Shown here: one piece after another, positions 1 through 64,000 of the stretch
How the letters are laid out: each line of letters opens with the position of its first letter
Numbering within the stretch: position 1 is the stretch's first letter
Notes under the pieces: model-generated
What the model saw: the letters and a program-made list of their open reading frames with translations, nothing else
Database searches by the model: none
Told to the model about the DNA's origin: nothing
Program-made: the position numbers and the translations under genes
NCBI RefSeq assembly: GCF_018499875.1
Contig: NZ_JAHBAY010000013.1
Coordinates: 124,001-188,000, forward strand
Source of the DNA: Kineosporia corallincola
GTDB taxonomy: Bacteria; Actinomycetota; Actinomycetes; Actinomycetales; Kineosporiaceae
Direction of reading: 5' to 3'
DNA: 64,000 nt

Positions 1-14
1 GTCCGGCTGAAGGC

Positions 15-446
15 TCACCTCTCGGCCCGCCCCGGCACACTGAGTTTGATCCAGGCCCCGCCGGTGCCGGTGCCGGTGACCACCTCGCCGGCCAGTGCCC
101 GCAGCACCGACCAGGAGAAGCTGGCCTCGCGCGGAAGTTCGCCGACCGGGCCGGAGATCGTGACCGACAGGCTCTGCCCGCCGACCAGGCCCACCTCGAA
201 GGCGGCGTCGAGCGTGCGCCCCGGATGCGCGCGCCCGGCCAGCAGCAACGAGCAGGCCTCGTCGACGGCGATCCGCAGATCCTCGATCTCGTCGAGTGTG
301 AGGTCGAGGCGGGTGCCGAGGCCGGCGGCGGCGGTGCGCACCACGGCGAGGTAGGCCGGATCGGCCGGGACCCGCAGCTCCACCGTGTCGAGCTTCCGTC
401 CGGTCTCGACGACGTCGGAACGCTGCCTGCCGAGAATTGTGCTCAC
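15..446 (-). CDS. Anti-sigma factor, RsbW/UsfX-type GHKL kinase
   Basis: A 143-residue ATPase-fold protein of the kind that sequesters a stress sigma factor (SigF/SigB class) and is released by an anti-anti-sigma factor. The segments AVDEAC (residues 60-65) and FSWSVLRAL (110-118) line up with the same stretches of Mycobacterium tuberculosis RsbW/UsfX as I recall it. The Asn that coordinates Mg in classic RsbW kinases (EACxN) is Leu here, as in the mycobacterial type. The GTG at 446 is chosen because a GGGGGG tract lies just before it; an upstream in-frame start would add 32 Arg/Ser-rich residues with no similarity. A sigma factor gene would be expected just downstream, beyond the window edge. 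The family is well supported; which sigma factor it controls cannot be seen. Confidence 0.85.
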   Translation of the reverse strand: MSTILGRQRSDVVETGRKLDTVELRVPADPAYLAVVRTAAAGLGTRLDLTLDEIEDLRIAVDEACSLLLAGRAHPGRTLDAAFEVGLVGGQSLSVTISGPVGELPREASFSWSVLRALAGEVVTGTGTGGAWIKLSVPGRAER

Positions 447-812
447 ATCCCCCCGTGACGAAGACCGGCCCTGCTCGTAGCGGTGCGCGGATCGTTCGTC
501 ACGGAACGATACCAATGTCACCATCGGAACAGGGTAGTGCACTCAGAGTTGTAGTTGTCCAGGCCTCAAGGGAAGCCCAAGCTACAGATCTCACTCGGCC
601 GATCACGAGTAGTGAAGCCCCGTACCCGGACGGCCGCTCGGGTAATTCTGCCCGTCCAGGGGCGCATCGTCCGCCGTTTCCGGCGTCGATGAGAGCTTTA
701 TCAAGGACGGGATCGAGGTTCGCACACCCCTGCACCGCGCGTGCAGTACCGCATAGTTCGCATTGGCCGCGAATCGCCCCCCGCGATGCGCCCGGCCTGC
801 CGGTGTGCCGGA
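447..812. other. Intergenic region with a dyad upstream of the anti-sigma gene
   Basis: There is no convincing gene in these 366 bases. A dyad ATCGTTC-6-GAACGAT lies at 491-510, about 45 bases upstream of the anti-sigma start, where an operator or promoter would sit. I could not find a clean SigF-type promoter (GTTT, about 16 bases, GGGTAT) on the minus strand; GTTC followed by GGTAT near 510-525 has too short a spacer. Confidence 0.45.
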
Positions 813-2069
813 TCAGCCCTCGGTCAGGGCCTCTTCGCGATGCCGGGCGTTGCCGGTGTGCCCGTCGTCCCCGGTTGTCGTCGTGCGCACCACGGTGACC
901 CCGGAGCCCTGGGTGTGCCCCGCGTAGACCGCGATCAGCACACCGAGCATGCCCAGGCCGACCGCCACCAGGTTGGGCGAGTTGTAGCCCCAGCCGGCCG
1001 CGATGGTCAGGCCGCCCAGCCAGGCGCCGAGGGAGTTGGCGATGTTGAAGGCCGCGTGCATGCTGGCGGCGGCCAGGTTGGGGGCGCCGCCGGCCATGCT
1101 GATGATCCGGTTCTGGAGGGCGGGGAAGGCCATCGTGTTGCTGAACGGGAACAGGAAGATCAGCACGGCGGAGGCGATCCTGCTGCTGGAGGCGAAGAAG
1201 AAGATGCCGGCGATGACCACGTTCGCGGCCATCGCGCCGTAGATCACCGGGGTGGCGTCGAACCGGTCGGACAGCCGTGCGCCGATCAGGTTGCCGAAGG
1301 TCATGCCGAGCCCGAACAGCACCAGCAGCGGCGTGATGCTCGATTCGGCGTAGCCGGCCACCTCGGTCATCATCGGGGCGATGTAGCTGAAGGTCGCGAA
1401 GGTGGCGCCGCCGCCGATGGTGGCCACGCCGAGCGACAGCCAGATCTGCTTGTTCCGGAAGGCGCCCAGCTCGTGCCGCAGGTGCGGGGCGTCCGGCGAG
1501 GACGGGTCCACCCGCTCACTGCGCGGCACGGCCGCCAGCACGCCCAGGGCACCGATCAGCTCGACCACCGCGACCAGCACGAGCACCAGCCGCCACGACG
1601 TGTTCTGGCCGATGTAGGTGGTCAGCGGCACGCCCACCACGTTGGCGATGGTCAGGCCGGCGAACACCACCGCCATCGCCTGGCTCTTCTTCCGGGCGAC
1701 CAGGTTGGACGCCTGCACCGCGGCGACCCCGAAGAACGCCCCGTGCGGCAGGCCGGACAGGAATCGCATCACCAGCAGGCCGTAGAAGCCCGGCATCAGG
1801 GCGGAGACCAGGTTGCCCACCGCGAGGGCCACCACCAGGCTGATCAGCAGGCCCTTGCGGGGGAACCGGACGCTGGCCGCGGTCAGCAGCGGCGCGCCGA
1901 TCACCACACCGATGGCGTAGGCCGAGATCAGGTTTCCGGCCTGGGGGACGCTGACGTCCAGGTCGTGGGCCATGTCGGGCAGCAGCCCGAGGGCGACGAA
2001 CTCGCCCGTGCCCAGCCCGAAACTACAGATGGCCAGGACCAGTAGCGCCCGCCGCACCGGATTGAACAC
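813..2069 (-). CDS. MFS drug-efflux transporter (DHA1 type), copy 1
   Basis: A 418-residue, 12-helix major facilitator protein of the arabinose-efflux/chloramphenicol-resistance type. The N-terminal helix carries GLGTGEFVALGLLPD, typical of DHA1 proton antiporters. The cytoplasmic motif A region is replaced by RFPRKGLL, and RFLSGLPHGAFFG and VVGVPLTTYIGQ mark helices 4-5. It probably exports a drug or metabolite across the inner membrane. The start is a GTG at 2069 with GAGAGG about 13 bases upstream. It is a close paralogue of the next gene upstream on the same strand, with stretches of near-identical DNA, so the pair arose by tandem duplication. The substrate is unknown. Confidence 0.88.
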   Translation of the reverse strand: MFNPVRRALLVLAICSFGLGTGEFVALGLLPDMAHDLDVSVPQAGNLISAYAIGVVIGAPLLTAASVRFPRKGLLISLVVALAVGNLVSALMPGFYGLLVMRFLSGLPHGAFFGVAAVQASNLVARKKSQAMAVVFAGLTIANVVGVPLTTYIGQNTSWRLVLVLVAVVELIGALGVLAAVPRSERVDPSSPDAPHLRHELGAFRNKQIWLSLGVATIGGGATFATFSYIAPMMTEVAGYAESSITPLLVLFGLGMTFGNLIGARLSDRFDATPVIYGAMAANVVIAGIFFFASSSRIASAVLIFLFPFSNTMAFPALQNRIISMAGGAPNLAAASMHAAFNIANSLGAWLGGLTIAAGWGYNSPNLVAVGLGMLGVLIAVYAGHTQGSGVTVVRTTTTGDDGHTGNARHREEALTEG

Positions 2070-2286
2070 GATTGTGCCGCCCTCTCAACCTAGGTCTGCC
2101 GGAGGCACGGGCACACGACGAACCGCCCGGGAATGCTCTTTCGGCGAGCAAAATCGGGCGGTACGGGACGTGTTGCGGGGCGGCGTCATTGAGCCCTTGC
2201 GCCGAACGTGTCGATGGACAGCGGGCGCCTCTGGCTGGTTCCCAGGGTACAACCGGCTACCGGTAGTTGTATTCCCCGGTCACCGT

Positions 2287-3786
2287 TCATGCGGTGCCGT
2301 TGCGGCGCGGCCGGATCTCCTCGGTGACGATCGGGATGGGGTTGGTGTCGTCGTCGCGGCGCACCGGCCCGCGGCGCAGCACCGCGGTGGGGTAGGTGCC
2401 GGGATGCCGCCGGATCACCGGCATCGAGTCGGTGCCGGGCACGGGCCGGTCGCGGATCGCCGGGACGTCGCGGATCACCGGGACGGAACCGGTGTTCGAG
2501 TACTGCCCGATCACCGGCACCGGGTTGGTGTTCAGGCCGACCACCGGGATCCGGATCGGGTTGGTGCGCGGCCCGTTGGTCGGCGGCGGGACGCTGCTCA
2601 GGGGCGAGCCGAACACCCGCACCAGCGAGCGCTGCATCCAGGCCGCGTACATCGCCACCAGCGCGGCCATCAGGCCCAGCCCGACCGCTACCAGGTTGGG
2701 CGAGTTGTAGCCCCAGCCGGCCGCGATCGTCATCCCGCCCAGCCAGGCGCCGAGGGAGTTGGCGATGTTGAAGGCCGCGTGCATGCTGGCGGCGGCCAGG
2801 TTGGGGGCGCCGCCGGCCATCCCGATGATCCGGTTCTGGAGGGCGGGGAAGGCCATCGTGTTGCAGAACGGGAACACGAAGATCATGACGGCGGCGGCGA
2901 TCCGGTTGCCGGCGGCGAAGTAGAAGGCGCCCGCGACGGCCACCTGGGCCAGCATCACCCCGCAGATCACCGTGGTGACCTCGTAGCGGTCGGACAGCCG
3001 TGCGCCCACCAGGTTGCCGAAGGTCATGCCGAGCCCGAACAGCACCAGCAGCGGCGTGATGCTCGTGTCCGCGTAGCCGGCCACCTCGGTCATCATCGGG
3101 GCGATGTAGCTGAACGTGGAGAAGATGGCACCGCAGCCGATCGTGGCCACCGCCAGCGAGAGCCAGATCTGGCCGTTGCGGAACGAGCGCAGTTCCCGCC
3201 GCAGGTCGGGGGCTTCCTCGGGGGTGCGGTGCTCGCGCGGCACCGCGGCCAGCACGCCCAGGGCGCCGACCAGCTCGACCGCCGCGATCAGCGCGAACAC
3301 CAGCCGCCAGGAACTGTTCTGGCCGATCAGCGTGGTCAGCGGCACGCCCACCACGTTGGCGATGGTCAGCCCGGCGAACACCACGGCCATCGCCTGGCTG
3401 CGGCGGTTCTCCGGCACCAGGTTGGCGGCCTGCACCGAGGCCAGGCCGAAGAACGCGCCGTGCGGGAGGCCGGACAGGAAGCGCACCACGAGCAGGCTGG
3501 TGAACTCCGGCATCACGGCCGACAGCAGGTTGCCCGCGGCGAGCATGACCACCAGACCGATCAGCAGGCCCTTGCGCGGCAGGCGGATCGAGATCGCCGT
3601 CAGCAGCGGGGCACCGATCACCACACCGGCCGCGTAGGCCGAGATCAGGTGGCCCGCCTCCGGCACGCTGACATGCAGGTCGTGCGCGATGCCCGGCAGA
3701 AGGCCGAGGGCCACGTACTCGCCCGTGCCCAGCCCGAAACTACAGATGGCCAGCGTCACCAGCGCACGCCGAACCGGATTGAGCAC
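2287..3786 (-). CDS. MFS drug-efflux transporter, copy 2, with repeat-rich C-terminal tail
   Basis: A 499-residue paralogue of the neighbouring exporter, with the same landmarks (GLGTGEYVALGLLPG, RFLSGLPHGAFFGLA, VVGVPLTTLIGQ). The GTG at 3786 aligns with the paralogue's start; an upstream start would add 41 residues with no similarity. Unlike copy 1 it carries an extra C-terminal tail of about 95 residues after the last helix. The tail is rich in Pro, Val, Ile, Arg, Asn and Thr, with repeated motifs such as TNPIRIPVVG, NTNPVPVIG and VPVIRDVPAI. It is probably cytoplasmic and disordered, with unknown role. The 217 bases to copy 1 leave room for a separate promoter. Confidence 0.87.
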   Translation of the reverse strand: MLNPVRRALVTLAICSFGLGTGEYVALGLLPGIAHDLHVSVPEAGHLISAYAAGVVIGAPLLTAISIRLPRKGLLIGLVVMLAAGNLLSAVMPEFTSLLVVRFLSGLPHGAFFGLASVQAANLVPENRRSQAMAVVFAGLTIANVVGVPLTTLIGQNSSWRLVFALIAAVELVGALGVLAAVPREHRTPEEAPDLRRELRSFRNGQIWLSLAVATIGCGAIFSTFSYIAPMMTEVAGYADTSITPLLVLFGLGMTFGNLVGARLSDRYEVTTVICGVMLAQVAVAGAFYFAAGNRIAAAVMIFVFPFCNTMAFPALQNRIIGMAGGAPNLAAASMHAAFNIANSLGAWLGGMTIAAGWGYNSPNLVAVGLGLMAALVAMYAAWMQRSLVRVFGSPLSSVPPPTNGPRTNPIRIPVVGLNTNPVPVIGQYSNTGSVPVIRDVPAIRDRPVPGTDSMPVIRRHPGTYPTAVLRRGPVRRDDDTNPIPIVTEEIRPRRNGTA

Positions 3787-4156
3787 CCTTGCCGCCCTTC
3801 GCGCAGGTGCCGGACAAAAACTGACACCAAGTCGTGTCAGCGAATATAGCTGGGCGACAGCTGTTCGACCGGCCGCTCCCGGGCCGGGCTGCGGACCATG
3901 AGCGCCCACTGCGGGGGGAGTACGGGGCGGTGTCGCTCGTTTTTGACACCGGCTACGGGCTCAGGGTGGTGTGAAAAATCGCAAGGTCATCCGGGTGCTC
4001 CCGGGGCGGGCTGCCGTCGGTTGCGTCTGGGCTGGGCCGCGTTGGGTTGGGTGGTGTCGCGTGGGCCGCTCGGTTCGGCGGCGGGGTGTTGGCCTGGGGC
4101 CGGACCGACGGCTCGTGGGCGTGGGTCGTGTGAGCCGGTGGTCCGGACCCGCGCCC

Positions 4157-5074
4157 CTAGGCGGACTTGCGGGCCGGGGTCTTCTTCGCGGCCGTCTTGG
4201 TGGCTGTCTTGCTCGCCGTCTTCTTGGCGGGGGCCTTCTTGGCGGGGGCCTTGTGGGCGGGGGCCTTGGCCGCAGGCTTGCGAGCGGGCTTCTCGCCGCG
4301 GGCCTCCTTGGCCCGGTCGACGCTGGCCTGCAAGGCTGAGAGCAGGTCCACCACCTCGGTCGCCGTCTCGTCCCCGGCCTCCACCGGAGCCGGCTCGGCC
4401 CCCTCCAGCTTGGCCTCCACCAGCTGCACCAGGGCCTGCTGGTAGTCGTCCTCGTACTGGTCGGGCTCGAAGTCCGCGGCCATCGAGTCGACCAGCGAGG
4501 CCGCCATCCGCAGCTCCTGGGGGCGCAGCTCCACGTCGTCCTCAAGAATCGGGAAGTCGGCGGCGCGGATCTCGTCGGGCCACAGCAGCGTCTGCATCAT
4601 GATCACCCGATCGCGCACACGCAGCACCGCGAGCGATTCCCGTTGGCGCAGAGCCACCTTCACCACGGCCATCCGGTCCGTGGCCTCCAGTGCCTCGCGC
4701 AGCAGGGCGTAGGGCTTGGCCGCCCGGGCGTCGGGCTCCAGGTAGTAGGACTTGCCGAACAGCACCGGATCGACCTGGCCGGTGGGCACGAACTCGACCA
4801 CGTCGATCTCGCGGCCGGTGCTCAGGGGCAGCGCCTCGAAGTCTTCGTCGGTGAGCACCACCAGCCGGCCGTCCTCGGCCTCGTAGCCCTTGGCCAGCTG
4901 GTCCCAGGCCACCTCCTCGCCGCAGACGCTGCACACCCGGCGCATCCGGATCCGCCCGCCGTCTTCCCGGTGGACCTGGTGGAACCGGATGTCGTGCTCC
5001 TGGGTCGCCGAGAACAACCGGACCGGCACGTTGACGAGGCCGAACGAGACCGCGCCCTTCCAGATCGCTCGCAT
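4157..5074 (-). CDS. ku: Ku protein, NHEJ DNA end-binding
   Basis: Bacterial Ku (305 residues), a homodimeric ring that binds double-strand DNA ends and recruits LigD for non-homologous end joining. The N-terminus MRAIWKGAVSFGLVNVPVRL is the family hallmark, followed by the core beta-barrel. The last 50 or so residues are a Lys/Ala/Pro tail (KAPAKKAPAKKTASKT), like the extended tails of actinobacterial Ku proteins that add DNA binding. The ATG at 5074 has GAGGAG about 6 bases upstream; a start eight codons earlier lacks this. The gene is divergent from the ligase and polymerase genes, with a 212-base spacer that should hold both promoters. Confidence 0.96.
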   Translation of the reverse strand: MRAIWKGAVSFGLVNVPVRLFSATQEHDIRFHQVHREDGGRIRMRRVCSVCGEEVAWDQLAKGYEAEDGRLVVLTDEDFEALPLSTGREIDVVEFVPTGQVDPVLFGKSYYLEPDARAAKPYALLREALEATDRMAVVKVALRQRESLAVLRVRDRVIMMQTLLWPDEIRAADFPILEDDVELRPQELRMAASLVDSMAADFEPDQYEDDYQQALVQLVEAKLEGAEPAPVEAGDETATEVVDLLSALQASVDRAKEARGEKPARKPAAKAPAHKAPAKKAPAKKTASKTATKTAAKKTPARKSA

Positions 5075-5286
5075 GGGTTTCTCCTCGTTGATCGCCACTC
5101 GTCGACCCTGTCAAGCAAGACACGCCGGAAACCTGACATCAAGCATGACTGCTTGCTCTCAGTCTTGCCAGAGCATGTGCGTGTCCGGCAGTCGTGACCC
5201 GGTGACCTGACCAAATTCATCGGTTCGGGCGACTGTTTGATTGAGGACGGCGAGGAGCGGGTACGCCGCCACCGCCGTGTGCTCTG

Positions 5287-6243
5287 ATGTGGGCCATGCG
5301 CCCGATGCTGGCCACCCCGGCGGATCCCGACGCCGGGCTGCCGGCGGACGGCGACCGCTGGGCCTACGAGGTCAAGTGGGACGGCTGGCGGGTGCTCGCC
5401 GACGTCAACGACGGCGCGGTGCGGCTGTGGAGCCGGTCCGAGCGCGAGATCACCGCGGCCTTCCCGGAACTCGAGGCGATCGGGCGCGCCCACCCGGACG
5501 TGCTGCTCGACGGTGAGATCGTGATCATGGCCCGGGGCGTGCCCTCGTTCACCGCGCTCGCCGACCGGATCCACCTGACCGACCGGCGCCGGGCCTCAGC
5601 CCTGGCCGCCCGTAACCCGGCCACCCTGATCGCCTTCGACGCGTTGCGGATGTACGGCGTGGACCTGACGGAACGGCCCTGGCAGGAACGGCGTGAGGCG
5701 CTGGAACGGCTGCCCGCCTCGGGCGAGCACTGGCAGTTGTCGCCGGTCTACGACGACGTCGACGTGCTGCTGGAGGCGACCCGCGAGCAGGGCCTGGAAG
5801 GCGTGGTGGCCAAGCGGCGCACCTCGGCCTACCGCCCCGGGGTGCGCAGCAGCGACTGGCGCAAGCTGGCCCACCGCCGGGTGCAGTCGGTGCTGATCGG
5901 GGGCTGGCGCCCGGAGATCAACGACCGCAACCAGTTCGGGGCGCTGCTGATCGGCGTCTGGAGCGCCCCCGGCGTGCTGCGGTTCGCCGGGCGGATGGGC
6001 AGCGGGCTCACCGGCGCCGGGGCGCAGGCCGACCTGCGCCGTCTGCTGACGCCGCTACAACTGGACTCGTCACCGTTCGCCGAGACCGTGCCACGGGCCG
6101 ACGCGAAGGGCGCCACCTGGGTACGGCCGCAGGTCGTCGTCGACGTGCGGCACCTGGGCCGCACCGAGAACGGGCGGCTGCGGCAGCCGGTCTTCCGGGG
6201 CGTCCGGTCCGACCTGGAACCCGAAGACGTCCGGTACGAGTAG
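5287..6243 (+). CDS. ATP-dependent DNA ligase, LigD ligase-domain type
   Basis: A 318-residue stand-alone ligase. Catalytic motif I is EVKWDGWR with nucleotidyl-accepting Lys30. Later motifs are DGEIV, FDALRMYG, EGVVAKR and the OB-fold end (FAGRMGSGLTG). It seals nicks by enzyme adenylation, DNA-adenylate formation and joining. In mycobacteria this domain is fused to polymerase and phosphoesterase domains; here it is a separate polypeptide 14 bases before the polymerase gene and divergent from ku. No clear ribosome binding site precedes the ATG at 5287, so the message may be leaderless or the start a few codons off. Confidence 0.92.
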   Translation: MWAMRPMLATPADPDAGLPADGDRWAYEVKWDGWRVLADVNDGAVRLWSRSEREITAAFPELEAIGRAHPDVLLDGEIVIMARGVPSFTALADRIHLTDRRRASALAARNPATLIAFDALRMYGVDLTERPWQERREALERLPASGEHWQLSPVYDDVDVLLEATREQGLEGVVAKRRTSAYRPGVRSSDWRKLAHRRVQSVLIGGWRPEINDRNQFGALLIGVWSAPGVLRFAGRMGSGLTGAGAQADLRRLLTPLQLDSSPFAETVPRADAKGATWVRPQVVVDVRHLGRTENGRLRQPVFRGVRSDLEPEDVRYE

Positions 6244-6257
6244 AGAGGGCGGACCCG

Positions 6258-7190
6258 ATGGCGGGTGAGGAACAGCTGGTCGAGGTGGAGGGTCGCACGC
6301 TGCGGCTGCGCAACCTGGACAAGGTGCTCTACCCGTCCACCGGCACCACCAAGGGCGAACTGCTGCACTACCTGACCGGCGTGTCGCACGTGCTGCTGCC
6401 GCACCTGAAAGACCGCCCCGCCACCCGCAAACGCTGGCCCGACGGCGTCGGGGCCGGCACCACGTTCTTCGAGAAGAACGTGCCGCGCGGCGCCCCCTCG
6501 TGGCTGCGCGACGTCACCCTGCCCGCACCCGGCAGCACCAAGGACCGGGAGATGGTGACCTACCCGCTGATCGACGACCTGGCCGGTCTGGTCTGGGCCG
6601 CCAACCTGGCCGCCCTCGAACTCCACGTGCCGCAGTGGCGGGTGGGGGCGCGCGGCGCCGCGAAGGACCCCGACCTGCTCGTCATCGATCTCGACCCGGG
6701 CGCCCCCGCGGGCCTTCCGGAGTGCGCCGAGGTCGCGCTCGCGGTGCGGCGCAAACTGGAGGACGACGGACTGCACGCTCATCCCGTCACCTCGGGCGGC
6801 AAGGGCATGCAGCTCTACGCCGCGGTGTCGGGCCGGCAGGACGCCGTGACCGTGCGGGAGTACGTGCACCGCCTGGCCGAGGAACTGGAACGCGAGCTGC
6901 CCCGGCTGGTGGTCTCCCGGATGGCCAAGAACCTGCGCAAGAACCGGGTGTTGCTGGACTGGAGCCAGAACCACTCGGCCAAGACCACGATCTGCCCGTT
7001 CTCGCCGCGCGGCCGCGAGCGTCCCACCGCCGCCGTGCCCCGTGACTGGGACGAGGTGGAGCAGCCGGGTGCCCTGCGCCAGCTGGAGTTCGGCGAGGTG
7101 CTGGAACGCGTTCAGGACACCGGTGATCCGCTGGCCGGTCTGTTGCCCGGGCCGTCGCAGGCCGGCCGGGGCCCCCGGGTGCCGACGTGA
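6258..7190 (+). CDS. LigD-type polymerase/primase (AEP superfamily)
   Basis: A 310-residue archaeo-eukaryotic primase-like polymerase corresponding to the LigD Pol domain, which fills or extends broken DNA ends, often with ribonucleotides. Visible signatures are LRNLDKVLYPSTGTTKGE at the N-terminus, the metal-binding DLDPG, HPVTSGGKGMQLYA and RKNRVLLDWSQN. It follows the ligase gene by 14 bases with AGAGAGGGCGG upstream of the ATG, and its stop overlaps the next start (GTGA). There is no phosphoesterase domain in this or the ligase gene, so end-cleaning would need another enzyme. Confidence 0.94.
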   Translation: MAGEEQLVEVEGRTLRLRNLDKVLYPSTGTTKGELLHYLTGVSHVLLPHLKDRPATRKRWPDGVGAGTTFFEKNVPRGAPSWLRDVTLPAPGSTKDREMVTYPLIDDLAGLVWAANLAALELHVPQWRVGARGAAKDPDLLVIDLDPGAPAGLPECAEVALAVRRKLEDDGLHAHPVTSGGKGMQLYAAVSGRQDAVTVREYVHRLAEELERELPRLVVSRMAKNLRKNRVLLDWSQNHSAKTTICPFSPRGRERPTAAVPRDWDEVEQPGALRQLEFGEVLERVQDTGDPLAGLLPGPSQAGRGPRVPT

Positions 7191-8044
7191 CCCCCCAGCG
7201 TCCCGCGATGACCCGGCTCGGCATCGTCGTCCTGGCCGGTGGTTCCGGCCGAAGGCTGGGCGGGGTGGACAAGGGCGCTCTGGTCGTGAACGGGGTGTCC
7301 CTGCTCGACGGCGTGCTGCTCGCGGCCTCCTCCGCCGTCCGTACCGTGGTGGTGGGCGAACCCCGGCCCACCGTGCGGGATGTCGGCTGGACCCGTGAGG
7401 ACCCGCCCGGAACCGGGCCGCTGGCCGGGCTGGCCGCCGGCGTTGCGGCCCTGCGGCCCGACGACCTCGACCTGATCGGTGTTTTCGCGACCGACCTGAC
7501 CGGTCTGACCCCCGACGACGTGCGCCGGCTGACGGACGCGCTGGACGGCCCGGCCGACACCGGGCCCGGCTCCGAGGCCGCCGTGTTCGTGGATGCCGAG
7601 GGGCACCGCCAGCCCCTGGCCGCGGTCTACCGGGCCGGTGCGCTGCGCCGGGTTCTGCGCGAATTACAGCCCCTGGAGGGCAGACCCATGCGTGCTCTGC
7701 TGCGGGCCCTGACCCTGACCGACGTGTCGGACCACGGAGCCTCGGCCGACTGTGATACCCCGGAGCAACTCGCAACGCTCAGGGCAGGGAAAGGACGAGA
7801 CATGCTCGAGGACTGGGTCGCGGAACTCGGGGAGCGGCTGTCTCTCCCGGTCGGTGACGTGCAGGTGGCGGAGATCCTCGACCTGGCCCGGGACGCCGCC
7901 CACAACGTCGACCGCCCGGCCGCCCCGCTCACCACGTTCCTGGTCGGCTACGCCGCGGGCCTGAAGGGCGGTGGCCGCGACGAGATCGTGGCCGCGCTGG
8001 GCGAGGCGGTGCGGCTGATCGAGAGCCGTTCCGCGCCGGAGTGA
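7187..8044 (+). CDS. MobA-like nucleotidyltransferase fused to DUF6457 domain
   Basis: A 285-residue two-domain protein. Residues 10-200 form an NTP-transferase fold with the MobA signature LAGGSGRRLGGVDKGAL and the metal-binding region FATDLTGL (where MobA has CDMP). The end of this domain, DVSDHGASADCDTPEQ, resembles MobA's DINTPEDL region. MobA attaches GMP to molybdopterin; relatives transfer CMP or other nucleotides, so molybdenum-cofactor use is only one possibility. The C-terminal 80 residues (LEDWVAELGERL to the end) match the small helical DUF6457 domain often fused or next to MobA in actinobacteria. The GTG at 7187 overlaps the polymerase stop; an ATG at 7208 is an alternative. Coupling to the NHEJ genes is translational and may have no functional meaning. 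Confidence 0.8.
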   Translation: MTPQRPAMTRLGIVVLAGGSGRRLGGVDKGALVVNGVSLLDGVLLAASSAVRTVVVGEPRPTVRDVGWTREDPPGTGPLAGLAAGVAALRPDDLDLIGVFATDLTGLTPDDVRRLTDALDGPADTGPGSEAAVFVDAEGHRQPLAAVYRAGALRRVLRELQPLEGRPMRALLRALTLTDVSDHGASADCDTPEQLATLRAGKGRDMLEDWVAELGERLSLPVGDVQVAEILDLARDAAHNVDRPAAPLTTFLVGYAAGLKGGGRDEIVAALGEAVRLIESRSAPE

Positions 8045-8049
8045 TCGGC

Positions 8050-9117
8050 TCAGTCCGGTAGCAGCGTGCGGGCCTGCTGCTCGTCCATCCCGGTGGCCCC
8101 CAGCAGGTCCACCACCACCGACCTGATCTGCGCCACCACCACGTTGGCCGAGAGCGACTGCGCGCCGAGCTGTTCCGGATCGAGGCGGCCGGCCAGGGTG
8201 GCCAGCGCGGTGGTGGAGACCATGCGCTCCTGGGCGCTCCCGACCTCGCCCTCCAGCAGGTGCAGGATCTCGGCCAGGTGGTCGAAGATGTCGGCCAGCT
8301 CGGCCGGCATCCCGGCGCCGGTGTCGAGCGCCGCGGCGATCCGGCGGACGGCGACGCGCAGGTTGCGGGTGGCCCGGTCCAGGCCGACCAGGCCCCGGCG
8401 GTAGCGCATCAGCTCGGGCACGTGCCGCCGGCGCAGCGGCGAGATCCGGCTGATCTCCTCACCGCCGCGCAGGGCGTCGGTCCAGGACTGGATGTCGTCC
8501 TGGGTGGCGCGGGCGCGGTCCAGCACGGCGTCCGCCCGTTCGGCGTCACCACTGCGCAGCACCGCCGCCGACTCGGACGAGATGGCCGCCAGCTCACGGA
8601 TCAGGCCCTGCGCCTCCTGCCGCACGAAGCGTCCCGGGTGGGCGGGCAGGAAGGCGACGACGAGCAAGGCGGTGGTGCCGCCGATCAGCGCGTCCTCCCA
8701 GCGGTACAGCCCGCCGCCGGGGGTCTGCGGCAGGGCCGCCAGGAAGATGCTCTGCACGGCCGACTGCGTGGTCATCAGGGCGCCGCCGCCGAGCAGCTGG
8801 GCCACCGACATCGAGATCAGCACCACCAGGCTGATCTGCCACCAGCCGTTGCCCAGTTCCTTCACCAGCAGCTCGGCGATGCCCACCCCGATCGTCACGC
8901 CCAGGGCCAGCTCGATCATCCGCCGCAGCCGCTGGGTGTTGGACAGGCCGAGGCAGACCACGGCCGCGACCGGGGCGAAGAACGGTCGTGGATGATTCAG
9001 CAGACTCTCCGCGATGACCCAGGCGATCGCCGCCGCGACGGCACACTGGCCGATCGCGAACGAGTTCATCCGGACCCGGGACACACCGTCTCGCACTGCC
9101 GATCCCGACGCAATCAT
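8050..9117 (-). CDS. FUSC-family (aromatic acid exporter-like) membrane protein
   Basis: A 355-residue protein with an N-terminal bundle of hydrophobic helices (about residues 20-170; IGQCAVAAAIAWVIAESLL, ISLVVLISMSVAQLL) followed by a long soluble helical domain. This is the layout of half-length FUSC/ArAE proteins related to YccS and AaeB, which are thought to export aromatic acids or other small molecules. The ATG at 9117 is preferred; longer versions would overlap the divergent aminotransferase start at 9158. Only 40 bases separate the two starts, so their promoters overlap the genes. The substrate is unknown. Confidence 0.78.
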   Translation of the reverse strand: MIASGSAVRDGVSRVRMNSFAIGQCAVAAAIAWVIAESLLNHPRPFFAPVAAVVCLGLSNTQRLRRMIELALGVTIGVGIAELLVKELGNGWWQISLVVLISMSVAQLLGGGALMTTQSAVQSIFLAALPQTPGGGLYRWEDALIGGTTALLVVAFLPAHPGRFVRQEAQGLIRELAAISSESAAVLRSGDAERADAVLDRARATQDDIQSWTDALRGGEEISRISPLRRRHVPELMRYRRGLVGLDRATRNLRVAVRRIAAALDTGAGMPAELADIFDHLAEILHLLEGEVGSAQERMVSTTALATLAGRLDPEQLGAQSLSANVVVAQIRSVVVDLLGATGMDEQQARTLLPD

Positions 9118-9157
9118 CACAGGCCAATCCTGGAGCCGATAGCCGTACCCTGCCACC

Positions 9158-10588
9158 ATGACGAGCACCCGCCCACCGCTCCCGGCCACCGCACCGACCG
9201 TCCCCGTCGACCCGGATCGGGCGGAAAGGGCAAAGCGGGCGCTGGAACTCGACCTCGAATACGTCTTCCACTCCTGGCTGGCGCAGGACGGCCGGCAGCC
9301 CTTCACCGCCGACGGCGGCCAGGGCTCGTGGCTCTGGGACGGCGCGGGCACGCCCTACCTCGACTTCTCCGGGCAGCTGGTCTACACCAACATCGGCTTC
9401 TCCGAGCCGCGGGTGACGAAGGCGATCGCCGAGCAGGCCGCCCGGCTGGCCACGATCGCCCCGCAGCACGCCAACGACGCCCGCTCCGAGGCGGCCCGGC
9501 TGATCGTCGAGCGCGCCCCCGGCGACTGGTTCCGCCGGGTCTTCTTCACCAACGGCGGTGCCGACGCGATCGAGAACGCGGTGCGGATGGCCCGGGTGCA
9601 CACCGGCCGCCGCAAGGTGCTCAGCCGCTACCGCAGCTACCACGGCAACACCACCACGGCGATCAACCTCACCGGCGATCCCCGGCGCTGGCCCAACGAT
9701 TACGGCGCCGAGGGCGTGGTGCACACGTTCGGGCCGTTCCTGTACCGCTCCGCCTTCCACGCCACCACCGAGGCCGAAGAGTGTGCTCGGGCCCTGGAAC
9801 ACCTGGAGCAGGTGATCGCGCTGGAGGGTCCTTCGACGATCGCCGCGATCGTGCTGGAGTCGATTCCGGGCACGGCGGGGATCATGGTGCCCCCGTCCGG
9901 GTACCTGCGCGGGGTGCGCGAGATCTGTGACCGGCACGGCATTCTCTGGATCGCCGACGAGGTGATGTCCGGATTCGGCCGCGCCGGGCGCTGGTTCGCG
10001 GCGGAGCTGGCGAACGAGGCTCCCACCGGGGTCCCGGGCGAATGGACGCCGGTGGCCGGCGCCGCGGCCGTTCCCGACCTGATCACCTTCGCCAAGGGCG
10101 TGAACTCGGGTTACCTGCCGCTGGGCGGGGTGCTGGTCAGCGAGCCGGTGCTCGACACCTTCCGTCAGCGTCCGTTCCCGGGCGGCCTGACCTATTCCGG
10201 TCATCCGCTGGCCTGCGCCGCCGCGGTCGCGAACATCGGTGTGCTGAGTGATGATTCACTGATCGCGAACGCTGACCGGCTGGGCCGCGAGGTGATCGGG
10301 CCCCGGCTGCACGAGATCGCCGCCACCAGTGCCATCGTCGGCGAGGTGCGTGGCCTCGGCGCCTTCTGGGCGGTGGAGCTGGTGCGCGACAAGAACACCC
10401 GCGAGCCCCTCGACCCCGGCGCCCCGATGAACGCCCTGAAGCAGGCCTGCATGAGCCGAGGGCTGCTGCCGTTCGTCAACGGCAGCCGGACGCACGTGGT
10501 GCCGGCCCTGAACATCACCGACGAGGAGGCCCGCTACGGCCTGGCGCTGCTCGGCGAGGCCCTGGCCGAGGTGGAGAGCGGCCTGTAG
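9158..10588 (+). CDS. Class III PLP aminotransferase (omega-aminotransferase)
   Basis: A 476-residue fold-type I aminotransferase of the aspartate-aminotransferase/taurine-pyruvate subgroup. Landmarks are FTNGGADAIENAVRMAR (cofactor phosphate region), the aromatic and basic SRYRSYHGNT, WIADEVMSGFGRAGRWFA (Asp contacting the PLP ring) and FAKGVNSGYLPLGG with Schiff-base Lys313. It probably moves an amino group from an omega-amino acid or amine to a keto acid. The long insert after GRAGRWFA (ELANEAPTGVPGEW) is less typical. It is followed at once by a perfect hairpin terminator. The neighbouring FUSC exporter on the other strand could handle a related compound, but this is a guess. Confidence 0.9.
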   Translation: MTSTRPPLPATAPTVPVDPDRAERAKRALELDLEYVFHSWLAQDGRQPFTADGGQGSWLWDGAGTPYLDFSGQLVYTNIGFSEPRVTKAIAEQAARLATIAPQHANDARSEAARLIVERAPGDWFRRVFFTNGGADAIENAVRMARVHTGRRKVLSRYRSYHGNTTTAINLTGDPRRWPNDYGAEGVVHTFGPFLYRSAFHATTEAEECARALEHLEQVIALEGPSTIAAIVLESIPGTAGIMVPPSGYLRGVREICDRHGILWIADEVMSGFGRAGRWFAAELANEAPTGVPGEWTPVAGAAAVPDLITFAKGVNSGYLPLGGVLVSEPVLDTFRQRPFPGGLTYSGHPLACAAAVANIGVLSDDSLIANADRLGREVIGPRLHEIAATSAIVGEVRGLGAFWAVELVRDKNTREPLDPGAPMNALKQACMSRGLLPFVNGSRTHVVPALNITDEEARYGLALLGEALAEVESGL

Positions 10589-10597
10589 GTCACAACG

Positions 10598-10628
10598 GTG
10601 GACGACGAACGGCCCGTTCGTCGTCCAC
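10598..10628. terminator. Perfect hairpin between convergent genes
   Basis: A 15-base-pair perfect inverted repeat, GTGGACGACGAACGG with its complement, separated by one base (practically a 3-5 base loop). It lies between the aminotransferase stop (10588) and the lipoprotein stop (10638). On the minus strand the lipoprotein stop is followed by TTTTCAA before the hairpin. It probably terminates both convergent units. The stem core GTGGACGACG recurs at 55824-55864. Confidence 0.8.
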
Positions 10629-10637
10629 CATTGAAAA

Positions 10638-11426
10638 TCAGGCCTGGGCCGAGGGATACACCATGGGGACGGACTCCGAGGGGGCCTTCACCGTCACCGG
10701 CTCGTCCCAGTCCGAGTACACGTACGAGCCGTCCGGGCCCTCGAAGCCGACCAGTTCGGCGGGCCCGTCCGCCGCGACGAAGATCTTCCAGTCCTCGTCG
10801 AGCACCTGGAGTTCTATGGCCTTGTGCCCGCCGAAGGTCGCGTCACCGTCGATCAGCCGCCAGGCCGCATCACCGTCCGGCAGGTTCAGCGAGTCGACGA
10901 GGTTCTCCATGGTCAGCCCGGTGAGGCCGGACGATTCGTCGTTCGGGAAATGGAGCCACTTCCCCTTGAGGTACTGCGTCGTGCCGGCGTCGGTGCCGGC
11001 ATAGAGCGAGAGCATGCGGGGGTCGGGCTTGAGGTAGTAGTCGTCGTCCTCGAACATCAGCTCCCCCGACCCCACCGCGTCCATCCGGATGCTGCCCGTG
11101 CCGTGGCCGTCGCGGTCCAGGCTCAGGTCGAACGTGGCCGGTTCGCCCTCCTCCTCGGTGGTTCCCTCGACGTGCACCGACTGCGCCTGGAGCGTCGCGT
11201 CGCCGGCCAGCTCGGCGATGTCGCCGGCGTACTTCCAGGTGTCGGCGTGCGGGTCGTCGGGGTCCGGTCCGGGCGTGATGCCGGCGTTCTGCCAGGTGGG
11301 GGCCACGGGCGCGGCCACCAGGGGTGACCGCTCGCCGGGTGATGCGCAGGCGGTGAGCACGGCCAGGGAGCCGGCCGCGGCCACCGCGAGGATCAGGGCA
11401 CTGCGCCGGAAGGCGCTGTCACGCAT
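10638..11426 (-). CDS. Secreted lipoprotein, LppX/LprG-like paralogue 1
   Basis: A 262-residue lipoprotein with a signal peptide and lipobox LTAC (Cys27), so anchored to the outer face of the membrane. The mature part shows the beta-sheet pattern of actinobacterial LppX/LprG (LolA-like) lipoproteins: QAQSVHVEGTT, FDLSLDRDGHGTGSIRMD, ELMFEDDDYYLK, HKAIELQVLDEDWKIFVAADG, then a conserved end YVYSDWDEPVTVKAP shared with the next two genes. Such proteins bind or carry lipids. It lies 21 bases after its upstream paralogue's stop, so the two are probably co-transcribed. The start is preceded directly by the shared GCGAACGGATTCGC element. Confidence 0.8.
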   Translation of the reverse strand: MRDSAFRRSALILAVAAAGSLAVLTACASPGERSPLVAAPVAPTWQNAGITPGPDPDDPHADTWKYAGDIAELAGDATLQAQSVHVEGTTEEEGEPATFDLSLDRDGHGTGSIRMDAVGSGELMFEDDDYYLKPDPRMLSLYAGTDAGTTQYLKGKWLHFPNDESSGLTGLTMENLVDSLNLPDGDAAWRLIDGDATFGGHKAIELQVLDEDWKIFVAADGPAELVGFEGPDGSYVYSDWDEPVTVKAPSESVPMVYPSAQA

Positions 11427-11441
11427 TGCGAATCCGTTCGC
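11427..11441 (-). promoter_or_regulatory. Start-codon hairpin element, lipoprotein 1
   Basis: GCGAACGGATTCGC followed by one A and then the ATG. As RNA it can fold as a 5-bp stem (GCGAA/UUCGC) with a CGGA loop placing the only Shine-Dalgarno-like bases in the loop. The same element precedes the starts at 12263 and 13134. Confidence 0.6.
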
Positions 11442-11447
11442 CGAGGA

Positions 11448-12263
11448 TCAGTAGAAGTCCTTCTCCAGCAGGGGATCGGCCGGGGCCGTCACCTTGACCG
11501 GGGTGTTCCAGTCGCTGAACACGGCCATGATCTCGGAGTCCTGGTAGCCGACGATCTCGCCGGAACCGTCTGCCGCGATGAACATTTTGCCGGTCACGTT
11601 CTCTTCGACGAGGCCGATGGTCTCGCGCCCGCCGAGCTTCTTGCCCTCGACCCGCTTCAGGCCGCTCTCCGGCCCGGTCAGGTCGAGCAGGTCACCGGTG
11701 ACATAGTCGAAATCGGTGATGTCGAGGTTGTCCCACATCTCGCTGGGGCCACCCTTGACGAACTTGACCCAGTGGCCGCTCATCGCCTTGATCGTGGCCT
11801 TGTCTCCGCCCGAGATCTCGTTCAGCATGACGGCATTGGGCTGGAAGTAGCCGGTCTTGCCGATCCGGATCAGCTTCATCGACTGCTTGCCGCCGGGCGA
11901 CATCCGGCCGGTGGCCCGGCCCGACTTGTTCATCAGGAAGTCGAAGGTCAGCTTCTTCTTGCCGTCCTTCGTGGTCATCTTCAGACGGACGGACGTGGAC
12001 GAGTCCAGCTTCTTGCGGGCCTTGTTCAGGATCTGCACGGCGGTCAGGCCGGCGTACGGACCGTCGGCGGCCTCGGCCGAGGCGGTCGCCGTGGCGGCGG
12101 CCTCGACCTCCTCCGGCTGCGAGGCCGAGACGCCGGGCTGCGCCTGCGAGGCCTCGTCGTCCCCACCACCGAAACACCCCGCGAGCAGCACACTGCCACT
12201 GAGAACGGCGGCGACCGTGGTGAGGAGTCGGACGTTCCCGGGCCCGGCAGTGCTGGCAGACAT
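11448..12263 (-). CDS. Secreted lipoprotein, LppX/LprG-like paralogue 2
   Basis: A 271-residue lipoprotein with signal peptide and lipobox LAGC (Cys30), then a low-complexity Ala/Glu/Gln linker to about residue 70. The folded part begins YAGLTAVQILNKARKKLDSSTSVRLKM and carries FDFLMNKSGRATGRMS, FIAADGSGEIVGYQD and VFSDWNTPVKVTAP, matching its two neighbours. It is probably a LolA-like lipid or glycolipid carrier on the cell surface. The start at 12263 is fixed by the shared GCGAACGGATTC element directly upstream; a longer reading frame has no signal peptide at its N-terminus. Confidence 0.8.
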   Translation of the reverse strand: MSASTAGPGNVRLLTTVAAVLSGSVLLAGCFGGGDDEASQAQPGVSASQPEEVEAAATATASAEAADGPYAGLTAVQILNKARKKLDSSTSVRLKMTTKDGKKKLTFDFLMNKSGRATGRMSPGGKQSMKLIRIGKTGYFQPNAVMLNEISGGDKATIKAMSGHWVKFVKGGPSEMWDNLDITDFDYVTGDLLDLTGPESGLKRVEGKKLGGRETIGLVEENVTGKMFIAADGSGEIVGYQDSEIMAVFSDWNTPVKVTAPADPLLEKDFY

Positions 12264-12278
12264 GGTGAATCCGTTCGC
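12264..12278 (-). promoter_or_regulatory. Start-codon hairpin element, lipoprotein 2
   Basis: GCGAACGGATTCACC directly before the ATG. It is the weakest of the three copies: one stem pair is lost (TTCAC instead of TTCGC), but the CGGA core and its spacing to the start are kept. Confidence 0.5.
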
Positions 12279-12405
12279 TGGGGTGCGTGCGCCCGGGAAT
12301 CTCCCGGATCGCCGGGCCAGCTTAAAGTTCGCCGTCACCACCGGCGGCAATTTACCCCACATGCCGGTTTTCGGTCTCAGTGCCCTCTCAGTTGCCTGGG
12401 ATGCC

Positions 12406-13134
12406 TCAGTTGCCGACCTGGGTGCCGGCCTGGATACCGGCCTGTGTGTTGGCCCCGGAGCCGTCGGGGGCCTCGGCCGTGACCGGCTCGTCCCAGTCGG
12501 AGAACCGGTAGGTGAAGGTGTCGTCCTGATAGCCGACCAGCTCGCCGGAACCGTCGGCCGAGACGTACAGGGTGCCGGTGCCGGCGCGGGGGCGCAGGCC
12601 GATGCTCAGCTGTCCGCCGAGTACCTTGCCCTCCACCTTGCGCAGGTTCTTCTGCGGGGTCCTGAGCAGCTCGCCGGTGTAGAACGGGATCTTGGTGTAG
12701 TTCAGGTAGGACGCAACGTAGCCGTCGTCGGTGACCGGGGTCCACGGGCCGTCCGGTGTCACGCCGGTCAGGCCGCGGGCGTCCAGGAACTGCGCATTTC
12801 CCTTGTACCAGGCCCGGTCTCCGATCCGGAGCAGCTCGGCGCGCTGCCCCTGGACCGGCTCGAACCAGCCGGACGCGACGCCGTCCCGGCTGACCCGCAT
12901 GTCGCTGCGCAGCCGGTCGCCGCCGTTCACCGACTCCATGCGCACGTGCACCGAACCGGCCTGTCGGACCGACGTCCGCATCAGGCCGAACACCTGTGCG
13001 GCCTGCATTCCCTCGTAGGGCACCAGGTCGGGCGTGTCACTGAGCACCGCGGCGCCGGAGTCGGACCCGCCGCCCCCGCAGCCGGCCAACAGGACCGCGA
13101 CCAGCAGGGTGAGCAGCCTCGTACGCAGAGCCAT
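12406..13134 (-). CDS. Secreted lipoprotein, LppX/LprG-like paralogue 3
   Basis: A 242-residue lipoprotein with a short signal peptide and lipobox LAGC (Cys19) followed by a Gly tract. The body GMQAAQVFGLMRTSVRQAGSVHVRM, SDMRVSRDGVASGWF, LYVSADGSGELVGYQDD and YRFSDWDEPVTAEAP aligns with the two neighbours, so the three genes form a tandem family. It is the first gene of the row and lies divergent from purD with about 107 bases between starts. The ATG at 13134 is chosen for the signal peptide and the shared element. The ligand is unknown; lipid binding is inferred from the family. Confidence 0.8.
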   Translation of the reverse strand: MALRTRLLTLLVAVLLAGCGGGGSDSGAAVLSDTPDLVPYEGMQAAQVFGLMRTSVRQAGSVHVRMESVNGGDRLRSDMRVSRDGVASGWFEPVQGQRAELLRIGDRAWYKGNAQFLDARGLTGVTPDGPWTPVTDDGYVASYLNYTKIPFYTGELLRTPQKNLRKVEGKVLGGQLSIGLRPRAGTGTLYVSADGSGELVGYQDDTFTYRFSDWDEPVTAEAPDGSGANTQAGIQAGTQVGN

Positions 13135-13150
13135 TGCGAATCCGTTCGCA
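13135..13150 (-). promoter_or_regulatory. Start-codon hairpin element, lipoprotein 3
   Basis: The strongest copy: a perfect dyad TGCGAA-TCCG-TTCGCA (plus-strand reading) abutting the ATG, giving a 6-bp stem with a CGGA loop in the message. Confidence 0.6.
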
Positions 13151-13241
13151 GAAGAGGGCCAGGTCTTTGCGGTGCTTTGGGGGGTTTCGGGAGAAGGGTA
13201 CGGAAGAGCCGGTGCCCTCGGGACCACTACCCTCTTCGCTC

Positions 13242-14555
13242 GTGAAGGTTCTTGTGGTCGGGCCGGGCGCCCGCGAGCACGCGCTGGTCCGTTCTCTCGC
13301 CACCGACCCGGGGGTGACAGGGCTCTTCGCGGCCCCGGGCAACCCGGGCATCGCCGGGCTGGTCGGGGAGCACAACTGTTTCGCCGTCGACGCGCTCGAC
13401 CCGCAGGCGGTCGCCGCGCTGGCCACCGACCTGGGGGCCGACCTGGTCGTGGTGGGCCCGGAGGCGCCGCTGGTCGCGGGGGTCTCGGACGCCGTGCGCG
13501 CCGTCGGCATCCCGTGCTTCGGCCCGTCGGCCGTCGCCGCGCGGCTGGAGGGCAGCAAGGCCTTCGCCAAGGACGTGATGGCAGCCGCCGGGGTGCCCAC
13601 CGGCTCGTCGTTCACCTGCACCACGGTCGCCGAGGCGCAGCAGGCCCTGACCGAGTTCGGCGCCCCCTACGTGGTCAAGGACGACGGCCTGGCCGCGGGC
13701 AAGGGCGTGGTGGTCACCGACGACATCGACACCGCGCTCACCCACGCCGCCGCCTGCCTGGACCGCGAGGACGGCCGGGTGGTGATCGAGGAGTTCCTCG
13801 ACGGTCCCGAGGTGTCGCTGTTCTGCATCACCGACGGCTCCACGGTGGTGCCGCTGGCGCCCGCGCAGGACTTCAAGCGCGCGCTGGACGGTGACCTGGG
13901 CCCGAACACCGGTGGCATGGGCGCGTATTCACCGTTGCCGTGGGCTCCGGCCGACCTGGTCGACGACGTGCTGGAGAACGTGGCCCGGCCGACGATCGCC
14001 GAGATGTCGCGACGCGGAGCACCTTTCATCGGTGTGCTGTACTGCGGTCTGGCGCTGACCAGTCGCGGCGTGAAGGTGATCGAGTTCAACGCGCGCTTCG
14101 GCGACCCGGAGACCCAGGTGGTGCTGGCCCGGCTGGCGACGCCCCTGGGCATGTTGCTGCGGGCGGCCGCCACCGGCGGCCTGGCCAACGTGCCCGAGCT
14201 GGAGTGGCGTGACGACGCCGCCGTCACCGTGGTGCTGGCGGCCGAGAACTACCCGGGCACACCGGTGCGGGGTGACGTGATCACCGGCGTCGACGACGCC
14301 GACGGCTGGCCGGACGCCTGGGTGCTGCACGCCGGCACGGCGCTGGAGCAGGGCGAGCTGGTGGCCGCCGGCGGGCGGGTGCTGTCGGTGGTGGGCACCG
14401 GTGCCGACCTGACCGCGGCCCGCACCACCGTGTACGCGGCACTGGAACGGATCGGCCTGCGCGGCGGTCAGTTCCGCACCGACATCGCCGAGACGGCGGC
14501 CGCCGCGGACCTCACCGGGCACCTGGCGCACCCGACGGTTCCGGCCGAGAGCTGA
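13242..14555 (+). CDS. purD: Phosphoribosylamine-glycine ligase (PurD)
   Basis: GAR synthetase (437 residues), the second step of purine synthesis, joining glycine to phosphoribosylamine with ATP. It starts VKVLVVGPGAREHAL, the family N-terminus, so the GTG at 13242 is chosen over an upstream start that adds 36 unrelated residues. The ATP-grasp core shows GSKAFAKDVM, YVVKDDGLAAGKGV, VIEEFLDGPEVS, GGMGAYSP and IEFNARFGDPETQ. It is monocistronic and ends in a perfect hairpin. Other pur genes lie 6-27 kb downstream on the same strand. Confidence 0.97.
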   Translation: MKVLVVGPGAREHALVRSLATDPGVTGLFAAPGNPGIAGLVGEHNCFAVDALDPQAVAALATDLGADLVVVGPEAPLVAGVSDAVRAVGIPCFGPSAVAARLEGSKAFAKDVMAAAGVPTGSSFTCTTVAEAQQALTEFGAPYVVKDDGLAAGKGVVVTDDIDTALTHAAACLDREDGRVVIEEFLDGPEVSLFCITDGSTVVPLAPAQDFKRALDGDLGPNTGGMGAYSPLPWAPADLVDDVLENVARPTIAEMSRRGAPFIGVLYCGLALTSRGVKVIEFNARFGDPETQVVLARLATPLGMLLRAAATGGLANVPELEWRDDAAVTVVLAAENYPGTPVRGDVITGVDDADGWPDAWVLHAGTALEQGELVAAGGRVLSVVGTGADLTAARTTVYAALERIGLRGGQFRTDIAETAAAADLTGHLAHPTVPAES

Positions 14556-14561
14556 CACGCG

Positions 14562-14592
14562 GGCGCGCGGCGGGGAGGACCCGCCGCGCGCC
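14562..14592 (+). terminator. GC-rich hairpin after purD
   Basis: A perfect 13-bp stem, GGCGCGCGGCGGG with its complement and a GAGGA loop, between the convergent purD and the small antitoxin-like gene. There is no T-tract, as is common in high-GC genomes. Confidence 0.75.
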
Positions 14593-14608
14593 TGCCGGTC
14601 TCGGGGGA

Positions 14609-14797
14609 CTACTGCCCCACCGCGTCGTCCGCCTTCTGCTGGGCGGAGTCGATCTGCTGGCCGTACTTGTCGCCCGTGGCCCGGTCGGCCTGGTCGCCGC
14701 CCTTGTCGATGGCCTGGTCGCTGACCTTCTCGACCTGCTCGGGGTGGCCCTCGGCGTATTCCTGACCCTTGTTCCTCAGATCGTCGAACGTACCCAT
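14609..14797 (-). CDS. MT0933/Rv0909-like antitoxin-family small protein
   Basis: A 62-residue acidic helical protein (MGTFDDLRNKGQEYAEGH, then repeated DKGGDQADRATGDKYGQQID). It resembles the MT0933-like family of M. tuberculosis Rv0909 (annotated antitoxin); CsbD-like stress proteins have similar composition. The ATG at 14797 has AAGGAGC nearby. No toxin gene lies next to it: the divergent neighbour is an Eis acetyltransferase and the convergent one is purD. It is therefore an orphan, and an antitoxin role is only inferred from the family name. Confidence 0.65.
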   Translation of the reverse strand: MGTFDDLRNKGQEYAEGHPEQVEKVSDQAIDKGGDQADRATGDKYGQQIDSAQQKADDAVGQ

Positions 14798-14950
14798 GCG
14801 GTGCTCCTTCCGTTCCCGGATCTTGTTGTCGCAGCGGCGAATCCGTGACGTCAGTCGATACCTGACCGGGCCGGCCCGCCAGTTGATCAGTCACCTCCGG
14901 CCCGCGAAAACCACCTGCGCCGGGCTTCGCGGCGCGGATAGCGTCGCGCC

Positions 14951-16192
14951 GTGACGGGTGACGCGATCGAGATCGTTCCGGCCGGGCCGGACCAGCTGAC
15001 CAGCTATGCCGAACTGGCGTACCGCTCCTTCCTCGACAGCAAACGGCCGTCCGCCGCCGTCCATGAGCTGCTCCGGAAACAGTCCTCGCTCTACCGGTTC
15101 AAGCTGGCCCGGATCGGGACGGTGACCTGCGGTGCCTTCCGCTCCTGGGACCTCGATCTGCCGGTTCCGGGAGCCCGCACGGTGCCGATCCGGGCGATCG
15201 GCGCGGTTGCCGTGCTGTCCACCCACCGCCGGCGCGGGGTGGCGAGCGCCTTCGTCCGGGGTGACCTGGCCGAGGCCCGGGAGCAGGGGGCGGTGCTCAG
15301 TCACCTGATCCCCAGCGAGGCCGGCATCTACGGGCGCTTCGGGTTCGGCGCGGCCACCGAGACGGTGCGGCTCACGGTGCACAGCCCTCGCGTACGGTTC
15401 GCCGAAAACCCTGGCGAGAAACTCGAACTGGAAGCAACGGACGACGCCGGCATCCGCGACGTCGCACCACCGCTGCACCGGGACGCGGCCCTCCGGCTGC
15501 CCGGGGCCCTACCCCGCCCCGACCTCTACTGGGACCGGGCGTGCGGGCTGGTCGGTGACGCCGACGAGAGCCTGCACCGCCCCGCGCTGATCGCCCGCAC
15601 CGGAGACGGCACCGTGGTCGGCACCGCCTCGTACCGGGTCGAGGGGGACTGGACGCTGGACCGGCCCGCCGCGCTCCGGCTGCTCGACCTCACCGCCGTC
15701 ACCCCGGCCGCCTACCGCGCCCTCTGGGAGCACCTGGCGCAGATCGACCTGACCGACCGGATCGTGGCCGCGGACCGGCCGGTTCACGAGCCCCTGCCCT
15801 GGATGCTCACCGACCGGCGGGCGGTCGCCGAGGCGCACCGCACCGACTTCCAGTGGATCCGGGTGCTCGACGTGCCTGCCGCCCTGGCCGGGCGTGTGGC
15901 GCGGACCGCGGGCTCGGTGGTGTTGGAGGTGCTCGACCCGCTCGGGTTCGCGGCCGGGCGCTGGCTGGTCGATGCCGACGAGGCCGGCCGCACCACCGTC
16001 ACCCCGACCTCCCGCCCGGCCTGCCTGACCCTGCCCGTGCAGACCCTGAGCTCGGTCTATCTGGGCCAGAACTCGCTGATCCGGCTGCATCTGGCCGGGC
16101 TGGCCGACGAGCACCGGCCGGGTGCGGTGGCCGAGCTGGACCGGATGACGACCTGGTCGCCGACGGGACTGCTGGGGCACACCTGGTTCTGA
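14951..16192 (+). CDS. Eis-family GNAT N-acetyltransferase
   Basis: A 413-residue protein with the three-part Eis layout: two GNAT-like domains and a C-terminal sterol-carrier-like domain. Acetyl-CoA binding is at VAVLSTHRRRGVASAFV. SEAGIYGRFGFGAATE is an Eis hallmark, and the chain ends in Phe (HTWF), whose carboxylate takes part in catalysis in Eis enzymes. Relatives acetylate several amines of aminoglycosides or Lys side chains. The start is a GTG or ATG-class codon at 14951; divergent from the antitoxin-like gene with about 150 bases between. Confidence 0.9.
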   Translation: MTGDAIEIVPAGPDQLTSYAELAYRSFLDSKRPSAAVHELLRKQSSLYRFKLARIGTVTCGAFRSWDLDLPVPGARTVPIRAIGAVAVLSTHRRRGVASAFVRGDLAEAREQGAVLSHLIPSEAGIYGRFGFGAATETVRLTVHSPRVRFAENPGEKLELEATDDAGIRDVAPPLHRDAALRLPGALPRPDLYWDRACGLVGDADESLHRPALIARTGDGTVVGTASYRVEGDWTLDRPAALRLLDLTAVTPAAYRALWEHLAQIDLTDRIVAADRPVHEPLPWMLTDRRAVAEAHRTDFQWIRVLDVPAALAGRVARTAGSVVLEVLDPLGFAAGRWLVDADEAGRTTVTPTSRPACLTLPVQTLSSVYLGQNSLIRLHLAGLADEHRPGAVAELDRMTTWSPTGLLGHTWF

Positions 16193-16318
16193 GCGGTGCG
16201 TTTCGCCAGGCCGGGGGCGGCTTGGACCCCGCTCACCGCACTCACCCACAGTGATCTATTGCCAACGGATTGCTGACGGTGCCACCCTCGGGAGTGCCAT
16301 CTCCCGGGGGAGGTCTGC

Positions 16319-17557
16319 GTGATCCGATCGCGCCCGCACGCAACGTCGACGTGGCCCAGAGTCCTGCGCTGGCCGGTTGCCCTGATCGTTGCCGGCAGCG
16401 CCCTGTTCGCGGTGCCGACGGCGGCCAGCGGTCAGGCCGGCATCGGCGGTCAGGCCGGCGCCAGTGGCCAGACCGCGGCCAGGCCCCCGGCCGGTGATCC
16501 GGTGGTGGTCAGCCTGGGCGACAGCTACATCTCCGGCACCGGCGGGCGCTGGGCGGGCAACTCCGACGACTTCCTGTTCGACCGCGGCGGCACCGACCGT
16601 GCCTGGTCCCGGGTCGAGGGTGAGTTGCTCGGCGGTTCCGACCGCTCCGAGATCTATGGCCGTACTGCGAAAACCGGCTGCTACCGGTCCGACTCGTCGG
16701 CGATCAACAGCGCCGTCGGCACGTCCGGCCTCGGCCTCGGCCGGCCGGTCAACCTGGCCTGTTCCGGCGCGCACGCGGCCAACGTGCTGCGGGCGAGCGA
16801 GGGCGGGGTCGGGCTGCACGGCGAGAAGCCGCAGAACGACCAGCTGGCCGCGCTGGCCCGCACCAGCCGGGTGAAGCTCGTGGTGCTCTCCATCGGGGGC
16901 AACGACCTGAGCTTCCCCGATCTGGTGTTCCGCTGCATCCGTGCCTACACGCTGCGCGACGACCCGTGCCGGGCCGAGCAGCAGAAGCGCCTGGACGTCG
17001 CCCTGCCCGCGATGGGCGCGGCCGTCGGCGCGGTGCTCGACGACGTGCGGGCCACGCTGGCCGGCGCGGGTTACGCCGACGGTGACTACCAGCTCATCCT
17101 CCAGTCCTACCCGAGTCCGCTGCCCACCGCGAAAGAAGACAAGTACGAGGGATACTCGCGCATCTTCAAGTGGACCGGCGGGCGCTGCCCGTTCACCGAC
17201 CCGGACATGACCTGGACCGCGAACACCGTCACCCCGACGATCGCCGGCACCCTGGCCCGCACGGCGTCCCGGCACGGCGCCCAGTTCCTCGACCTGGGCA
17301 ATGCTTTCGACGGTCACGAGCTGTGCGCCGACGGCACCACCCACCCGAAGGGTGACCCGAACTCGACCGACGTGGAATGGGTGCGCTTCGTCGACTACAC
17401 CGGTCAGGGCGACTACGCCGAGTCGCTGCACCCGAACTTCTACGGGCAGCAGGCGATCGGCATCTGCATCGCCAGAGCGGCGGCGCTGCACCGGGATGCC
17501 ACCTGCACCGGCACCCCGGAGCAAGGGCTCAGGGGAGTGCGGGTCACAGCTCGGTAG
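16319..17557 (+). CDS. Secreted SGNH/GDSL-family lipase or esterase
   Basis: A 412-residue exported hydrolase. The N-terminus has an Arg-rich start, a hydrophobic helix (WPVALIVAGSALFAVPTAASG) and a likely signal-peptidase site, then a Gly/Gln/Ala linker. Catalytic block I is VVSLGDSYISGTGG with Ser69; GGNDLSFPD gives the oxyanion Asn; LHPNFYGQQAIG provides His371. Even Cys residues suggest disulfides outside the cell. The GTG at 16319 has GGGAGG seven bases upstream. It overlaps the convergent metallo-beta-lactamase gene by 14 bases. The substrate is probably a lipid or ester polymer. Confidence 0.9.
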   Translation: MIRSRPHATSTWPRVLRWPVALIVAGSALFAVPTAASGQAGIGGQAGASGQTAARPPAGDPVVVSLGDSYISGTGGRWAGNSDDFLFDRGGTDRAWSRVEGELLGGSDRSEIYGRTAKTGCYRSDSSAINSAVGTSGLGLGRPVNLACSGAHAANVLRASEGGVGLHGEKPQNDQLAALARTSRVKLVVLSIGGNDLSFPDLVFRCIRAYTLRDDPCRAEQQKRLDVALPAMGAAVGAVLDDVRATLAGAGYADGDYQLILQSYPSPLPTAKEDKYEGYSRIFKWTGGRCPFTDPDMTWTANTVTPTIAGTLARTASRHGAQFLDLGNAFDGHELCADGTTHPKGDPNSTDVEWVRFVDYTGQGDYAESLHPNFYGQQAIGICIARAAALHRDATCTGTPEQGLRGVRVTAR

Positions 17558-18194
17558 GCCCGGCGTCGGCCAGGTCCACCATCTGCGCGCCCTCGGGCAG
17601 CAGGCCGGAGAGGTTGCGCAGATACACGGCCCGGCCGGTGGGCTGGAGCAGCCCGTCGTGGATCGGGAACAGCCGGCCCGGCGCGATCGCGCGCACGAAG
17701 TTGGCCGTCTCGCTGAACTTGGCCCACGGGGCGTTGAGCGGCACGGCGAGCAGGTCGATGCCGGCCGGCAGGGCTCCGTAGGAGTCGCCCGGGTGGAAGA
17801 ACGACAGGTCGCCCGGCGTCTCGATGCGCAGTCCGACGTTGCCGATCAGTGGGATGTCGGCGTGGATCTCCGCGTGCACGCCGCCCACGGCCGTGAGCCT
17901 GGCGTCGGCCAGCGGCACCGGTTCCTCCAGCGTCAGCTCGTGCACGTCCACTCCGACCTTGCGCAGCAGCGCCGCGGTCTGCGGCTCGGCCAGCACCCTG
18001 GCCTGCGGGTTGCCGGCCAGCAGCGCGGGCAGCCGCTCGGTGTCGAGATGGTCCATGTGCTGGTGCGTGATCGCGATCGCGTCCAGCCCGGTGAGGTCCT
18101 CGAATCCTTCGGCGAAGGCGCCCGGGTCGGTCAGGATGCGCGCCCCGCCGGTCTCGACCAGCAAACAGGAATGCCCGATATGAGTGATCCGCAC
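17544..18194 (-). CDS. Metallo-beta-lactamase-fold hydrolase (UlaG-like)
   Basis: A 216-residue protein starting VRITHIGHSCLLVETGGARILTDPG, typical of UlaG/YjiA-like MBL proteins. Zinc motif THQHMDHLD, then GGVHAEIHADIP, FHPGDSYGALP and PIHDGLL supply metal ligands. The family includes lactonases and other hydrolases; no substrate can be assigned. The GTG at 18194 is preceded by GGAGG. A much longer upstream reading frame is only the antisense of the deaminase gene. Divergent from the deaminase with 135 bases between. Confidence 0.88.
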   Translation of the reverse strand: MRITHIGHSCLLVETGGARILTDPGAFAEGFEDLTGLDAIAITHQHMDHLDTERLPALLAGNPQARVLAEPQTAALLRKVGVDVHELTLEEPVPLADARLTAVGGVHAEIHADIPLIGNVGLRIETPGDLSFFHPGDSYGALPAGIDLLAVPLNAPWAKFSETANFVRAIAPGRLFPIHDGLLQPTGRAVYLRNLSGLLPEGAQMVDLADAGPTEL

Positions 18195-18329
18195 ATCCTC
18201 CAGCCTGGCACGAGGCGCCCGGCGATGCACGAGCACGCGATGCGGCGAGTCCGGACATCGTTGTCCACGCGCAACCTGGGTCCCGCCGCCCGACACCTGT
18301 GTGCAACAGCCGGTGGGTAGCCTCCCCGG

Positions 18330-19634
18330 GTGGTGGAGACAGCGGGACGACTGGTCGTGCGGGGTGCCCGGTGGCCGGGTGACATCGCGATCAGCGACGG
18401 GTGGATCACGCAGGTCGGCGACGTGGCGCCGGAGCCGGGCGACCGGGTGCTGCGGGTGGACGGCGACATCGTCACCGCCGGGCTGGTCAACACCCACCAC
18501 CACCTGTACCAGTGGGCGACCCGTGGCCGGGCCGTGGACTCCACCCTGTTCGGCTGGCTGACCGAGCTCTACCCGGTGTGGGCCCGGCTCGACCCGGACG
18601 ACGTGCACGCCGCCGCCCTGGTCGGGCTGACCGAGCTGGCGCTGTCCGGCTGCACCACCGCCGCCGACCACCACTACCTGGTGCCCCGGGGCGACGACAG
18701 CGTGTTCGACCGGATCGCCGCGGCGGCCGGGCAGGTGGGCATCCGCCTGCACCTGGCCCGTGGCTCGATGGACCTGGGTGAGTCGGCCGGCGGCCTGCCG
18801 CCCGACGACGTGGTCGAAGACACCGACGCGATCCTGGCCAGCACCGAGGCCGTGCACGCCCGGCTGCACGACGGCGAGCGGGTCAGCGTGACCGTCGCGC
18901 CCTGCTCGCCGTTCTCGGTCACGCCCCGGCTGATGACCGAGTCGGCGCTCCTGGCCAGGCGTCTGGGCCTGCGGCTGCACACCCACCTGGCCGAGACCCT
19001 CGACGAGGAACGTGCCGTGGCGGAACGGTTCGGCATGCGTCCGCTCGAACTGATGGACGCGTGGGGCTGGCTCGGCGACGACGTCTGGTTCGCGCACGGC
19101 ATCCATTTCGACGACGCCGAGGTAGCCCGCCTGGGGACGACGAGAACCGGCGTGGCGCACTGCCCTTCGAGCAACGCCCGGCTGGCCGCGGGCATCTGCC
19201 GGGTGAGCGACCTGCTGGCGGCCGGCGCACCGGTCGGCCTGGGGGTGGACGGCGTGGCGAGCAACGAGGACGGCGGCCTGATGACGGAGATGCGCCAGGC
19301 CCTGTTCACCGGCCGGCTGCGCTCCGGCGACCCGGCTGACCTGACCGTGCGTCAGGCCCTTCACCTGGCCACGGCCGGCGGGGCGCAGTGCCTGGGACGC
19401 GAGGACGTGGGTGCCCTGGAGCCGGGGATGCGCGCGGACCTCGCGGTCTGGCCGGGTGACGACGTGCAGGACATTCCCGACCCGGTCGCGGCCCTCGTGC
19501 TGGGGCCGCGAAAACCGGTGCGGCACCTACTGGTCGGCGGGGAGCCGGTGGTGCGTGACGGCGTCCCGGTGCACGTCGACCTGGCCGTCGCCCGCGAGCA
19601 CCTGGCCCGGGTGTCGCGGCGTCTGAGCGCCTGA
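18330..19634 (+). CDS. Amidohydrolase, probable 8-oxoguanine deaminase
   Basis: A 434-residue TIM-barrel amidohydrolase of the cytosine deaminase/TrzN group. Metal ligands are seen in GLVNTHHHLYQ, LHTHLAETL and FAHGIHFDD, and the catalytic Asp in GVDGVASNEDG. The NTHHH box and the following CTTAADHHYLVPRG match the 8-oxoguanine deaminase family (converting 8-oxoguanine to urate) better than plain guanine deaminase, but related s-triazine hydrolases cannot be ruled out. It is followed after 58 bases by a second, unrelated purine-type deaminase, suggesting a shared salvage role. Confidence 0.82.
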   Translation: MVETAGRLVVRGARWPGDIAISDGWITQVGDVAPEPGDRVLRVDGDIVTAGLVNTHHHLYQWATRGRAVDSTLFGWLTELYPVWARLDPDDVHAAALVGLTELALSGCTTAADHHYLVPRGDDSVFDRIAAAAGQVGIRLHLARGSMDLGESAGGLPPDDVVEDTDAILASTEAVHARLHDGERVSVTVAPCSPFSVTPRLMTESALLARRLGLRLHTHLAETLDEERAVAERFGMRPLELMDAWGWLGDDVWFAHGIHFDDAEVARLGTTRTGVAHCPSSNARLAAGICRVSDLLAAGAPVGLGVDGVASNEDGGLMTEMRQALFTGRLRSGDPADLTVRQALHLATAGGAQCLGREDVGALEPGMRADLAVWPGDDVQDIPDPVAALVLGPRKPVRHLLVGGEPVVRDGVPVHVDLAVAREHLARVSRRLSA

Positions 19635-19692
19635 GAACGCGGCAGGATCAATGCAACCCGTCAGCAGCAGCAAGAGCAGGAGTGAGCGACAG

Positions 19693-20163
19693 ATGGCCGG
19701 CGAACGTGAATGGCTCGACCAGGCGGTGGCCCTGGCGGCGCAGAACGTCTCGGACGGCGGTGGGCCGTTCGGGGCTCTCGTCGTCCACAAAAACGAACTG
19801 GTGGCGACCGGCACGAATCAGGTGACCCCGACGCTCGACCCGACGGCGCACGCCGAGGTGGTGGCGATCCGGGCGGCCTGCCGCGAGCTGGGCACCTTCA
19901 AGCTCGACGGATGCCTGCTGGTGAGTTCGTGCGAGCCCTGCCCGATGTGCTTCGCCTCGGCGATGTGGGCGCGGGTGGACCGGATCGTCTACGCCGCCGA
20001 CCGGAACGACGCGGCCGACGCGGGGTTCGACGACCGGGCGTTCTACGAGGTGTTCCAGAACGAGCCGGCGCAGTGGCCGCTGACGCTGGAACAGGTGCCG
20101 GTGAAGCAGGCCACGCTGCCGTTCGAGCAGTGGAACGGGAAAGCGGACCGAACGGACTACTGA
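19693..20163 (+). CDS. Nucleoside/guanine deaminase (CDA fold, GuaD-like)
   Basis: A 156-residue zinc deaminase of the cytidine-deaminase fold. HAEVVAIRAAC carries the zinc His and proton-shuttle Glu; SSCEPCPMCFASAMWARVDRIVYAA carries the two zinc Cys. FDDRAFYEVF resembles the C-terminal part of Bacillus guanine deaminase. It probably converts guanine to xanthine. The ATG at 19693 has AGGAG upstream and gives the normal length; an earlier start would add a Ser/Arg stretch. Close behind the amidohydrolase and 105 bases before purS. Confidence 0.85.
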   Translation: MAGEREWLDQAVALAAQNVSDGGGPFGALVVHKNELVATGTNQVTPTLDPTAHAEVVAIRAACRELGTFKLDGCLLVSSCEPCPMCFASAMWARVDRIVYAADRNDAADAGFDDRAFYEVFQNEPAQWPLTLEQVPVKQATLPFEQWNGKADRTDY

Positions 20164-20267
20164 TCCCGGCGAGCCCGGCCGGACGGGCGTGTGGTGCGGG
20201 GGGCCCATCCGGTTCGGGTAGCGTCTGACGTGCATCAGCCCACCTCTCCACCTAGGGAGCACACGTC

Positions 20268-20525
20268 ATGGGTCGCGTCGTCATCGACGTCATGCCGAAG
20301 CCCGAGATCCTCGATCCGCAGGGCAAGGCGGTCGTGGGGGCTCTCGCCCGCCTCGGTTTCGCCGAGTTCGCCGGTGCCCGCCAGGGCAAGCGGTTCGAGC
20401 TCGAGGTCGAGGGTGAGGTCGACCAGGCGGTTCTGGACCGCGCCCGGGAGGCGGCGCAGACGCTGCTGTCCAACCCGGTGATCGAAGACGTCGTCGCGGT
20501 CCGCGCGGCCTCGAACCAGGAGTGA
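20268..20525 (+). CDS. purS: FGAM synthase subunit PurS
   Basis: An 85-residue subunit of formylglycinamidine ribonucleotide synthase. It begins [21 protein letters not shown] and shows [10 protein letters not shown], both typical. It bridges PurQ and PurL in the four-step complex that turns FGAR, glutamine and ATP into FGAM. GGGAGCACACGTC precedes the ATG. Its stop overlaps the purQ start. Confidence 0.97.
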
Positions 20526-21222
20526 CCGTGCGCATCGGCGTCGTCACCTTCCCCGGCAGTCTCGACGACCGCGACGCCCTGCGCGCGGTCCGCATCGCGG
20601 GCGGCACGCCGGTCCCGCTCTGGCACGGCGACGAAGACATCAAGAATGTCGACGCCGTGGTGCTCCCCGGCGGCTTCTCCTACGGCGACTACCTGCGCTG
20701 CGGCGCCATCGCCCGGTTCGCCCCGGTGATGCGCACCGTCACGAAGCTGGCCGGCCCGCCCACCCAGACCTCGCCCGGCCTGCCGGTGCTCGGCATCTGC
20801 AACGGCTTCCAGGTACTCACCGAGTCGCACCTGCTGCCGGGTGCCCTGGTGCGCAACGAGAAGCAGCAGTTCGTCTGCCGCGACCAGAAGCTCCGCATCG
20901 AGCGCACCAGCACGTCGTGGACCAACGGCTACGGCCGCAACGACGAGATCGTCATCCCGCTGAAGAACGGCGAGGGCGGTTTCATCGCCGACGAGGCCAC
21001 CCTCGACGCACTCGAGGGTGAGGGCCAGATCGTCGCCCGCTACCTCGACGGCAACCCGAACGGCTCGCGCCGCGACATCGCCGGCATCAGCAACGTCTCC
21101 GGCACCGTCGTCGGCCTGATGCCGCACCCGGAGCACGCCACCGAGGCGCTCTACGGCCCGGAGAACGGCGGCACCGACGGCTTGGCCTTCTTCACCAGCG
21201 CACTTCAGGGAGTGCTCTCCGC

Positions 21223-21226
<4 letters not shown>
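20522..21226 (+). CDS. purQ: FGAM synthase glutaminase subunit PurQ
   Basis: A 234-residue class I glutamine amidotransferase. It begins [20 protein letters not shown]; the nucleophile is Cys93 in LGICNGFQ, and the His/Glu pair lies in MPHPEHATE near the end. It supplies ammonia to PurL. A GTG at 20522 overlaps purS by 4 bases, and the stop overlaps purL by 4, so all three are translationally coupled. Confidence 0.97.
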
Positions 21227-23571
<2,345 letters not shown>

Positions 23572-23582
23572 TCCGGTCACCA

Positions 23583-23622
23583 CGAACCGGGCATGATCAC
23601 GTCGGTGATCATGCCCGGTTCG
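23583..23622 (+). terminator. Long perfect hairpin after purL
   Basis: An 18-bp perfect stem (CGAACCGGGCATGATCAC and complement) with a GTCG loop, 11 bases after the purL stop. It probably ends the purSQL unit. There is no T-tract. The next gene starts 28 bases later. Confidence 0.8.
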
Positions 23623-23650
23623 TCGTTCGGCAACCGCTAGCCTCGGGCGG

Positions 23651-24340
23651 ATGAGCGTCTGGGGCGTTGTTCTGGCCGGCGGTGGTGGCACCCGGTTCGG
23701 TGGGCTGAAGCAGTTCGCGGTGCTCGGGGGCCAGACCCTGCTGGAGCGGGTGGTCGACATCGCGGCGGCGAACTGCGACGGCGTGGTTGTCGTCCTCCCC
23801 GCCGGGCACGAGTGGCCTGGTCAGGGGGTGCGGGCGACCGGCGGCGCCACCCGCGCCGAGTCGGTGCGCAGCGGCCTGGCGGCGCTGCCCGACGACGCCG
23901 GGATCGTCTGCATCACCGACGCCGCCCATCCGCTCGCCACCGCCGTCCTCTACGAACGGGTCGTGCAGGCCGTGCGCGCCGGGGCCGATGCCGCGCTGCC
24001 CGGCCTCCCGCTCACCGATGCGGTCAAACAGCTTGAGGACGACGAGGAGCCCGCGCCGCCCACGGCCAAGATCGCGGCACCCGGCCCCGGGCCGCGGATC
24101 CTCGGGCTGGCCGGGGCCACCACGCCGGCCGGGGGACACGTCTCCGCGCAGATGCCGATGGCGTTCTCGGTGCCGGTGCTGCGCCGGGCGCACGAGGAGA
24201 TCGCCGACGCGGTGGAGGACTCCGCGATGGTCGCGGCCCTGGGTGGCCGGGTCGTGGTGGTGCCGGGGGAACCGACCAACGTGCACGTGACCACTCCGGC
24301 CGAACTGGCCGTGGCCCACGCCCTGCTACCCCTCCTCTAG
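23651..24340 (+). CDS. IspD-like cytidylyltransferase family protein
   Basis: A 229-residue protein with IspD (2-C-methyl-D-erythritol 4-phosphate cytidylyltransferase) architecture: LAGGGGTRFGGLKQF (nucleotide loop with the Arg and Lys of the active site), GGATRAESVRSGLAAL, ITDAAHPLA and EPTNVHVTTPAEL. Two positions differ from the usual enzyme: the DAAR motif reads DAAH (His93), and the Lys of the NIKVT motif is His212. In E. coli IspD these residues contact substrate or the transition state. The PQxF segment reads AQMPMAF. It may be a true but divergent IspD or a paralogue with another sugar-alcohol substrate. No ispF neighbour is present. Confidence 0.7.
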   Translation: MSVWGVVLAGGGGTRFGGLKQFAVLGGQTLLERVVDIAAANCDGVVVVLPAGHEWPGQGVRATGGATRAESVRSGLAALPDDAGIVCITDAAHPLATAVLYERVVQAVRAGADAALPGLPLTDAVKQLEDDEEPAPPTAKIAAPGPGPRILGLAGATTPAGGHVSAQMPMAFSVPVLRRAHEEIADAVEDSAMVAALGGRVVVVPGEPTNVHVTTPAELAVAHALLPLL

Positions 24341-24449
24341 CGCTCCCGTCAAGGGGTCGCGCCCTCTCGATATGCGCGCTTGATCCGTTCGTGCGACGTT
24401 GGTGGCCGGTCAACAGCGTCAGATCGCGTGAGAAGTGAGAGGTCGGAAC

Positions 24450-25337
24450 ATGGCCAGTACCACGCCGGCACACCACGGGACCTCGGGCGCGTCAGGCGGC
24501 GCCAGCGGGGCCAAGAACGAGGCCAAGGGCGGGGCCAAGAGTGCCAAGAACACCGCCGAAGGCCTTGCCAGCCAGGCCAACTCGCCCTGGCTGAAGCGTC
24601 TGGGCCAGGTCGGTGTCGCCGCCATCGGTGTCGTCTACCTGTTGCTGGCCTGGATCTCCCTCCAGGTCGCCTGGGGTGGTTCGGAAGAGAGCGCCGACAA
24701 CACCGGTGCTCTCCAGGAGGTCGCCGAGAAGCCTTTCGGTGAGGTGCTTCTCATCGTCATGGGTATCGGCCTCATCGGTTACGCGGTCTGGCAGCTGCTG
24801 CTGGCGGTCATCGGCCCGCCCAGCGACGACAGCACCTTCAAGCGCGTGAGTTCCGCCGCCAAGGGCGTTTTCGGCGCCTCGCTGGCCGTGCAGTCGCTGC
24901 GCATCGGTCTCGGCGGCGGCAGCAAGAGCTCCAGCAGCAAGACCGCCGACTGGACCAGCTCACTGATGGGCGCCCCGGCCGGCCGCGTGCTCGTGGTCAT
25001 CGTCGGCCTGGCCGTCATCGCCTGGTCCGGCTACCTGGTCTACAAGGGCGTGAAGAAGAAGTTCCTGGAGAAGCTGGAAGGCCATCCGGGCCGTGGCATC
25101 ACCCGTCTCGGCCAGGCCGGCTGGATCTCCCGGGGCGTGGCCTTCGGGGTGCTGGGCATCCTGTTCGTCGTGGCCGGTGTGCAGAGCCAGCCCGAGGAGG
25201 CCCGCGGTCTCGACGCCGCGCTGAAGACCCTGGCCGGGCAGCCCTTCGGCCAGTGGATCCTCACCCTCGTGGCGCTGGGCCTGGCCTGCTACGCCGCGTT
25301 CCAGCTGCTGACGGCCCGCATTCACAAGGAAGGCTGA
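24450..25337 (+). CDS. DUF1206 membrane protein
   Basis: A 295-residue membrane protein. After a Ser/Ala/Gly/Lys-rich cytoplasmic N-terminus of about 50 residues it shows three repeats of a two-helix unit, each opening like WLKRLGQVGVAAIGVVYLLLAW, SAAKGVFGASLAVQ or GWISRGVAFGVLGILFVVAG. This repeat pattern is DUF1206. The function is unknown. The ATG at 24450 has AGAGGTCGG upstream. A classic terminator follows the stop. Confidence 0.88.
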   Translation: MASTTPAHHGTSGASGGASGAKNEAKGGAKSAKNTAEGLASQANSPWLKRLGQVGVAAIGVVYLLLAWISLQVAWGGSEESADNTGALQEVAEKPFGEVLLIVMGIGLIGYAVWQLLLAVIGPPSDDSTFKRVSSAAKGVFGASLAVQSLRIGLGGGSKSSSSKTADWTSSLMGAPAGRVLVVIVGLAVIAWSGYLVYKGVKKKFLEKLEGHPGRGITRLGQAGWISRGVAFGVLGILFVVAGVQSQPEEARGLDAALKTLAGQPFGQWILTLVALGLACYAAFQLLTARIHKEG

Positions 25338-25348
25338 CTCCTTCCGTC

Positions 25349-25384
25349 AAAACTCCCCCGAGGCGTTTTCTTTGGGGGAGTTTT
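25349..25384 (+). terminator. Rho-independent terminator after DUF1206 gene
   Basis: An 11-bp stem, AAAACTCCCCC with its complement, a 14-base loop, and the 3' arm ending in TTTT. The A/T ends make it work on either strand. Confidence 0.9.
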
Positions 25385-25459
25385 GCATGTCCGCAAACAA
25401 GCATGTCTAACATGGCGATCACCGCAACGGGCGCGGTGGATTGCGAGGAATGCACGTCG

Positions 25460-26524
25460 ATGGTCGAGACTTATCCGTCGTACGTCCCTGACCTGGAGTC
25501 CGTGCGTCCGCCGCTACTCACCGTCAGCGGTCTGCGCAAGGCGTTCGGCACCCGGCACAGTCAGGTCACCGCTCTCGACGGGCTCGACCTGGCCGTGGCC
25601 GAGGGCGAGATCCTGACTCTGCTGGGCCCTGCCGGCTCCGGTAAGTCCGCGCTGCTGGCCGTGCTCGCCGGGGCGGAGCGGGCCGACTCCGGCCGGCTGC
25701 ACCTGGCCGGGGCGGAGCTGCCGAAGGGCGGTCATGCGATCGGGCGGGTGGTCACCGACTTCGCCCCCAAGACCACGGTGCGTGATGTCCTGGCCGGTGC
25801 GCTGAAGATTCGCGGGGTGGCCCGGCGCGACCTGGAGCACGAGCTCGGCGCGGTGCTCGACCGGGTGGTGCACCGCGGCGATCCCGACACCCGGGTGCTC
25901 GAACTTCCCACCCACACGCAGCTTCTCGTCGCCATCGCGGCCGAGGCGGTGGCCGGGGCCCGGGTGGTGCTGCTCGACGACCCGCTGGCCGCCATCGACG
26001 CCGTGCAGCGCGACCGCATGCACGACGAGATCCGTGCCGCACGAGACGAATTCGGGCTCACCCTGATCGTGGCCACCCGCACCCCGCAACTGGCCATGGG
26101 CCTCGGCGAGCGGGTGGCGGTCATGCTCGACGGCAAGGTCGTGCAGATCGGTGCCCCGCCCGAGGTGTACGAGCTGCCCGCCACCGAGCAGGTGGCCGCG
26201 CTCACCGGGCCGGTCAACCTGCTGCGCCCCGAGGCATCGGTGCAGTTGATGGCCCAGCCCGCCAGTTTCGGCCTGCGGCCGGAGAAGATCCGCATCGTGG
26301 GCGACGATCACCTGGTCGCCGCCGACGAGGTGCTCGCGGCCGGCACCGTCGTCCGCATCGACTACGGCGGTGCCACCTCGCGTCTGGTCGTGCGACTCGA
26401 CGCCGCTGGTGCCACCGTTCAGGTGCTACGGCTGAACAGTGCTGTGGAGGAAGAGTTTCCGGTGATCGCCGGGCAACGGGTCACCGTGGTGTGGCCGCGC
26501 CGTCACGCCGTCAGGTTCTTCTGA
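25460..26524 (+). CDS. Degenerate ABC ATPase, PotA/MalK-like with TOBE domain
   Basis: A 354-residue importer-type ABC ATPase by overall alignment, with no permease or binding protein nearby. Walker A is intact (LLGPAGSGKSALL, Lys62). The Q-loop glutamine is missing (VVTDFAPKTTV). The LSGGQ signature is replaced by LPTHTQLLVAIA, the catalytic Glu after Walker B is Asp (LLDDPLAAID, Asp174), and the switch His is Arg207 in ATRTPQLAMGLG, where active proteins read THDQxEAM. The C-terminal TOBE-like part is present (FGLRPEKIRIV). It may bind ATP but is unlikely to hydrolyse it normally. The start is uncertain: ATGs at 25403 and 25412 would add an N-terminal CxxC (CEEC). The frame is undamaged, so it is maintained rather than a pseudogene. 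The last 22 bases overlap the convergent LacI gene. Confidence 0.75.
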   Translation: MVETYPSYVPDLESVRPPLLTVSGLRKAFGTRHSQVTALDGLDLAVAEGEILTLLGPAGSGKSALLAVLAGAERADSGRLHLAGAELPKGGHAIGRVVTDFAPKTTVRDVLAGALKIRGVARRDLEHELGAVLDRVVHRGDPDTRVLELPTHTQLLVAIAAEAVAGARVVLLDDPLAAIDAVQRDRMHDEIRAARDEFGLTLIVATRTPQLAMGLGERVAVMLDGKVVQIGAPPEVYELPATEQVAALTGPVNLLRPEASVQLMAQPASFGLRPEKIRIVGDDHLVAADEVLAAGTVVRIDYGGATSRLVVRLDAAGATVQVLRLNSAVEEEFPVIAGQRVTVVWPRRHAVRFF

Positions 26525-27606
26525 GGCCCGATCTCGCCGGATCCCCGGGGAATCAGCCGGGTGGGCACCACGTGGGTGGTGGGCGGCGAGTCGTTGCCGC
26601 CGATCCGGTCGAACAGCACGGTGGCGGCCAGCCGGCCGATCGCCGTCGGGTCCTGGGCCACCACGGTGATGCCCGGGTCGAGCAGGTCGGCCAGCGGGAA
26701 GTCGTCGAAACCGACCACGGCGACCCGGCGTTCCCGCTTCAGGTGCCGTAGCGCCCGGGCCACGCCGATGGTGACCAGGTTCTGCGCGGTGAACAGCGCG
26801 GTGGGCGGATCGGGCTGTTCCAGCAGCTGCACCGCGGCGGCCTGGGCCAGGGCCTGACTGGTGAGATCGCTGAGCACGAGGCCGGTGTCGACCGGGAGGC
26901 CGGCCTCGGCGAGCGCCTGGAGGTAGCCCTCGTAGCGTTGCTGGGCGGTGGTGATGTCGTGCCGGTCGCCGAGGAACGCGATGCGCCGGTGGCCCTGCTC
27001 GATCAGGTGCCGCACCCCGGCCTTCGAGCCGTCCACGTTGGTGGTGAGCACCGAGTCCACCGCCAGCCGCCGGGCCTGGCGGTCGATGCAGACGATCGCT
27101 GTGCCCGCCCGCACCTCGCTCTCCAGGTAGGACTGGTCGTCACTGGCCGGCGCGATGATCAGGCCGTCGGCCCGGCGCGCGCTGAAGGCCCGGGTGAGCT
27201 CGCGCTCCCGCTGCGGGTCTTCGTCCAGGCTGGCCGTGAACACCATGACGCCGCGCGGGATCGCGACGTCTTCCACCGCCCGCTGGAGCGTTGACGAGAA
27301 CGGGTTGGACACATCTTCGAGCAGTAGCCCGACCGTCGCGGTGCGTCCGCCGGCCCGGCGCAGGCTGCGCGCGCCGATGTTCGGCCGGAAGTCGAGTTCG
27401 TCGATGGCGTCACGCACCCGGCGGCCGAGCGTGCTCGACACCCCCGGTTCCCCGTTCACCACCCTCGAAACCGTTTTCAGGCTCACGCCCGCGACCGCGG
27501 CGACATCGCGCATCGTCGGCCGGCGGCCGAGTTGCAGTGCCCGGCCCGCTGATCCCACCGGCGTCCCCGGTTGTGTTCCTGTTGTCTCCGGCAGCTGGCC
27601 TTCCAT
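26503..27606 (-). CDS. LacI-family transcriptional regulator
   Basis: A 367-residue repressor. The helix-turn-helix RPTMRDVAAVAGVSLKTVSRVVNGEPGVS sits unusually late (about residues 30-58), after a disordered Gly/Thr/Pro leader. The sugar-binding core shows VGLLLEDVSNPFSS, DGLIIAPASDD, RRIAFLGDRHDITTA and AVVGFDDFPLADLLDPGITVV. The ATG at 27606 has GGGGAG nine bases upstream. It is divergent from a sugar ABC importer with about 280 bases between starts and very probably controls it in response to the transported sugar. Confidence 0.92.
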   Translation of the reverse strand: MEGQLPETTGTQPGTPVGSAGRALQLGRRPTMRDVAAVAGVSLKTVSRVVNGEPGVSSTLGRRVRDAIDELDFRPNIGARSLRRAGGRTATVGLLLEDVSNPFSSTLQRAVEDVAIPRGVMVFTASLDEDPQRERELTRAFSARRADGLIIAPASDDQSYLESEVRAGTAIVCIDRQARRLAVDSVLTTNVDGSKAGVRHLIEQGHRRIAFLGDRHDITTAQQRYEGYLQALAEAGLPVDTGLVLSDLTSQALAQAAAVQLLEQPDPPTALFTAQNLVTIGVARALRHLKRERRVAVVGFDDFPLADLLDPGITVVAQDPTAIGRLAATVLFDRIGGNDSPPTTHVVPTRLIPRGSGEIGPQKNLTA

Positions 27607-27768
27607 GCCTGCCGCTCCCCTCGAACCCGAGATCGACATCCCCCTTGCCCGGAGAACCTACCGCGCGGTTGTGACCTGCGGAGGGCGTTCACCGAAGCTG
27701 CGCCGAGCGGAGCCGGGCAGTGATCGGGCGGTTACCGAATCCGGCGATCTGGCGTAGCTTGTAGGGAG

Positions 27769-27786
27769 TTGTCCAGCAGCCGACAA
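27769..27786. promoter_or_regulatory. Candidate LacI-family operator
   Basis: A dyad TTGTC-8-GACAA in the intergenic space between the repressor and the importer, about 100 bases before the binding-protein start. A TAGCTT hexamer at 27756-27761 could be the -10 box. The assignment rests on position and symmetry only. Confidence 0.35.
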
Positions 27787-27886
27787 GGATGTCGGGAGCC
27801 CTGCCCGAACGTGCCCGCTCGTGCCTGCGCACGACCGAAAACGACTGGCAGCGGCGGCTCGACGCGTACCGGAGGTGCCGCGTTCA

Positions 27887-28915
27887 GTGTCGCGCCCATG
27901 GGTTCCCCGTCTGGCCGCCGCCGTGCTGGCCGCCTCAACCGTCACCCTCGCAGCCTGCTCCGGCGGCAGCGACGGTCGTCCCATCATCGGGCTGATCACC
28001 AAGACCGACACCAACCCGTTCTTCGTCACGATGAAGAAGGGGGCCCAGGACCAGGCCGAGAAAGACGGCATCGACCTGCGCACGTTCGCCGGAAAGGTGG
28101 ACGGCGACAACGAGTCGCAGGTCACCGCCATCGAGAACCTGATGGCGCTCGGGGCCGAGGGATTCATGATCACCCCCAACGACTCCCGGGCGATCGTGCC
28201 GGCCATCGAGCGGGCGAAAGAGGCCGGGCTGGCGGTGATCGCGCTGGACAGTCAGCTCGATCCGCCGGACGCCGCCGACTCCACCTTCGCGACCGACAAC
28301 TTCCGGGCCGGAGAACTGGTGGGGGAGTGGGCGCGGGCCAAGGTCGGTGAAGACGCCCGCATCGCCTTCCTCGACCTGTCTCCCGACCAGGTCTCCGTGG
28401 ACGTGCAGCGTGATCAGGGTTTCATGCAGGGCTTCGGCATCGACATCGGCGACCCGCAACGGATCGGCGACGAGAACGACCCGCGCATCTCCGGGCACGA
28501 CGTCACCGACGGCGCCGCCGACGGCGGCCGCACGGCGATGGAGAACCTGCTCCAGCGTGACCCGGACATCACCCTGGTGTACGCCATCAACGAGCCGGCC
28601 GCGGCCGGGGGCTACGAGGCGCTCAAGGCCGCCGGCAAGGCGGACTCGGTCACCGTGGTCGCGATCGACGGCGGCTGCCCGGGCGTGCAGAGCGTGAAAG
28701 ACGGCCAGCTGGGCGCCACCTCGCAGCAGTACCCGCTGAAGATGGCCGCCGACGGGGTGACCGCGATCTCCGGGTTCGCCCGCACCGGTGTCAAGCCCGC
28801 CAACCCGGCGGGTCAGGACTTCACCGACACCGGGGTCACCCTGATCACCGACGATCCGCAGTCCGGCGTGGAGTCCGAAGACACCACGTCCGGTGCCGAG
28901 AAGTGCTGGGGGTAG
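27887..28915 (+). CDS. Sugar ABC transporter substrate-binding lipoprotein
   Basis: A 342-residue periplasmic-type binding protein (type 1 fold) with lipobox LAAC (Cys24 from this start). The body [67 protein letters not shown] and [27 protein letters not shown] fits the ribose/fructose (FrcB, RbsB) cluster. It captures a pentose or hexose outside the membrane. The GTG at 27887 is preferred because GGAGG lies 11 bases upstream and it gives a normal 23-residue signal peptide; other starts extend to 27821. First gene of a three-gene importer. Confidence 0.92.
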
Positions 28916-28919
28916 GCAG

Positions 28920-29924
28920 ATGACGACTGGTTTCGAGGAACGCCGGCAGGAGTCCGTGCCGGACCGGGTCCAGCACCTGCTGCACGGCCGGCCCACGCTC
29001 GGCCCGCTGGCGGTGCTGCTGCTGGCCGTGATCGTCTTCTCGATCATCAACACCCGGTTCCTGAACCCGGAGAACCTCGGACTGGTGCTTCAGCAGGTCA
29101 CCGTGATCGCCCTGCTCGGGCTCGGGCAGACGCTGATCGTGCTGACCGCGGGCATCGACCTGTCGGCCGGTGCCATCGCCGTCTTCAGTTCGATCCTGAT
29201 GGCGAACCTGGCCTACGACGCGGGTTTTCCAGGACCCCTCGCGCTGCTGGCCGGTCTGGCGTTCGGCACGGCGATGGGCGCCGTCAACGGTTTTCTGGTC
29301 ACCCGCGTGCACCTGCCGCCGTTCATCGTCACCCTCGGCACGCTGTCCGTCTTCTTCTCGCTGAACTCGGTGGTCTCCGGCAGCGAGACGGTGCGCGGCA
29401 CGGACATGCCGGCGATCATGACCTGGACCGGTGAGACCATCCCGATCGGCAGCTTCCACCTGACCTACGGCTCGATCATCATGCTGCTGCTCTTCGGCGT
29501 CTTCTTCTACCTGCTGGGCTGGACCGCCTGGGGCAAGCACGTGCACGCCTCCGGTGACGACGCCGAGGCCGCGCGGCTGGCCGGCATCCGCACCGACCGG
29601 GTGCTGCTGTCGGTGTACACCGTGGCCGGGGCCGTCTACGCGATCGCCGCCTGGGTGCTGATGGGCCGCCTGGCCTCGGCCGACCCGAACGTCGGCACCG
29701 AGTACAACCTCGACTCGATCACCGCCGTGGTGCTCGGCGGCACCAGCCTTTTCGGCGGTCGCGGCGGGGTGATCGGCACGCTGGTGGGCGCGCTGATCGT
29801 CGGGGTGTTCCGGAACGGGCTGGTGCTGGCCGGTGTTCAGGTGGTCTGGCAGGGCTTCGCCGTGGGCCTGCTGGTCCTGCTCGCGGTCACGATCGATCAA
29901 TGGATCCGGAAGGTGAGGGCATGA
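28920..29924 (+). CDS. Sugar ABC transporter permease (RbsC/FrcC-like)
   Basis: A 334-residue membrane protein with about ten helices. The signature LLGLGQTLIVLTAGIDLSAGAIAVFSS, NGFLVTRVHLPPFIVTLGTLSVF and ITAVVLGGTSLFGGRGGVIGTLVGAL are typical of the RbsC/FrcC permease family. The ATG at 28920 has a GGGGG tract upstream and follows the binding-protein gene by four bases. Its stop overlaps the ATPase start (ATGA). Confidence 0.95.
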   Translation: MTTGFEERRQESVPDRVQHLLHGRPTLGPLAVLLLAVIVFSIINTRFLNPENLGLVLQQVTVIALLGLGQTLIVLTAGIDLSAGAIAVFSSILMANLAYDAGFPGPLALLAGLAFGTAMGAVNGFLVTRVHLPPFIVTLGTLSVFFSLNSVVSGSETVRGTDMPAIMTWTGETIPIGSFHLTYGSIIMLLLFGVFFYLLGWTAWGKHVHASGDDAEAARLAGIRTDRVLLSVYTVAGAVYAIAAWVLMGRLASADPNVGTEYNLDSITAVVLGGTSLFGGRGGVIGTLVGALIVGVFRNGLVLAGVQVVWQGFAVGLLVLLAVTIDQWIRKVRA

Positions 29925-30712
29925 GCACGCAACCGACCACCGAGGGCCTCCCGGTGATGCGGGCGCGCGGCCTGGTCAAGCGCTACGGCCGGGTGACCGC
30001 CATCGACGGGTCCGACCTGGACCTCTACCCGGGCGAGATCCTGGCCGTGATCGGCGACAACGGCGCGGGCAAGTCCAGTCTGATCAAGGCGCTGTCGGGG
30101 GCCCTGGTGCCGGACAGCGGGCAGATCTGGCTGGACGGCGAGCCGGTGCACTTCCGCACGCCGATGGACGCGCGGGCCGCGGGGATCGAGACGGTGTACC
30201 AGACCCTCGCCGTGGCACCGGGTCTGGACATCGCCGACAACCTGTTCCTGGGCCGGGAGGAACGCCGGCCCGGCCCGCTCGGCTCGGTGTTCCGCATGCT
30301 CGACAAGAAGCACATGCGGGCCGAGGCCGAGCGGCACATGAGCGATCTGGGCATCGCCACGCTCCAGAACATCGGCCAGGCGGTGGAGAGTCTGTCCGGC
30401 GGCCAGCGTCAGGGGGTGGCGGTGGCCCGGTCGGCGGCGTTCGGCAGCAAGGTGGTCATCCTCGACGAGCCCACGGCCGCCCTCGGGGTGCGGGAGGGCA
30501 ACCGCGTGCTCCAGCTGATCCGTGACGTGCGCGACCGCGGCCTGCCGGTGATCCTGATCAGCCACAACATGCCGCACGTGTTCGAGGTGGCCGACCGCAT
30601 CCACATCCAGCGCCTGGGCCGGCGGGTCGCGGTGGTGACGCCGTCGTCGCACTCGATGCCGGAGACGGTGGCGATCATGACCGGCGCCGCGCCACCGCCC
30701 CCGGCCGGCTAG
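29921..30712 (+). CDS. Sugar ABC transporter ATP-binding protein (FrcA-like)
   Basis: A 263-residue single-domain ATPase. Walker A GDNGAGKSSLIKALSG, Q-loop VYQTLAVAPGLDIADNLFLG, signature ESLSGGQRQGVAVARS, Walker B VVILDEPTAALG and switch His in LISHNMPHVFEVADRIHI are all intact. Having one ATPase domain rather than two (as in RbsA) and the motif VYQTLAVAP point to the FrcA type (fructose uptake), so the importer may take fructose or a related sugar. It works as a homodimer with the permease gene just before it. Confidence 0.93.
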   Translation: MSTQPTTEGLPVMRARGLVKRYGRVTAIDGSDLDLYPGEILAVIGDNGAGKSSLIKALSGALVPDSGQIWLDGEPVHFRTPMDARAAGIETVYQTLAVAPGLDIADNLFLGREERRPGPLGSVFRMLDKKHMRAEAERHMSDLGIATLQNIGQAVESLSGGQRQGVAVARSAAFGSKVVILDEPTAALGVREGNRVLQLIRDVRDRGLPVILISHNMPHVFEVADRIHIQRLGRRVAVVTPSSHSMPETVAIMTGAAPPPPAG

Positions 30713-30735
30713 TTCCCGGCCAGTTCCCGGCTGGT

Positions 30736-31518
30736 TCAGCGCCCCGCGCGCACGTACCCGCGGGTGCACAGCGGCACGAACACCGCCAGCAGCCCGGCGG
30801 CCCACAGCAGGGCCGCGGTCACCGGGTGCTCCAGCGGCCAGACCCCACCGGCCGGCACCGAGGGGTTGCCGAACAGCTGGCGCAGCGCCGCGCAGACGGC
30901 GCTCAGCGGATTCCAGTCGGCGATCGTGCGCAGCCAGCCCGGCATGCCCGAGGTGGGCACGAACACGTTGGAGATCATGCCGACCGGCATCACCAGAATC
31001 GCGGCCTGCCCGGCGGTCTCCTCGTCGTCGAACAGGTAACCGAGATACATCCCGATCCAGGTGGCGGCGAACTGGAACAGCAGCAGAATGCCGACGGCGG
31101 TGAGGGTCTCGATCAGGTTGCCGCGGATCCGCCAGCCCACCACCAGGCCGCAGAGCATCATGATGACGAAGCCGATCACGCCGTACAGCAGGTTGGCGAG
31201 GGCGTGCCCGGCCGGGATCGCCACCCGGCTGATCGGCAGCGAGCGGAACCGGTCGGTGAGGCCGGTGTGGTTGTCCTTGGCCGCGGTCACCATCGACGGC
31301 ACGATGTTGGACGCCGTCATCACCAGCAGCCCGGGGATCAGGAACTCGCGGTAGCCGGCGCCGCCGGTGGCCCGGCCGGGCACGGCGATCGCCCCACCGA
31401 AGATGAAACCGAAGATCAGCACCAGCACGATCGGCGCGGCCACCAGCACGACGATGAAGGCGGGGTTGCGCAGCACGGCCAGGAGCAGGCGTTCCGCGGC
31501 GGGCAGGGCGTCTCTCAT
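30736..31518 (-). CDS. ABC-2 type exporter permease (DrrB-like)
   Basis: A 260-residue permease with six predicted helices. It begins ERLLLAVLRNPAFIVVLVAAPIVLVLIFGFIFGGAI and carries the ABC-2 motif DRFRSLPISRVAIPAGHALANLL, as in daunorubicin-resistance DrrB. It forms the membrane part of a drug or lipid exporter with the ATPase encoded just upstream; starts and stops overlap by 4 bases. It converges on the sugar ATPase gene. Confidence 0.9.
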   Translation of the reverse strand: MRDALPAAERLLLAVLRNPAFIVVLVAAPIVLVLIFGFIFGGAIAVPGRATGGAGYREFLIPGLLVMTASNIVPSMVTAAKDNHTGLTDRFRSLPISRVAIPAGHALANLLYGVIGFVIMMLCGLVVGWRIRGNLIETLTAVGILLLFQFAATWIGMYLGYLFDDEETAGQAAILVMPVGMISNVFVPTSGMPGWLRTIADWNPLSAVCAALRQLFGNPSVPAGGVWPLEHPVTAALLWAAGLLAVFVPLCTRGYVRAGR

Positions 31519-32450
31519 CGTCGGCTCCCGGTCAGCGTGAGGAATACCTCGTCCAGGGTGGGACGGCGAACACCGGCGTCCTGCAACGGGATACCGATCT
31601 CGTCCAGGTGCCGCACCAGCCCGGGCAGGGTGAGAGAGCCGGCCGTCACGGTTCCCGAGACCCGCCGGTTCTCCTCGTCGGTGGTGACGTCCTGACCGCC
31701 GAGCCCGGTCAGGGCCAGTGCCGCGCCGGACAGCGGGGCCCCCGGGCCGACCAGCACCTCCACCCGGGTCCCGGCCAGGTCCTTGAGCTGTTCCGGTGTG
31801 CCGTGGGCGATCTCGCGGCCGGAGTCGATGATCACCACGTCGGAGGCGAGCCGGTCGGCCTCCTCCAGGTACTGCGTGGTGAGCAGCACGGTGGTGCCGG
31901 AGCGGGCGAGATCGGCCACGGTGGAATGAATCTCGTCGCGGCTTCGGGGATCGAGGCCGGTGGTCGGTTCGTCGAGGAACAGCACCGGCGGCCGGGTGAT
32001 CAGGCTGGCGATCAGGTCGAGCCGCCGCCGCATGCCGCCCGACCAGGTCTTCACCATCCGGTCGGCGGCCTGGTCCAGCCCGAACCGGGTGAGCAGCTCG
32101 GCGGCCCGGGCCCGGGCGGCCCGGCGGCCGAGGTGGTGCATCAGGCCGAGCAGGAACAGGTTGTCCCGGCCGGTCAGCGCGTCGTCCACGGCCGCGTGCT
32201 GCCCGGCCAGGCCGATCCGGCGGCGCACCTGCGCGGCCTGGGTGACCACGTCGAATCCGCAGATCCTCGCGCTGCCGGAGTCCGGCAGCGCGAGGGTGGC
32301 GAGGATGCGGACAGCCGTGGTCTTTCCCGCGCCGTTCGGTCCGAGCAGGGCGCAGACCGTCCCCTCCGGCACCGCCAGGTGGAGCGAGTCCAGGGCCCGC
32401 ACCTCGCCGAATCCCCGGCCCAGGCCGGATGTCTCGATCACCGTCGTCAT
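31515..32450 (-). CDS. ABC exporter ATPase (DrrA-like)
   Basis: A 311-residue ATPase with Walker A LLGPNGAGKTTAVRILATL, GLAGQHAAVDDALTGRDNL, signature KTWSGGMRRRLDLIASLI, Walker B VLFLDEPTTGLDPRSRDEI and LLTTQYLEEADRLASDVVII, all intact. The C-terminal DrrA-type domain follows, ending VRRPTLDEVFLTLTG. It drives export by the DrrB-like partner. It is divergent from a TetR regulator; a clear dyad lies between them. Confidence 0.95.
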   Translation of the reverse strand: MTTVIETSGLGRGFGEVRALDSLHLAVPEGTVCALLGPNGAGKTTAVRILATLALPDSGSARICGFDVVTQAAQVRRRIGLAGQHAAVDDALTGRDNLFLLGLMHHLGRRAARARAAELLTRFGLDQAADRMVKTWSGGMRRRLDLIASLITRPPVLFLDEPTTGLDPRSRDEIHSTVADLARSGTTVLLTTQYLEEADRLASDVVIIDSGREIAHGTPEQLKDLAGTRVEVLVGPGAPLSGAALALTGLGGQDVTTDEENRRVSGTVTAGSLTLPGLVRHLDEIGIPLQDAGVRRPTLDEVFLTLTGSRR

Positions 32451-32488
32451 CGCTTCCTCCCCAACTGCGATCAGTGTTCGCGGTTCTT

Positions 32489-32510
32489 AGTGAACCATAC
32501 TGCGTTCACT
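32489..32510. promoter_or_regulatory. Candidate TetR operator
   Basis: A perfect dyad AGTGAAC-8-GTTCACT midway between the divergent exporter (32450) and tetR (32561) starts, in locally AT-rich DNA. Position, symmetry and half-site length fit a TetR-family operator that represses both directions. Confidence 0.65.
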
Positions 32511-32560
32511 GTTCGCACTTGTTTCTCTCGAAGGGGCGAGTCCTGCGGGAGGATGGACCC

Positions 32561-33292
32561 GTGCCCGAGCCCGACCTGCCGATCTGGAAGCGCTCCGAGC
32601 GCGGGGCCAGGGGGCCCGCGCCGGAGCACAGCCGCGCCTCGATCGCGGCCGCCGCGATCGGCCTGGCCGACGCCGAGGGCCTGAAAGCGGTCTCGATCCG
32701 CCGGGTCGCGTCGGCGGTGGGCAGCGCCCCGGCCTCGCTCTATCGCTACCTGGCCAGCCGCGACGAGCTGCTGGCGCTGATGGCCGACGCGGCGATCGGC
32801 ACGCTGGAGCTGCCCGCCACCCCCACCGGCCAGGGCTGGCGGCACGATGTGCTGACGATCGCCCGGCTGCTGCGGCAGGCCTACCGCGAGCATCCCTGGC
32901 TGCTGGAGCTGGTCATGTCCGGCCGGCTGAACACGGCGATGCTCGGCCCGTCCACCATCGACTACACGGAGAGGGTGGTGGCGGCGCTCGCCGAGCTGCC
33001 GGCGCCGGGCCGGGCCAAGATGGAGGCCGCGGCCATCTTCAACGGCGTGGTCGGGCTGTTCGCGATGGACGAGGCCTCCGCCCACAACAGCACCAGCCCG
33101 CAGGCCCAGGTGGCCAACGCGGCCTACCTCGCGGAGAGAATCGGGGACGGCGAACACCCTTATCTGGCCGCGATTCTGGCGAGCCCACCGCCGCCCGACG
33201 CGGTGGCCCGCAAGAGTGCGGACGACCTGTTCGGCCGGGTGGTGGTCAGCATCATGAGCGGTCTGCTCGGGGTGACGCCGGAGCCGGACTAG
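32561..33292 (+). CDS. TetR-family transcriptional regulator
   Basis: A 243-residue repressor. The N-terminal HTH region is SRASIAAAAIGLADAEGLKAVSIRRVA followed by SAPASLYRYLASRDELLALMADA, typical of TetR proteins with a TetR_C_1-like ligand domain. The GTG at 32561 has GGGAGGA upstream; longer frames would cross the operator. It probably senses a substrate of the divergent exporter. Confidence 0.92.
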   Translation: MPEPDLPIWKRSERGARGPAPEHSRASIAAAAIGLADAEGLKAVSIRRVASAVGSAPASLYRYLASRDELLALMADAAIGTLELPATPTGQGWRHDVLTIARLLRQAYREHPWLLELVMSGRLNTAMLGPSTIDYTERVVAALAELPAPGRAKMEAAAIFNGVVGLFAMDEASAHNSTSPQAQVANAAYLAERIGDGEHPYLAAILASPPPPDAVARKSADDLFGRVVVSIMSGLLGVTPEPD

Positions 33293-33302
33293 GGTCGCCG
33301 TC

Positions 33303-34076
33303 ATGAACTGGGAGCAGCAGCGGCAGTCGTTCGGAGCCAACGCGGCCGGCTACGACAGCCGCCGCCCGGACTGGCCCGCGGCCACCGCCGCCTGGCTGAC
33401 CGGTGCCGAGCCGGGTTCCGGCCGGGAGGGCACCGCGCTCGACGTGGTCGACCTGGGCGCGGGCACCGGCAAGCTGACCAGCACCCTGGCCGAGCTGGGG
33501 CACCGGGTCACCGCGGTGGAGCCCGACCCGGGCATGCTGGACGTGCTGAGCCGCAAGCTGCCGCAGGTCACGGCGGTGCGGGCGGCCGCCGAGCGGATCC
33601 CGCTGCCCGACGGCAGCGCCGACGTGGTCACCGTGGCGCAGGCCTGGCACTGGATGGAGCAGCCGGCCGCCGCGCTGGAGATCGCCCGCGTGCTGCGGCC
33701 GGGCGGCCTGCTGGCCGTCGCCTGGCACAAGCGCGACCTGGACACCCCGTGGGTGGCGGAGCTGAACGAGCTGGCCGGGGTCCCGGACTGGGCTGCCGAG
33801 CAGAACACGCACAGCGGGCACACCGTGGTCGAGCTGCCGCCGGCCTACGCGCCCACCGAGTACGCCACCTTCGGCTACACGCTGACCCTGCCGCCGACGG
33901 CCCTGGTCGACCTGGTGGCCAGCTGGTCCTACGTGGCCACCCGGCCGGACCGCGACGAGGTGCTGGAGCGGGTCCGGGCGCTCGGCGAGCGGGTGGCGGC
34001 CGACCAGGGGAGCCCGGCCGCACTCGGTCTGCCTCACGTGACGCAGTGCCATCGGGCACGCACCCTGGCCGACTGA
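33303..34076 (+). CDS. SAM-dependent methyltransferase, class I
   Basis: A 257-residue Rossmann-fold methyltransferase. The SAM loop is VVDLGAGTGKLTSTLAELG, motif II is AVEPDPGMLDVL, and ERIPLPDGSADVVTVAQAWHWM is the UbiE/Methyltransf_11-like middle. It begins NWEQQRQSFGANAAGYDSRRPDWP, seen in trans-aconitate or SAM-methyltransferase annotations without known substrate. Ten bases after tetR, so possibly co-transcribed. Confidence 0.88.
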   Translation: MNWEQQRQSFGANAAGYDSRRPDWPAATAAWLTGAEPGSGREGTALDVVDLGAGTGKLTSTLAELGHRVTAVEPDPGMLDVLSRKLPQVTAVRAAAERIPLPDGSADVVTVAQAWHWMEQPAAALEIARVLRPGGLLAVAWHKRDLDTPWVAELNELAGVPDWAAEQNTHSGHTVVELPPAYAPTEYATFGYTLTLPPTALVDLVASWSYVATRPDRDEVLERVRALGERVAADQGSPAALGLPHVTQCHRARTLAD

Positions 34077-34170
34077 GGCCGGGAGCGGTCTTTCGTCGTC
34101 CACCAGGGAGGCCCGCGCCTCACCCGGACGGCGCATCAGCCACCCCGAACGGCTGCCGACAGGCAGGCCG

Positions 34171-35592
34171 ATGGACGCCCAGACCCTGCTCCTGCTGCGA
34201 CGAGCCACCTACGGCCCGACCCCCGCGCTGCTGGCCGAGGCGCAGAAGCTGGGGCGCCGGGCCTGGCTGGAACGGCAGCTGGCCCCGCACACGATCAGGG
34301 ACGCACTGGCGGAGGCGACCCTGAAAAGGTTTCCCCGGGTGGGGTGGTCGATCTCGCGGGTACGCGAGGAGTACGCCGCCGACTTCGGTTCGTGGGACGT
34401 GATGGTCGAGCTGACCCGCGCCACCATCGTTCGGGCGGTGTGGAGCGAGCGCCAGCTGTTCGAGCTGATGGTCGAGTTCTGGTCGAACCACCTCAACGTC
34501 ACCTGCCCGTCCGGCGACGTGTGGGACTCCCGGGCCGACTACGACCGGGTGATCCGCGCACACGCCCTGGGAAGGTTCGCCGACCTGCTGGTCGCGGCGA
34601 GTCTCCACCCGGCCATGCAGGCCTACCTCGACAACCAGTCGTCCACCAAGGATCACCCGAACGAGAACCAGGGCCGCGAGCTGCTGGAGCTGCACACCGT
34701 CGGGGTGGACGCCGGATATGACGAGAGCGATGTGCGCGACAGCGCCCGCATCCTGACCGGTTTCGGCACGGATGGCTCAGGCGAGGCCACCTACCGCACC
34801 GCCCGGCACTGGGTGGGACCGGTGCGGGTGCTGGGATTTCACGACACGAACGACTCGGCGGCCGGTGGAAAGGAGGTGGCGGTCAGATATCTGGAGTACC
34901 TGGCCCGGCACGAGAGCACCGCGCGGCAGATCGCGACGAAGCTGTGCCGGCGGTTCGTCGCCGACGAGCCGTCGTCGTCCCTGATCTCCCGGCTCGCCGC
35001 CACCTATCTGGCGCACGACACGGCGGTGGTGCCGGTTCTGCGAGAGTTGTTCTCCAGCAAAGAGTTCAACGCATCGACCGGGCAGAAGCTGCGCAGGCCG
35101 TACGAGGACATGGTGGCGACGGTGCGGGTGCTCGGCCTGAAACCCGACACCTCCGGCACCGAGGGCATCGAGAACCTGCACTGGATGATCCTGGACATGG
35201 GCCACTCGCCGTTGTCCTGGGGGCCGCCGAACGGCTACCCGGACGTGGCGAGCGCCTGGCAGTCGCCGGCCGGCACGCTGCTGCGCTGGAACGCGCACCT
35301 GAACATCGCGGCCCGCTGGTGGCCGTCCACCCTGACCGGCCCGGCGCTGGCGACGATGATCCCGAAACCACGCCCCAGCAATCATGGTTCGCTGATCGAC
35401 GGGCTCTCCGAACGACTGCTCCAGCAGCGCGCCACCAAGGCCCAGCAGGTGGCGATCTGCGAGTTCCTGAGCGACGAGAACGCCACCGTCAAGCCCTCCA
35501 CGCCGATCACGAAAGACAGCCCGGCGATCGGCTGGCGACTGCCGTTCGTGGTCAGCCTGCTGCTCGACACCCCCGCCTTCGCGCTGCGGTGA
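34171..35592 (+). CDS. DUF1800 family protein
   Basis: A 473-residue protein starting DAQTLLLLRRATYGPTPALLAEA, with VEFWSNHLNV, MQAYLDNQSSTKDHPNENQGRELLELHTVG and ARILTGFG. These are DUF1800 signatures. The function is unknown; the family is almost always paired with a DUF1501 protein, as here. No signal peptide is visible at the chosen ATG, though the partner has a Tat signal. Confidence 0.9.
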   Translation: MDAQTLLLLRRATYGPTPALLAEAQKLGRRAWLERQLAPHTIRDALAEATLKRFPRVGWSISRVREEYAADFGSWDVMVELTRATIVRAVWSERQLFELMVEFWSNHLNVTCPSGDVWDSRADYDRVIRAHALGRFADLLVAASLHPAMQAYLDNQSSTKDHPNENQGRELLELHTVGVDAGYDESDVRDSARILTGFGTDGSGEATYRTARHWVGPVRVLGFHDTNDSAAGGKEVAVRYLEYLARHESTARQIATKLCRRFVADEPSSSLISRLAATYLAHDTAVVPVLRELFSSKEFNASTGQKLRRPYEDMVATVRVLGLKPDTSGTEGIENLHWMILDMGHSPLSWGPPNGYPDVASAWQSPAGTLLRWNAHLNIAARWWPSTLTGPALATMIPKPRPSNHGSLIDGLSERLLQQRATKAQQVAICEFLSDENATVKPSTPITKDSPAIGWRLPFVVSLLLDTPAFALR

Positions 35593-35753
35593 ACCTGCTT
35601 GAGGACGACGAAACCTCCTCATGACAGCGTGATCCCGTCCGAAGGGCAGGCAGCGCCACCGTTCCGACCTGTCCTGCCGTGACCCGCGCCGCCGTGATCT
35701 GCCCAGCCTGACACCCGCCTGACCGACTGACGCCAGAGGACACCGCTGCCTGC

Positions 35754-37037
35754 ATGAGCATCCCGTCTTCCGCTGCCCCCTGTCTCTGCCCCGACGCGTC
35801 CCAGGGCCTGTCCCGTCGCACCCTGCTGCGCGGTGCCGCCGCGACCGGTGCGCTGGCGGCCGTCGAGGGGGTGGGCGCCCAGTACGCCTTCGCCGCCTCG
35901 CCCGCGACGTACACCGGTGACGTGCTGGTGGTGCTCTCGCTGCGCGGCGGTTTCGACGGCCTGAACGCGGTGGTGCCGATCGGTGACCCCGGCTACCTGG
36001 CGAACCGCCCGACCATCGGGATCGCCGAGCGCGCCCTGCTCCCCGCCGGCGGAATCTTCGGCCTGCACCCCGCCCTGAATCCGCTGAAGAAGTACTGGGA
36101 AGCAGGAACTTTCGGGGCCGTGCACGCTGTCGGGCAGGACAGCCCGACCCGCTCGCACTTCCAGGCCATGCAGGAGCTGGAGCGCGCGGCCCCCGGCTCC
36201 AGCCTGCGCACCGGATGGCTCGACCGCACGCTGGGAACCCGCGCCCGGGGCAGTATCTTCCAGGCGTCGCAGGTCGGGTCCACCCAGGTGCCGCCGGCCC
36301 TGGCCGGACCCAACCCGGAACTGGCCCTGGGCAGCGTCGACTCGTTCGAGATCAGCGGGGCCTGGGACGCCACCGAGCACAAGCGCTGGACGAGGGCCCT
36401 GACCGCGATGCACTCCGGAGCCGCCGGCCCGGTCACCACCCCGGCCCGGGCCGCACTGGCCGCGACAGCGACCACCGCGGCCCTGGCCGCCGCCACCTAC
36501 CAGCCCGCGAACGGCGCGGCCTACCCGGAGAACTCGGCGCTGGGAAAGGCCCTGCGCGATGTCGCCCGCCTGGTCAAGGCCGATGTCGGGCTCCAGGTAG
36601 CCTGCGTGGACGAGGGGGACTGGGACATGCACGCCGGCATGGGCACGGCCGACGAGGGCTGGATGCACGACCACCTGACCGACCTGGCCCAGTCCCTCGA
36701 CGCCTTCGCCACCGACCTGGGCAGCCGGTTCGCCCGGGTCACGGTGGTCACGCTGTCCGAGTTCGGCCGGCGGGTGGGCGAAAACGGTTCGGGCGGCGTG
36801 GATCACGGCCACGGCAACGCGGTGCTGCTGCTGGGCGGCGGGGTGAACGGAGGCCGGGTGCACGGCACCTGGCCGGGCCTGTCCGACCCCGACCTGGTGG
36901 ACGGTGACCTGGCCGGCACCACGGACTACCGGCTGATCCTCGGCGAGATCCTCCAGAAGCGTTGCGGAGCAGGCTCACTGGCGCAGATCTTCCCCGGCCT
37001 GAGCGGCCCGGAGCCCGGCGTGGTGAAGGCGGCGTAG
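35754..37037 (+). CDS. DUF1501 family protein with Tat signal
   Basis: A 427-residue protein of the DUF1501 (sulfatase-like alkaline-phosphatase fold) family. The N-terminus LSRRTLLRGAAATGALAAVEG is a twin-arginine signal with one exact RR. LVVLSLRGGFDGLNAVVPIGD, PTRSHFQAMQELE, GDWDMHAGMG, TLSEFGRRVGENGSGGVDHGHGNAVLLLGGGVNGG are family landmarks. With DUF1800 it forms a probable secreted pair; a folded cofactor is suggested by Tat export. Confidence 0.9.
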   Translation: MSIPSSAAPCLCPDASQGLSRRTLLRGAAATGALAAVEGVGAQYAFAASPATYTGDVLVVLSLRGGFDGLNAVVPIGDPGYLANRPTIGIAERALLPAGGIFGLHPALNPLKKYWEAGTFGAVHAVGQDSPTRSHFQAMQELERAAPGSSLRTGWLDRTLGTRARGSIFQASQVGSTQVPPALAGPNPELALGSVDSFEISGAWDATEHKRWTRALTAMHSGAAGPVTTPARAALAATATTAALAAATYQPANGAAYPENSALGKALRDVARLVKADVGLQVACVDEGDWDMHAGMGTADEGWMHDHLTDLAQSLDAFATDLGSRFARVTVVTLSEFGRRVGENGSGGVDHGHGNAVLLLGGGVNGGRVHGTWPGLSDPDLVDGDLAGTTDYRLILGEILQKRCGAGSLAQIFPGLSGPEPGVVKAA

Positions 37038-37452
37038 CCGGCACGGCTGACGGGTCGGCCGCCCTCGGGTCGGCCGGCCCCGCTCGGATACGGCCGCAGG
37101 CGCGGCTCAAGTAAGTGGCCCAGCACTTCTCACCCGCCCCACGTGCGGCCCGGATACGCGGCCCAGCGCCTCGGCCCGGCCAGGTGGTCCGGGACAGCGC
37201 GCCTGGCCAGGTACAGCCCGGTGCAGCTCGCCTGGCTGATGCGGCCCGGACACGCGGCCAGACGCAGCCCACTCGGCCGGTAGCGGCCCAGGGACGTGGC
37301 CCGGCGCAGCCCACCTGGCTGGGTGTGGCTCGAACACGCAGCCCGACGCAACCCACCCACCCGGGAAAGACACCGTCGCCCAGGCGCGGGGTTGTGCGCC
37401 GATGCTGCCCCGGCGTCGCACCTGAGGCGGCCACCTGCGTCAAAATGGTCGT
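37038..37452. other. Intergenic region carrying a 42-bp repeat array
   Basis: No gene is supported between the DUF1501 gene and the sterol-carrier gene. Most of the space is a degenerate tandem repeat (listed separately). All reading frames through it are translated repeats. Confidence 0.6.
37160..37369. repeat. Degenerate 42-bp tandem repeat, about five units
   Basis: Three units start at 37244, 37286 and 37328, all beginning GCYCRRRNACRYRGCCC and containing a CAGCCCAC core. The 42 bases before 37244 align with them, and an older unit can be traced back to about 37160. The unit length is 14 codons, so each frame reads as a 14-residue repeat (for example GLRRAACSSHTQPG then GLRRATSLGRYRPS on the minus strand). 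Confidence 0.75.
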
Positions 37453-37842
37453 GTGGTGGTGCGAAAACGAAAGATCGACATCGCGGTCGGCCGCGAGGCC
37501 CTGGGGGCGTGGGCGGCCGATCCCACCGGCGTCCCCAGGCCGACGCTGGCCAACGCCGTGCGGTACACGCTGGAGGAACTTGCCGCCCGGGCGCCCGGAC
37601 CGACCACCGAGGTTCGGGTGCCGCCGTTCGGCGCGGTGCAGTGCATGGACGGTCCGCGGCACACCCGGGGCACCCCGCCGAACGTGGTGGAGACCGACGC
37701 CCAGACCTGGCTGGAACTCGTCACGCGGCGTCTGACCTGGCGCGACGCGACGTACAACGGGCGTGTGCGGGCCAGCGGGCAGCGGGCCGACCTGTCGGAA
37801 CTGCTGCCGATGCGCGGGCTTCTCGCCGAGACCGACAGCTAG
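37453..37842 (+). CDS. Sterol carrier family protein
   Basis: A 129-residue protein resembling the actinobacterial sterol-carrier-family proteins found next to purF (for example M. tuberculosis Rv0807). Visible conserved text is EVRVPPFGAVQCMDGPRHTRGTPPNVVETDAQTWLEL, with W-x-DA-x-x-x-GRVRASGQRADLSELLP at the end. The cargo is unknown; the pattern suggests a small hydrophobic-ligand domain. Several GTGs near 37447-37456 are possible starts. Confidence 0.72.
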   Translation: MVVRKRKIDIAVGREALGAWAADPTGVPRPTLANAVRYTLEELAARAPGPTTEVRVPPFGAVQCMDGPRHTRGTPPNVVETDAQTWLELVTRRLTWRDATYNGRVRASGQRADLSELLPMRGLLAETDS

Positions 37843-37858
37843 TCGGTACCGTCGTGGT

Positions 37859-38203
37859 GTGGCTGAGAGCAAGGAACTGTCCGTGAGCACCGACGAGACT
37901 CCCGAGACGCCGGGAACCGCCGCGTCCCCCGATGCCGATGCCCAGGCCGAGCAGCCCGCGGAGCCGGCCGGGCCCTCCGGCCCGGAGTCGTACCGACTGC
38001 GCCGGGCACCGCGCTATCGCGCCTTCGGATTCACAGGCGTCCTGACCGGGATCGTCGTCGGGCTGGTGCTTGCCCTGTCGTTCCAGGCCACGGGCGACTA
38101 CTCGACCCAGACCATTCTGGGTTACTTCGTGGCCATTTTCGGCATGCTCGGGGCTCTGATCGGCTGCGGGGCGGCAGTCCTGCTCGACCGTCGCAAGGAC
38201 TGA
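37859..38203 (+). CDS. Small two-helix membrane protein
   Basis: A 114-residue protein: an acidic Pro/Glu/Ala-rich first half (about 50 residues), then YRAFGFTGVLTGIVVGLVLALS and YFVAIFGMLGALIGCGAAVLLDRRKD, two transmembrane helices with a short loop. It lies just upstream of purF, as a small membrane protein often does in actinobacteria. The function is unknown. The start at 37859 (GTG) follows the previous stop by 16 bases; a GTG at 37883 is an alternative. Confidence 0.75.
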   Translation: MAESKELSVSTDETPETPGTAASPDADAQAEQPAEPAGPSGPESYRLRRAPRYRAFGFTGVLTGIVVGLVLALSFQATGDYSTQTILGYFVAIFGMLGALIGCGAAVLLDRRKD

Positions 38204-38289
38204 TCCGCAAGTCGCCCGGGCCGGTGTGTCGCAGGTCTGCCCCTCTGGCTGATGCTGCGACCTCCTCCGGATGTGCGACACTCGATGAC

Positions 38290-39864
38290 GTGGCGCGCGG
38301 AGACGGACGGCTTTCGCACGAACTGCTTCCCGGCGAGAAGGGCCCGCAGGACGCCTGCGGCGTCTTCGGAGTCTGGGCTCCCGGTGAAGAAGTGGCGAAA
38401 CTGGCCTATTACGGCTTGTACGCACTTCAGCACCGTGGACAGGAAGCAGCGGGCATCGCTGTCAGCAACGGCAAGCAACTGCTGGTCTACAAAGACATCG
38501 GCCTGGTTTCCCAGGTCTTCGACGAAACCTCCCTCGAGTCCCTGCGTGGGCACATCGCGGTCGGTCACTGCCGATACAGCACCACCGGCGGCTCGACCTG
38601 GCAGAACGCGCAGCCCACGCTCGGCGACACGGCCGCCGGCACGGTGGCCCTGGGGCACAACGGCAACCTGGTCAACGGGCACGAGCTGCGCGAGCTGGTG
38701 GCGCAGCGTTACGGCACCCTCGACCGCGGTGAGATCGTCAACGGCAACACCACCGACACCGCACTGGTGACGGCCCTGCTGGCCGGCGATCCCGATCACA
38801 CTCTCGAAGCCACCGCGATGGACGTCCTTCCGCACCTGCGGGGCGCCTTCAGCTTCGTCTTCATGGACGAGCACACCCTCTACGGCGCCCGCGACCCGCA
38901 CGGCGTGCGTCCGCTGGTGATCGGCAAGCTGGAGACCGGCTGGGTCATCGCCAGCGAGACCGCCGCGCTCGACATCGTCGGTGCCGCGTTCGTGCGGGAG
39001 GTGGAGCCCGGCGAGTTCATCGCGATCGACGCCGACGGTCTGCGCTCGCGTCGTTTCGCCGAGGCCAAGCCCACCGGCTGCATCTTCGAGTACGTCTACC
39101 TGGCGCGGCCCGACACCACGATCAACGGCAAGGTCGTGCACGAGTCCCGGGTGGACATGGGCCGCAAGCTGGCCCAGGAGCACCCGGTCGAGGCCGACCT
39201 GGTCATCCCGGTGCCCGAGTCGGGCACCCCGGCCGCGGTCGGCTACGCCCAGGAGTCGGGCATCCCGTTCAGTCAGGGCCTGGTCAAGAACGCCTACGTC
39301 GGGCGCACGTTCATCCAGCCCAGCCAGACCATCCGGCAGCTCGGCATCCGGCTCAAGCTGAACCCGCTGAAGAACGTGATCAAGGGCAAGCGGCTGGTCG
39401 TCGTCGACGACTCGATCGTGCGCGGCAACACGCAGCGTGCCCTGGTGCGCATGCTGCGTGAGGCCGGTGCGGCCGAGATCCACGTGCGCATCTCCTCGGC
39501 CCCGGTCACCTGGCCGTGCTTCTACGGCATCGACTTCGCCAGCCGGGCCGAGCTGATCGCCAGCGGTCTGGGTGTCGATGAGATCCGCGCCAGCATCGGC
39601 GCCGACTCCCTGGGCTACATCTCCCTCGACGGCATGGTCGAGGCCACCGAGCAGAAGCGGGAGCGGTTGTGCACCGCCTGCTTCACCGGCGAGTACCCGA
39701 TCGCGCTGCCCGACTCCGAGCACCTGGGCAAGCACGCCCTGGAACAGTCGCAGCTCCCGCTCGGCCTGGAGATCTCGCAGCGTGACCCGGAGCCCCGGAA
39801 GGACGCCGAAGGCGTGTCCACCGGTCTCGCCGGCGGTGCCGTCGACGCCCTCACCCGTCCCTGA
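38290..39864 (+). CDS. purF: Amidophosphoribosyltransferase (PurF)
   Basis: A 524-residue enzyme for the first committed purine step (PRPP and glutamine to phosphoribosylamine). A 22-residue propeptide precedes the catalytic Cys23 in QDACGVFGVW. Gln-amidotransferase landmarks are LQHRGQEAAGI, GHCRYST and HNGNLVN. The PRPP loop is RLVVVDDSIVRGNT. Two C-terminal Cys (LCTACFTGEYP) with others near residue 400 fit the Fe-S type. The GTG at 38290 gives a normal propeptide; upstream codons add unrelated sequence. Confidence 0.97.
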   Translation: MARGDGRLSHELLPGEKGPQDACGVFGVWAPGEEVAKLAYYGLYALQHRGQEAAGIAVSNGKQLLVYKDIGLVSQVFDETSLESLRGHIAVGHCRYSTTGGSTWQNAQPTLGDTAAGTVALGHNGNLVNGHELRELVAQRYGTLDRGEIVNGNTTDTALVTALLAGDPDHTLEATAMDVLPHLRGAFSFVFMDEHTLYGARDPHGVRPLVIGKLETGWVIASETAALDIVGAAFVREVEPGEFIAIDADGLRSRRFAEAKPTGCIFEYVYLARPDTTINGKVVHESRVDMGRKLAQEHPVEADLVIPVPESGTPAAVGYAQESGIPFSQGLVKNAYVGRTFIQPSQTIRQLGIRLKLNPLKNVIKGKRLVVVDDSIVRGNTQRALVRMLREAGAAEIHVRISSAPVTWPCFYGIDFASRAELIASGLGVDEIRASIGADSLGYISLDGMVEATEQKRERLCTACFTGEYPIALPDSEHLGKHALEQSQLPLGLEISQRDPEPRKDAEGVSTGLAGGAVDALTRP

Positions 39865-39916
39865 GACCGACCTCTCCGACGGTCCGTCCGCCATTCAAGC
39901 GAGTAGGGTTATCTCT

Positions 39917-41038
39917 GTGGCTTCAGCTGAGCCGGGTTCCACGGCCCTGACCTATGCCTCTGCCGGTGTCGACACCGAGGCCGGTGATCGCGCCGTCGAG
40001 TTGATGAAGGCGTCGGTTCGCCGTACGCACGGCCCCGAAGTCCTCGGTGGCCTCGGTGGCTTCGCCGGTCTGTACGACGCGGGTTTCCTCACGTCGTACA
40101 AGCGACCGTTGCTGGCGACCAGCACCGACGGCGTGGGCACCAAGATCGGCATCGCCCGCGCGCTCGACATTCACCACACCATCGGCATCGACCTGGTCGG
40201 CATGGTGGTGGACGACATCGTGGTGTGCGGCGCGCGGCCGCTCTTCATGACCGACTACATCGCCGTCGGCAAGGTACTGCCCGAGCGCATCGCGGCCATC
40301 GTCAGCGGTATCGCCAAGGGTTGCGAGCTGGCCGGCACCGCTTTGGTCGGCGGTGAGACGGCCGAGCACCCCGGCCTGATGGCAGCCGACGAGTACGACG
40401 TGGCCGGCGCCGCCACCGGAGTGGTCGAGGCCGACGACGTGCTCTCACCCGAACGGGTGAAATCCGGAGACGTGGTCATCGGACTGGAGTCGTCCGGGCT
40501 GCACTCCAACGGCTTCTCCCTGGTGCGCAGCGTTCTCAAGCTGGCCGGCTGGTCGCTGGAGCGCGACGTGCCCGAGCTCGGCCGCACCGTGGGTGAGGAA
40601 CTGCTCGAGCCCACCCGCATCTACACCGCCGACGTTCTGGCGGTCGCGCAGGCCCTGGGCACCGAACTGCACGCCGTTTCGCACGTCACCGGGGGTGGCC
40701 TCGCAGCCAACCTGGCCCGGGTGCTGCCCACCGGTACGAGCGCCGTGATCGATCGCTCCACGTGGCGCCCACAGCCGGTGTTCGATCTGCTGATGAAGCT
40801 GGGGTCGGTGCCGCTGCTCGACGCCGAGGGCACATTCAACCTCGGCGTCGGCATGGTTCTGGTGGTCGATCAGGCTGCGGCCGATCGCACACTGGCGCTG
40901 CTCGCCGGTCGCAACCTGCCCGCCTGGGTGCTGGGGCAGATCGGAACCGGCGACGAATCGGCAGCCGAAGGCGCCGTCCAGGGCACCAAGGGTGTGAACG
41001 GCGGTTCGGTCCGCCTGGTCGGGGAGTACCGGGCCTGA
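39917..41038 (+). CDS. purM: Phosphoribosylformylglycinamidine cyclo-ligase (PurM)
   Basis: AIR synthetase (373 residues), which closes the imidazole ring. TYASAGVDTEAGDRAVELMK, GFAGLYDAGF, STDGVGTKIGIA, DLVGMVVDDIVVCGARPLFMTDYIA and GLVGGETAEHP-type text (LVGGETAEHPGLM) are family marks. The GTG at 39917 is 53 bases after purF. A TAGGGT hexamer ends nine bases before this GTG, so a leaderless transcript is possible in addition to read-through from purF. Followed by a strong hairpin. Confidence 0.97.
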   Translation: MASAEPGSTALTYASAGVDTEAGDRAVELMKASVRRTHGPEVLGGLGGFAGLYDAGFLTSYKRPLLATSTDGVGTKIGIARALDIHHTIGIDLVGMVVDDIVVCGARPLFMTDYIAVGKVLPERIAAIVSGIAKGCELAGTALVGGETAEHPGLMAADEYDVAGAATGVVEADDVLSPERVKSGDVVIGLESSGLHSNGFSLVRSVLKLAGWSLERDVPELGRTVGEELLEPTRIYTADVLAVAQALGTELHAVSHVTGGGLAANLARVLPTGTSAVIDRSTWRPQPVFDLLMKLGSVPLLDAEGTFNLGVGMVLVVDQAAADRTLALLAGRNLPAWVLGQIGTGDESAAEGAVQGTKGVNGGSVRLVGEYRA

Positions 41039-41236
41039 GGTCCGGCGTCCCGATCATGAACCGCGGTTGGGTATGGCGAACCCTGAACTCGGCATCTGGT
41101 GGTGCCGGGTTCAGGGTGGACACGGGAAAAACACGCCACATCGTCGTAGCGCGTCATCGTCATGCCAAATGCTCGTCGCCTGGCCGAGGCAGCCTTGCAA
41201 AGGGGATTGGGCGGTGATCGTCCAGAGCCCTGACGT

Positions 41237-41275
41237 ACTCGATCCCCGGCACCTGGCAGGCACCGGGGATCGAGT
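41237..41275. terminator. Hairpin between purM and DUF3073 gene
   Basis: A perfect 13-bp stem, ACTCGATCCCCGG and complement, with a 13-base loop, placed seven bases before the convergent DUF3073 stop. It probably serves both units. Confidence 0.8.
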
Positions 41276-41281
41276 CACCAG

Positions 41282-41488
41282 TCAATGGCGACCGTTGGAT
41301 GCCCAGTCGGCGTACTCGTCATACTCATCGCCGTCTCGCCCGGCATCCGTGTCATCCACGGGCGCGCTCGGGTGACGGTCATGAGTGCCGAGTTCCCTCT
41401 GCAAGGCGTCGTAGTCGGTGCTGGGGCTGTAGTACTTCAGCTCCCTCGCGACCTTCGTCTGCTTGGCCTTCTGACGGCCGCGCCCCAT
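41282..41488 (-). CDS. DUF3073 small protein
   Basis: A 68-residue charged protein starting MGRGRQKAKQTKVARELKYY, then SPSTDYDALQREL and an acidic end (DGDEYDEYADW). This is the DUF3073 family, found convergent to purM in actinobacteria (as Rv0810c in M. tuberculosis). The function is unknown; the basic N-terminus could bind nucleic acid. GGGGG lies about 9 bases before the ATG at 41488. Confidence 0.92.
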   Translation of the reverse strand: MGRGRQKAKQTKVARELKYYSPSTDYDALQRELGTHDRHPSAPVDDTDAGRDGDEYDEYADWASNGRH

Positions 41489-42352
41489 GGCGTCGACCCC
41501 CTTAAACGTCGACCCGGCGCAGGCGCACATGGCGCGGCCCCGGAGTGGTCATCAGTCTCTCGTGACGCCAAACGCTACATCGTCTGGTGCGGTTCCGGCA
41601 TCCCGGTTGGAACGGCTGACCCGGCCAGGGGAAAGCCGTAACCCGTTTGCCGACCGCGGGCTTACGGGTCCCATCTTACGTGCAACCTGCGTGAGACGCT
41701 CACCCCGCCGCTCCGGGGAGTCCCGATCAGGGCCGGCTTGCCCCTCCGGGCAGTGGCCGGTCTCACATGACGGTCACGGGAAGCCACGGATCGGTCCGCG
41801 TGGTTTGATAGCAATGTCCTAATCGTAGGCAACACGCCCGTGAAGCTTTTCGCGATCGCCGGGGGGTCGGCTCGTGGTCACGAGGGATGGACCGTGAGTA
41901 GGCGTCACTCTCAGGCACGACTTCACTCGGAAGTCGTAGTGTGCCGCTTCGTCCTCATCAGGGTCTGAGAATATGGATCTGGGCGCTTCGGGGGTGCTCC
42001 ACACAGTGATGGCTGATTTAGTGGTGCACACGCCGTCCTCGAGGGGGTTTGATGTGATCCGGGCGAAACCGCATGGCCTGATTGAGGGGCATGTATCCGG
42101 TGTTCGGCGGGCACATCGCGCTATCGAGGGAGTGCTCACGAGAGCGAAGGTTAGAACCGACCCGCGAGGCGTGTCGGATGGGCCACATTCGTGGTTCGAT
42201 CACTGTAAGGTGCCATGCCGTGACCGTACGTACACAACCAACGTCATGCTTCCTCCTGATGGGGGATCATCCGTCTGGATTGTTCCCGCGACGTGTCCTA
42301 ACAAGGCACGATGTCGGAAGCCGGGGTATCCGCCCCGTTCATGGAGGCTGAC
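41489..42352. other. Long structured, less GC-rich intergenic region upstream of bldC
   Basis: About 860 bases with no supported gene; local GC is lower than around it, most clearly after 41880. Stable inverted repeats are seen: CCGTAACCCG pairs with CGGG-c-TTACGG (41636-41667), CCACG with CGTGG (about 41794-41813), CTCGTG-GT-CACGAG (41871-41884) and ACGACTTC-5-GAAGTCGT (41917-41937). The region must hold the promoters of DUF3073 and bldC. A long 5' leader or a small RNA is possible. I could not match it to a known riboswitch core. Confidence 0.5.
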
Positions 42353-42562
42353 ATGACCACCCGATCGCCCGACGCCGAGCCGCTGCTCACACCGGCTGAG
42401 GTTGCCGCGCTATTCCGTGTCGATCCGAAGACCGTCACCCGGTGGGCTAAAGCCGGCAAGCTCTCTTCGATCCGAACGCTCGGTGGCCATCGCCGCTACC
42501 GCGAGTCGGAAGTTCGGGCCTTGCTCGCTGGAATCCCACAGCAGAGGCTCGACGAGGACTGA
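42353..42562 (+). CDS. bldC: BldC-type MerR-like developmental regulator
   Basis: A 69-residue winged-helix protein. The segment LLTPAEVAALFRVDPKTVTRWAKAGKL (residues 11-37) is the helix-turn-helix; RTLGGHRRYRESEVRALLAG follows. It agrees nearly residue for residue with Streptomyces coelicolor BldC as I remember it, which binds head-to-tail on direct repeats to hold back sporulation genes. Unlike MerR it lacks the coiled-coil dimer helix. The ATG at 42353 has GGAGG six bases upstream; an earlier ATG at 42311 would add 14 residues. Monocistronic, with its own terminator. Confidence 0.93.
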   Translation: MTTRSPDAEPLLTPAEVAALFRVDPKTVTRWAKAGKLSSIRTLGGHRRYRESEVRALLAGIPQQRLDED

Positions 42563-42588
42563 GTTCCTGACGACCCGATAATCCGTGA

Positions 42589-42620
42589 CCGCCGAGGCCG
42601 CTTATGGCCTCGGCGGTTTT
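42589..42620 (+). terminator. Rho-independent terminator after bldC
   Basis: A perfect 11-bp stem, CCGCCGAGGCC and complement, with a GCTTAT loop and a TTTT tail. Confidence 0.93.
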
Positions 42621-42653
42621 CGGCTTCCCGGGCGCCATTAGTGGAAAACACCT

Positions 42654-42770
42654 ACCCATGAATATGGGTGGTGGGGTCCGGGGGTTGATTCGTCATGCCC
42701 TGACACTGCCCCGTAGCTACGGGGTGTGATCGGAGGGGCGGGCAGCGCCGCACAGCGGCTCGTATACGAG
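42654..42770. repeat. Cluster of three palindromes between bldC and the mucin-like gene
   Basis: Three dyads in 117 bases: ACCCAT-GAAT-ATGGGT (42654-42669, flanked by CACC/GGTG), CCCCGTAGCTACGGGG (42709-42724, perfect) and CTCGTATACGAG (42759-42770, perfect). None resembles a terminator. They lie downstream of both flanking genes. Confidence 0.7.
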
Positions 42771-42846
42771 ACAGGCCGTCGATGACGCCGTGCAGTGTCA
42801 TTAACGGCCTTTGGCGGCTCGCTCAGGGCTTGATGACCCGGGAGCC

Positions 42847-43557
42847 TCAGAACAGCCTCGGCAGGCTCGTGGGGTCCGAGAGCGCTGCGACCACCGAGCT
42901 GGCCGATGCCGATGAGTCCGATGACGATTCCGATGTCGCCGAGACCTCTTCACCTGCCGACGTCGTCGTCTCCCCGCCCGTGGTCTCGTCTTCCGTGGTG
43001 GTCGACGTGGTGGTGGGGGGAGTCGTCGTCGGCTTGGTGGTGGTCGACGTCGTGGTGGGTTTCGTGGTGGTGGTCGGCTTCGTCGTGGTGGGCTTCGTCG
43101 TGGTCGGCTTGGTGGTGCTCGTCTTCGTCGTGGTCTTCGTCGACGAGGTGGTCTTGCTCGTGGACGAAGGCTTCTTCGTGGTGGTGCTGCTGCGGCTCGT
43201 GGTGGATCGCACCGTGGTGGTCGTGACCACCGGGTTGCCGCTGGCGTCTGTGGTCGTGGTGGTGATGACCTGCGCCGGAGCGTCGTCGGTGTCACTGTCG
43301 CTGTCGGACGGGGAGCCGGTGGCCTGGGTGGCGGGAACCTCGGTGCCATCGGCGGACGTGGCGTCGTCGGTCGCTGCCGGCACCTCGGTGCCGTCCGTGA
43401 GGTTCACCGAGGCGGTGTTGGTGGTGTCGGCCGGATTGTTCAGGCCGGTGACGGCCCAGGCGGGCAGTGCGACGACCACTGCCGCGGCGACGCCCCCGAT
43501 GATGGGGCGGCGCAGCAACAGGGGGCGTGGTGCCCGATGCCTACCGACGTACCTCAT
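42847..43557 (-). CDS. Secreted or membrane-anchored Thr/Ser-rich mucin-like protein
   Basis: A 236-residue protein. A basic N-terminus (MRYVGRHRAPRPLLLRRP) precedes a hydrophobic segment IIGGVAAAVVVALPAWAV, a signal peptide or anchor. The rest is about 45 percent Thr and Ser; the middle (about residues 105-190) is Thr/Lys/Pro repeats such as TTKPTTTKPTTTKPT, likely an O-glycosylated extended stalk, and the end is acidic and Ser-rich. No domain is recognised. The opposite strand also reads open as a Val-rich frame, but only this strand gives a start with upstream GAGAGCGG and an export signal. Confidence 0.7.
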   Translation of the reverse strand: MRYVGRHRAPRPLLLRRPIIGGVAAAVVVALPAWAVTGLNNPADTTNTASVNLTDGTEVPAATDDATSADGTEVPATQATGSPSDSDSDTDDAPAQVITTTTTDASGNPVVTTTTVRSTTSRSSTTTKKPSSTSKTTSSTKTTTKTSTTKPTTTKPTTTKPTTTTKPTTTSTTTKPTTTPPTTTSTTTEDETTGGETTTSAGEEVSATSESSSDSSASASSVVAALSDPTSLPRLF

Positions 43558-44057
43558 GGCCCGCTCTCGTCTGCCGGAGCCGGGGCTCCGTGCGTTGTCT
43601 CACTGCTGTGACGCGCCACGATAGGGGCGAAGCGCGCTGATGTCCGTGTCGTCCGATTCACAACCTGAGGTGCACTATGCTGTACATCGGGCCGTGAGCG
43701 CTCTGTGTTACTCATCGGACGCTAACAGGCGATTCGCGCTCCCGGCGATCGCGCGCCGATGCTGGCAGCTGCCCCGGTGACCGTCGCGCAGCAGTTCACA
43801 CCTGTTCCCCGCTTCCTGACCAACACAGTCCTGTCTGCTCCTAGCTTGCTGTAGCCAGGCGCGCAGCGGGAGCGGTTCGGCAGATTGATAAGCCCTGGAT
43901 AGGGCTTACTTGAGCTAGCGGGTCCCAGGTGCCTCAGTCTGCACAGATCGGACGACCGTTCGGCGCTCGACGCTTGCGCGGGCGACCGCCGACATGAGTG
44001 AGGCCGACCGTGGCATCCGCCTGCGGCCGGCCCATGCCCCTGTGAAGGGGTGCGTGT
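43558..44057. other. Intergenic region, 500 bases
   Basis: No gene is supported. It should contain the promoter of the mucin-like gene. Two dyads are seen: TAAGCCCT-GGAT-AGGGCTTA (43889-43908, perfect) and CCCCT-GTGA-AGGGG (44037-44050). The second lies just after the small hypothetical gene's stop and may be its terminator. Confidence 0.5.
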
Positions 44058-44294
44058 CTAGTTCTTCTCGAGGCAACGAGCGTTGACGACCTCGACGCTC
44101 TCGCCGTAGCGATCGCTCAGGTTGCGCTCGATGGAGGCGACCGTGGCGCCGTCATTCACGTCGACCTGCGTGCTGCGCGTGAAGCGGCTGGAAGGAATCG
44201 TGACCCGGAGCTCGAACCGGCCGCGCCAGAGGACGGTGCCGGGGCTGACGGCGACGAACTGGGTGGGATGTGCGGTGGTGACGTTCTCAACCAT
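44058..44294 (-). CDS. Small hypothetical protein
   Basis: A 78-residue protein that I do not recognise. It has alternating hydrophobic and polar residues typical of a beta fold (FVAVSPGTVLWRGRFELRVTI), then DVNDGATVASIERNLSDRYGESVEVVNARC, which suggests a helix and final strand. No signal or membrane helix. The ATG at 44294 is chosen because codons upstream look random; the ribosome site is weak. It stands alone between two non-coding stretches. Confidence 0.5.
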   Translation of the reverse strand: MVENVTTAHPTQFVAVSPGTVLWRGRFELRVTIPSSRFTRSTQVDVNDGATVASIERNLSDRYGESVEVVNARCLEKN

Positions 44295-44611
44295 GGGGAA
44301 ACAACGATCCTGAACGTAGTGCCTTTCGTGGTCGGTGCGGACACCTCGGTGTGCTCCGCGCCCATACCACAACGTGACAACGGTGGCTCTTATGCCACCG
44401 ACGAGACACACGTTACTCCTCCTGGCCGCCTCAAACTGCCGGAGTTACTAACCGTGGGTAGTGTCTTTCGGTCCGTCACGTCGGGACCGTCGTCCGCAAA
44501 AAGTTTTCCGGTGTCGGGCCTCGAAGCGGAAAGATTCTGACCTGATGACTCCCTAAGGTCCTTGCGCCGGCCGGAGAAACGGCTGGTCCGGACCTAACAG
44601 GGGAGACCGAG
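44295..44611. other. Divergent intergenic region
   Basis: There are 317 bases between the divergent small gene and the DinB gene. A dyad CGGTCC-9-GGACCG lies at 44469-44489. No gene or clear promoter boxes were seen. Confidence 0.4.
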
Positions 44612-45154
44612 ATGTCGATCACTCAGGACAGTCGCCAGGCCACCGGAACCGGCCAGGAGGCCACCGAACTGCTCGAGACCCTGGCCGAACGCCGCTTCTT
44701 CCTGCGTCAGACCGTGCGCAACCTCACTCTGGACCAGGCCACCTCCCGTCCGACCGTGAGCGAACTGACCCTGGCCGGACTGGTGAAGCACGTCGGCGAG
44801 ATGGAGGCGCAGTGGGTGCGCTTCATCGTCGAGGGCACCGAGGCCGTCGCCCTGCCGGAGAACTGGGAGAGCGACCCGTCGTTCTGGCGGGAGGGCTGGC
44901 GGCTGGCCGAGGGGGAGAGCCTGGAGAACGCCCTGGCCACCTGGGAGACGATCGCCGCACACACCGAGGAGGTGGTGCGAGGGCTGCCCGACCTGAACGT
45001 CGCCCACGCCCTGCCCCCGGCGCCCTGGTTCCGGCCGGGCGCCAGCTGGTCGGCCCGCCGCACGCTGCTGCACCTGATCGGTGAGATCTCCCAGCACTCC
45101 GGGCACGCGGACATCATCCGGGAGAGCATCGACGGCCAGAAGACCATGGGCTGA
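44612..45154 (+). CDS. DinB-family (DUF664) protein
   Basis: A 180-residue four-helix bundle of the DinB/mycothiol-dependent S-transferase superfamily. Metal-binding His are in LVKHVGEMEAQWV and near the end in LLHLIGEISQHSGHADIIRESIDG, a classic DinB signature. In actinobacteria such proteins may use mycothiol for detoxification. GGGGAGACCG precedes the ATG. Single gene. Confidence 0.92.
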   Translation: MSITQDSRQATGTGQEATELLETLAERRFFLRQTVRNLTLDQATSRPTVSELTLAGLVKHVGEMEAQWVRFIVEGTEAVALPENWESDPSFWREGWRLAEGESLENALATWETIAAHTEEVVRGLPDLNVAHALPPAPWFRPGASWSARRTLLHLIGEISQHSGHADIIRESIDGQKTMG

Positions 45155-45262
45155 ACCGCGTCTCGGCAGGTCAGGCGGGTGCTAGTACCTCTGTCCCATG
45201 GCAGTTCGGACCTGCCCGGCCCGCCAATGGGTAGCAACACACCCGGCTACCCGGAGGACGAC

Positions 45263-45742
45263 ATGAAGAAGACGCTGATCATCAGTGGCGCCGCCGCCGC
45301 GGCGATCCTGCCCGCGGCGTTCGGGCTGGCAGCCAATCCGTCGCTGAGCGCGCAGCGGCCGGTCGACCAGAGCTCGGTGCAGCTGGTGGACAGTTCCAGT
45401 CGGCCCTCGGCCACGAGTTCCGGCGGTGCCGCGGGCCCGGCGACCGGTGCGGGGACGCCCTCGGTTCCGGCGACGTCGTCGGGTGAGGGGACGCTGGTGG
45501 TTGCGGGGACGTCGTCGGGTCGCGGAACGTCGTCGGCCTCGGCGTCCGGGGAGGGCTCGAAGGCCGTGGACGATCACGGCCGGCGGCACGGTGGTCATGG
45601 TCGTCATGGTGAGGACGACGACCGTGGCGCCCCGACGCCGCGCGGTTCGGCGGGGGCCACCTCCAGCACGCACACGGCGGCCGGTCATGACGCGGGCGAC
45701 GACCACGGCAAGCACGGCGGTCACGGCGAGAGCGACGGCTGA
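45263..45742 (+). CDS. Exported His/Asp/Gly-rich protein
   Basis: A 159-residue protein beginning MKKTLIISGAAAAAILPAAFGLAA, a signal peptide. The middle is Ser/Thr/Gly/Ala-rich. The last 60 residues carry clusters DDHGRRHGGHGRHGEDDDRG and GHDAGDDHGKHGGHGESDG, which could bind zinc, copper or nickel outside the membrane. GGAGG lies six bases before the ATG. It sits 41 bases before a sensor kinase gene and might be its accessory or target. No known family. Confidence 0.75.
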   Translation: MKKTLIISGAAAAAILPAAFGLAANPSLSAQRPVDQSSVQLVDSSSRPSATSSGGAAGPATGAGTPSVPATSSGEGTLVVAGTSSGRGTSSASASGEGSKAVDDHGRRHGGHGRHGEDDDRGAPTPRGSAGATSSTHTAAGHDAGDDHGKHGGHGESDG

Positions 45743-45783
45743 TCCCCGCTCCTGTTCCCGCTCCCGACGAGGCATCATCTCTC

Positions 45784-47202
45784 ATGCACGAAGCAGCGCG
45801 GCCTGAGCCCGGGGAGAGCGATGCGCACATGACCGACGACGCCTGGGTGAGCGTCGCCGGCGCCGGCACCGTCCGGGCCTCCGATCAGCCGCTCCGCTGG
45901 GGCCGGTTGGTCGGGGGTGTCGTGGTGCTGGCGTTGCTGGTCTTCGCCGGGGTCGCGGCGGTGAGCGCGGTCACCGCACGCCGGGCGGCCGAGCGCGAGG
46001 CGGTGAACGACGCACTGGCCATCACCGACGTGCTCGGCGAGTCGGTGATGCAGCCCGCCCTCACCGACGACCTGTCCTCCGCCGACGCCACGCGCCGGCA
46101 GGCGGCGCTGGACCAGCTCGACGTGACGGTGCGCGAGCGGCTGCTCAGCGACACGATCGTGCGGGTCAAGCTGTGGAAGCCGGACGGCACGATCGTCTAT
46201 GCCGACGAGTCCCAGCTGATCGGGATGCGTTTCGCGCTCGACGACGAGGAGATCGAAGCCCTCGACGAGCGGGTGACGAAGGCCGAGATCAGTGACCTGA
46301 GCGCCCCGGAGAACCGGTTCGAGCGCAGCAACAACCGCAAGCTCCTCGAGGTCTACCGCCCGGTGTGGGCGCCGGACGGCCAGACGCTGCTGTTCGAGAC
46401 CTACTCCGCCTACGACGCGGTGACGGCCCGGACCAGCCAGCTGTGGCGGGGTTTCGGCGGCATCACGCTGACCAGCCTGCTCCTGCTGCTGGTCGCGCAG
46501 GCCCCGCTGACCTGGGCCCTGGTGGCGCGGGTGCGCCGTGCGCAGGCCGAGCGGGAGGCCTACCTGGCCCGGGCGGTGCAGGCCTCGGACGACGAAAGGC
46601 GCCGTATCGCCGCCACTCTGCACGACGGCGCGGTGCAGGAGCTGGTGGGCAGCGCGTTCCTGGTGGCCGGCGTCGCGGACCGGGCCCGGGCGGCCGGTGA
46701 CGGCACGGCGGCACAGCAGCTCGACCTGGCGGCGGGCTCGGTGCGGTCGAGCATCGGTGGTCTGCGTTCGTTGCTGGTGGACATCTATCCGCCGTCCCTG
46801 CGCAGTGCCGGTCTGCGCGCGGCGCTGACCGATCTGGCGGCGCCGTTGCGGGCCCAGGGTGTGGGGGTGCTGGTGGAGGTGCCGGACGAGCCGGAGCTGA
46901 CGGCGGAGAAGGAGGAGCTGGTGTTCCGGGTGGCCCAGGAATGCCTGCGCAACATCATGAAACACGCGGACGCCGAGAACGTGCGGGTCGGCCTGCACGG
47001 TCCGGACGAGGAGGGGCACACGGTGCTGGAACTGGTGGACGACGGTGTCGGGTTCGATCTCGGCGCCGTGCTGGCGCGCCCCGAGGAGGGGCACTTCGGG
47101 CTGCGGCTCGTGGCCGATCAGGCGGCGGCCGCGGGGGCGGAGCTCCGGGTGCGCACCGCTCCCGGTGAGGGGACGAGCTGGCGGCTGGAGGTGCCCCGGT
47201 GA
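45784..47202 (+). CDS. Sensor histidine kinase, NarL/HisKA_3 type
   Basis: A 472-residue membrane kinase. Helix 1 (about 41-63, LVGGVVVLALLVFAGVAAVSAV), an extracytoplasmic sensor of about 160 residues (ALAITDVLGESVMQPALTDDL onward), helix 2 (ITLTSLLLLLVAQAPLTWALVARV), then the dimerisation helix with DDERRRIAATLHDG and phospho-accepting His280. The ATPase domain shows N-box CLRNIMKHA, VDDGVGFD and GHFGLRLVADQA. Signals are unknown. An ATG 15 codons on is an alternative start. The stop overlaps the response-regulator start by 4 bases. Confidence 0.93.
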   Translation: MHEAARPEPGESDAHMTDDAWVSVAGAGTVRASDQPLRWGRLVGGVVVLALLVFAGVAAVSAVTARRAAEREAVNDALAITDVLGESVMQPALTDDLSSADATRRQAALDQLDVTVRERLLSDTIVRVKLWKPDGTIVYADESQLIGMRFALDDEEIEALDERVTKAEISDLSAPENRFERSNNRKLLEVYRPVWAPDGQTLLFETYSAYDAVTARTSQLWRGFGGITLTSLLLLLVAQAPLTWALVARVRRAQAEREAYLARAVQASDDERRRIAATLHDGAVQELVGSAFLVAGVADRARAAGDGTAAQQLDLAAGSVRSSIGGLRSLLVDIYPPSLRSAGLRAALTDLAAPLRAQGVGVLVEVPDEPELTAEKEELVFRVAQECLRNIMKHADAENVRVGLHGPDEEGHTVLELVDDGVGFDLGAVLARPEEGHFGLRLVADQAAAAGAELRVRTAPGEGTSWRLEVPR

Positions 47203-47834
47203 GCGACCGGATCCGGGTGCTGCTGGTGGACGACCACGCGCTGGTGCGGGCCGGGCTGACCGCTCTGCTCGACGCCCATCCACGGATCGAGGTGGTGGGG
47301 GAGGCCGCGGACGGCGACCAGGCCGTGGAGCTGACCGAGAACGCCGAGCCCGACGTGGTTCTCATGGATCTGTCGATGCCGGGCACCGACGGGGTGACGG
47401 CGACCCGGGAACTGCTGGTGCGGCGTCCGGGAACCCAGGTTCTGGTGCTCACCTCGTTCTCCGACCGGAACCGGGTGCGGGACGCCCTGGCAGCGGGTGC
47501 GATCGGCTACCTGCTCAAGGACTCCGACCCGCAGGACGTGGTGAACGGGGTGATCGCGGCGGCCCGGCAGGGCTCGCCGCTCGACCCCCGGATCGCCCGG
47601 ACCCTGCTGACCGAGGGCACGGTCGGCCCGCCGCCCGCACTGCCCCCGCTGTCGCCGCGGGAGCTGGACGTGCTCCGGCTGGTGGCGCGGGGGATGGCGA
47701 ACAAGCAGATCGGCCGTGCCCTCGGGATCAGCGAACGGACCGTGAAGGTGCACCTGGGCAACGTGTTCCGGCGGATCGGCGTGCAGGACCGCACCTCCGC
47801 AGCACTCTGGGCCCGGGAGAACCTCCAGCAGTGA
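47199..47834 (+). CDS. NarL/FixJ-type response regulator
   Basis: A 211-residue regulator. The receiver begins IRVLLVDDHALVRAGLTALL with phospho-acceptor Asp57 (DVVLMDLSMPG) and conserved Thr/Lys downstream (LTSF, LLKD). The C-terminal LuxR-type HTH is LSPRELDVLRLVARGMANKQIGRALGIS. It is the partner of the preceding kinase. Its stop at 47834 abuts the convergent exchanger stop with no intervening base. Confidence 0.96.
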   Translation: MSDRIRVLLVDDHALVRAGLTALLDAHPRIEVVGEAADGDQAVELTENAEPDVVLMDLSMPGTDGVTATRELLVRRPGTQVLVLTSFSDRNRVRDALAAGAIGYLLKDSDPQDVVNGVIAAARQGSPLDPRIARTLLTEGTVGPPPALPPLSPRELDVLRLVARGMANKQIGRALGISERTVKVHLGNVFRRIGVQDRTSAALWARENLQQ

Positions 47835-49073
47835 TCACCGCCTGCGGGTGAAGGGTGCCCTCAGGGTGGGGACGATGTGCTTCCAGTGCCAGGCGAAGGC
47901 GGCCAGGGCGATGACGCCGTACACCGCGGACAGGATCAGCCGGCCCTGGGTGCCGGTGACCGGGAACTGAATCATGAACAGCAGCAGCAGGATCCAGGCC
48001 GACCAGTGGTGGAACCGCAGGCCGATGATCAGCGCGATGCCCATCATCGTCTGCGTCGCGGTCAGCAGCATCTCCTCGGTCTGCCGGTGGTCGAGGGCCA
48101 GGGCCGGGTCGCCGCCGCCGAACAGGTAGGCGATCGGCAGCGAGCCGACCAGGAGCGTCCACTGGTTCACCTTGGACGAGATCAGCGTCGCGATCGCGGC
48201 CCCGGCGTTGCCGCGCCAGGCGAACATGATCGCGATGATGAACTCCGGTGCCTCGGAGGCCAGCGGGGCCACCCACTGCACCAGCAGGAATTCGTCCACG
48301 CCCAGCGACGCGCCGCCCTCGACCAGGCTGTGGGCGAACGGTTCCGCGGCGATCATCACCACGAACGCGGCGAACAGGAACAGCCCGGCCAGGGTCCAGC
48401 GGCGCGGGCTCCTGGCCAGGCCGCCGATCGCCGCCGAGGTGCCCTGGAGGTGCGGCTCCTCCACCGCGCCCCGGCTGAGCCGGTAGGCGTAGTAGGCGAA
48501 CCAGGCGAACAGGATCACGCCCATCCACAGGTGGATCTGGCCGGTGAGCGGCATGACGAACGCGAAGACGCCGGCGAACAGCAGGAACCCGAGTTCGAGC
48601 CGGTTGTCGCGGTCGAGCGGGATGGCGTGCGTGGTGCGGCCTTTCAGTCGCCGCAGGCCCCACAGCCCGACCAGCACCACGACCGGCCAGCCGAGCCCGA
48701 GCAGCAGCCGGTTGGAGCCGGTCATGTTGGCGGCGGCGTACTGCACGTACTCCGGATTGCTGCCGGCCGTGTAGGCGTAGTACAGGTCGACCGCGTACTC
48801 CGGGAGTACCGCGATCAGGGCCAGGATGGCGATGGCCAGCCCGCCGGAGATGTCGACCTGCGCCGCCTCGGCGGCCCAGGCCAGCAGGAACGACGCGGCG
48901 AACACCGCGACGCCGTAGATCAGCATCGACAGCACCGGCTCCGGATGTGTTCCGGACAGCCGGGTGACGACGGCGGGAAGGGCGAGGAGCACGCAGAGCC
49001 CGATGGAACGCAGCATCAGCGCGCGGGGACTGCGTGGCGTGGGTGGTGCGGCGGCTTCGGTGGTGGTGGTCAC
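47835..49073 (-). CDS. Sodium/calcium or proton-cation exchanger (CaCA superfamily)
   Basis: A 412-residue integral membrane protein with about 11 helices and the two inverted alpha repeats of the superfamily: LALIAVLPEYAVDLYYAY and VAPLASEAPEFIIAIMFAW, each with the ion-binding Pro-Glu. It exchanges a divalent cation for protons or sodium. The start at 49073 is followed by a Thr/Ala/Pro-rich N-terminus. About 295 bases separate it from the peptidase gene; nothing was seen there. Confidence 0.88.
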   Translation of the reverse strand: MTTTTEAAAPPTPRSPRALMLRSIGLCVLLALPAVVTRLSGTHPEPVLSMLIYGVAVFAASFLLAWAAEAAQVDISGGLAIAILALIAVLPEYAVDLYYAYTAGSNPEYVQYAAANMTGSNRLLLGLGWPVVVLVGLWGLRRLKGRTTHAIPLDRDNRLELGFLLFAGVFAFVMPLTGQIHLWMGVILFAWFAYYAYRLSRGAVEEPHLQGTSAAIGGLARSPRRWTLAGLFLFAAFVVMIAAEPFAHSLVEGGASLGVDEFLLVQWVAPLASEAPEFIIAIMFAWRGNAGAAIATLISSKVNQWTLLVGSLPIAYLFGGGDPALALDHRQTEEMLLTATQTMMGIALIIGLRFHHWSAWILLLLFMIQFPVTGTQGRLILSAVYGVIALAAFAWHWKHIVPTLRAPFTRRR

Positions 49074-49368
49074 GGCGGGACGGCTCCCTCGGTCGGTTCC
49101 GGCCGGGTCGCCGTGGTGCCAGGGGCGGAGCAGACCCGGCCAGCAGACGGACGTGCTGGCCGAAGGTCTGGCTCGCCGTCACCCCGCAGCTGCCCGCGGA
49201 CGACGGTGGATGACCGTGCGCCGCACGCTGACTGCGCGGCGGGCGCCGTGATGTCGACCATCCGCACCTGCCCAGCACCGGCGAGGGCAGGCGGAGTTAC
49301 TCCCCTTCTGACCAACCAGGCTAACCGACGGGCCGGCCCCTGTCGTCGTCAGGCGCCGTGCCGCGAGC

Positions 49369-51249
49369 TCACACCGGTGGGTGGCTGACCTCCAGATGCT
49401 CGCAGACCCAGTCGACGGCGGTACGTACGAAGGTCACCCGGTTCGCCGTGTCGAGCAGCTCGTGCCCCTCCCCCGGGAACAGCAGGAACTGGTGCCGCAC
49501 ATCGTTTTTCGCCAGAGACTCGACCACCTGCTCGGCCTCCTCCAGTGGCACGTTGGTGTCGTCGGCGCCGTGCACCACCAGCAACGGGGCCCTCAGCCGG
49601 TCGATCCGGCGGATCGGTGAGAACTCGCGCAGCAGCCCGGCGTGGGCGGCCGGGTCGCCGTACTTGGACACCGCGGCCGCGGCGATCCACGGCTCGGTGT
49701 GCCGGTAGAAGGTCTCCAGGTCGGCCATCCCGCACACGTCGATGCCGACCGCGAACAGCTGCGGGAACCAGGTCAGGCCGGCCAGGGTCAGGTAGCCGCC
49801 GTACGACCGGCCCATCAGCCCGACCCGGCCGGGCACCGAGACCCCGCTCTCCAGAAGGTGTTCCGCGGCCGCGGAGACGTCCTGGATCGAGCCGTCGCGC
49901 AGCTCCACGTCGTCCGCGGTCTCGAAGGCCCGCCCGAAACCCGAGGAACCGCGCACATTCGGCGCGAACACCGCGACCCCGGCCGACACCAGCGACTGGA
50001 ACAGGGAGTTGTACACCGGGCGTTCCTGCGACTCCGGCCCGCCGTGCAGGTGGATCATCGTCGGCCAGGGGGCGGGCGAGTCGGGGCGGTAGAGCCAGCC
50101 GCTCAGCGGCAGGCCGTCCAGCCCGCGAAAGCGCCGCAGCACCGGCCGGGTCAGGTCGGCGGTGTCGACCGTGGCGTAGCTGGCGCCCCGGGAACCGCGC
50201 AGCTCACCGTCGGCCTTGCTGGTCAGCGGCAGCGTGGTGCCGGTGACCAGGTCGATGGTCCAGGCGCCGCGCGGGTCCGACCAGTCCTCCGCCGCGAGGA
50301 TCAGCGACTTGCCCCCGGCGAGGAGCTGGCAGTCGTCCACCACGTCACGTGGCAGCGGGCCGATCTCGTCCTGCTTCAGCGAGTCCAGGTCGAGCAGGCT
50401 CACCGCGCTGGTGCCGCCGTACTCGTTCCACAGCAGCACGGCCGTGGCGCCGTCTGCCGACAGGGAAAAGCGTTGCAGCTCGGCGTGATCCCGGCGGGCC
50501 AGCAGCTCGGCCGGGCCGTCGCCGGACAGGTCCAGGCGGACCAGCGCGGCCAGGTCGTGGTCGGCCTCGGTGCGGGCGTACAGGTGCCGGCCGTCGGGTG
50601 AGAGCGCCCCCAGATCGGCGAAGCCGCCGCGCTCGCCGGTCACCGAGGTGTGCACCGCCCGCTCGTCCGACCCGTCGAGCGCGCAGACCGCCAGCGTGCG
50701 GTAGCTGCGCGGGCCGCGCCGGATCAGCGCCCGGTCACCGGCCACGTCGAGCAGCGACACCAGCGGCCCGGAGGTGATCACCGTGCGGGTGCCGTCGGCG
50801 GGCGAGATCAGCACGGCGGACGCCACGGCCCCCACGGTCTCGGTGACCATGAGCTGTCCTTGGGCCGTCCACCCGTGCCGGGACCCCGCCCCCAGCCAGG
50901 CGGTCCGCCCCGGGCCACCGGACACCAGACGCAGGCCGGAACCGTCCGGGCGGACCACCCAGATCTCGTCGCGCGAGCTGCCCGCGCCCGCCACCAGGCA
51001 GGCCAGCCAGGCCCCGTCGGGCGACCAGCTGATCGACAGCACCCGGGCCAGCGAGATGCCCGGGCTGACCGGCTGGGTCTGCTGCGAGTGCAGGTCTTTC
51101 ACCCAGATCGAGGGCGCCCCGCCACGGTCGGAGATGAAGGCGATCCGCGTGCCGTGCGGGTCGGGCGTGGGTGACCAGCTGCCGTAGACGTCCTCGGGTA
51201 CGGCCTCGCCGGCCTGGTCGTCGTGCCCGAAGGATTCCTGGACGTTCAC
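49369..51249 (-). CDS. S9-family serine oligopeptidase (third gene of the ligase-amidotransferase operon)
   Basis: A 626-residue prolyl-oligopeptidase-type enzyme. A beta-propeller (about residues 1-370; WSPTPDPHGTRIAFISDRGG, LSPDGRHLYARTEAD) caps an alpha/beta-hydrolase domain. The nucleophile is Ser482 in GLMGRSYGGYLTLAG; Asp is in VVHGADDTNVPL and His in PGEGHELLD. There is no signal peptide, so it is cytoplasmic and limited to short peptides. Its GTG start overlaps the amidotransferase stop by 4 bases (GTGA), forcing coordinated expression. In this setting it could trim, recycle or regulate the peptide product. Confidence 0.93.
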   Translation of the reverse strand: MNVQESFGHDDQAGEAVPEDVYGSWSPTPDPHGTRIAFISDRGGAPSIWVKDLHSQQTQPVSPGISLARVLSISWSPDGAWLACLVAGAGSSRDEIWVVRPDGSGLRLVSGGPGRTAWLGAGSRHGWTAQGQLMVTETVGAVASAVLISPADGTRTVITSGPLVSLLDVAGDRALIRRGPRSYRTLAVCALDGSDERAVHTSVTGERGGFADLGALSPDGRHLYARTEADHDLAALVRLDLSGDGPAELLARRDHAELQRFSLSADGATAVLLWNEYGGTSAVSLLDLDSLKQDEIGPLPRDVVDDCQLLAGGKSLILAAEDWSDPRGAWTIDLVTGTTLPLTSKADGELRGSRGASYATVDTADLTRPVLRRFRGLDGLPLSGWLYRPDSPAPWPTMIHLHGGPESQERPVYNSLFQSLVSAGVAVFAPNVRGSSGFGRAFETADDVELRDGSIQDVSAAAEHLLESGVSVPGRVGLMGRSYGGYLTLAGLTWFPQLFAVGIDVCGMADLETFYRHTEPWIAAAAVSKYGDPAAHAGLLREFSPIRRIDRLRAPLLVVHGADDTNVPLEEAEQVVESLAKNDVRHQFLLFPGEGHELLDTANRVTFVRTAVDWVCEHLEVSHPPV

Positions 51250-53018
51250 AGACCGGTCCGCTGGAGCCAGAGCTCGAGCAGGCCGAGCTGCCACAGCACG
51301 TTCGCGCCGATCGTGGTGCGGGCCGTGTTGGGGTCGCCGAGCAGGCCGTTCACCACCTCCGGCCGGAACAGTGCCCGGTCCAGCGCGGCCCGCGAAGTCA
51401 GTGCCTCGCGCACGCTTTCGAGGATGGGGCCGTCGAGATGACGCACCCCGGGCACCGGGAAGTAGCCCTTGGTGCGGTCGATGACGGCGTCCGGCACGAC
51501 GCCCCGGGCCGCCTCCTTGAGCACGCCCTTGCCACCGTGCGCGAGCTTGAGTCCGGGTGGGCAGAGCGCAGCGAGTTCCACGAGTTCATGGTCGAGGAAC
51601 GGGACGCGCGCCTCCAGCCCCCACGCCATCGTCATGTTGTCGACCCGCTTCACCGGGTCGTCCACCAGCATGATCCGGCTGTCGATGCGCAGCGCCGCGT
51701 CGAGGGTGCTCTCGGCGCCCGGGGCGGCGAAGTGGTCGCGGACGAACGCCAGGCTCGGGTCGCCGTCCACCGTGCGGTCCGGGTTCAGCAGGGCGGCCAC
51801 ACCCGACGACGGCCGGTCGAAGAACACCCCGGCGTAGGCCTCGGCGGCCTGCGAACGGGGGACGTCGCGCAGCGGCGGGTACCAGTCGTACCCGGCGAAC
51901 ACCTCGTCGGCGCCCTGCCCGGACTGCACCACCGTGATCTTCTTCGAGACCTCCTCGGAGAGCAGGTAGAAGGCCACGCAGTCGTGGCTGACCATCGGCT
52001 CGCTCATCGCCGCGATCGCGCCCTCCACGCCGTGGGCCAGCCGGTCGTCGGGGATCAGGATCTTGTGGTGATCGGTGCCGAACTCCTTGGCCACCAGGTC
52101 GGAGTACTCGAACTCGTCGCCGATCTCGCCGCCCGCGGCGTTGAACCCGATGCTGAACGTGGCCAGTCCCTGCTGCCCGGCCCGGGCCAGCAGCGCCACC
52201 ACCAGGCTGGAGTCGAGACCGCCGGACAGCAGCACGCCCACCGGGACGTCCGACACCATGCGCCGCTGCACGGCCAGGTCGAGCGCGGCGAGGGTCCTCT
52301 CCCGCCACTCGTCGTCCCCGATCGAAAGATCGTGCGTGGCGGGGGGATTCCAGTACACCGCCTCGGTGGACGAGCCGTCGGGCTCGATCACCCGCACGGT
52401 GGCCGGCGGCAGCTTGCGCACCCCGGACAGGATGGTGCGCGGCGCCGGCACCACCGAGTGCCAGGACAGGTAGTGGTGCAGCGCGACCGGGTCGATCGAG
52501 GTGTCCACGTCGCCCGCCGCCAGCAGGGCGGGCAGCGTGGAGGCGAACCGGATGCGCCGCGGGGTCTCGCTCAGGTACAGCGGCTTGATACCGAGCCGGT
52601 CACGGGCCATCACCACCCGGCCGGTGTCCAGCTCGGTCAGCACGATCGCGAACATGCCGAGGAAGTGGTCGACGAAGGACGTGCCCCAGTGGTGGTACGC
52701 CTTGAGGATCACCTCGGTGTCGGACGTGGAACGGAACCGGTAGCCGTGGCCCTCCAGCTCGCGCCGCAGCTCGTGGTGGTTGTACACGCAGCCGTTGAAG
52801 ATCATGGCCAGGCGCAGTTCGTCGTCTACCATCGGCTGCGACCCGGCCTCGGAGAGGTCGATGATCTTCAGCCGATGGTGCACGAACGCCACCGGCCCGT
52901 GCGACCAGGTCCCCTTCGAGTCCGGCCCCCGGCGCTCCAGGCACGGTGACATCCTGGCCACCGCGTCGAGATCGGGTTTCGCACCGTCCAGCCGGAACTC
53001 GCCACCCAAGCCGCACAT
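51246..53018 (-). CDS. Glutamine-dependent asparagine-synthetase-like amidotransferase
   Basis: A 590-residue two-domain enzyme. The N-terminal glutaminase has catalytic Cys2 (MCGLGGEFRLDG), LERRGPDSKGTW and HHRLKIIDLS. The synthetase half has the ATP-pyrophosphatase loop VLLSGGLDSSLV and GQGADEVFAGYDWYP. The text is closer to the N-acetylglutaminylglutamine amidotransferase branch (AsnO of rhizobia and Pseudomonas) than to ordinary AsnB. It would convert a carboxylate to an amide on a small peptide or acid, using glutamine. AGGAGG precedes the ATG; 82 bases after the ligase gene and overlapping the peptidase gene. Ordinary asparagine synthesis is the alternative. Confidence 0.88.
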   Translation of the reverse strand: MCGLGGEFRLDGAKPDLDAVARMSPCLERRGPDSKGTWSHGPVAFVHHRLKIIDLSEAGSQPMVDDELRLAMIFNGCVYNHHELRRELEGHGYRFRSTSDTEVILKAYHHWGTSFVDHFLGMFAIVLTELDTGRVVMARDRLGIKPLYLSETPRRIRFASTLPALLAAGDVDTSIDPVALHHYLSWHSVVPAPRTILSGVRKLPPATVRVIEPDGSSTEAVYWNPPATHDLSIGDDEWRERTLAALDLAVQRRMVSDVPVGVLLSGGLDSSLVVALLARAGQQGLATFSIGFNAAGGEIGDEFEYSDLVAKEFGTDHHKILIPDDRLAHGVEGAIAAMSEPMVSHDCVAFYLLSEEVSKKITVVQSGQGADEVFAGYDWYPPLRDVPRSQAAEAYAGVFFDRPSSGVAALLNPDRTVDGDPSLAFVRDHFAAPGAESTLDAALRIDSRIMLVDDPVKRVDNMTMAWGLEARVPFLDHELVELAALCPPGLKLAHGGKGVLKEAARGVVPDAVIDRTKGYFPVPGVRHLDGPILESVREALTSRAALDRALFRPEVVNGLLGDPNTARTTIGANVLWQLGLLELWLQRTGL

Positions 53019-53100
53019 GCACAGACCTCCTGAAGCTAGCCGGACCTCACGTCCCCGTAGACCGAGTTGACCACGACTCCCCGGGGAGTGCGCAACCCGA

Positions 53101-55659
53101 CTAGGCCAGCAGCCAGGTGTCTTTCGAGCCGCCCCCGCGCGAGCTGTTCACCACCATGCTCCCGGCCGGGGCCACCCGGGTCAGGGCCGTGGGGGCCACC
53201 CGCAGCTCGTCGGTGCCCGAGTTCAGCACGAAGGCCCGCAGGTCCACGTGGTGCGCCGTGAGCTGATCATCGGTGAAGCAGGGCATGGTCGACAGCTGCA
53301 CCATGTCCTGGGCGATCCAGCGGTGCGGTGCGGTCTTCAGCTGCTTGCGGTGCGCCTCGATCTCCTGCTCGGAGGCCAGCGGCCCGATCAGCACACCCTC
53401 ACCGCCGTAGCCGTCCACCGGCTTCAGCACCAGCTGCTCGATCCGGTCCAGCACCTGCGCGGCCTGGTCCGGCAGCCCGCACAGGAACGTCGGAACGCTG
53501 TTCAGCAGCGGCTTCTCGTTCAGGTAGTACTCGATCATCTGCGGCACGAAGGCGTACACGGCCTTGTCGTCGCCCACCCCGTTGCCCGGGGCGTTGGCCA
53601 GCACCACCCGGGCCGCACCGACCGCGGACAGCAGCGAGGGCCCGATCGGCCGGCCGTCCGCGCCCGAGGAGTGCAGCAGCGCTTCCTCGTCGACCCGCAG
53701 GTAGAGCACGTCCACCCGGGTGCGGCCACCCTCCCGCAGCAGGTACACGGTGTCGTTCTCGACCAGCAGGTCGCTGATCACGGCCACCGGCACACCCATC
53801 TCGTTGGCCAGCATGCGGTGCTCGAACCAGGGCGAGCTCTCCGGGCCGTCGCTGAGCAGCACCACCTGCGGGGTGTCGGGGGCACTCGGCAGCGCCGCCG
53901 ACTGCAACGTCTCCAGCAGCATCGACGGCACCACGTCCGGGTCGAGCATGCGCGCCGGGCGCGGCAGGTCGCCCATCACCGCGTCGCTCAGCCGCCGGTT
54001 CTGCACCGAGTAGCCCAGGCCGGAGGGGGCCCGCAGATTGTCTTCCAGGATCAGCCACTCGCCGGTGACCGAGTCCTTCACCAGGTCCATGCCGCTGATG
54101 TGGGCGCGCACCTTCTGCCGGTGCACCAGTGCCCCGGTGCCGCGCAGGCCGGGGGCCGACTCGACCACCCAGGCCGGCACCACGCCGTCTTTCAGCACCG
54201 CGCGCTCGCCGTAGATGTCGTGCAGGAACAGGTCGAGGGCCGCTGCCCGCTGCCGCAGGCCCAGGCTGAGCCTGGACCACTCGTCGGCCTGCACCACGCG
54301 GGGCAGCAGGTCGACCGGGAACAGCCGGGCGCTGGCCCGGCCCGGCACGCCGAAGGTGACGCCGTTGGAGCGCTGCTCCTCGTCGCGCCGCCGCTCCCGC
54401 TGCCGCATACCGGCCGGGCCGAGCTCCTCGAGCACCCGGAACATGCCCTCGTAGGCCGGCGTGGGGCCGTTCTCGGCCAGCGCCTCGTCGCCGGGCTCCC
54501 GGTACAGCGGCAGGGCCAGGGGGTGCCCGGCCTCACCCGGCACGGTCGGCGCGGCCTGGTCCGGGTCGGTGCGGCGCACCAGCATGTCGACCACGTCGGC
54601 GAACCGCTCGCGGCGCTCGTACACGGTGCGCTGCTCGGCCGCGGAACTGCCTCGTACCAGGGCGCGTTCGGCCAGCTCGGTGACCCGGTCCCAGTCGCCG
54701 GCCTCCTCCAGCTGCGGGCGCAGGTCGTCGAGCAGCTGGTGCACGGCCTGCGCGGCCGGCACCGGGCGCGAGGAGCGTGGCAGGTCGAGCAGGTCGCCCT
54801 CCAGGCCGGAGCGGGCCGCCCGCCACAGCGCGCTGCGCAGCAGGGGCGAGGGCCAGCGCCGGGCCGGTTCGCCGGCGGTGATCGCGGCGGCCTCCTGGCG
54901 CACCATCGCCCGGAACAGCCCGGCCAGCAGCACCACCGTGTCCAGGTCGGGACAGGCGTCGGTGAGCCGCAGTTCGAGCGTGGGCAGGTGCGAGGAGGGG
55001 CGCACATCGAAGTAGATCATCCCGGCGTCGCTGATCGTGCCGGAGTCGACCAGGTCGGCGATCAGCTGGTCGTGCTCGGCTGCGGAGTTCACCTCGCCGC
55101 TCAGGCCGGCGGTGGGCCAGCGCGACCAGAGCAGCGACCGGTTGCTCGCGTAGCCCGAGTCCTCGCCCATCCAGAACGGGGAGGACGCCGAAAGAGCCAG
55201 CAGCACGGGAAGTCTCGGGGTGACCCGCTGCGCGATGCGGACGGCCAGGTCACGGTCGGAGACCTGCACGTGCACCTGCGCGCCACAGATCAGCTGCTCG
55301 CGCACCAGCGTCTGGTACTCGTCGAGCATGTGCTCGTAGCGCCGGTTCGGCGTCACCGACAGCTGGAGCGGGTCGACCAGCGGCACGGTGCCCGCGGCCA
55401 CCACGCCCAGCCCCATCGGGGTGGCCACCTCGACCAGCCGCCGGCGGGTGTTCACCAGGGCCTGGCGCAGGTCGTCCAGGGTGTTGCAGACCGGGGTGTT
55501 GCTCTCGACCACGCTGCGCTGGAGCTCGTCGGAGTAGGTGTCGTCGGGCAGGTGCTCCAGCAGCTTGGGGGCCTGGGCCACCAGCTCGCGGGACAGCAGG
55601 TCCACGACGTGGAACTCTTCTTCGACTCCGAGGCTGGTCAGTTCGCCGGGACCGGTCAC
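53101..55659 (-). CDS. Carboxylate-amine ligase (YbdK/GCS2) fused to circularly permuted type 2 ATP-grasp ligase
   Basis: An 852-residue fusion. Residues 1 to about 365 are a glutamate-cysteine-ligase-2-like YbdK domain (SLGVEEEFHVVDL, GAQVHVQVSDRDLAVRIAQR, PTLELRLTDACPDLDTVV). From about 390 the chain is a circularly permuted ATP-grasp: GRASARLFPVDLLPRVVQ, GLRQRAAALDLFLHDIYGE, VKDSVTGEWLILEDNLRAPSG, VLKPVDGYGGEGVLIGP, ending SRGGGSKDTWLL. Both halves activate a carboxylate with ATP and join it to an amine, so one protein could make two successive peptide or amide bonds. The usual partners of this ATP-grasp (alpha-E and transglutaminase-like genes) are absent. The GTG at 55659 has GAGGTGG upstream; longer frames add Arg-rich nonsense. 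First gene of the operon. Confidence 0.9.
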   Translation of the reverse strand: MTGPGELTSLGVEEEFHVVDLLSRELVAQAPKLLEHLPDDTYSDELQRSVVESNTPVCNTLDDLRQALVNTRRRLVEVATPMGLGVVAAGTVPLVDPLQLSVTPNRRYEHMLDEYQTLVREQLICGAQVHVQVSDRDLAVRIAQRVTPRLPVLLALSASSPFWMGEDSGYASNRSLLWSRWPTAGLSGEVNSAAEHDQLIADLVDSGTISDAGMIYFDVRPSSHLPTLELRLTDACPDLDTVVLLAGLFRAMVRQEAAAITAGEPARRWPSPLLRSALWRAARSGLEGDLLDLPRSSRPVPAAQAVHQLLDDLRPQLEEAGDWDRVTELAERALVRGSSAAEQRTVYERRERFADVVDMLVRRTDPDQAAPTVPGEAGHPLALPLYREPGDEALAENGPTPAYEGMFRVLEELGPAGMRQRERRRDEEQRSNGVTFGVPGRASARLFPVDLLPRVVQADEWSRLSLGLRQRAAALDLFLHDIYGERAVLKDGVVPAWVVESAPGLRGTGALVHRQKVRAHISGMDLVKDSVTGEWLILEDNLRAPSGLGYSVQNRRLSDAVMGDLPRPARMLDPDVVPSMLLETLQSAALPSAPDTPQVVLLSDGPESSPWFEHRMLANEMGVPVAVISDLLVENDTVYLLREGGRTRVDVLYLRVDEEALLHSSGADGRPIGPSLLSAVGAARVVLANAPGNGVGDDKAVYAFVPQMIEYYLNEKPLLNSVPTFLCGLPDQAAQVLDRIEQLVLKPVDGYGGEGVLIGPLASEQEIEAHRKQLKTAPHRWIAQDMVQLSTMPCFTDDQLTAHHVDLRAFVLNSGTDELRVAPTALTRVAPAGSMVVNSSRGGGSKDTWLLA

Positions 55660-55817
55660 GTCTGGTCGCCACCTCGCACATCGGGCTGCACCACCGTGAC
55701 GGACGACGCGGCGGTGGGCGAACGGGCGCGCTGTTTGCGTCCGGCTCACCGTCAATCGACCTTAAGGCCGATGCGTGACCTGCACATTTCGACAGGGTTG
55801 CGGCGTGCTGTGCGGGC

Positions 55818-55870
55818 AAAATGGTGGACGACGAGGAGCTCGGTCAAAGCTCCCCGTCGTCCACAATTTT
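55818..55870. terminator. Bidirectional hairpin terminator
   Basis: The stem GTGGACGACGAGGAGCT (55824-55840) pairs with 55848-55864, with one mismatch and a 7-base loop, and is flanked by AAAAT and AATTTT. It ends the upstream minus-strand gene (stop at 55876) and lies about 160 bases before the ligase-operon start. Confidence 0.88.
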
Positions 55871-55875
55871 CGGTT

Positions 55876-57099
55876 CTATCCGGCGGTGTGCTCCCGGTGG
55901 CCGGTCGGCCGGCCCTGGTCGTCGCGGCCGCTGCTGGCCCGCAGGATCGCCTCCGGGGTGATCTCCTCGTCCGGCGCGAGCCGGGGCAGCGGCAGGATCG
56001 GGTCCTCGTGGTCGAGGTGGTCGATGGTCTTGAGCCGGGCCAGGTTCTCCCGGGCCAGGTCGCTGTGCCGCTGCTCGACGGCCCGGTCGGGGCGCACCAC
56101 CAGGGTGGACTCGCGCATCGCCTCGGGCGGCGAGTCGTCGCCCGGCAGGCGCAGCCCGAGATACGACGAGCGACGCTGGTCGTAACCGTCGGCGAGGGCG
56201 AAACCCTGGTACTGCCAGTCCAGTTCGTCGGCGATCGCGGAGACCAGGGCGGCCTCCAGCACCGAGCGGTCGCGCAGCCGGGGCAGGTGCGGCAGCGAGG
56301 TGTACAGCTCCCAGAGCTCGCCCAGGCTGACGTGCCCGGCCCGCCAGGCGCTGGTCAGCGGGCCGTCCAGGTCGCGGCGGATCGCGTGGTCGTCGCTCGC
56401 GGTGACCAGCTCGCCCTCCGCCCGCAGGGTGAGGGCGGCGCGCTCGGCCAGGTTGGTCCCGACGCCCTCGGCGGTGAGTACCCGCAGTCGCTGAGGCCCG
56501 TTCTCGGTGTCCTGCACCGGCACCAGCAGCCAGAAGTAGGTGTCGGGCAGCAGGTGGGCGATGTCCTGCTCGGCCGCGTCCCGCCAGGTCGCGGCCTCGG
56601 CCGCCGCCTCTTCGGGCAGGCCCAGGGCGTGGGCCATCGTGCCGACGTGCGACCAGGCCAGGAACTCCCGCACGCTCGACTCGAGCATCGGGTAGTGGTG
56701 GGCGTCCGGGGCCAGAGCGATCACCGCGTTGCGGTGCAGGCGGGGCCGGCGGCCGGCCGAGGAGGCGAGGCGCAGGGTGAACTCGGCGGCGGGCGAGGTG
56801 GCGACCGGATCGGCCAGCGAACCGTGCACGTCGGCCGGGTCGTGCAGGTGGCGCGGGTGCAGCACGGCCAGCTGTACCTCTGCCTCGTCGGGCAGGCCGC
56901 CGGTGGACTCGACCACGTGCACCGAGCCGAACCCGTCCTCGCCGGAACCGCCGGTGACGCCGGGCTGCTCCAGTCGCCGCACGATCTCCGCCTGGATCCG
57001 GTCGGCGCCCAGATGGTCGGCGAACTCGTGTGCGGCGCGGTCCATCTCGGCCATCGGGTCGTGCCGGGCCTTGCGCGCGAGGTGGGGCATGGGGGACAT
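55876..57099 (-). CDS. Protein of unknown function, 407 residues
   Basis: I do not recognise a family. It is soluble, acidic, with no signal or membrane helix. Features: HLARKARHDPMAEMDRAAHEFADHLGADRIQ at the start, VHVVESTGGLPDEAEVQLAVLHPRHLHDPADVHG, FLAWSHVGTMAHALGLPEEAAAEAATW in the middle, then ELWELYTSLPHLPRLRDRSVLEAALVSAIADELDWQYQGFALADGYD, and a Pro/Asp-rich end. AAGGAGCG lies about 5 bases before the ATG at 57099; an ATG three codons later is possible. Same strand as, but separated by a terminator from, the ligase operon; divergent from a PASTA lipoprotein. Confidence 0.65.
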   Translation of the reverse strand: MSPMPHLARKARHDPMAEMDRAAHEFADHLGADRIQAEIVRRLEQPGVTGGSGEDGFGSVHVVESTGGLPDEAEVQLAVLHPRHLHDPADVHGSLADPVATSPAAEFTLRLASSAGRRPRLHRNAVIALAPDAHHYPMLESSVREFLAWSHVGTMAHALGLPEEAAAEAATWRDAAEQDIAHLLPDTYFWLLVPVQDTENGPQRLRVLTAEGVGTNLAERAALTLRAEGELVTASDDHAIRRDLDGPLTSAWRAGHVSLGELWELYTSLPHLPRLRDRSVLEAALVSAIADELDWQYQGFALADGYDQRRSSYLGLRLPGDDSPPEAMRESTLVVRPDRAVEQRHSDLARENLARLKTIDHLDHEDPILPLPRLAPDEEITPEAILRASSGRDDQGRPTGHREHTAG

Positions 57100-57256
57100 C
57101 GGACGCTCCTTCTCTGCCGCCGGTGCCCATGATCTCGGCACGGCGAGCCATCGGCTTGAGCGGCCGGGAGGGCGAGTCGTTGTCCGGTTCGTCATGGTTT
57201 CCCCGGACCGGGGGATGACGTACCGTCGCTGGAGAGGCATGGAAGGGGGACTTCGC

Positions 57257-57760
57257 ATGAAGGCGATCGCGGTGGCGGTGCTCGGTCTCTTGCTGCTGGC
57301 CGGGTGCGCGAGCGGGGCGCAGGTCGGGTCCATCGACTCCGGGGAGAACCCGGCCGCCGAACCGGCCGCCGTGTCCACCCGCAGCCAGGCCGACATCGAC
57401 GAGAAGCGGGCGCAGGAGCGTGAGGACGACCCGCGCACCGCCGAGGAGGAGCGCCGCGACGAGGCCCGCGAGGCCGCCGAGCAGGTCAAGAAGATCGCCG
57501 GAGACATCCGCAAGGGCATCACCGAGGCGCACTTCACCATGCCCGACGTGGTCGGCGGCAACCTCCAGCAGGCGCAGGACGAGCTCCAGTCGCGCGGCAG
57601 CTACCTGCTCGACCAGGTCGACGCCACCAGCCAGCACCGTTTCCAGCTGCTCGACTCGGACTGGAAGGTCTGCCACCAGTCACCCGCGGCGGGCACCCGC
57701 ACGCTCAAGACCAGCCTGGTACGGCTGGAGGCGGTCAAGCTCGACGAGAACTGCCCGTAG
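57257..57760 (+). CDS. Lipoprotein with a single PASTA-like domain
   Basis: A 167-residue exported protein. MKAIAVAVLGLLLLAGCAS gives lipobox LAGC (Cys17). A charged Glu/Asp/Arg helical linker (about residues 45-90, EKRAQEREDDPRTAEEERRDEAREAAEQ) may form a coiled coil. The C-terminal FTMPDVVGGNLQQAQDELQSRGSYLLDQVDAT, WKVCHQSPAAGTRT is a PASTA fold as used to bind peptidoglycan. GGAAGGGGG lies before the ATG. It converges on the next gene with two bases between stops. Confidence 0.85.
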   Translation: MKAIAVAVLGLLLLAGCASGAQVGSIDSGENPAAEPAAVSTRSQADIDEKRAQEREDDPRTAEEERRDEAREAAEQVKKIAGDIRKGITEAHFTMPDVVGGNLQQAQDELQSRGSYLLDQVDATSQHRFQLLDSDWKVCHQSPAAGTRTLKTSLVRLEAVKLDENCP

Positions 57761-57762
57761 GG

Positions 57763-58704
57763 TCAGCACTCCTCGTAGTGGTAGTCGTCCGCGGTCTTCG
57801 GCAGGATCGTCGGGTCGCGGTAGATCACCGAGATCCGATCGCCGCGGGCGTCGCAGGCCGTGTTCCAGTTGGCCGAGCCGTTGTCGGTGTACTCGATCTC
57901 GAACCAGCGGTCGCCGTAAGCCTGGTCGTAGAGCCCGCATTCGTCGTACACCTGGCACGACTCCACCACCGCGAAGTCGAAGCCGATCGCCTTGCGGGTT
58001 GCGCGGCTCAGCTCACCGGCGTTCTTCTGGGCGATCGCCAGGCCCTTCGAGTGTGCCCGGCCGGCCAGCAGTTTCGCCAGCGCCAGGTTGTCGGCCCGGC
58101 GCAGTTCGGCCGGGAAACGGGTCCAGGTGTCCAGGTTGTCGGGGTCCACGGCCTGATAGCCCCTGGCCGCACAGTCGTCGATCCAGGCGTACTCGATCCG
58201 GGCGATCGCGGCCCGCTTGTTCTTCGTCGAGGTGTCGAGGATGTACTCGCCCGGCCAGTTCGCGTCTTCGAGCGGCTTGCCGTCGGCGTCTTTCAGCAGC
58301 AGGGCGCGCCGCGCCCGGGTGGCGGTCCAGAACGACTTCTCGTAGTCCTGGGTCTGGAAACCGTTGATGTAGCAGATTGAGTAGACGCCCTTGACCGGGT
58401 CCTCGGAGCGGTCCCGGTCGATGGTCCGGACCCCGGCGCCGGGCCGGTACCCGCCGGCCAGCTGGATGTCGACCTTCCCGTTCAGCGGCGGCAGGGTGTA
58501 GCCCTTGCCGCTGACCTCAATGGTGGACGACGGGGAGCTCGTGACCGGTCCGGCATCCGCCGAGGGCTGGGTGCCGGCCTGGTTGGCGGCCTGCGCGCTG
58601 GTGTCGGCCTGGGCTCCGGCCTGTGAGGTGCCGCCCGTGGCGCCGACGATGCCGCCGGCGAGCACGAGGGCGGCGCCGGCACCGACTGCGGTGAGACGAA
58701 CCAC
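57763..58704 (-). CDS. Secreted GH114-like (endo-alpha-1,4-polygalactosaminidase family) protein
   Basis: A 313-residue exported protein. The N-terminal [25 protein letters not shown] is a signal peptide or anchor, then an Ala/Gln/Thr/Ser linker. The catalytic-like region [66 protein letters not shown] and [14 protein letters not shown] matches the GH114/TM1410 family, which cleaves galactosamine-rich polymers or related glycans. The frame stays open upstream through the 9-bp repeat as Arg-Gln-Ala repeats, but the GTG at 58704 with GAGG upstream gives a sensible signal. Confidence 0.82.
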
Positions 58705-58756
58705 GGGCGAGACCTCATCCTGACGAAGTCGGCGAACCTGGGGGACCCGGCGGGCC

Positions 58757-58920
58757 TGGCGGGCTTGACGGGCTTGACGGGCTTGGCGGGCTTGGCGGGC
58801 TTGGCGGGCTTGACGGGCTTGACGGGCTTGACGGGCTTGACGGGCTTGACGGGCTTGACGGGCTTGGCGGGCTTGACGGGCTTGACGGGCTTGACGGGCT
58901 TGACGGGCCCGGAGGGCTTG
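58757..58920. repeat. 9-bp tandem repeat, 16 good units
   Basis: The unit is CGGGCTTGR (R alternates between A and G) in 16 unbroken copies with degenerate copies on each side. It lies 50-215 bases upstream of the GH114-like start on the minus strand. Near-perfect units imply recent expansion. Confidence 0.92.
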
Positions 58921-59030
58921 ACAGGCCCGGCGGACCTGACGGCGGGCCGGATCGAGCTGCCGGTCGCCGGGACGAAGATCAAGTGAAGCCGGGACGGGGC
59001 GGTTCACCCGGGCGTACCCCTGCGGGCCAT

Positions 59031-59200
59031 GCCCTTCGCCGGGTCGTGTCCTTCGTGGAGCCTTGCCGCCCGCGGGGTTGTGCTGCGCGCGGGGTTGTGC
59101 CGCTCGCGGAGCCATGCCGCTCGCGGAGCCATGCCGCTCGCGGAGCCATGCCGCCCGCGGGGTTGTGTCGCTCGCGGGGTTGTGCCGCTCGCGGAGCGGG
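59031..59200. repeat. 17-bp tandem repeat, ten units
   Basis: Ten exact-length units starting at 59031 and every 17 bases to 59184. Units 5-7 are identical (GCCGCTCGCGGAGCCAT); others alternate GAGCCAT with GGGTTGT ends. Each unit has a small GCTC/GAGC dyad. The array ends one base before the stop codon of the secreted-protein gene at 59202. Confidence 0.9.
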
Positions 59201-59201
59201 A

Positions 59202-59852
59202 TCAGCGGGTGACGGTGCCCGAGGTCTTCGCGCCGGTGGTGGAGCTGCCTGCCCAGACTGCCTTCCAGCGGTGCTTCCCCAGCGCCACCGTGGACGAGAA
59301 GGTGCCCTTCGACGAGGTTTTCACCGTCTTCGCGGTTACCCACTCACCCTTGCCGTTGAGGTACCTGATGCTCACGGACTGGCCGGCCATCGTCTGCCAC
59401 TGCTTCGAGCCGGTGCCGAAGTTCACCCGGCTCAGGGTGCCCGAGACCTTCCGGTTCTTGCCCGACTTCTTCACCGAAAGACTGAGCGAGGAAGCTCGTT
59501 TCAGGGTGAAGGAGGAGGAGCAGCTGTCGACCGTGTCACCGTTCTGCCGCTTCACCTTGACCGCGAAAGCACCGGCGTCGCGGTTGGCGAAGCGTTGGGG
59601 GCTGAAGGTGGCCACGGTGTCCGACCCGTCGGCGACGTCGTACACGTACAGGTTGATGTCGCTGATCTGGAGCGTCCAGTACTTCGCCGACGGCACGTCG
59701 AAGTCGACGTTCTTGGAGCGGGTGCCCAGGGTGACGCTGCCCGGCGAGACCCGGCACGTCGCCGCCTGGGCCGGGGTGGCGTTCAGCACCAGCGTCAGCG
59801 GCACCGCGAAGGCGGCGAGACGGGCCGTGGTGCCACGGAAGGTGATCGTCAT
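59202..59852 (-). CDS. Secreted beta-rich protein, paralogue A
   Basis: A 216-residue exported protein. MTITFRGTTARLAAFAVPLTLVLNATPAQAA is a signal peptide with a likely AQA cut. The mature part has two Cys (ATCRVSP and DSCSSSF) that could pair, then LKRASSLSLSVKKSG, GTLSRVNFGTGSKQWQTMAGQSVSIRYLNGKGEW and HRWKAVWAG. It looks like two beta-sandwich (Ig-like) units. It aligns with its upstream neighbour over the C-terminal half. No known family. The ribosome site is weak. Confidence 0.78.
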   Translation of the reverse strand: MTITFRGTTARLAAFAVPLTLVLNATPAQAATCRVSPGSVTLGTRSKNVDFDVPSAKYWTLQISDINLYVYDVADGSDTVATFSPQRFANRDAGAFAVKVKRQNGDTVDSCSSSFTLKRASSLSLSVKKSGKNRKVSGTLSRVNFGTGSKQWQTMAGQSVSIRYLNGKGEWVTAKTVKTSSKGTFSSTVALGKHRWKAVWAGSSTTGAKTSGTVTR

Positions 59853-59871
59853 ACCGGATATGACGGACGAA

Positions 59872-59905
59872 GGACGCCGCACGGTTCACGGCCCGTGCGA
59901 CGTCC
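59872..59905 (-). terminator. Hairpin between secreted paralogues
   Basis: A 13-bp stem (GGACGCCGCACGG with 59893-59905, one G-T pair) in the 67 bases between the paralogues. On the minus strand it follows the upstream gene's TGA-TTTTCAA, the same layout as after the lipoprotein at 10638. It may end or attenuate transcription before paralogue A. Confidence 0.6.
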
Positions 59906-59919
59906 ACTGTTGTTGAAAA

Positions 59920-60582
59920 TCAGCCGGTGATCGTGATGTACGGGGTGACGCCGGAGGAGTTGTCACCCTGGAAGTACAGGCGCCACTTGCGCTTGCCGAT
60001 CTGCTTGGTGAACTTGAACGAGCCGTCCTTGGCCGCGTCCACCGTGCCGGCGTCCTGCCACTGACCGCGGGCGTTCACGAAGGAGACCCGGATGGTGTCG
60101 CCGGCGTAGGCGTTCCAGCGCTTCTTCGGGCTCTTGCCCCAGTTGACGCGCTCCAGCTTGCCGGTGATCTTGCGGCCGTACTTGATCTTCGTGACCTTCA
60201 CGCCGGTCAGCCGGGTGGCGCGCTTCAGCCGCCAGGTGGCGTTGCAGGTGTCTTCCACGCCGTCACTGCGGCGGGTGCGCTCGACGGTGCCGACCTGGGC
60301 GCGGGCGTCGGAGTTCTTCAGCTTCTTCGGGTCCACCTTGACCGTGCTGTCGTCGCTGTCGACCGACAGGCCGATCCCCGGCAGTTCGTACGACCAGGTG
60401 GTGGCCGAGGGCACGGCGAAGTCGAGGGTCTTCGCCGTGGACGCGAACGTTGTTCCGCGGGGCCTCAGGTCGCAGTTCGGAACGGTCTGCGCCGAGGCGG
60501 AGGAGGCCGGGCCGAGAAGGGCCACGGGGGCGAGCAGAGCGGCGGCCGCGATGCCGACCGCGGTATTGCGCAGCGAGATCAT
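59920..60582 (-). CDS. Secreted beta-rich protein, paralogue B
   Basis: A 220-residue exported protein with signal MISLRNTAVGIAAAALLAPVALLGPASSASA. Two Cys (PNCDLRP, DTCNATW) and the shared C-terminal pattern LKRATRLTGVKVTK, GKLERVNWGKSPKKRWNAYAGDTIRVSFVNARGQWQDAGTV, GKRKWRLYFQG align with paralogue A, so the two are a tandem duplicate. Highly basic. The binding target is unknown; cell-wall or glycan binding is a guess. Confidence 0.78.
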   Translation of the reverse strand: MISLRNTAVGIAAAALLAPVALLGPASSASAQTVPNCDLRPRGTTFASTAKTLDFAVPSATTWSYELPGIGLSVDSDDSTVKVDPKKLKNSDARAQVGTVERTRRSDGVEDTCNATWRLKRATRLTGVKVTKIKYGRKITGKLERVNWGKSPKKRWNAYAGDTIRVSFVNARGQWQDAGTVDAAKDGSFKFTKQIGKRKWRLYFQGDNSSGVTPYITITG

Positions 60583-60645
60583 GGCGCCGAGGGTAGAAGC
60601 CGGACAACCCGGACCGCAGGCGTTTCGGTAATCGTTCAGAACAAA

Positions 60646-60686
60646 TTTCGCGGCCGGCCCGGGATCTGTCCGGACCGGCCGCGAAA
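60646..60686. terminator. Hairpin after glpD
   Basis: A perfect 12-bp stem TTTCGCGGCCGG with its complement, A/T-flanked on both ends, 22 bases past the glpD stop. Confidence 0.82.
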
Positions 60687-60707
60687 CGTTGCTGCTCAGG
60701 CCTGGAT

Positions 60708-62420
60708 TCAGGCCTTCGGGATGCCCACCCGCACGTCGGGTGCGCCCAGGCGGGCGGCGTCGGCGGTCTGGTCGTCGAGCTGCTTCTGCGACTCGACCTC
60801 TGCCTTCACCCGCAGGGTGTAGTGCTCGATCTCCTTGGCCTTCTGCTCCGGGCCCCAGCCGAGCACCGGTGCCACCAGGTCGGCGACCTCCGCGGCGGCG
60901 TCGACACCACGGTCGCGCACCTCGATCGACAGCCGGGTCCGGCGGGCCAGGATGTCGTCCAGGTGCAGTGCCCCCTCGTGCGAGGCGGCGTAGACGATCT
61001 CGGCCTTCAGGTACTCCTCGCCGCCGGTCAGCGGCTCGCCCAGTTCCGGACGCTCGTCGATCAGCTCGAGCACCTGGGTGTACAGGCTGCCGTAGCGCTT
61101 GAGCAGGTGCTCCAGCACGTGCACCCGCAGGCCGGTGCGCTTGGCGATCTGGTGCCGGTTGTTCCAGGCCCCGTGGTAGCCGTCGGCCCCGATCAGCGGG
61201 ATCTTCTCGGTGACCGACGGGGGGACGACGCGGTCCATGGCGTGCACCGCGTTGTCGACCGCGTCCTTACCCATGATCCGGTAGGTGGTGTACTTCCCAC
61301 CCGCGATCACGGTCAGGCCGCGGACCGGGCTGGCCACCGCGTGCTCCCGGGAGAGTGTGCTGGTGGACTCGTCCTCGCCGGCCAGCAGAGGCCGCAGGCC
61401 GGCGTAGACGCCGACGACGTCCTCGCGGGTCAGCGGGTCGGCCAGCAGGGCGTTGGCGTGGTCCAGCAGGTAGTCGATGTCGTTCTGGCTGGCCGCCGGG
61501 TGGGCCAGGTCCAGGTCCCAGTCGGTGTCGGTCGTGCCGATCACCCAGTGACCGCCCCGGGGGATGATGAAGAGCAGGCTCTTCTCGGTGCGGTGGATGA
61601 TGCCGGTCGCGCTGTTGATCCGGTTGCGCGGCACCAGGACGTGAACGCCCTTGGACGCGCGTACCCGGAACGAGCCACGGCCGCCGACCATCTCCTGGAT
61701 CTCGTCGGTCCAGACCCCGGCCGCGTTGATCACGTGCTGGGCCCGGATCTCGAACTCCTTGCCGGACTCCAGATCACGGGCGACGACACCGACGACGCGG
61801 TCGTCCTCGCGCAGGAACCGTTCGACCCGGGTGCTGTTGGCGATCGCCGCACCGTAGGCCGCTGCCGTGCGGGAGATCATCATGGTGTGACGGGCGTCGT
61901 CCACCTGGCCCTCGTAGAACGAGATGGCGCCGCTGATCTGCGAGCGCTTGCCGGAGGGGAACGAGTCGGCCGCCTTGCTCCGGCGCATGTACCGCATGTG
62001 GTGCGGCACGCCCCGGCCCGAGCCCATGACGTCGTAGACGCCCATGCCCAGGGACACGTAGGCGTGGTCGAACGCCTTGGTCAGCGGATAGATGAACTCC
62101 ACCGGGTGAACGAGGTGCGGGGCCAGGGTCTCCAGGTTGAGCGACCGCTCCTTCAGCGCCTCGAAGACGAGGGCGAAGTTGAACTGCTCCAGGTAGCGCA
62201 GGCCACCGTGGAACAGCTTGGTCGAACGGCTGGAGGTGCCCGCCGCGTAGTCCCGCATCTCGACCAGACCGGTGTTCAGACCCCGGGTGACGGCGTCGAG
62301 AGCCGCACCGGCCCCGACCACGCCACCCCCGATCACCAGGACATCGAGTTCCTCGCTCGCCAGCCGGGCCAGAGCGGCCTCACGGCCGGCCGGGCTGAAC
62401 GGTTCCTGCGTGATACTCAC
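60708..62420 (-). CDS. glpD: Aerobic glycerol-3-phosphate dehydrogenase (GlpD)
   Basis: A 570-residue FAD flavoprotein that oxidises glycerol-3-phosphate to dihydroxyacetone phosphate at the membrane. FAD loop [50 protein letters not shown] and [18 protein letters not shown] are family text. The GTG at 62420 overlaps the glpK stop by 4 bases; a longer frame would run back into glpK out of frame. Last gene of the glycerol operon. Confidence 0.97.
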
Positions 62421-63931
62421 TCCACGTCCACCCATCCCATCGTCCGGTCCACGGCCTTCTTCCAGCCCGCGTAACCGTTGGCGCGCTGCTCGTCGGACCA
62501 CTCCGGCGTCCAGCGCTTCGACTCGTTCCAGTTCTGCCGCAGCTCGTCGGTGTTCTGCCAGAACCCGACGGCCAGGCCGGCCGCGTAGGCCGCACCCAGG
62601 GCCGTGGTCTCGGCGACCACCGGACGGCTCACGGGCACGTTGAGGATGTCCGCCTGGAGCTGCATGCACAGCTCGTTGGCGGTGACCCCACCGTCGACCT
62701 TGAGCACCTCGACGTGCACCCCGGAGTCGGCCTCCATCGCCTCGGAGACGTCGCGGCTCTGGTAGCAGATCGATTCCAGCGTGGCGCGTGCCAGGTGCGC
62801 ATTGGTGTTGTACCGCGACATGCCGACGATCGCCCCTCGGGCGTCGCTGCGCCAGTAGGGCGCGAACAGGCCGGAGAAGGCCGGCACGAAGTACATGCCA
62901 CCGGTGTCCTTGACCGAGCGCGCCAGGCTCTCGACCTCGGAGGCGCCGGAGATGATGCCCAGCTGGTCGCGCAGCCACTGCACGGCCGAGCCGGTGACCG
63001 CGATCGACCCTTCGAGGGCGTAGACCGGGGCGTTGTCGCCGAACTGGTAGCAGACCGTGCTCAGCAGGCCGTTTTTCGACCGGACCAGCTCGTTACCGGT
63101 GTTCAGCAGCAGGAAGTTGCCGGTGCCGTAGGTGTTCTTGGCCTCGCCGGCCGCGAAGCAGACCTGGCCCACCATGGCGGCCTGCTGGTCACCGAGGATG
63201 CCCGCGATCGGGACCCCGTTGAAGCCACCGGGGCTGACCACCTCGCCGTACCAGGACGGCTCCGACGACGGCCGGATCTGCGGCAGCATCTGGCGCGGGA
63301 TGTTGAAGAACCCGAGCAGTTCGTCGTCCCAGTCCAGGGTCTCGAGGTTCATCAGCATCGTGCGGCTGGCGTTGGTCACGTCGGTGACGTGCTTGCCGCC
63401 GTTGACGCCGCCGGTCATGTTCCAGACCAGCCAGCTGTCGGTGTTGCCGAAGATCGCGTCGCCCTTCTCCGCGTCTTCACGCGCACCGGGGACGTTCTCG
63501 AGGATCCACTGGATCTTGCCGGCCGAGAAGTAGGTGGCCGGCGGGATTCCCGCCTTCTGCCGGATCACGTCGCCCTTGCCCTCGCGCTCCAGGGCGGAGG
63601 CGATGCGGTCGGTGCGGGTGTCCTGCCAGACGATCGCGTTGTAGTACGGGCGACCGGTCTTCTTGTTCCAGACCACCGTGGTCTCACGCTGGTTGGTGAT
63701 GCCCAGCGCGGCCAGGTCGGAGGCCTGGAGACCGAGCCCGTTGAGGGTGTTGGTCATGACCGAGCGGGTGCGCTCCCAGATCTCCACCGGGCTGTGTTCC
63801 ACCCAGCCCGCGTGGGGCATGATCTGCTCGTGCTCGAGCTGGTGCTTGCCGCGCTCGTTGCCCTCGTGGTCGAAGAGCATGAACCGGGTCGACGTGGTGC
63901 CCTGGTCGATCGCACCGACGAGATCTGCCAT
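62417..63931 (-). CDS. glpK: Glycerol kinase (GlpK)
   Basis: A 504-residue FGGY kinase that makes glycerol-3-phosphate with ATP. It begins [22 protein letters not shown], with [50 protein letters not shown] and [25 protein letters not shown] lies about 10 bases before the ATG. It follows the partial upstream gene by three bases and is coupled to glpD. Confidence 0.98.
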
Positions 63932-63934
63932 GAC

Positions 63935-64000
63935 TTAGAGCTCCTTTGCCTGAGCGACGGCGGGGGCGGGGGGCATGAACCGCTGGAGACCGAACTTGTA
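63935..64000 (-). CDS. 3' end of a gene, probable glycerol facilitator (GlpF)
   Basis: Only the last 21 codons are in the window (reading YKFGLQRFMPPAPAVAQAKEL then TAA). The sequence alone does not identify it. The position, three bases before glpK in a glycerol operon, makes a MIP-family glycerol facilitator the best guess. Confidence 0.5.
   Translation of the reverse strand, partial: YKFGLQRFMPPAPAVAQAKEL

What the first reader, a model, noticed from the sequence alone, without database searches (positions are those of the whole stretch)
49369..55659. Three-gene operon of dual peptide ligase, amidotransferase and oligopeptidase: candidate new small-peptide system
Seen: three minus-strand genes in order, 82 bases then a 4-base overlap apart, encoding a YbdK/GCS2 domain fused to a circularly permuted ATP-grasp, an AsnO-like glutamine amidotransferase with Cys2 and the SGGLDS loop, and an S9 oligopeptidase with Ser482. 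Known: the N-acetylglutaminylglutamine-amide osmolyte is made by a GNAT/ATP-grasp fusion plus an AsnO amidotransferase, and its clusters often carry an M42 peptidase. Inference: the same logic is met here with a different ligase pair and a different peptidase, so the product could be an unknown amidated di- or tripeptide used in osmotic or stress protection. The usual ATP-grasp partners (alpha-E, transglutaminase-like) are missing, which argues against the common role of that domain.
Basis: partly seen in the sequence, partly recalled or inferred. Interest (0 to 1): 0.88.

Follow-up and report, generated by a model that had tools for sequence, protein, structure and literature searches.

The report
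Glutathione-like operon for amidated peptides
Many actinobacteria share a small set of neighbouring genes that looks built to join two or three amino acids much as cells build glutathione, cap the end with an amide and later break the product down; databases name one of the genes after a known salt-protection compound, but the partner gene needed for that compound is missing from this genome, so the real product is unknown.

Summary
The three genes are real and in the stated order: a GCS2/YbdK–circularly permuted ATP-grasp fusion (FUS), a glutamine amidotransferase (AMT) and an S9 peptidase, in a Kineosporia genome. AMT scores as TIGR03104, the N-acetylglutaminylglutamine-amide (NAGGN) amidotransferase (919.5 bits, cut-off 570.1), far above AsnB models; yet the genome has no Ngg (TIGR03103) over cut-off. 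In 394 class genomes, 106 carry AMT: 49 have it directly upstream of Ngg, 50 within 1 kb downstream of a FUS-type ligase (36 fused, 14 GCS2 alone), 7 other. AMT phylogeny follows ligase type: two AMTs of one genome, one per ligase, are not sisters (AU p = 3e-63). Operon GCS2 domains form one clade apart from own-genome YbdK paralogues. By fold, FUS mirrors the glutathione pathway, like GshF. Best reading: synthesis and turnover of an amidated gamma-glutamyl di- or tripeptide, perhaps a compatible solute. Product and role are untested. Against obligatory amidation: 8 of the 41 FUS genomes found lack AMT. FUS and Ngg do coexist in 9 genomes of the order sample.

The parts
53101..55659 (-). FUS: GCS2/YbdK-type carboxylate-amine ligase fused to a circularly permuted ATP-grasp; frame open from 55755
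   Evidence: model and fold matches
54802..55632 (-). GCS2 domain of FUS (residues 42-318 of the 884-aa frame); GxExE (43-47), His162, Arg252, Glu261 and Arg263 kept; residues typical of the operon clade: His49, Gln154, Gln160, Trp210
   Evidence: (197.5 bits)
53170..54303 (-). CP_ATPgrasp_2 domain of FUS (residues 485-862) with conserved LEDN, GG and NS..GGG.KDTW residues
   Evidence: (407.2 bits)
53019..53100 (-). 82-base gap between FUS and AMT with a ribosome-binding-site-like AGGAGGT
51246..53018 (-). AMT: class II glutamine amidotransferase of family TIGR03104
49369..51249 (-). S9 peptidase; GTG start overlaps the AMT stop by 4 bases; frame open from 51294

Best explanation
The operon makes and turns over a small peptide amide. 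The GCS2 domain activates the gamma-carboxylate of glutamate and joins it to a first amino acid; the fused circularly permuted ATP-grasp then adds a second amino acid to the carboxyl end, as GshF does in one chain for glutathione; AMT transfers glutamine-derived ammonia to the C-terminal carboxylate, most likely of a glutamine residue, because its conserved core is that of the NAGGN amidotransferase; the S9 peptidase hydrolyses the product when it is no longer needed. In lineages with GCS2 alone the product would be the dipeptide amide. A gamma-glutamyl cap plus a C-terminal amide masks both ends of the inner residue, the design of the known glutamine-amide solutes, so a compatible solute or stress metabolite is the likeliest use. 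Shown here: gene order, conservation, families, kept catalytic motifs, and AMT tracking its ligase. Inferred: substrates, order of steps, product and role.
Against: No metabolite, expression or assay data. 8 of the 41 FUS genomes have no AMT match at E <= 1e-20: four hold FUS-S9 pairs and four FUS without S9 beside it, so amidation is not obligatory. AMT-S9 occurs without an adjacent ligase (L122, L127, L145). In the free AMT tree the three Streptomyces GCS2-linked AMTs and L145 lie outside both main groups; they join the FUS-type set only in the held tree, which is not rejected. The FUS model is of middling confidence (pLDDT 71.5, pTM 0.54). The gamma linkage and the glutamine acceptor rest on family resemblance alone. 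FUS and Ngg coexist in 9 genomes of the order sample, so they are not strict alternatives.
Confidence: 0.5

Rival explanations
1. The operon makes ordinary NAGGN: FUS has replaced Ngg and the annotation is right.
For: AMT is in the NAGGN amidotransferase family and its conserved core hardly differs; no AMT genome of the class sample was found with both FUS and Ngg.
Against: FUS has no acetyltransferase domain; G120 and G014 keep both ligases, each with its own AMT in a separate group of the tree; the peptidase is S9, whereas an M42 gene lies by Ngg.
Confidence: 0.15
2. The product is a thiol, a glutathione-amide-like peptide (gamma-Glu-Cys-X amide) for redox defence.
For: FUS has the glutathione-pathway order of folds; a reference title seen in PMC2588565 gives YbdK gamma-glutamyl:cysteine ligase activity. 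Glutathione amide of purple sulfur bacteria is recalled and comes from no call.
Against: AMT is closest to an enzyme whose acceptor ends in glutamine, not glycine (passages of PMC8070244); the operon GCS2 clade has its own residues beside conserved motifs.
Confidence: 0.15
3. The ligase and AMT modify a protein or ribosomal peptide, as pupylation does, rather than making a free metabolite.
For: PafA and Dop share the fold of the GCS2 half; predicted peptide-tagging roles of the permuted ATP-grasp family are recalled.
Against: No conserved extra neighbour across several genera was seen among the 30 largest clusters of nearby genes of 80 aa or more; AMT belongs to a free-dipeptide family. Shorter open frames were not examined.
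Confidence: 0.07
4. AMT is the cell's asparagine synthetase and the grouping is incidental.
For: It is the only full-length Asn_synthase domain found in G000; a second match covers 73 of 354 positions. TIGR01536 scores over its own cut-off.
Against: Much higher score for TIGR03104, E to Q in the SGEG motif, and the conserved gene set.
Confidence: 0.03

Closest known systems
NAGGN operon (asnO-ngg-peptidase)
   Same: Same amidotransferase family; a two-domain ligase protein, an amidotransferase and a peptidase together; PA3459-PA3461 described in PMC8070244 (passages)
   Different: GCS2 + permuted ATP-grasp in place of GNAT + ATP-grasp; S9 in place of M42; AMT downstream of its ligase, whereas AMT is directly upstream of Ngg in 49 of 49 class genomes; AMT in another group of the tree
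GshF (bifunctional glutathione synthetase; 3ln7, 3ln6)
   Same: Glutamate-cysteine-ligase fold followed by an ATP-grasp ligase in one chain (the ATP-grasp half of GshF is recalled)
   Different: GCS2 type and circularly permuted ATP-grasp; an amidotransferase and an S9 peptidase follow; the second look aligned 3ln7 and 3ln6 over the ligase half only (model 1-369)
YbdK (TIGR02050)
   Same: 284.6 bits over a cut-off of 176.4; conserved residues kept
   Different: Operon members form a separate clade with own residues such as His49, Gln154, Gln160, Trp210 and Phe249
Circularly permuted ATP-grasp family (3n6x); alpha-E/transglutaminase partners recalled
   Different: Fused to GCS2; no alpha-E or transglutaminase domain in the window proteins scanned

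Membership tests
NAGGN biosynthesis operon | TIGR03104 amidotransferase | tested here: met
   919.5 bits, cut-off 570.1
NAGGN biosynthesis operon | Ngg, the TIGR03103 GNAT/ATP-grasp protein | tested here: not met
   No match over cut-off in G000 or in the four other same-genus genomes; best E in G000 1.4e-5
NAGGN biosynthesis operon | M42 peptidase in the operon | tested here: not met
   The third gene is Peptidase_S9. An M42 gene lies near Ngg in L063; its homologues within 6 kb were clustered in L063, L069, L071, L074, L075, L138 and L142, none a FUS-AMT-S9 locus
NAGGN biosynthesis operon | Product is NAGGN, raised under salt | not testable with these tools
   No metabolite or expression data
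TIGR03104 amidotransferase | Score over the curated cut-off, N-terminal Cys2, SGGxDSS loop | tested here: met
Asparagine synthetase B | AsnB as best-fitting family, with the SGEG motif | tested here: not met
   TIGR01536 415.0 is over its cut-off of 267.1 but far below TIGR03104; PRK09431 269.2 is under its cut-off of 499; SGQG in place of SGEG
Asparagine synthetase B | Makes asparagine | not testable with these tools
   Needs complementation or an assay
YbdK / GCS2 carboxylate-amine ligase | TIGR02050 over cut-off, GxExE and other conserved residues | tested here: met
   284.6 bits, cut-off 176.4; residues
GshF | Glutamate-cysteine-ligase fold plus ATP-grasp in one chain | tested here: met
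GshF | GCS1-type ligase and non-permuted ATP-grasp (recalled) | tested here: not met
   Pfam gives GCS2 and circularly permuted ATP-grasp
GshF | Makes glutathione | not testable with these tools
   Needs an assay
Permuted ATP-grasp / alpha-E / transglutaminase system | alpha-E and transglutaminase-like partners beside the ATP-grasp (recalled) | tested here: not met
   None reported in the ten window proteins scanned; the rest of the genome was not searched for them

The most novel reading that the evidence does not exclude
A second, widespread class of amidated gamma-glutamyl peptides, assembled the way glutathione is and capped like an osmolyte, exists in actinobacteria; about half of the TIGR03104 genes of this class, which the family model names NAGGN amidotransferase, serve it instead of NAGGN.
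Probability: 0.4. Interest if true: 0.75.

Novelty: new variant of a known kind. Interest (0 to 1): 0.62.

Why it matters
In this class sample half of the TIGR03104 genes sit by a different ligase from Ngg and would be misnamed if the reading is right; a Streptomyces fungicidicus plasmid, for one, carries the GCS2-AMT-hydrolase set with AMT annotated as N-acetylglutaminylglutamine amidotransferase. Papers count NAGGN clusters in actinobacteria such as Micromonospora from genome mining (PMC11537254, PMC12915310, passages); those may be the classical kind and were not checked. If the product is a new peptide amide, it adds a solute or stress metabolite to large genera and gives two poorly understood ligase families a testable joint task in one enzyme.

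Tried and rejected
AsnB reading: rejected on family scores and motif. A larger conserved neighbourhood: among 797 called genes within 6 kb of the core, the 30 largest clusters printed show none that links Kineosporia with more than one other locus beyond the core genes; the 561-aa gene, the Na/Ca exchanger and the two-component genes are Kineosporia-level neighbours, save weak regulator matches. Another enzyme in place of AMT in FUS-S9 loci: nothing lies between FUS and S9 in L111-L114. AMT missed by the search in FUS genomes without it: a direct protein search found none at E <= 1e-20 in 8 of 8. Strict mutual exclusion of FUS and Ngg: 0 of the AMT genomes of the class sample hold both as scored and one genome without AMT does (G209), but 9 of the 17 FUS genomes in the order set hold both. 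Whether Ngg genomes tend to lack the FUS operon's own AMT cannot be tested here, because that order set was picked for having AMT. Promoter scan of 49000-56000: 0 found, 0.1 expected. GshF rows of the second look covered the ligase half only. Prior description: the listed parts (lists capped at 15-30 rows) show no title on this gene set; Sagot 2010 and a 2009 amidoligase survey by Iyer and others (both recalled; the first also cited in PMC8070244) are not held, so a mention there cannot be excluded. The Frankia proteome paper PMC5768760 (passages) ties two proteins that rise under PEG to NAGGN; their gene context was not checked. Papers seen as passages only: PMC8070244, PMC2588565, PMC12915310, PMC11537254, PMC1224877, PMC7824335, PMC5768760, PMC10252897; all others as listings.

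Rows dropped before counts: L091 and L093 (same contigs as L056 and L059); L144; loci fetched after (L158-L173) are in no tree and not in the type counts, and L158 matches L092 in contig length; L146, a copy of the window's AMT, stays in the AMT tree. AMT rows were taken only if one tblastn piece spanned nearly the whole protein, so L084 (two pieces) and L089 (contig end) are absent; stretches with stops were skipped. L067, L145 and L146 were left out; L067, L095, one L097 row and L004 out of the groups. undercounts FUS: five more fusions next to AMT turned up on fetching (G201, G243, G253, G331, G447), so 41 of 394 is a lower bound. G324 keeps only an ATP-grasp fragment beside AMT. The phylum search (6 of 396) scored two candidates per genome and is not used as a rate.

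Full report
Observation. Three minus-strand genes stand as described: FUS, 82 bases, AMT, 4-base overlap, S9. Pfam and NCBIfam give GCS2 plus CP_ATPgrasp_2, a TIGR03104 amidotransferase at 919.5 bits (cut-off 570.1) and a Peptidase_S9. The best solved structures by sequence are 3n6x and YbdK for FUS, 7ylz and AsnB for AMT, and 5l8s, an amino acyl peptidase, for S9. The genome belongs to Kineosporia: same-genus handles G065 and G121 share contig lengths with records of K. mesophila and K. babensis.

Conservation. A protein scan of genome contigs returned 35 loci, 18 of them matching over the whole fusion. tblastn shows FUS-AMT-S9 in Kineosporia, Actinoplanes, Paractinoplanes, Jidongwangia, a Nocardioidaceae MAG, two Mycobacterium MAGs, Smaragdicoccus and a Nitriliruptorales MAG. 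Among the loci typed, which were picked because they matched, there were 28 FUS-AMT-S9, 10 GCS2-AMT-S9, 9 FUS-S9, 5 FUS alone, 2 FUS-AMT (L089 ends inside AMT), 3 AMT-S9, 1 ATP-grasp fragment with AMT-S9, 1 with classical and new operons in tandem (L061, G120), 1 AMT-GCS2 whose GCS2 is of the general kind (L067), 8 AMT-Ngg, 3 Ngg alone and other singles. Annotated examples: in Streptomyces fungicidicus plasmid p1 the genes read glutamate--cysteine ligase, N-acetylglutaminylglutamine amidotransferase, alpha/beta fold hydrolase; in Streptomyces sp. NBC_01001 the amidotransferase is followed by a prolyl oligopeptidase family peptidase with no ligase before it.

Class sample. The same 394 genomes were searched for FUS (41 at E <= 1e-150), TIGR03104 (106 at E <= 1e-170) and TIGR03103 (52). 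FUS and AMT co-occur in 33 (Fisher p = 4e-14; genomes are related, so this overstates independence). In 31 of those 33 AMT lies downstream of FUS on the same strand within 1 kb; in 2 it is on another contig. Ngg has AMT directly upstream in 49 of the 49 genomes that hold both; 3 Ngg genomes have no AMT over cut-off. The remaining 24 AMT genomes were all looked at: 5 further fusions, each one open frame, 14 GCS2-only neighbours, 1 ATP-grasp fragment, 2 AMT-S9 and 2 with none. So 50 of 106 sit after a FUS-type ligase, 49 before Ngg and 7 are other.

Evolution. In the AMT tree (62 rows: 4 outgroup, one duplicate) the labels need few changes (FUS 3, shuffled mean 21.0; Ngg 2, shuffled mean 8.5). 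G120 holds classical and new operons side by side and its two AMTs are not sisters (AU p = 3e-63); the two of G014 also part. The main groups have SH-aLRT 86 (40 FUS-type rows) and 94 (14 rows with Ngg and unlinked AMTs and L067); three Streptomyces GCS2-linked AMTs and L145 lie outside both in the free tree. Holding all 44 FUS-, GCS2- and S9-linked rows together, L067 apart, gives a slightly better tree than the free search found (p 0.684). Only 2 columns separate 42 FUS-type AMTs from 9 Ngg-linked ones at the thresholds used, while 162 are invariant, which argues for a similar acceptor. In the GCS2 tree (73 rows) the operon domains form one clade at 99 that also holds two Rhodococcus copies; own-genome paralogues L002, L003 and L004 and the L067 domain fall outside; fused and solo forms interleave. 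Seven of seven GCS2-AMT-S9 genomes searched (G163, G165, G231, G289, G387, G424, G426), and G309 with AMT-S9, show no match to the ATP-grasp half at E <= 1e-20; the other 8 of the 16 genomes in that search do. In the seven genomes that hold the operon S9, it scores far above any paralogue; of the three FUS-only genomes searched, two show paralogues alone and one nothing.

Mechanism. Operon GCS2 keeps residues conserved in YbdK and adds its own beside them (54 operon and 15 other rows). The ATP-grasp keeps the residues shared with stand-alone relatives (45 fused and 3 stand-alone rows). The FUS model (pLDDT 71.5, pTM 0.54) gives YbdK and plant glutamate-cysteine ligase for the first half, and 3n6x, glutathione synthetases and glutathionylspermidine synthetase for the second. 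This is the order of the glutathione pathway and the plan of GshF. With an amidotransferase of the NAGGN family behind it, the simplest product is a gamma-glutamyl peptide amide. [quoted passage not shown] For NAGGN, Ngg acetylates one glutamine and joins it to a second, and AsnO amidates (PMC8070244, passages).

Against. AMT is missing from eight FUS genomes on direct search, four with FUS-S9 and four with FUS but no S9 beside it. In G802 (L160) S9 follows FUS directly, where three genomes of the same genus have AMT between; the rest of G802 was not searched for AMT. Nine genomes of the order set hold both FUS and Ngg. No data bear on product, regulation or phenotype.

Verdict. The gene set is real and common in actinobacteria, and by the tests made it is not the NAGGN operon. 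Its chemistry is inferred.

Noticed in passing
window 57763-59343, repeats 58751-58926: A GH114-family glycoside hydrolase (Pfam 161.2 bits) with a 9-base tandem repeat of 19.6 copies in its N-terminal part; a 17-base repeat of 7.7 copies lies at 59064-59194.
   Followed up: partly
L136 (G209), L134 (G452), L135 (G467): Ngg (TIGR03103) genomes without a TIGR03104 gene over cut-off; a direct search gave nothing in G209 and only distant 35-36% matches in G452 and G467.
   Followed up: partly
window 55876-57561: A 561-aa gene upstream of FUS with no Pfam or NCBIfam match, found by tblastn only in Kineosporia loci among those examined.
   Followed up: no
window 45784-47834 and 47835-49073: A two-component kinase and regulator and a Na/Ca exchanger family protein lie next to the operon here and in several Kineosporia loci.
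   Followed up: no
L095 8001-9128, L097 9557-10399: Rhodococcus loci with a GCS2 of the operon clade but no AMT or S9 found beside it.
   Followed up: no
L060 (G121), L141 (G329), L068 (G041), L138 (G490): TIGR03104 genes with no known ligase beside them on their strand; they fall on the Ngg-linked side of the AMT tree. L138 is a short contig, so its neighbours may be cut off.
   Followed up: no
window 51246-53018: AMT is the only full-length Asn_synthase domain found in the genome G000, so asparagine is presumably made another way, or AMT has a second role.
   Followed up: no
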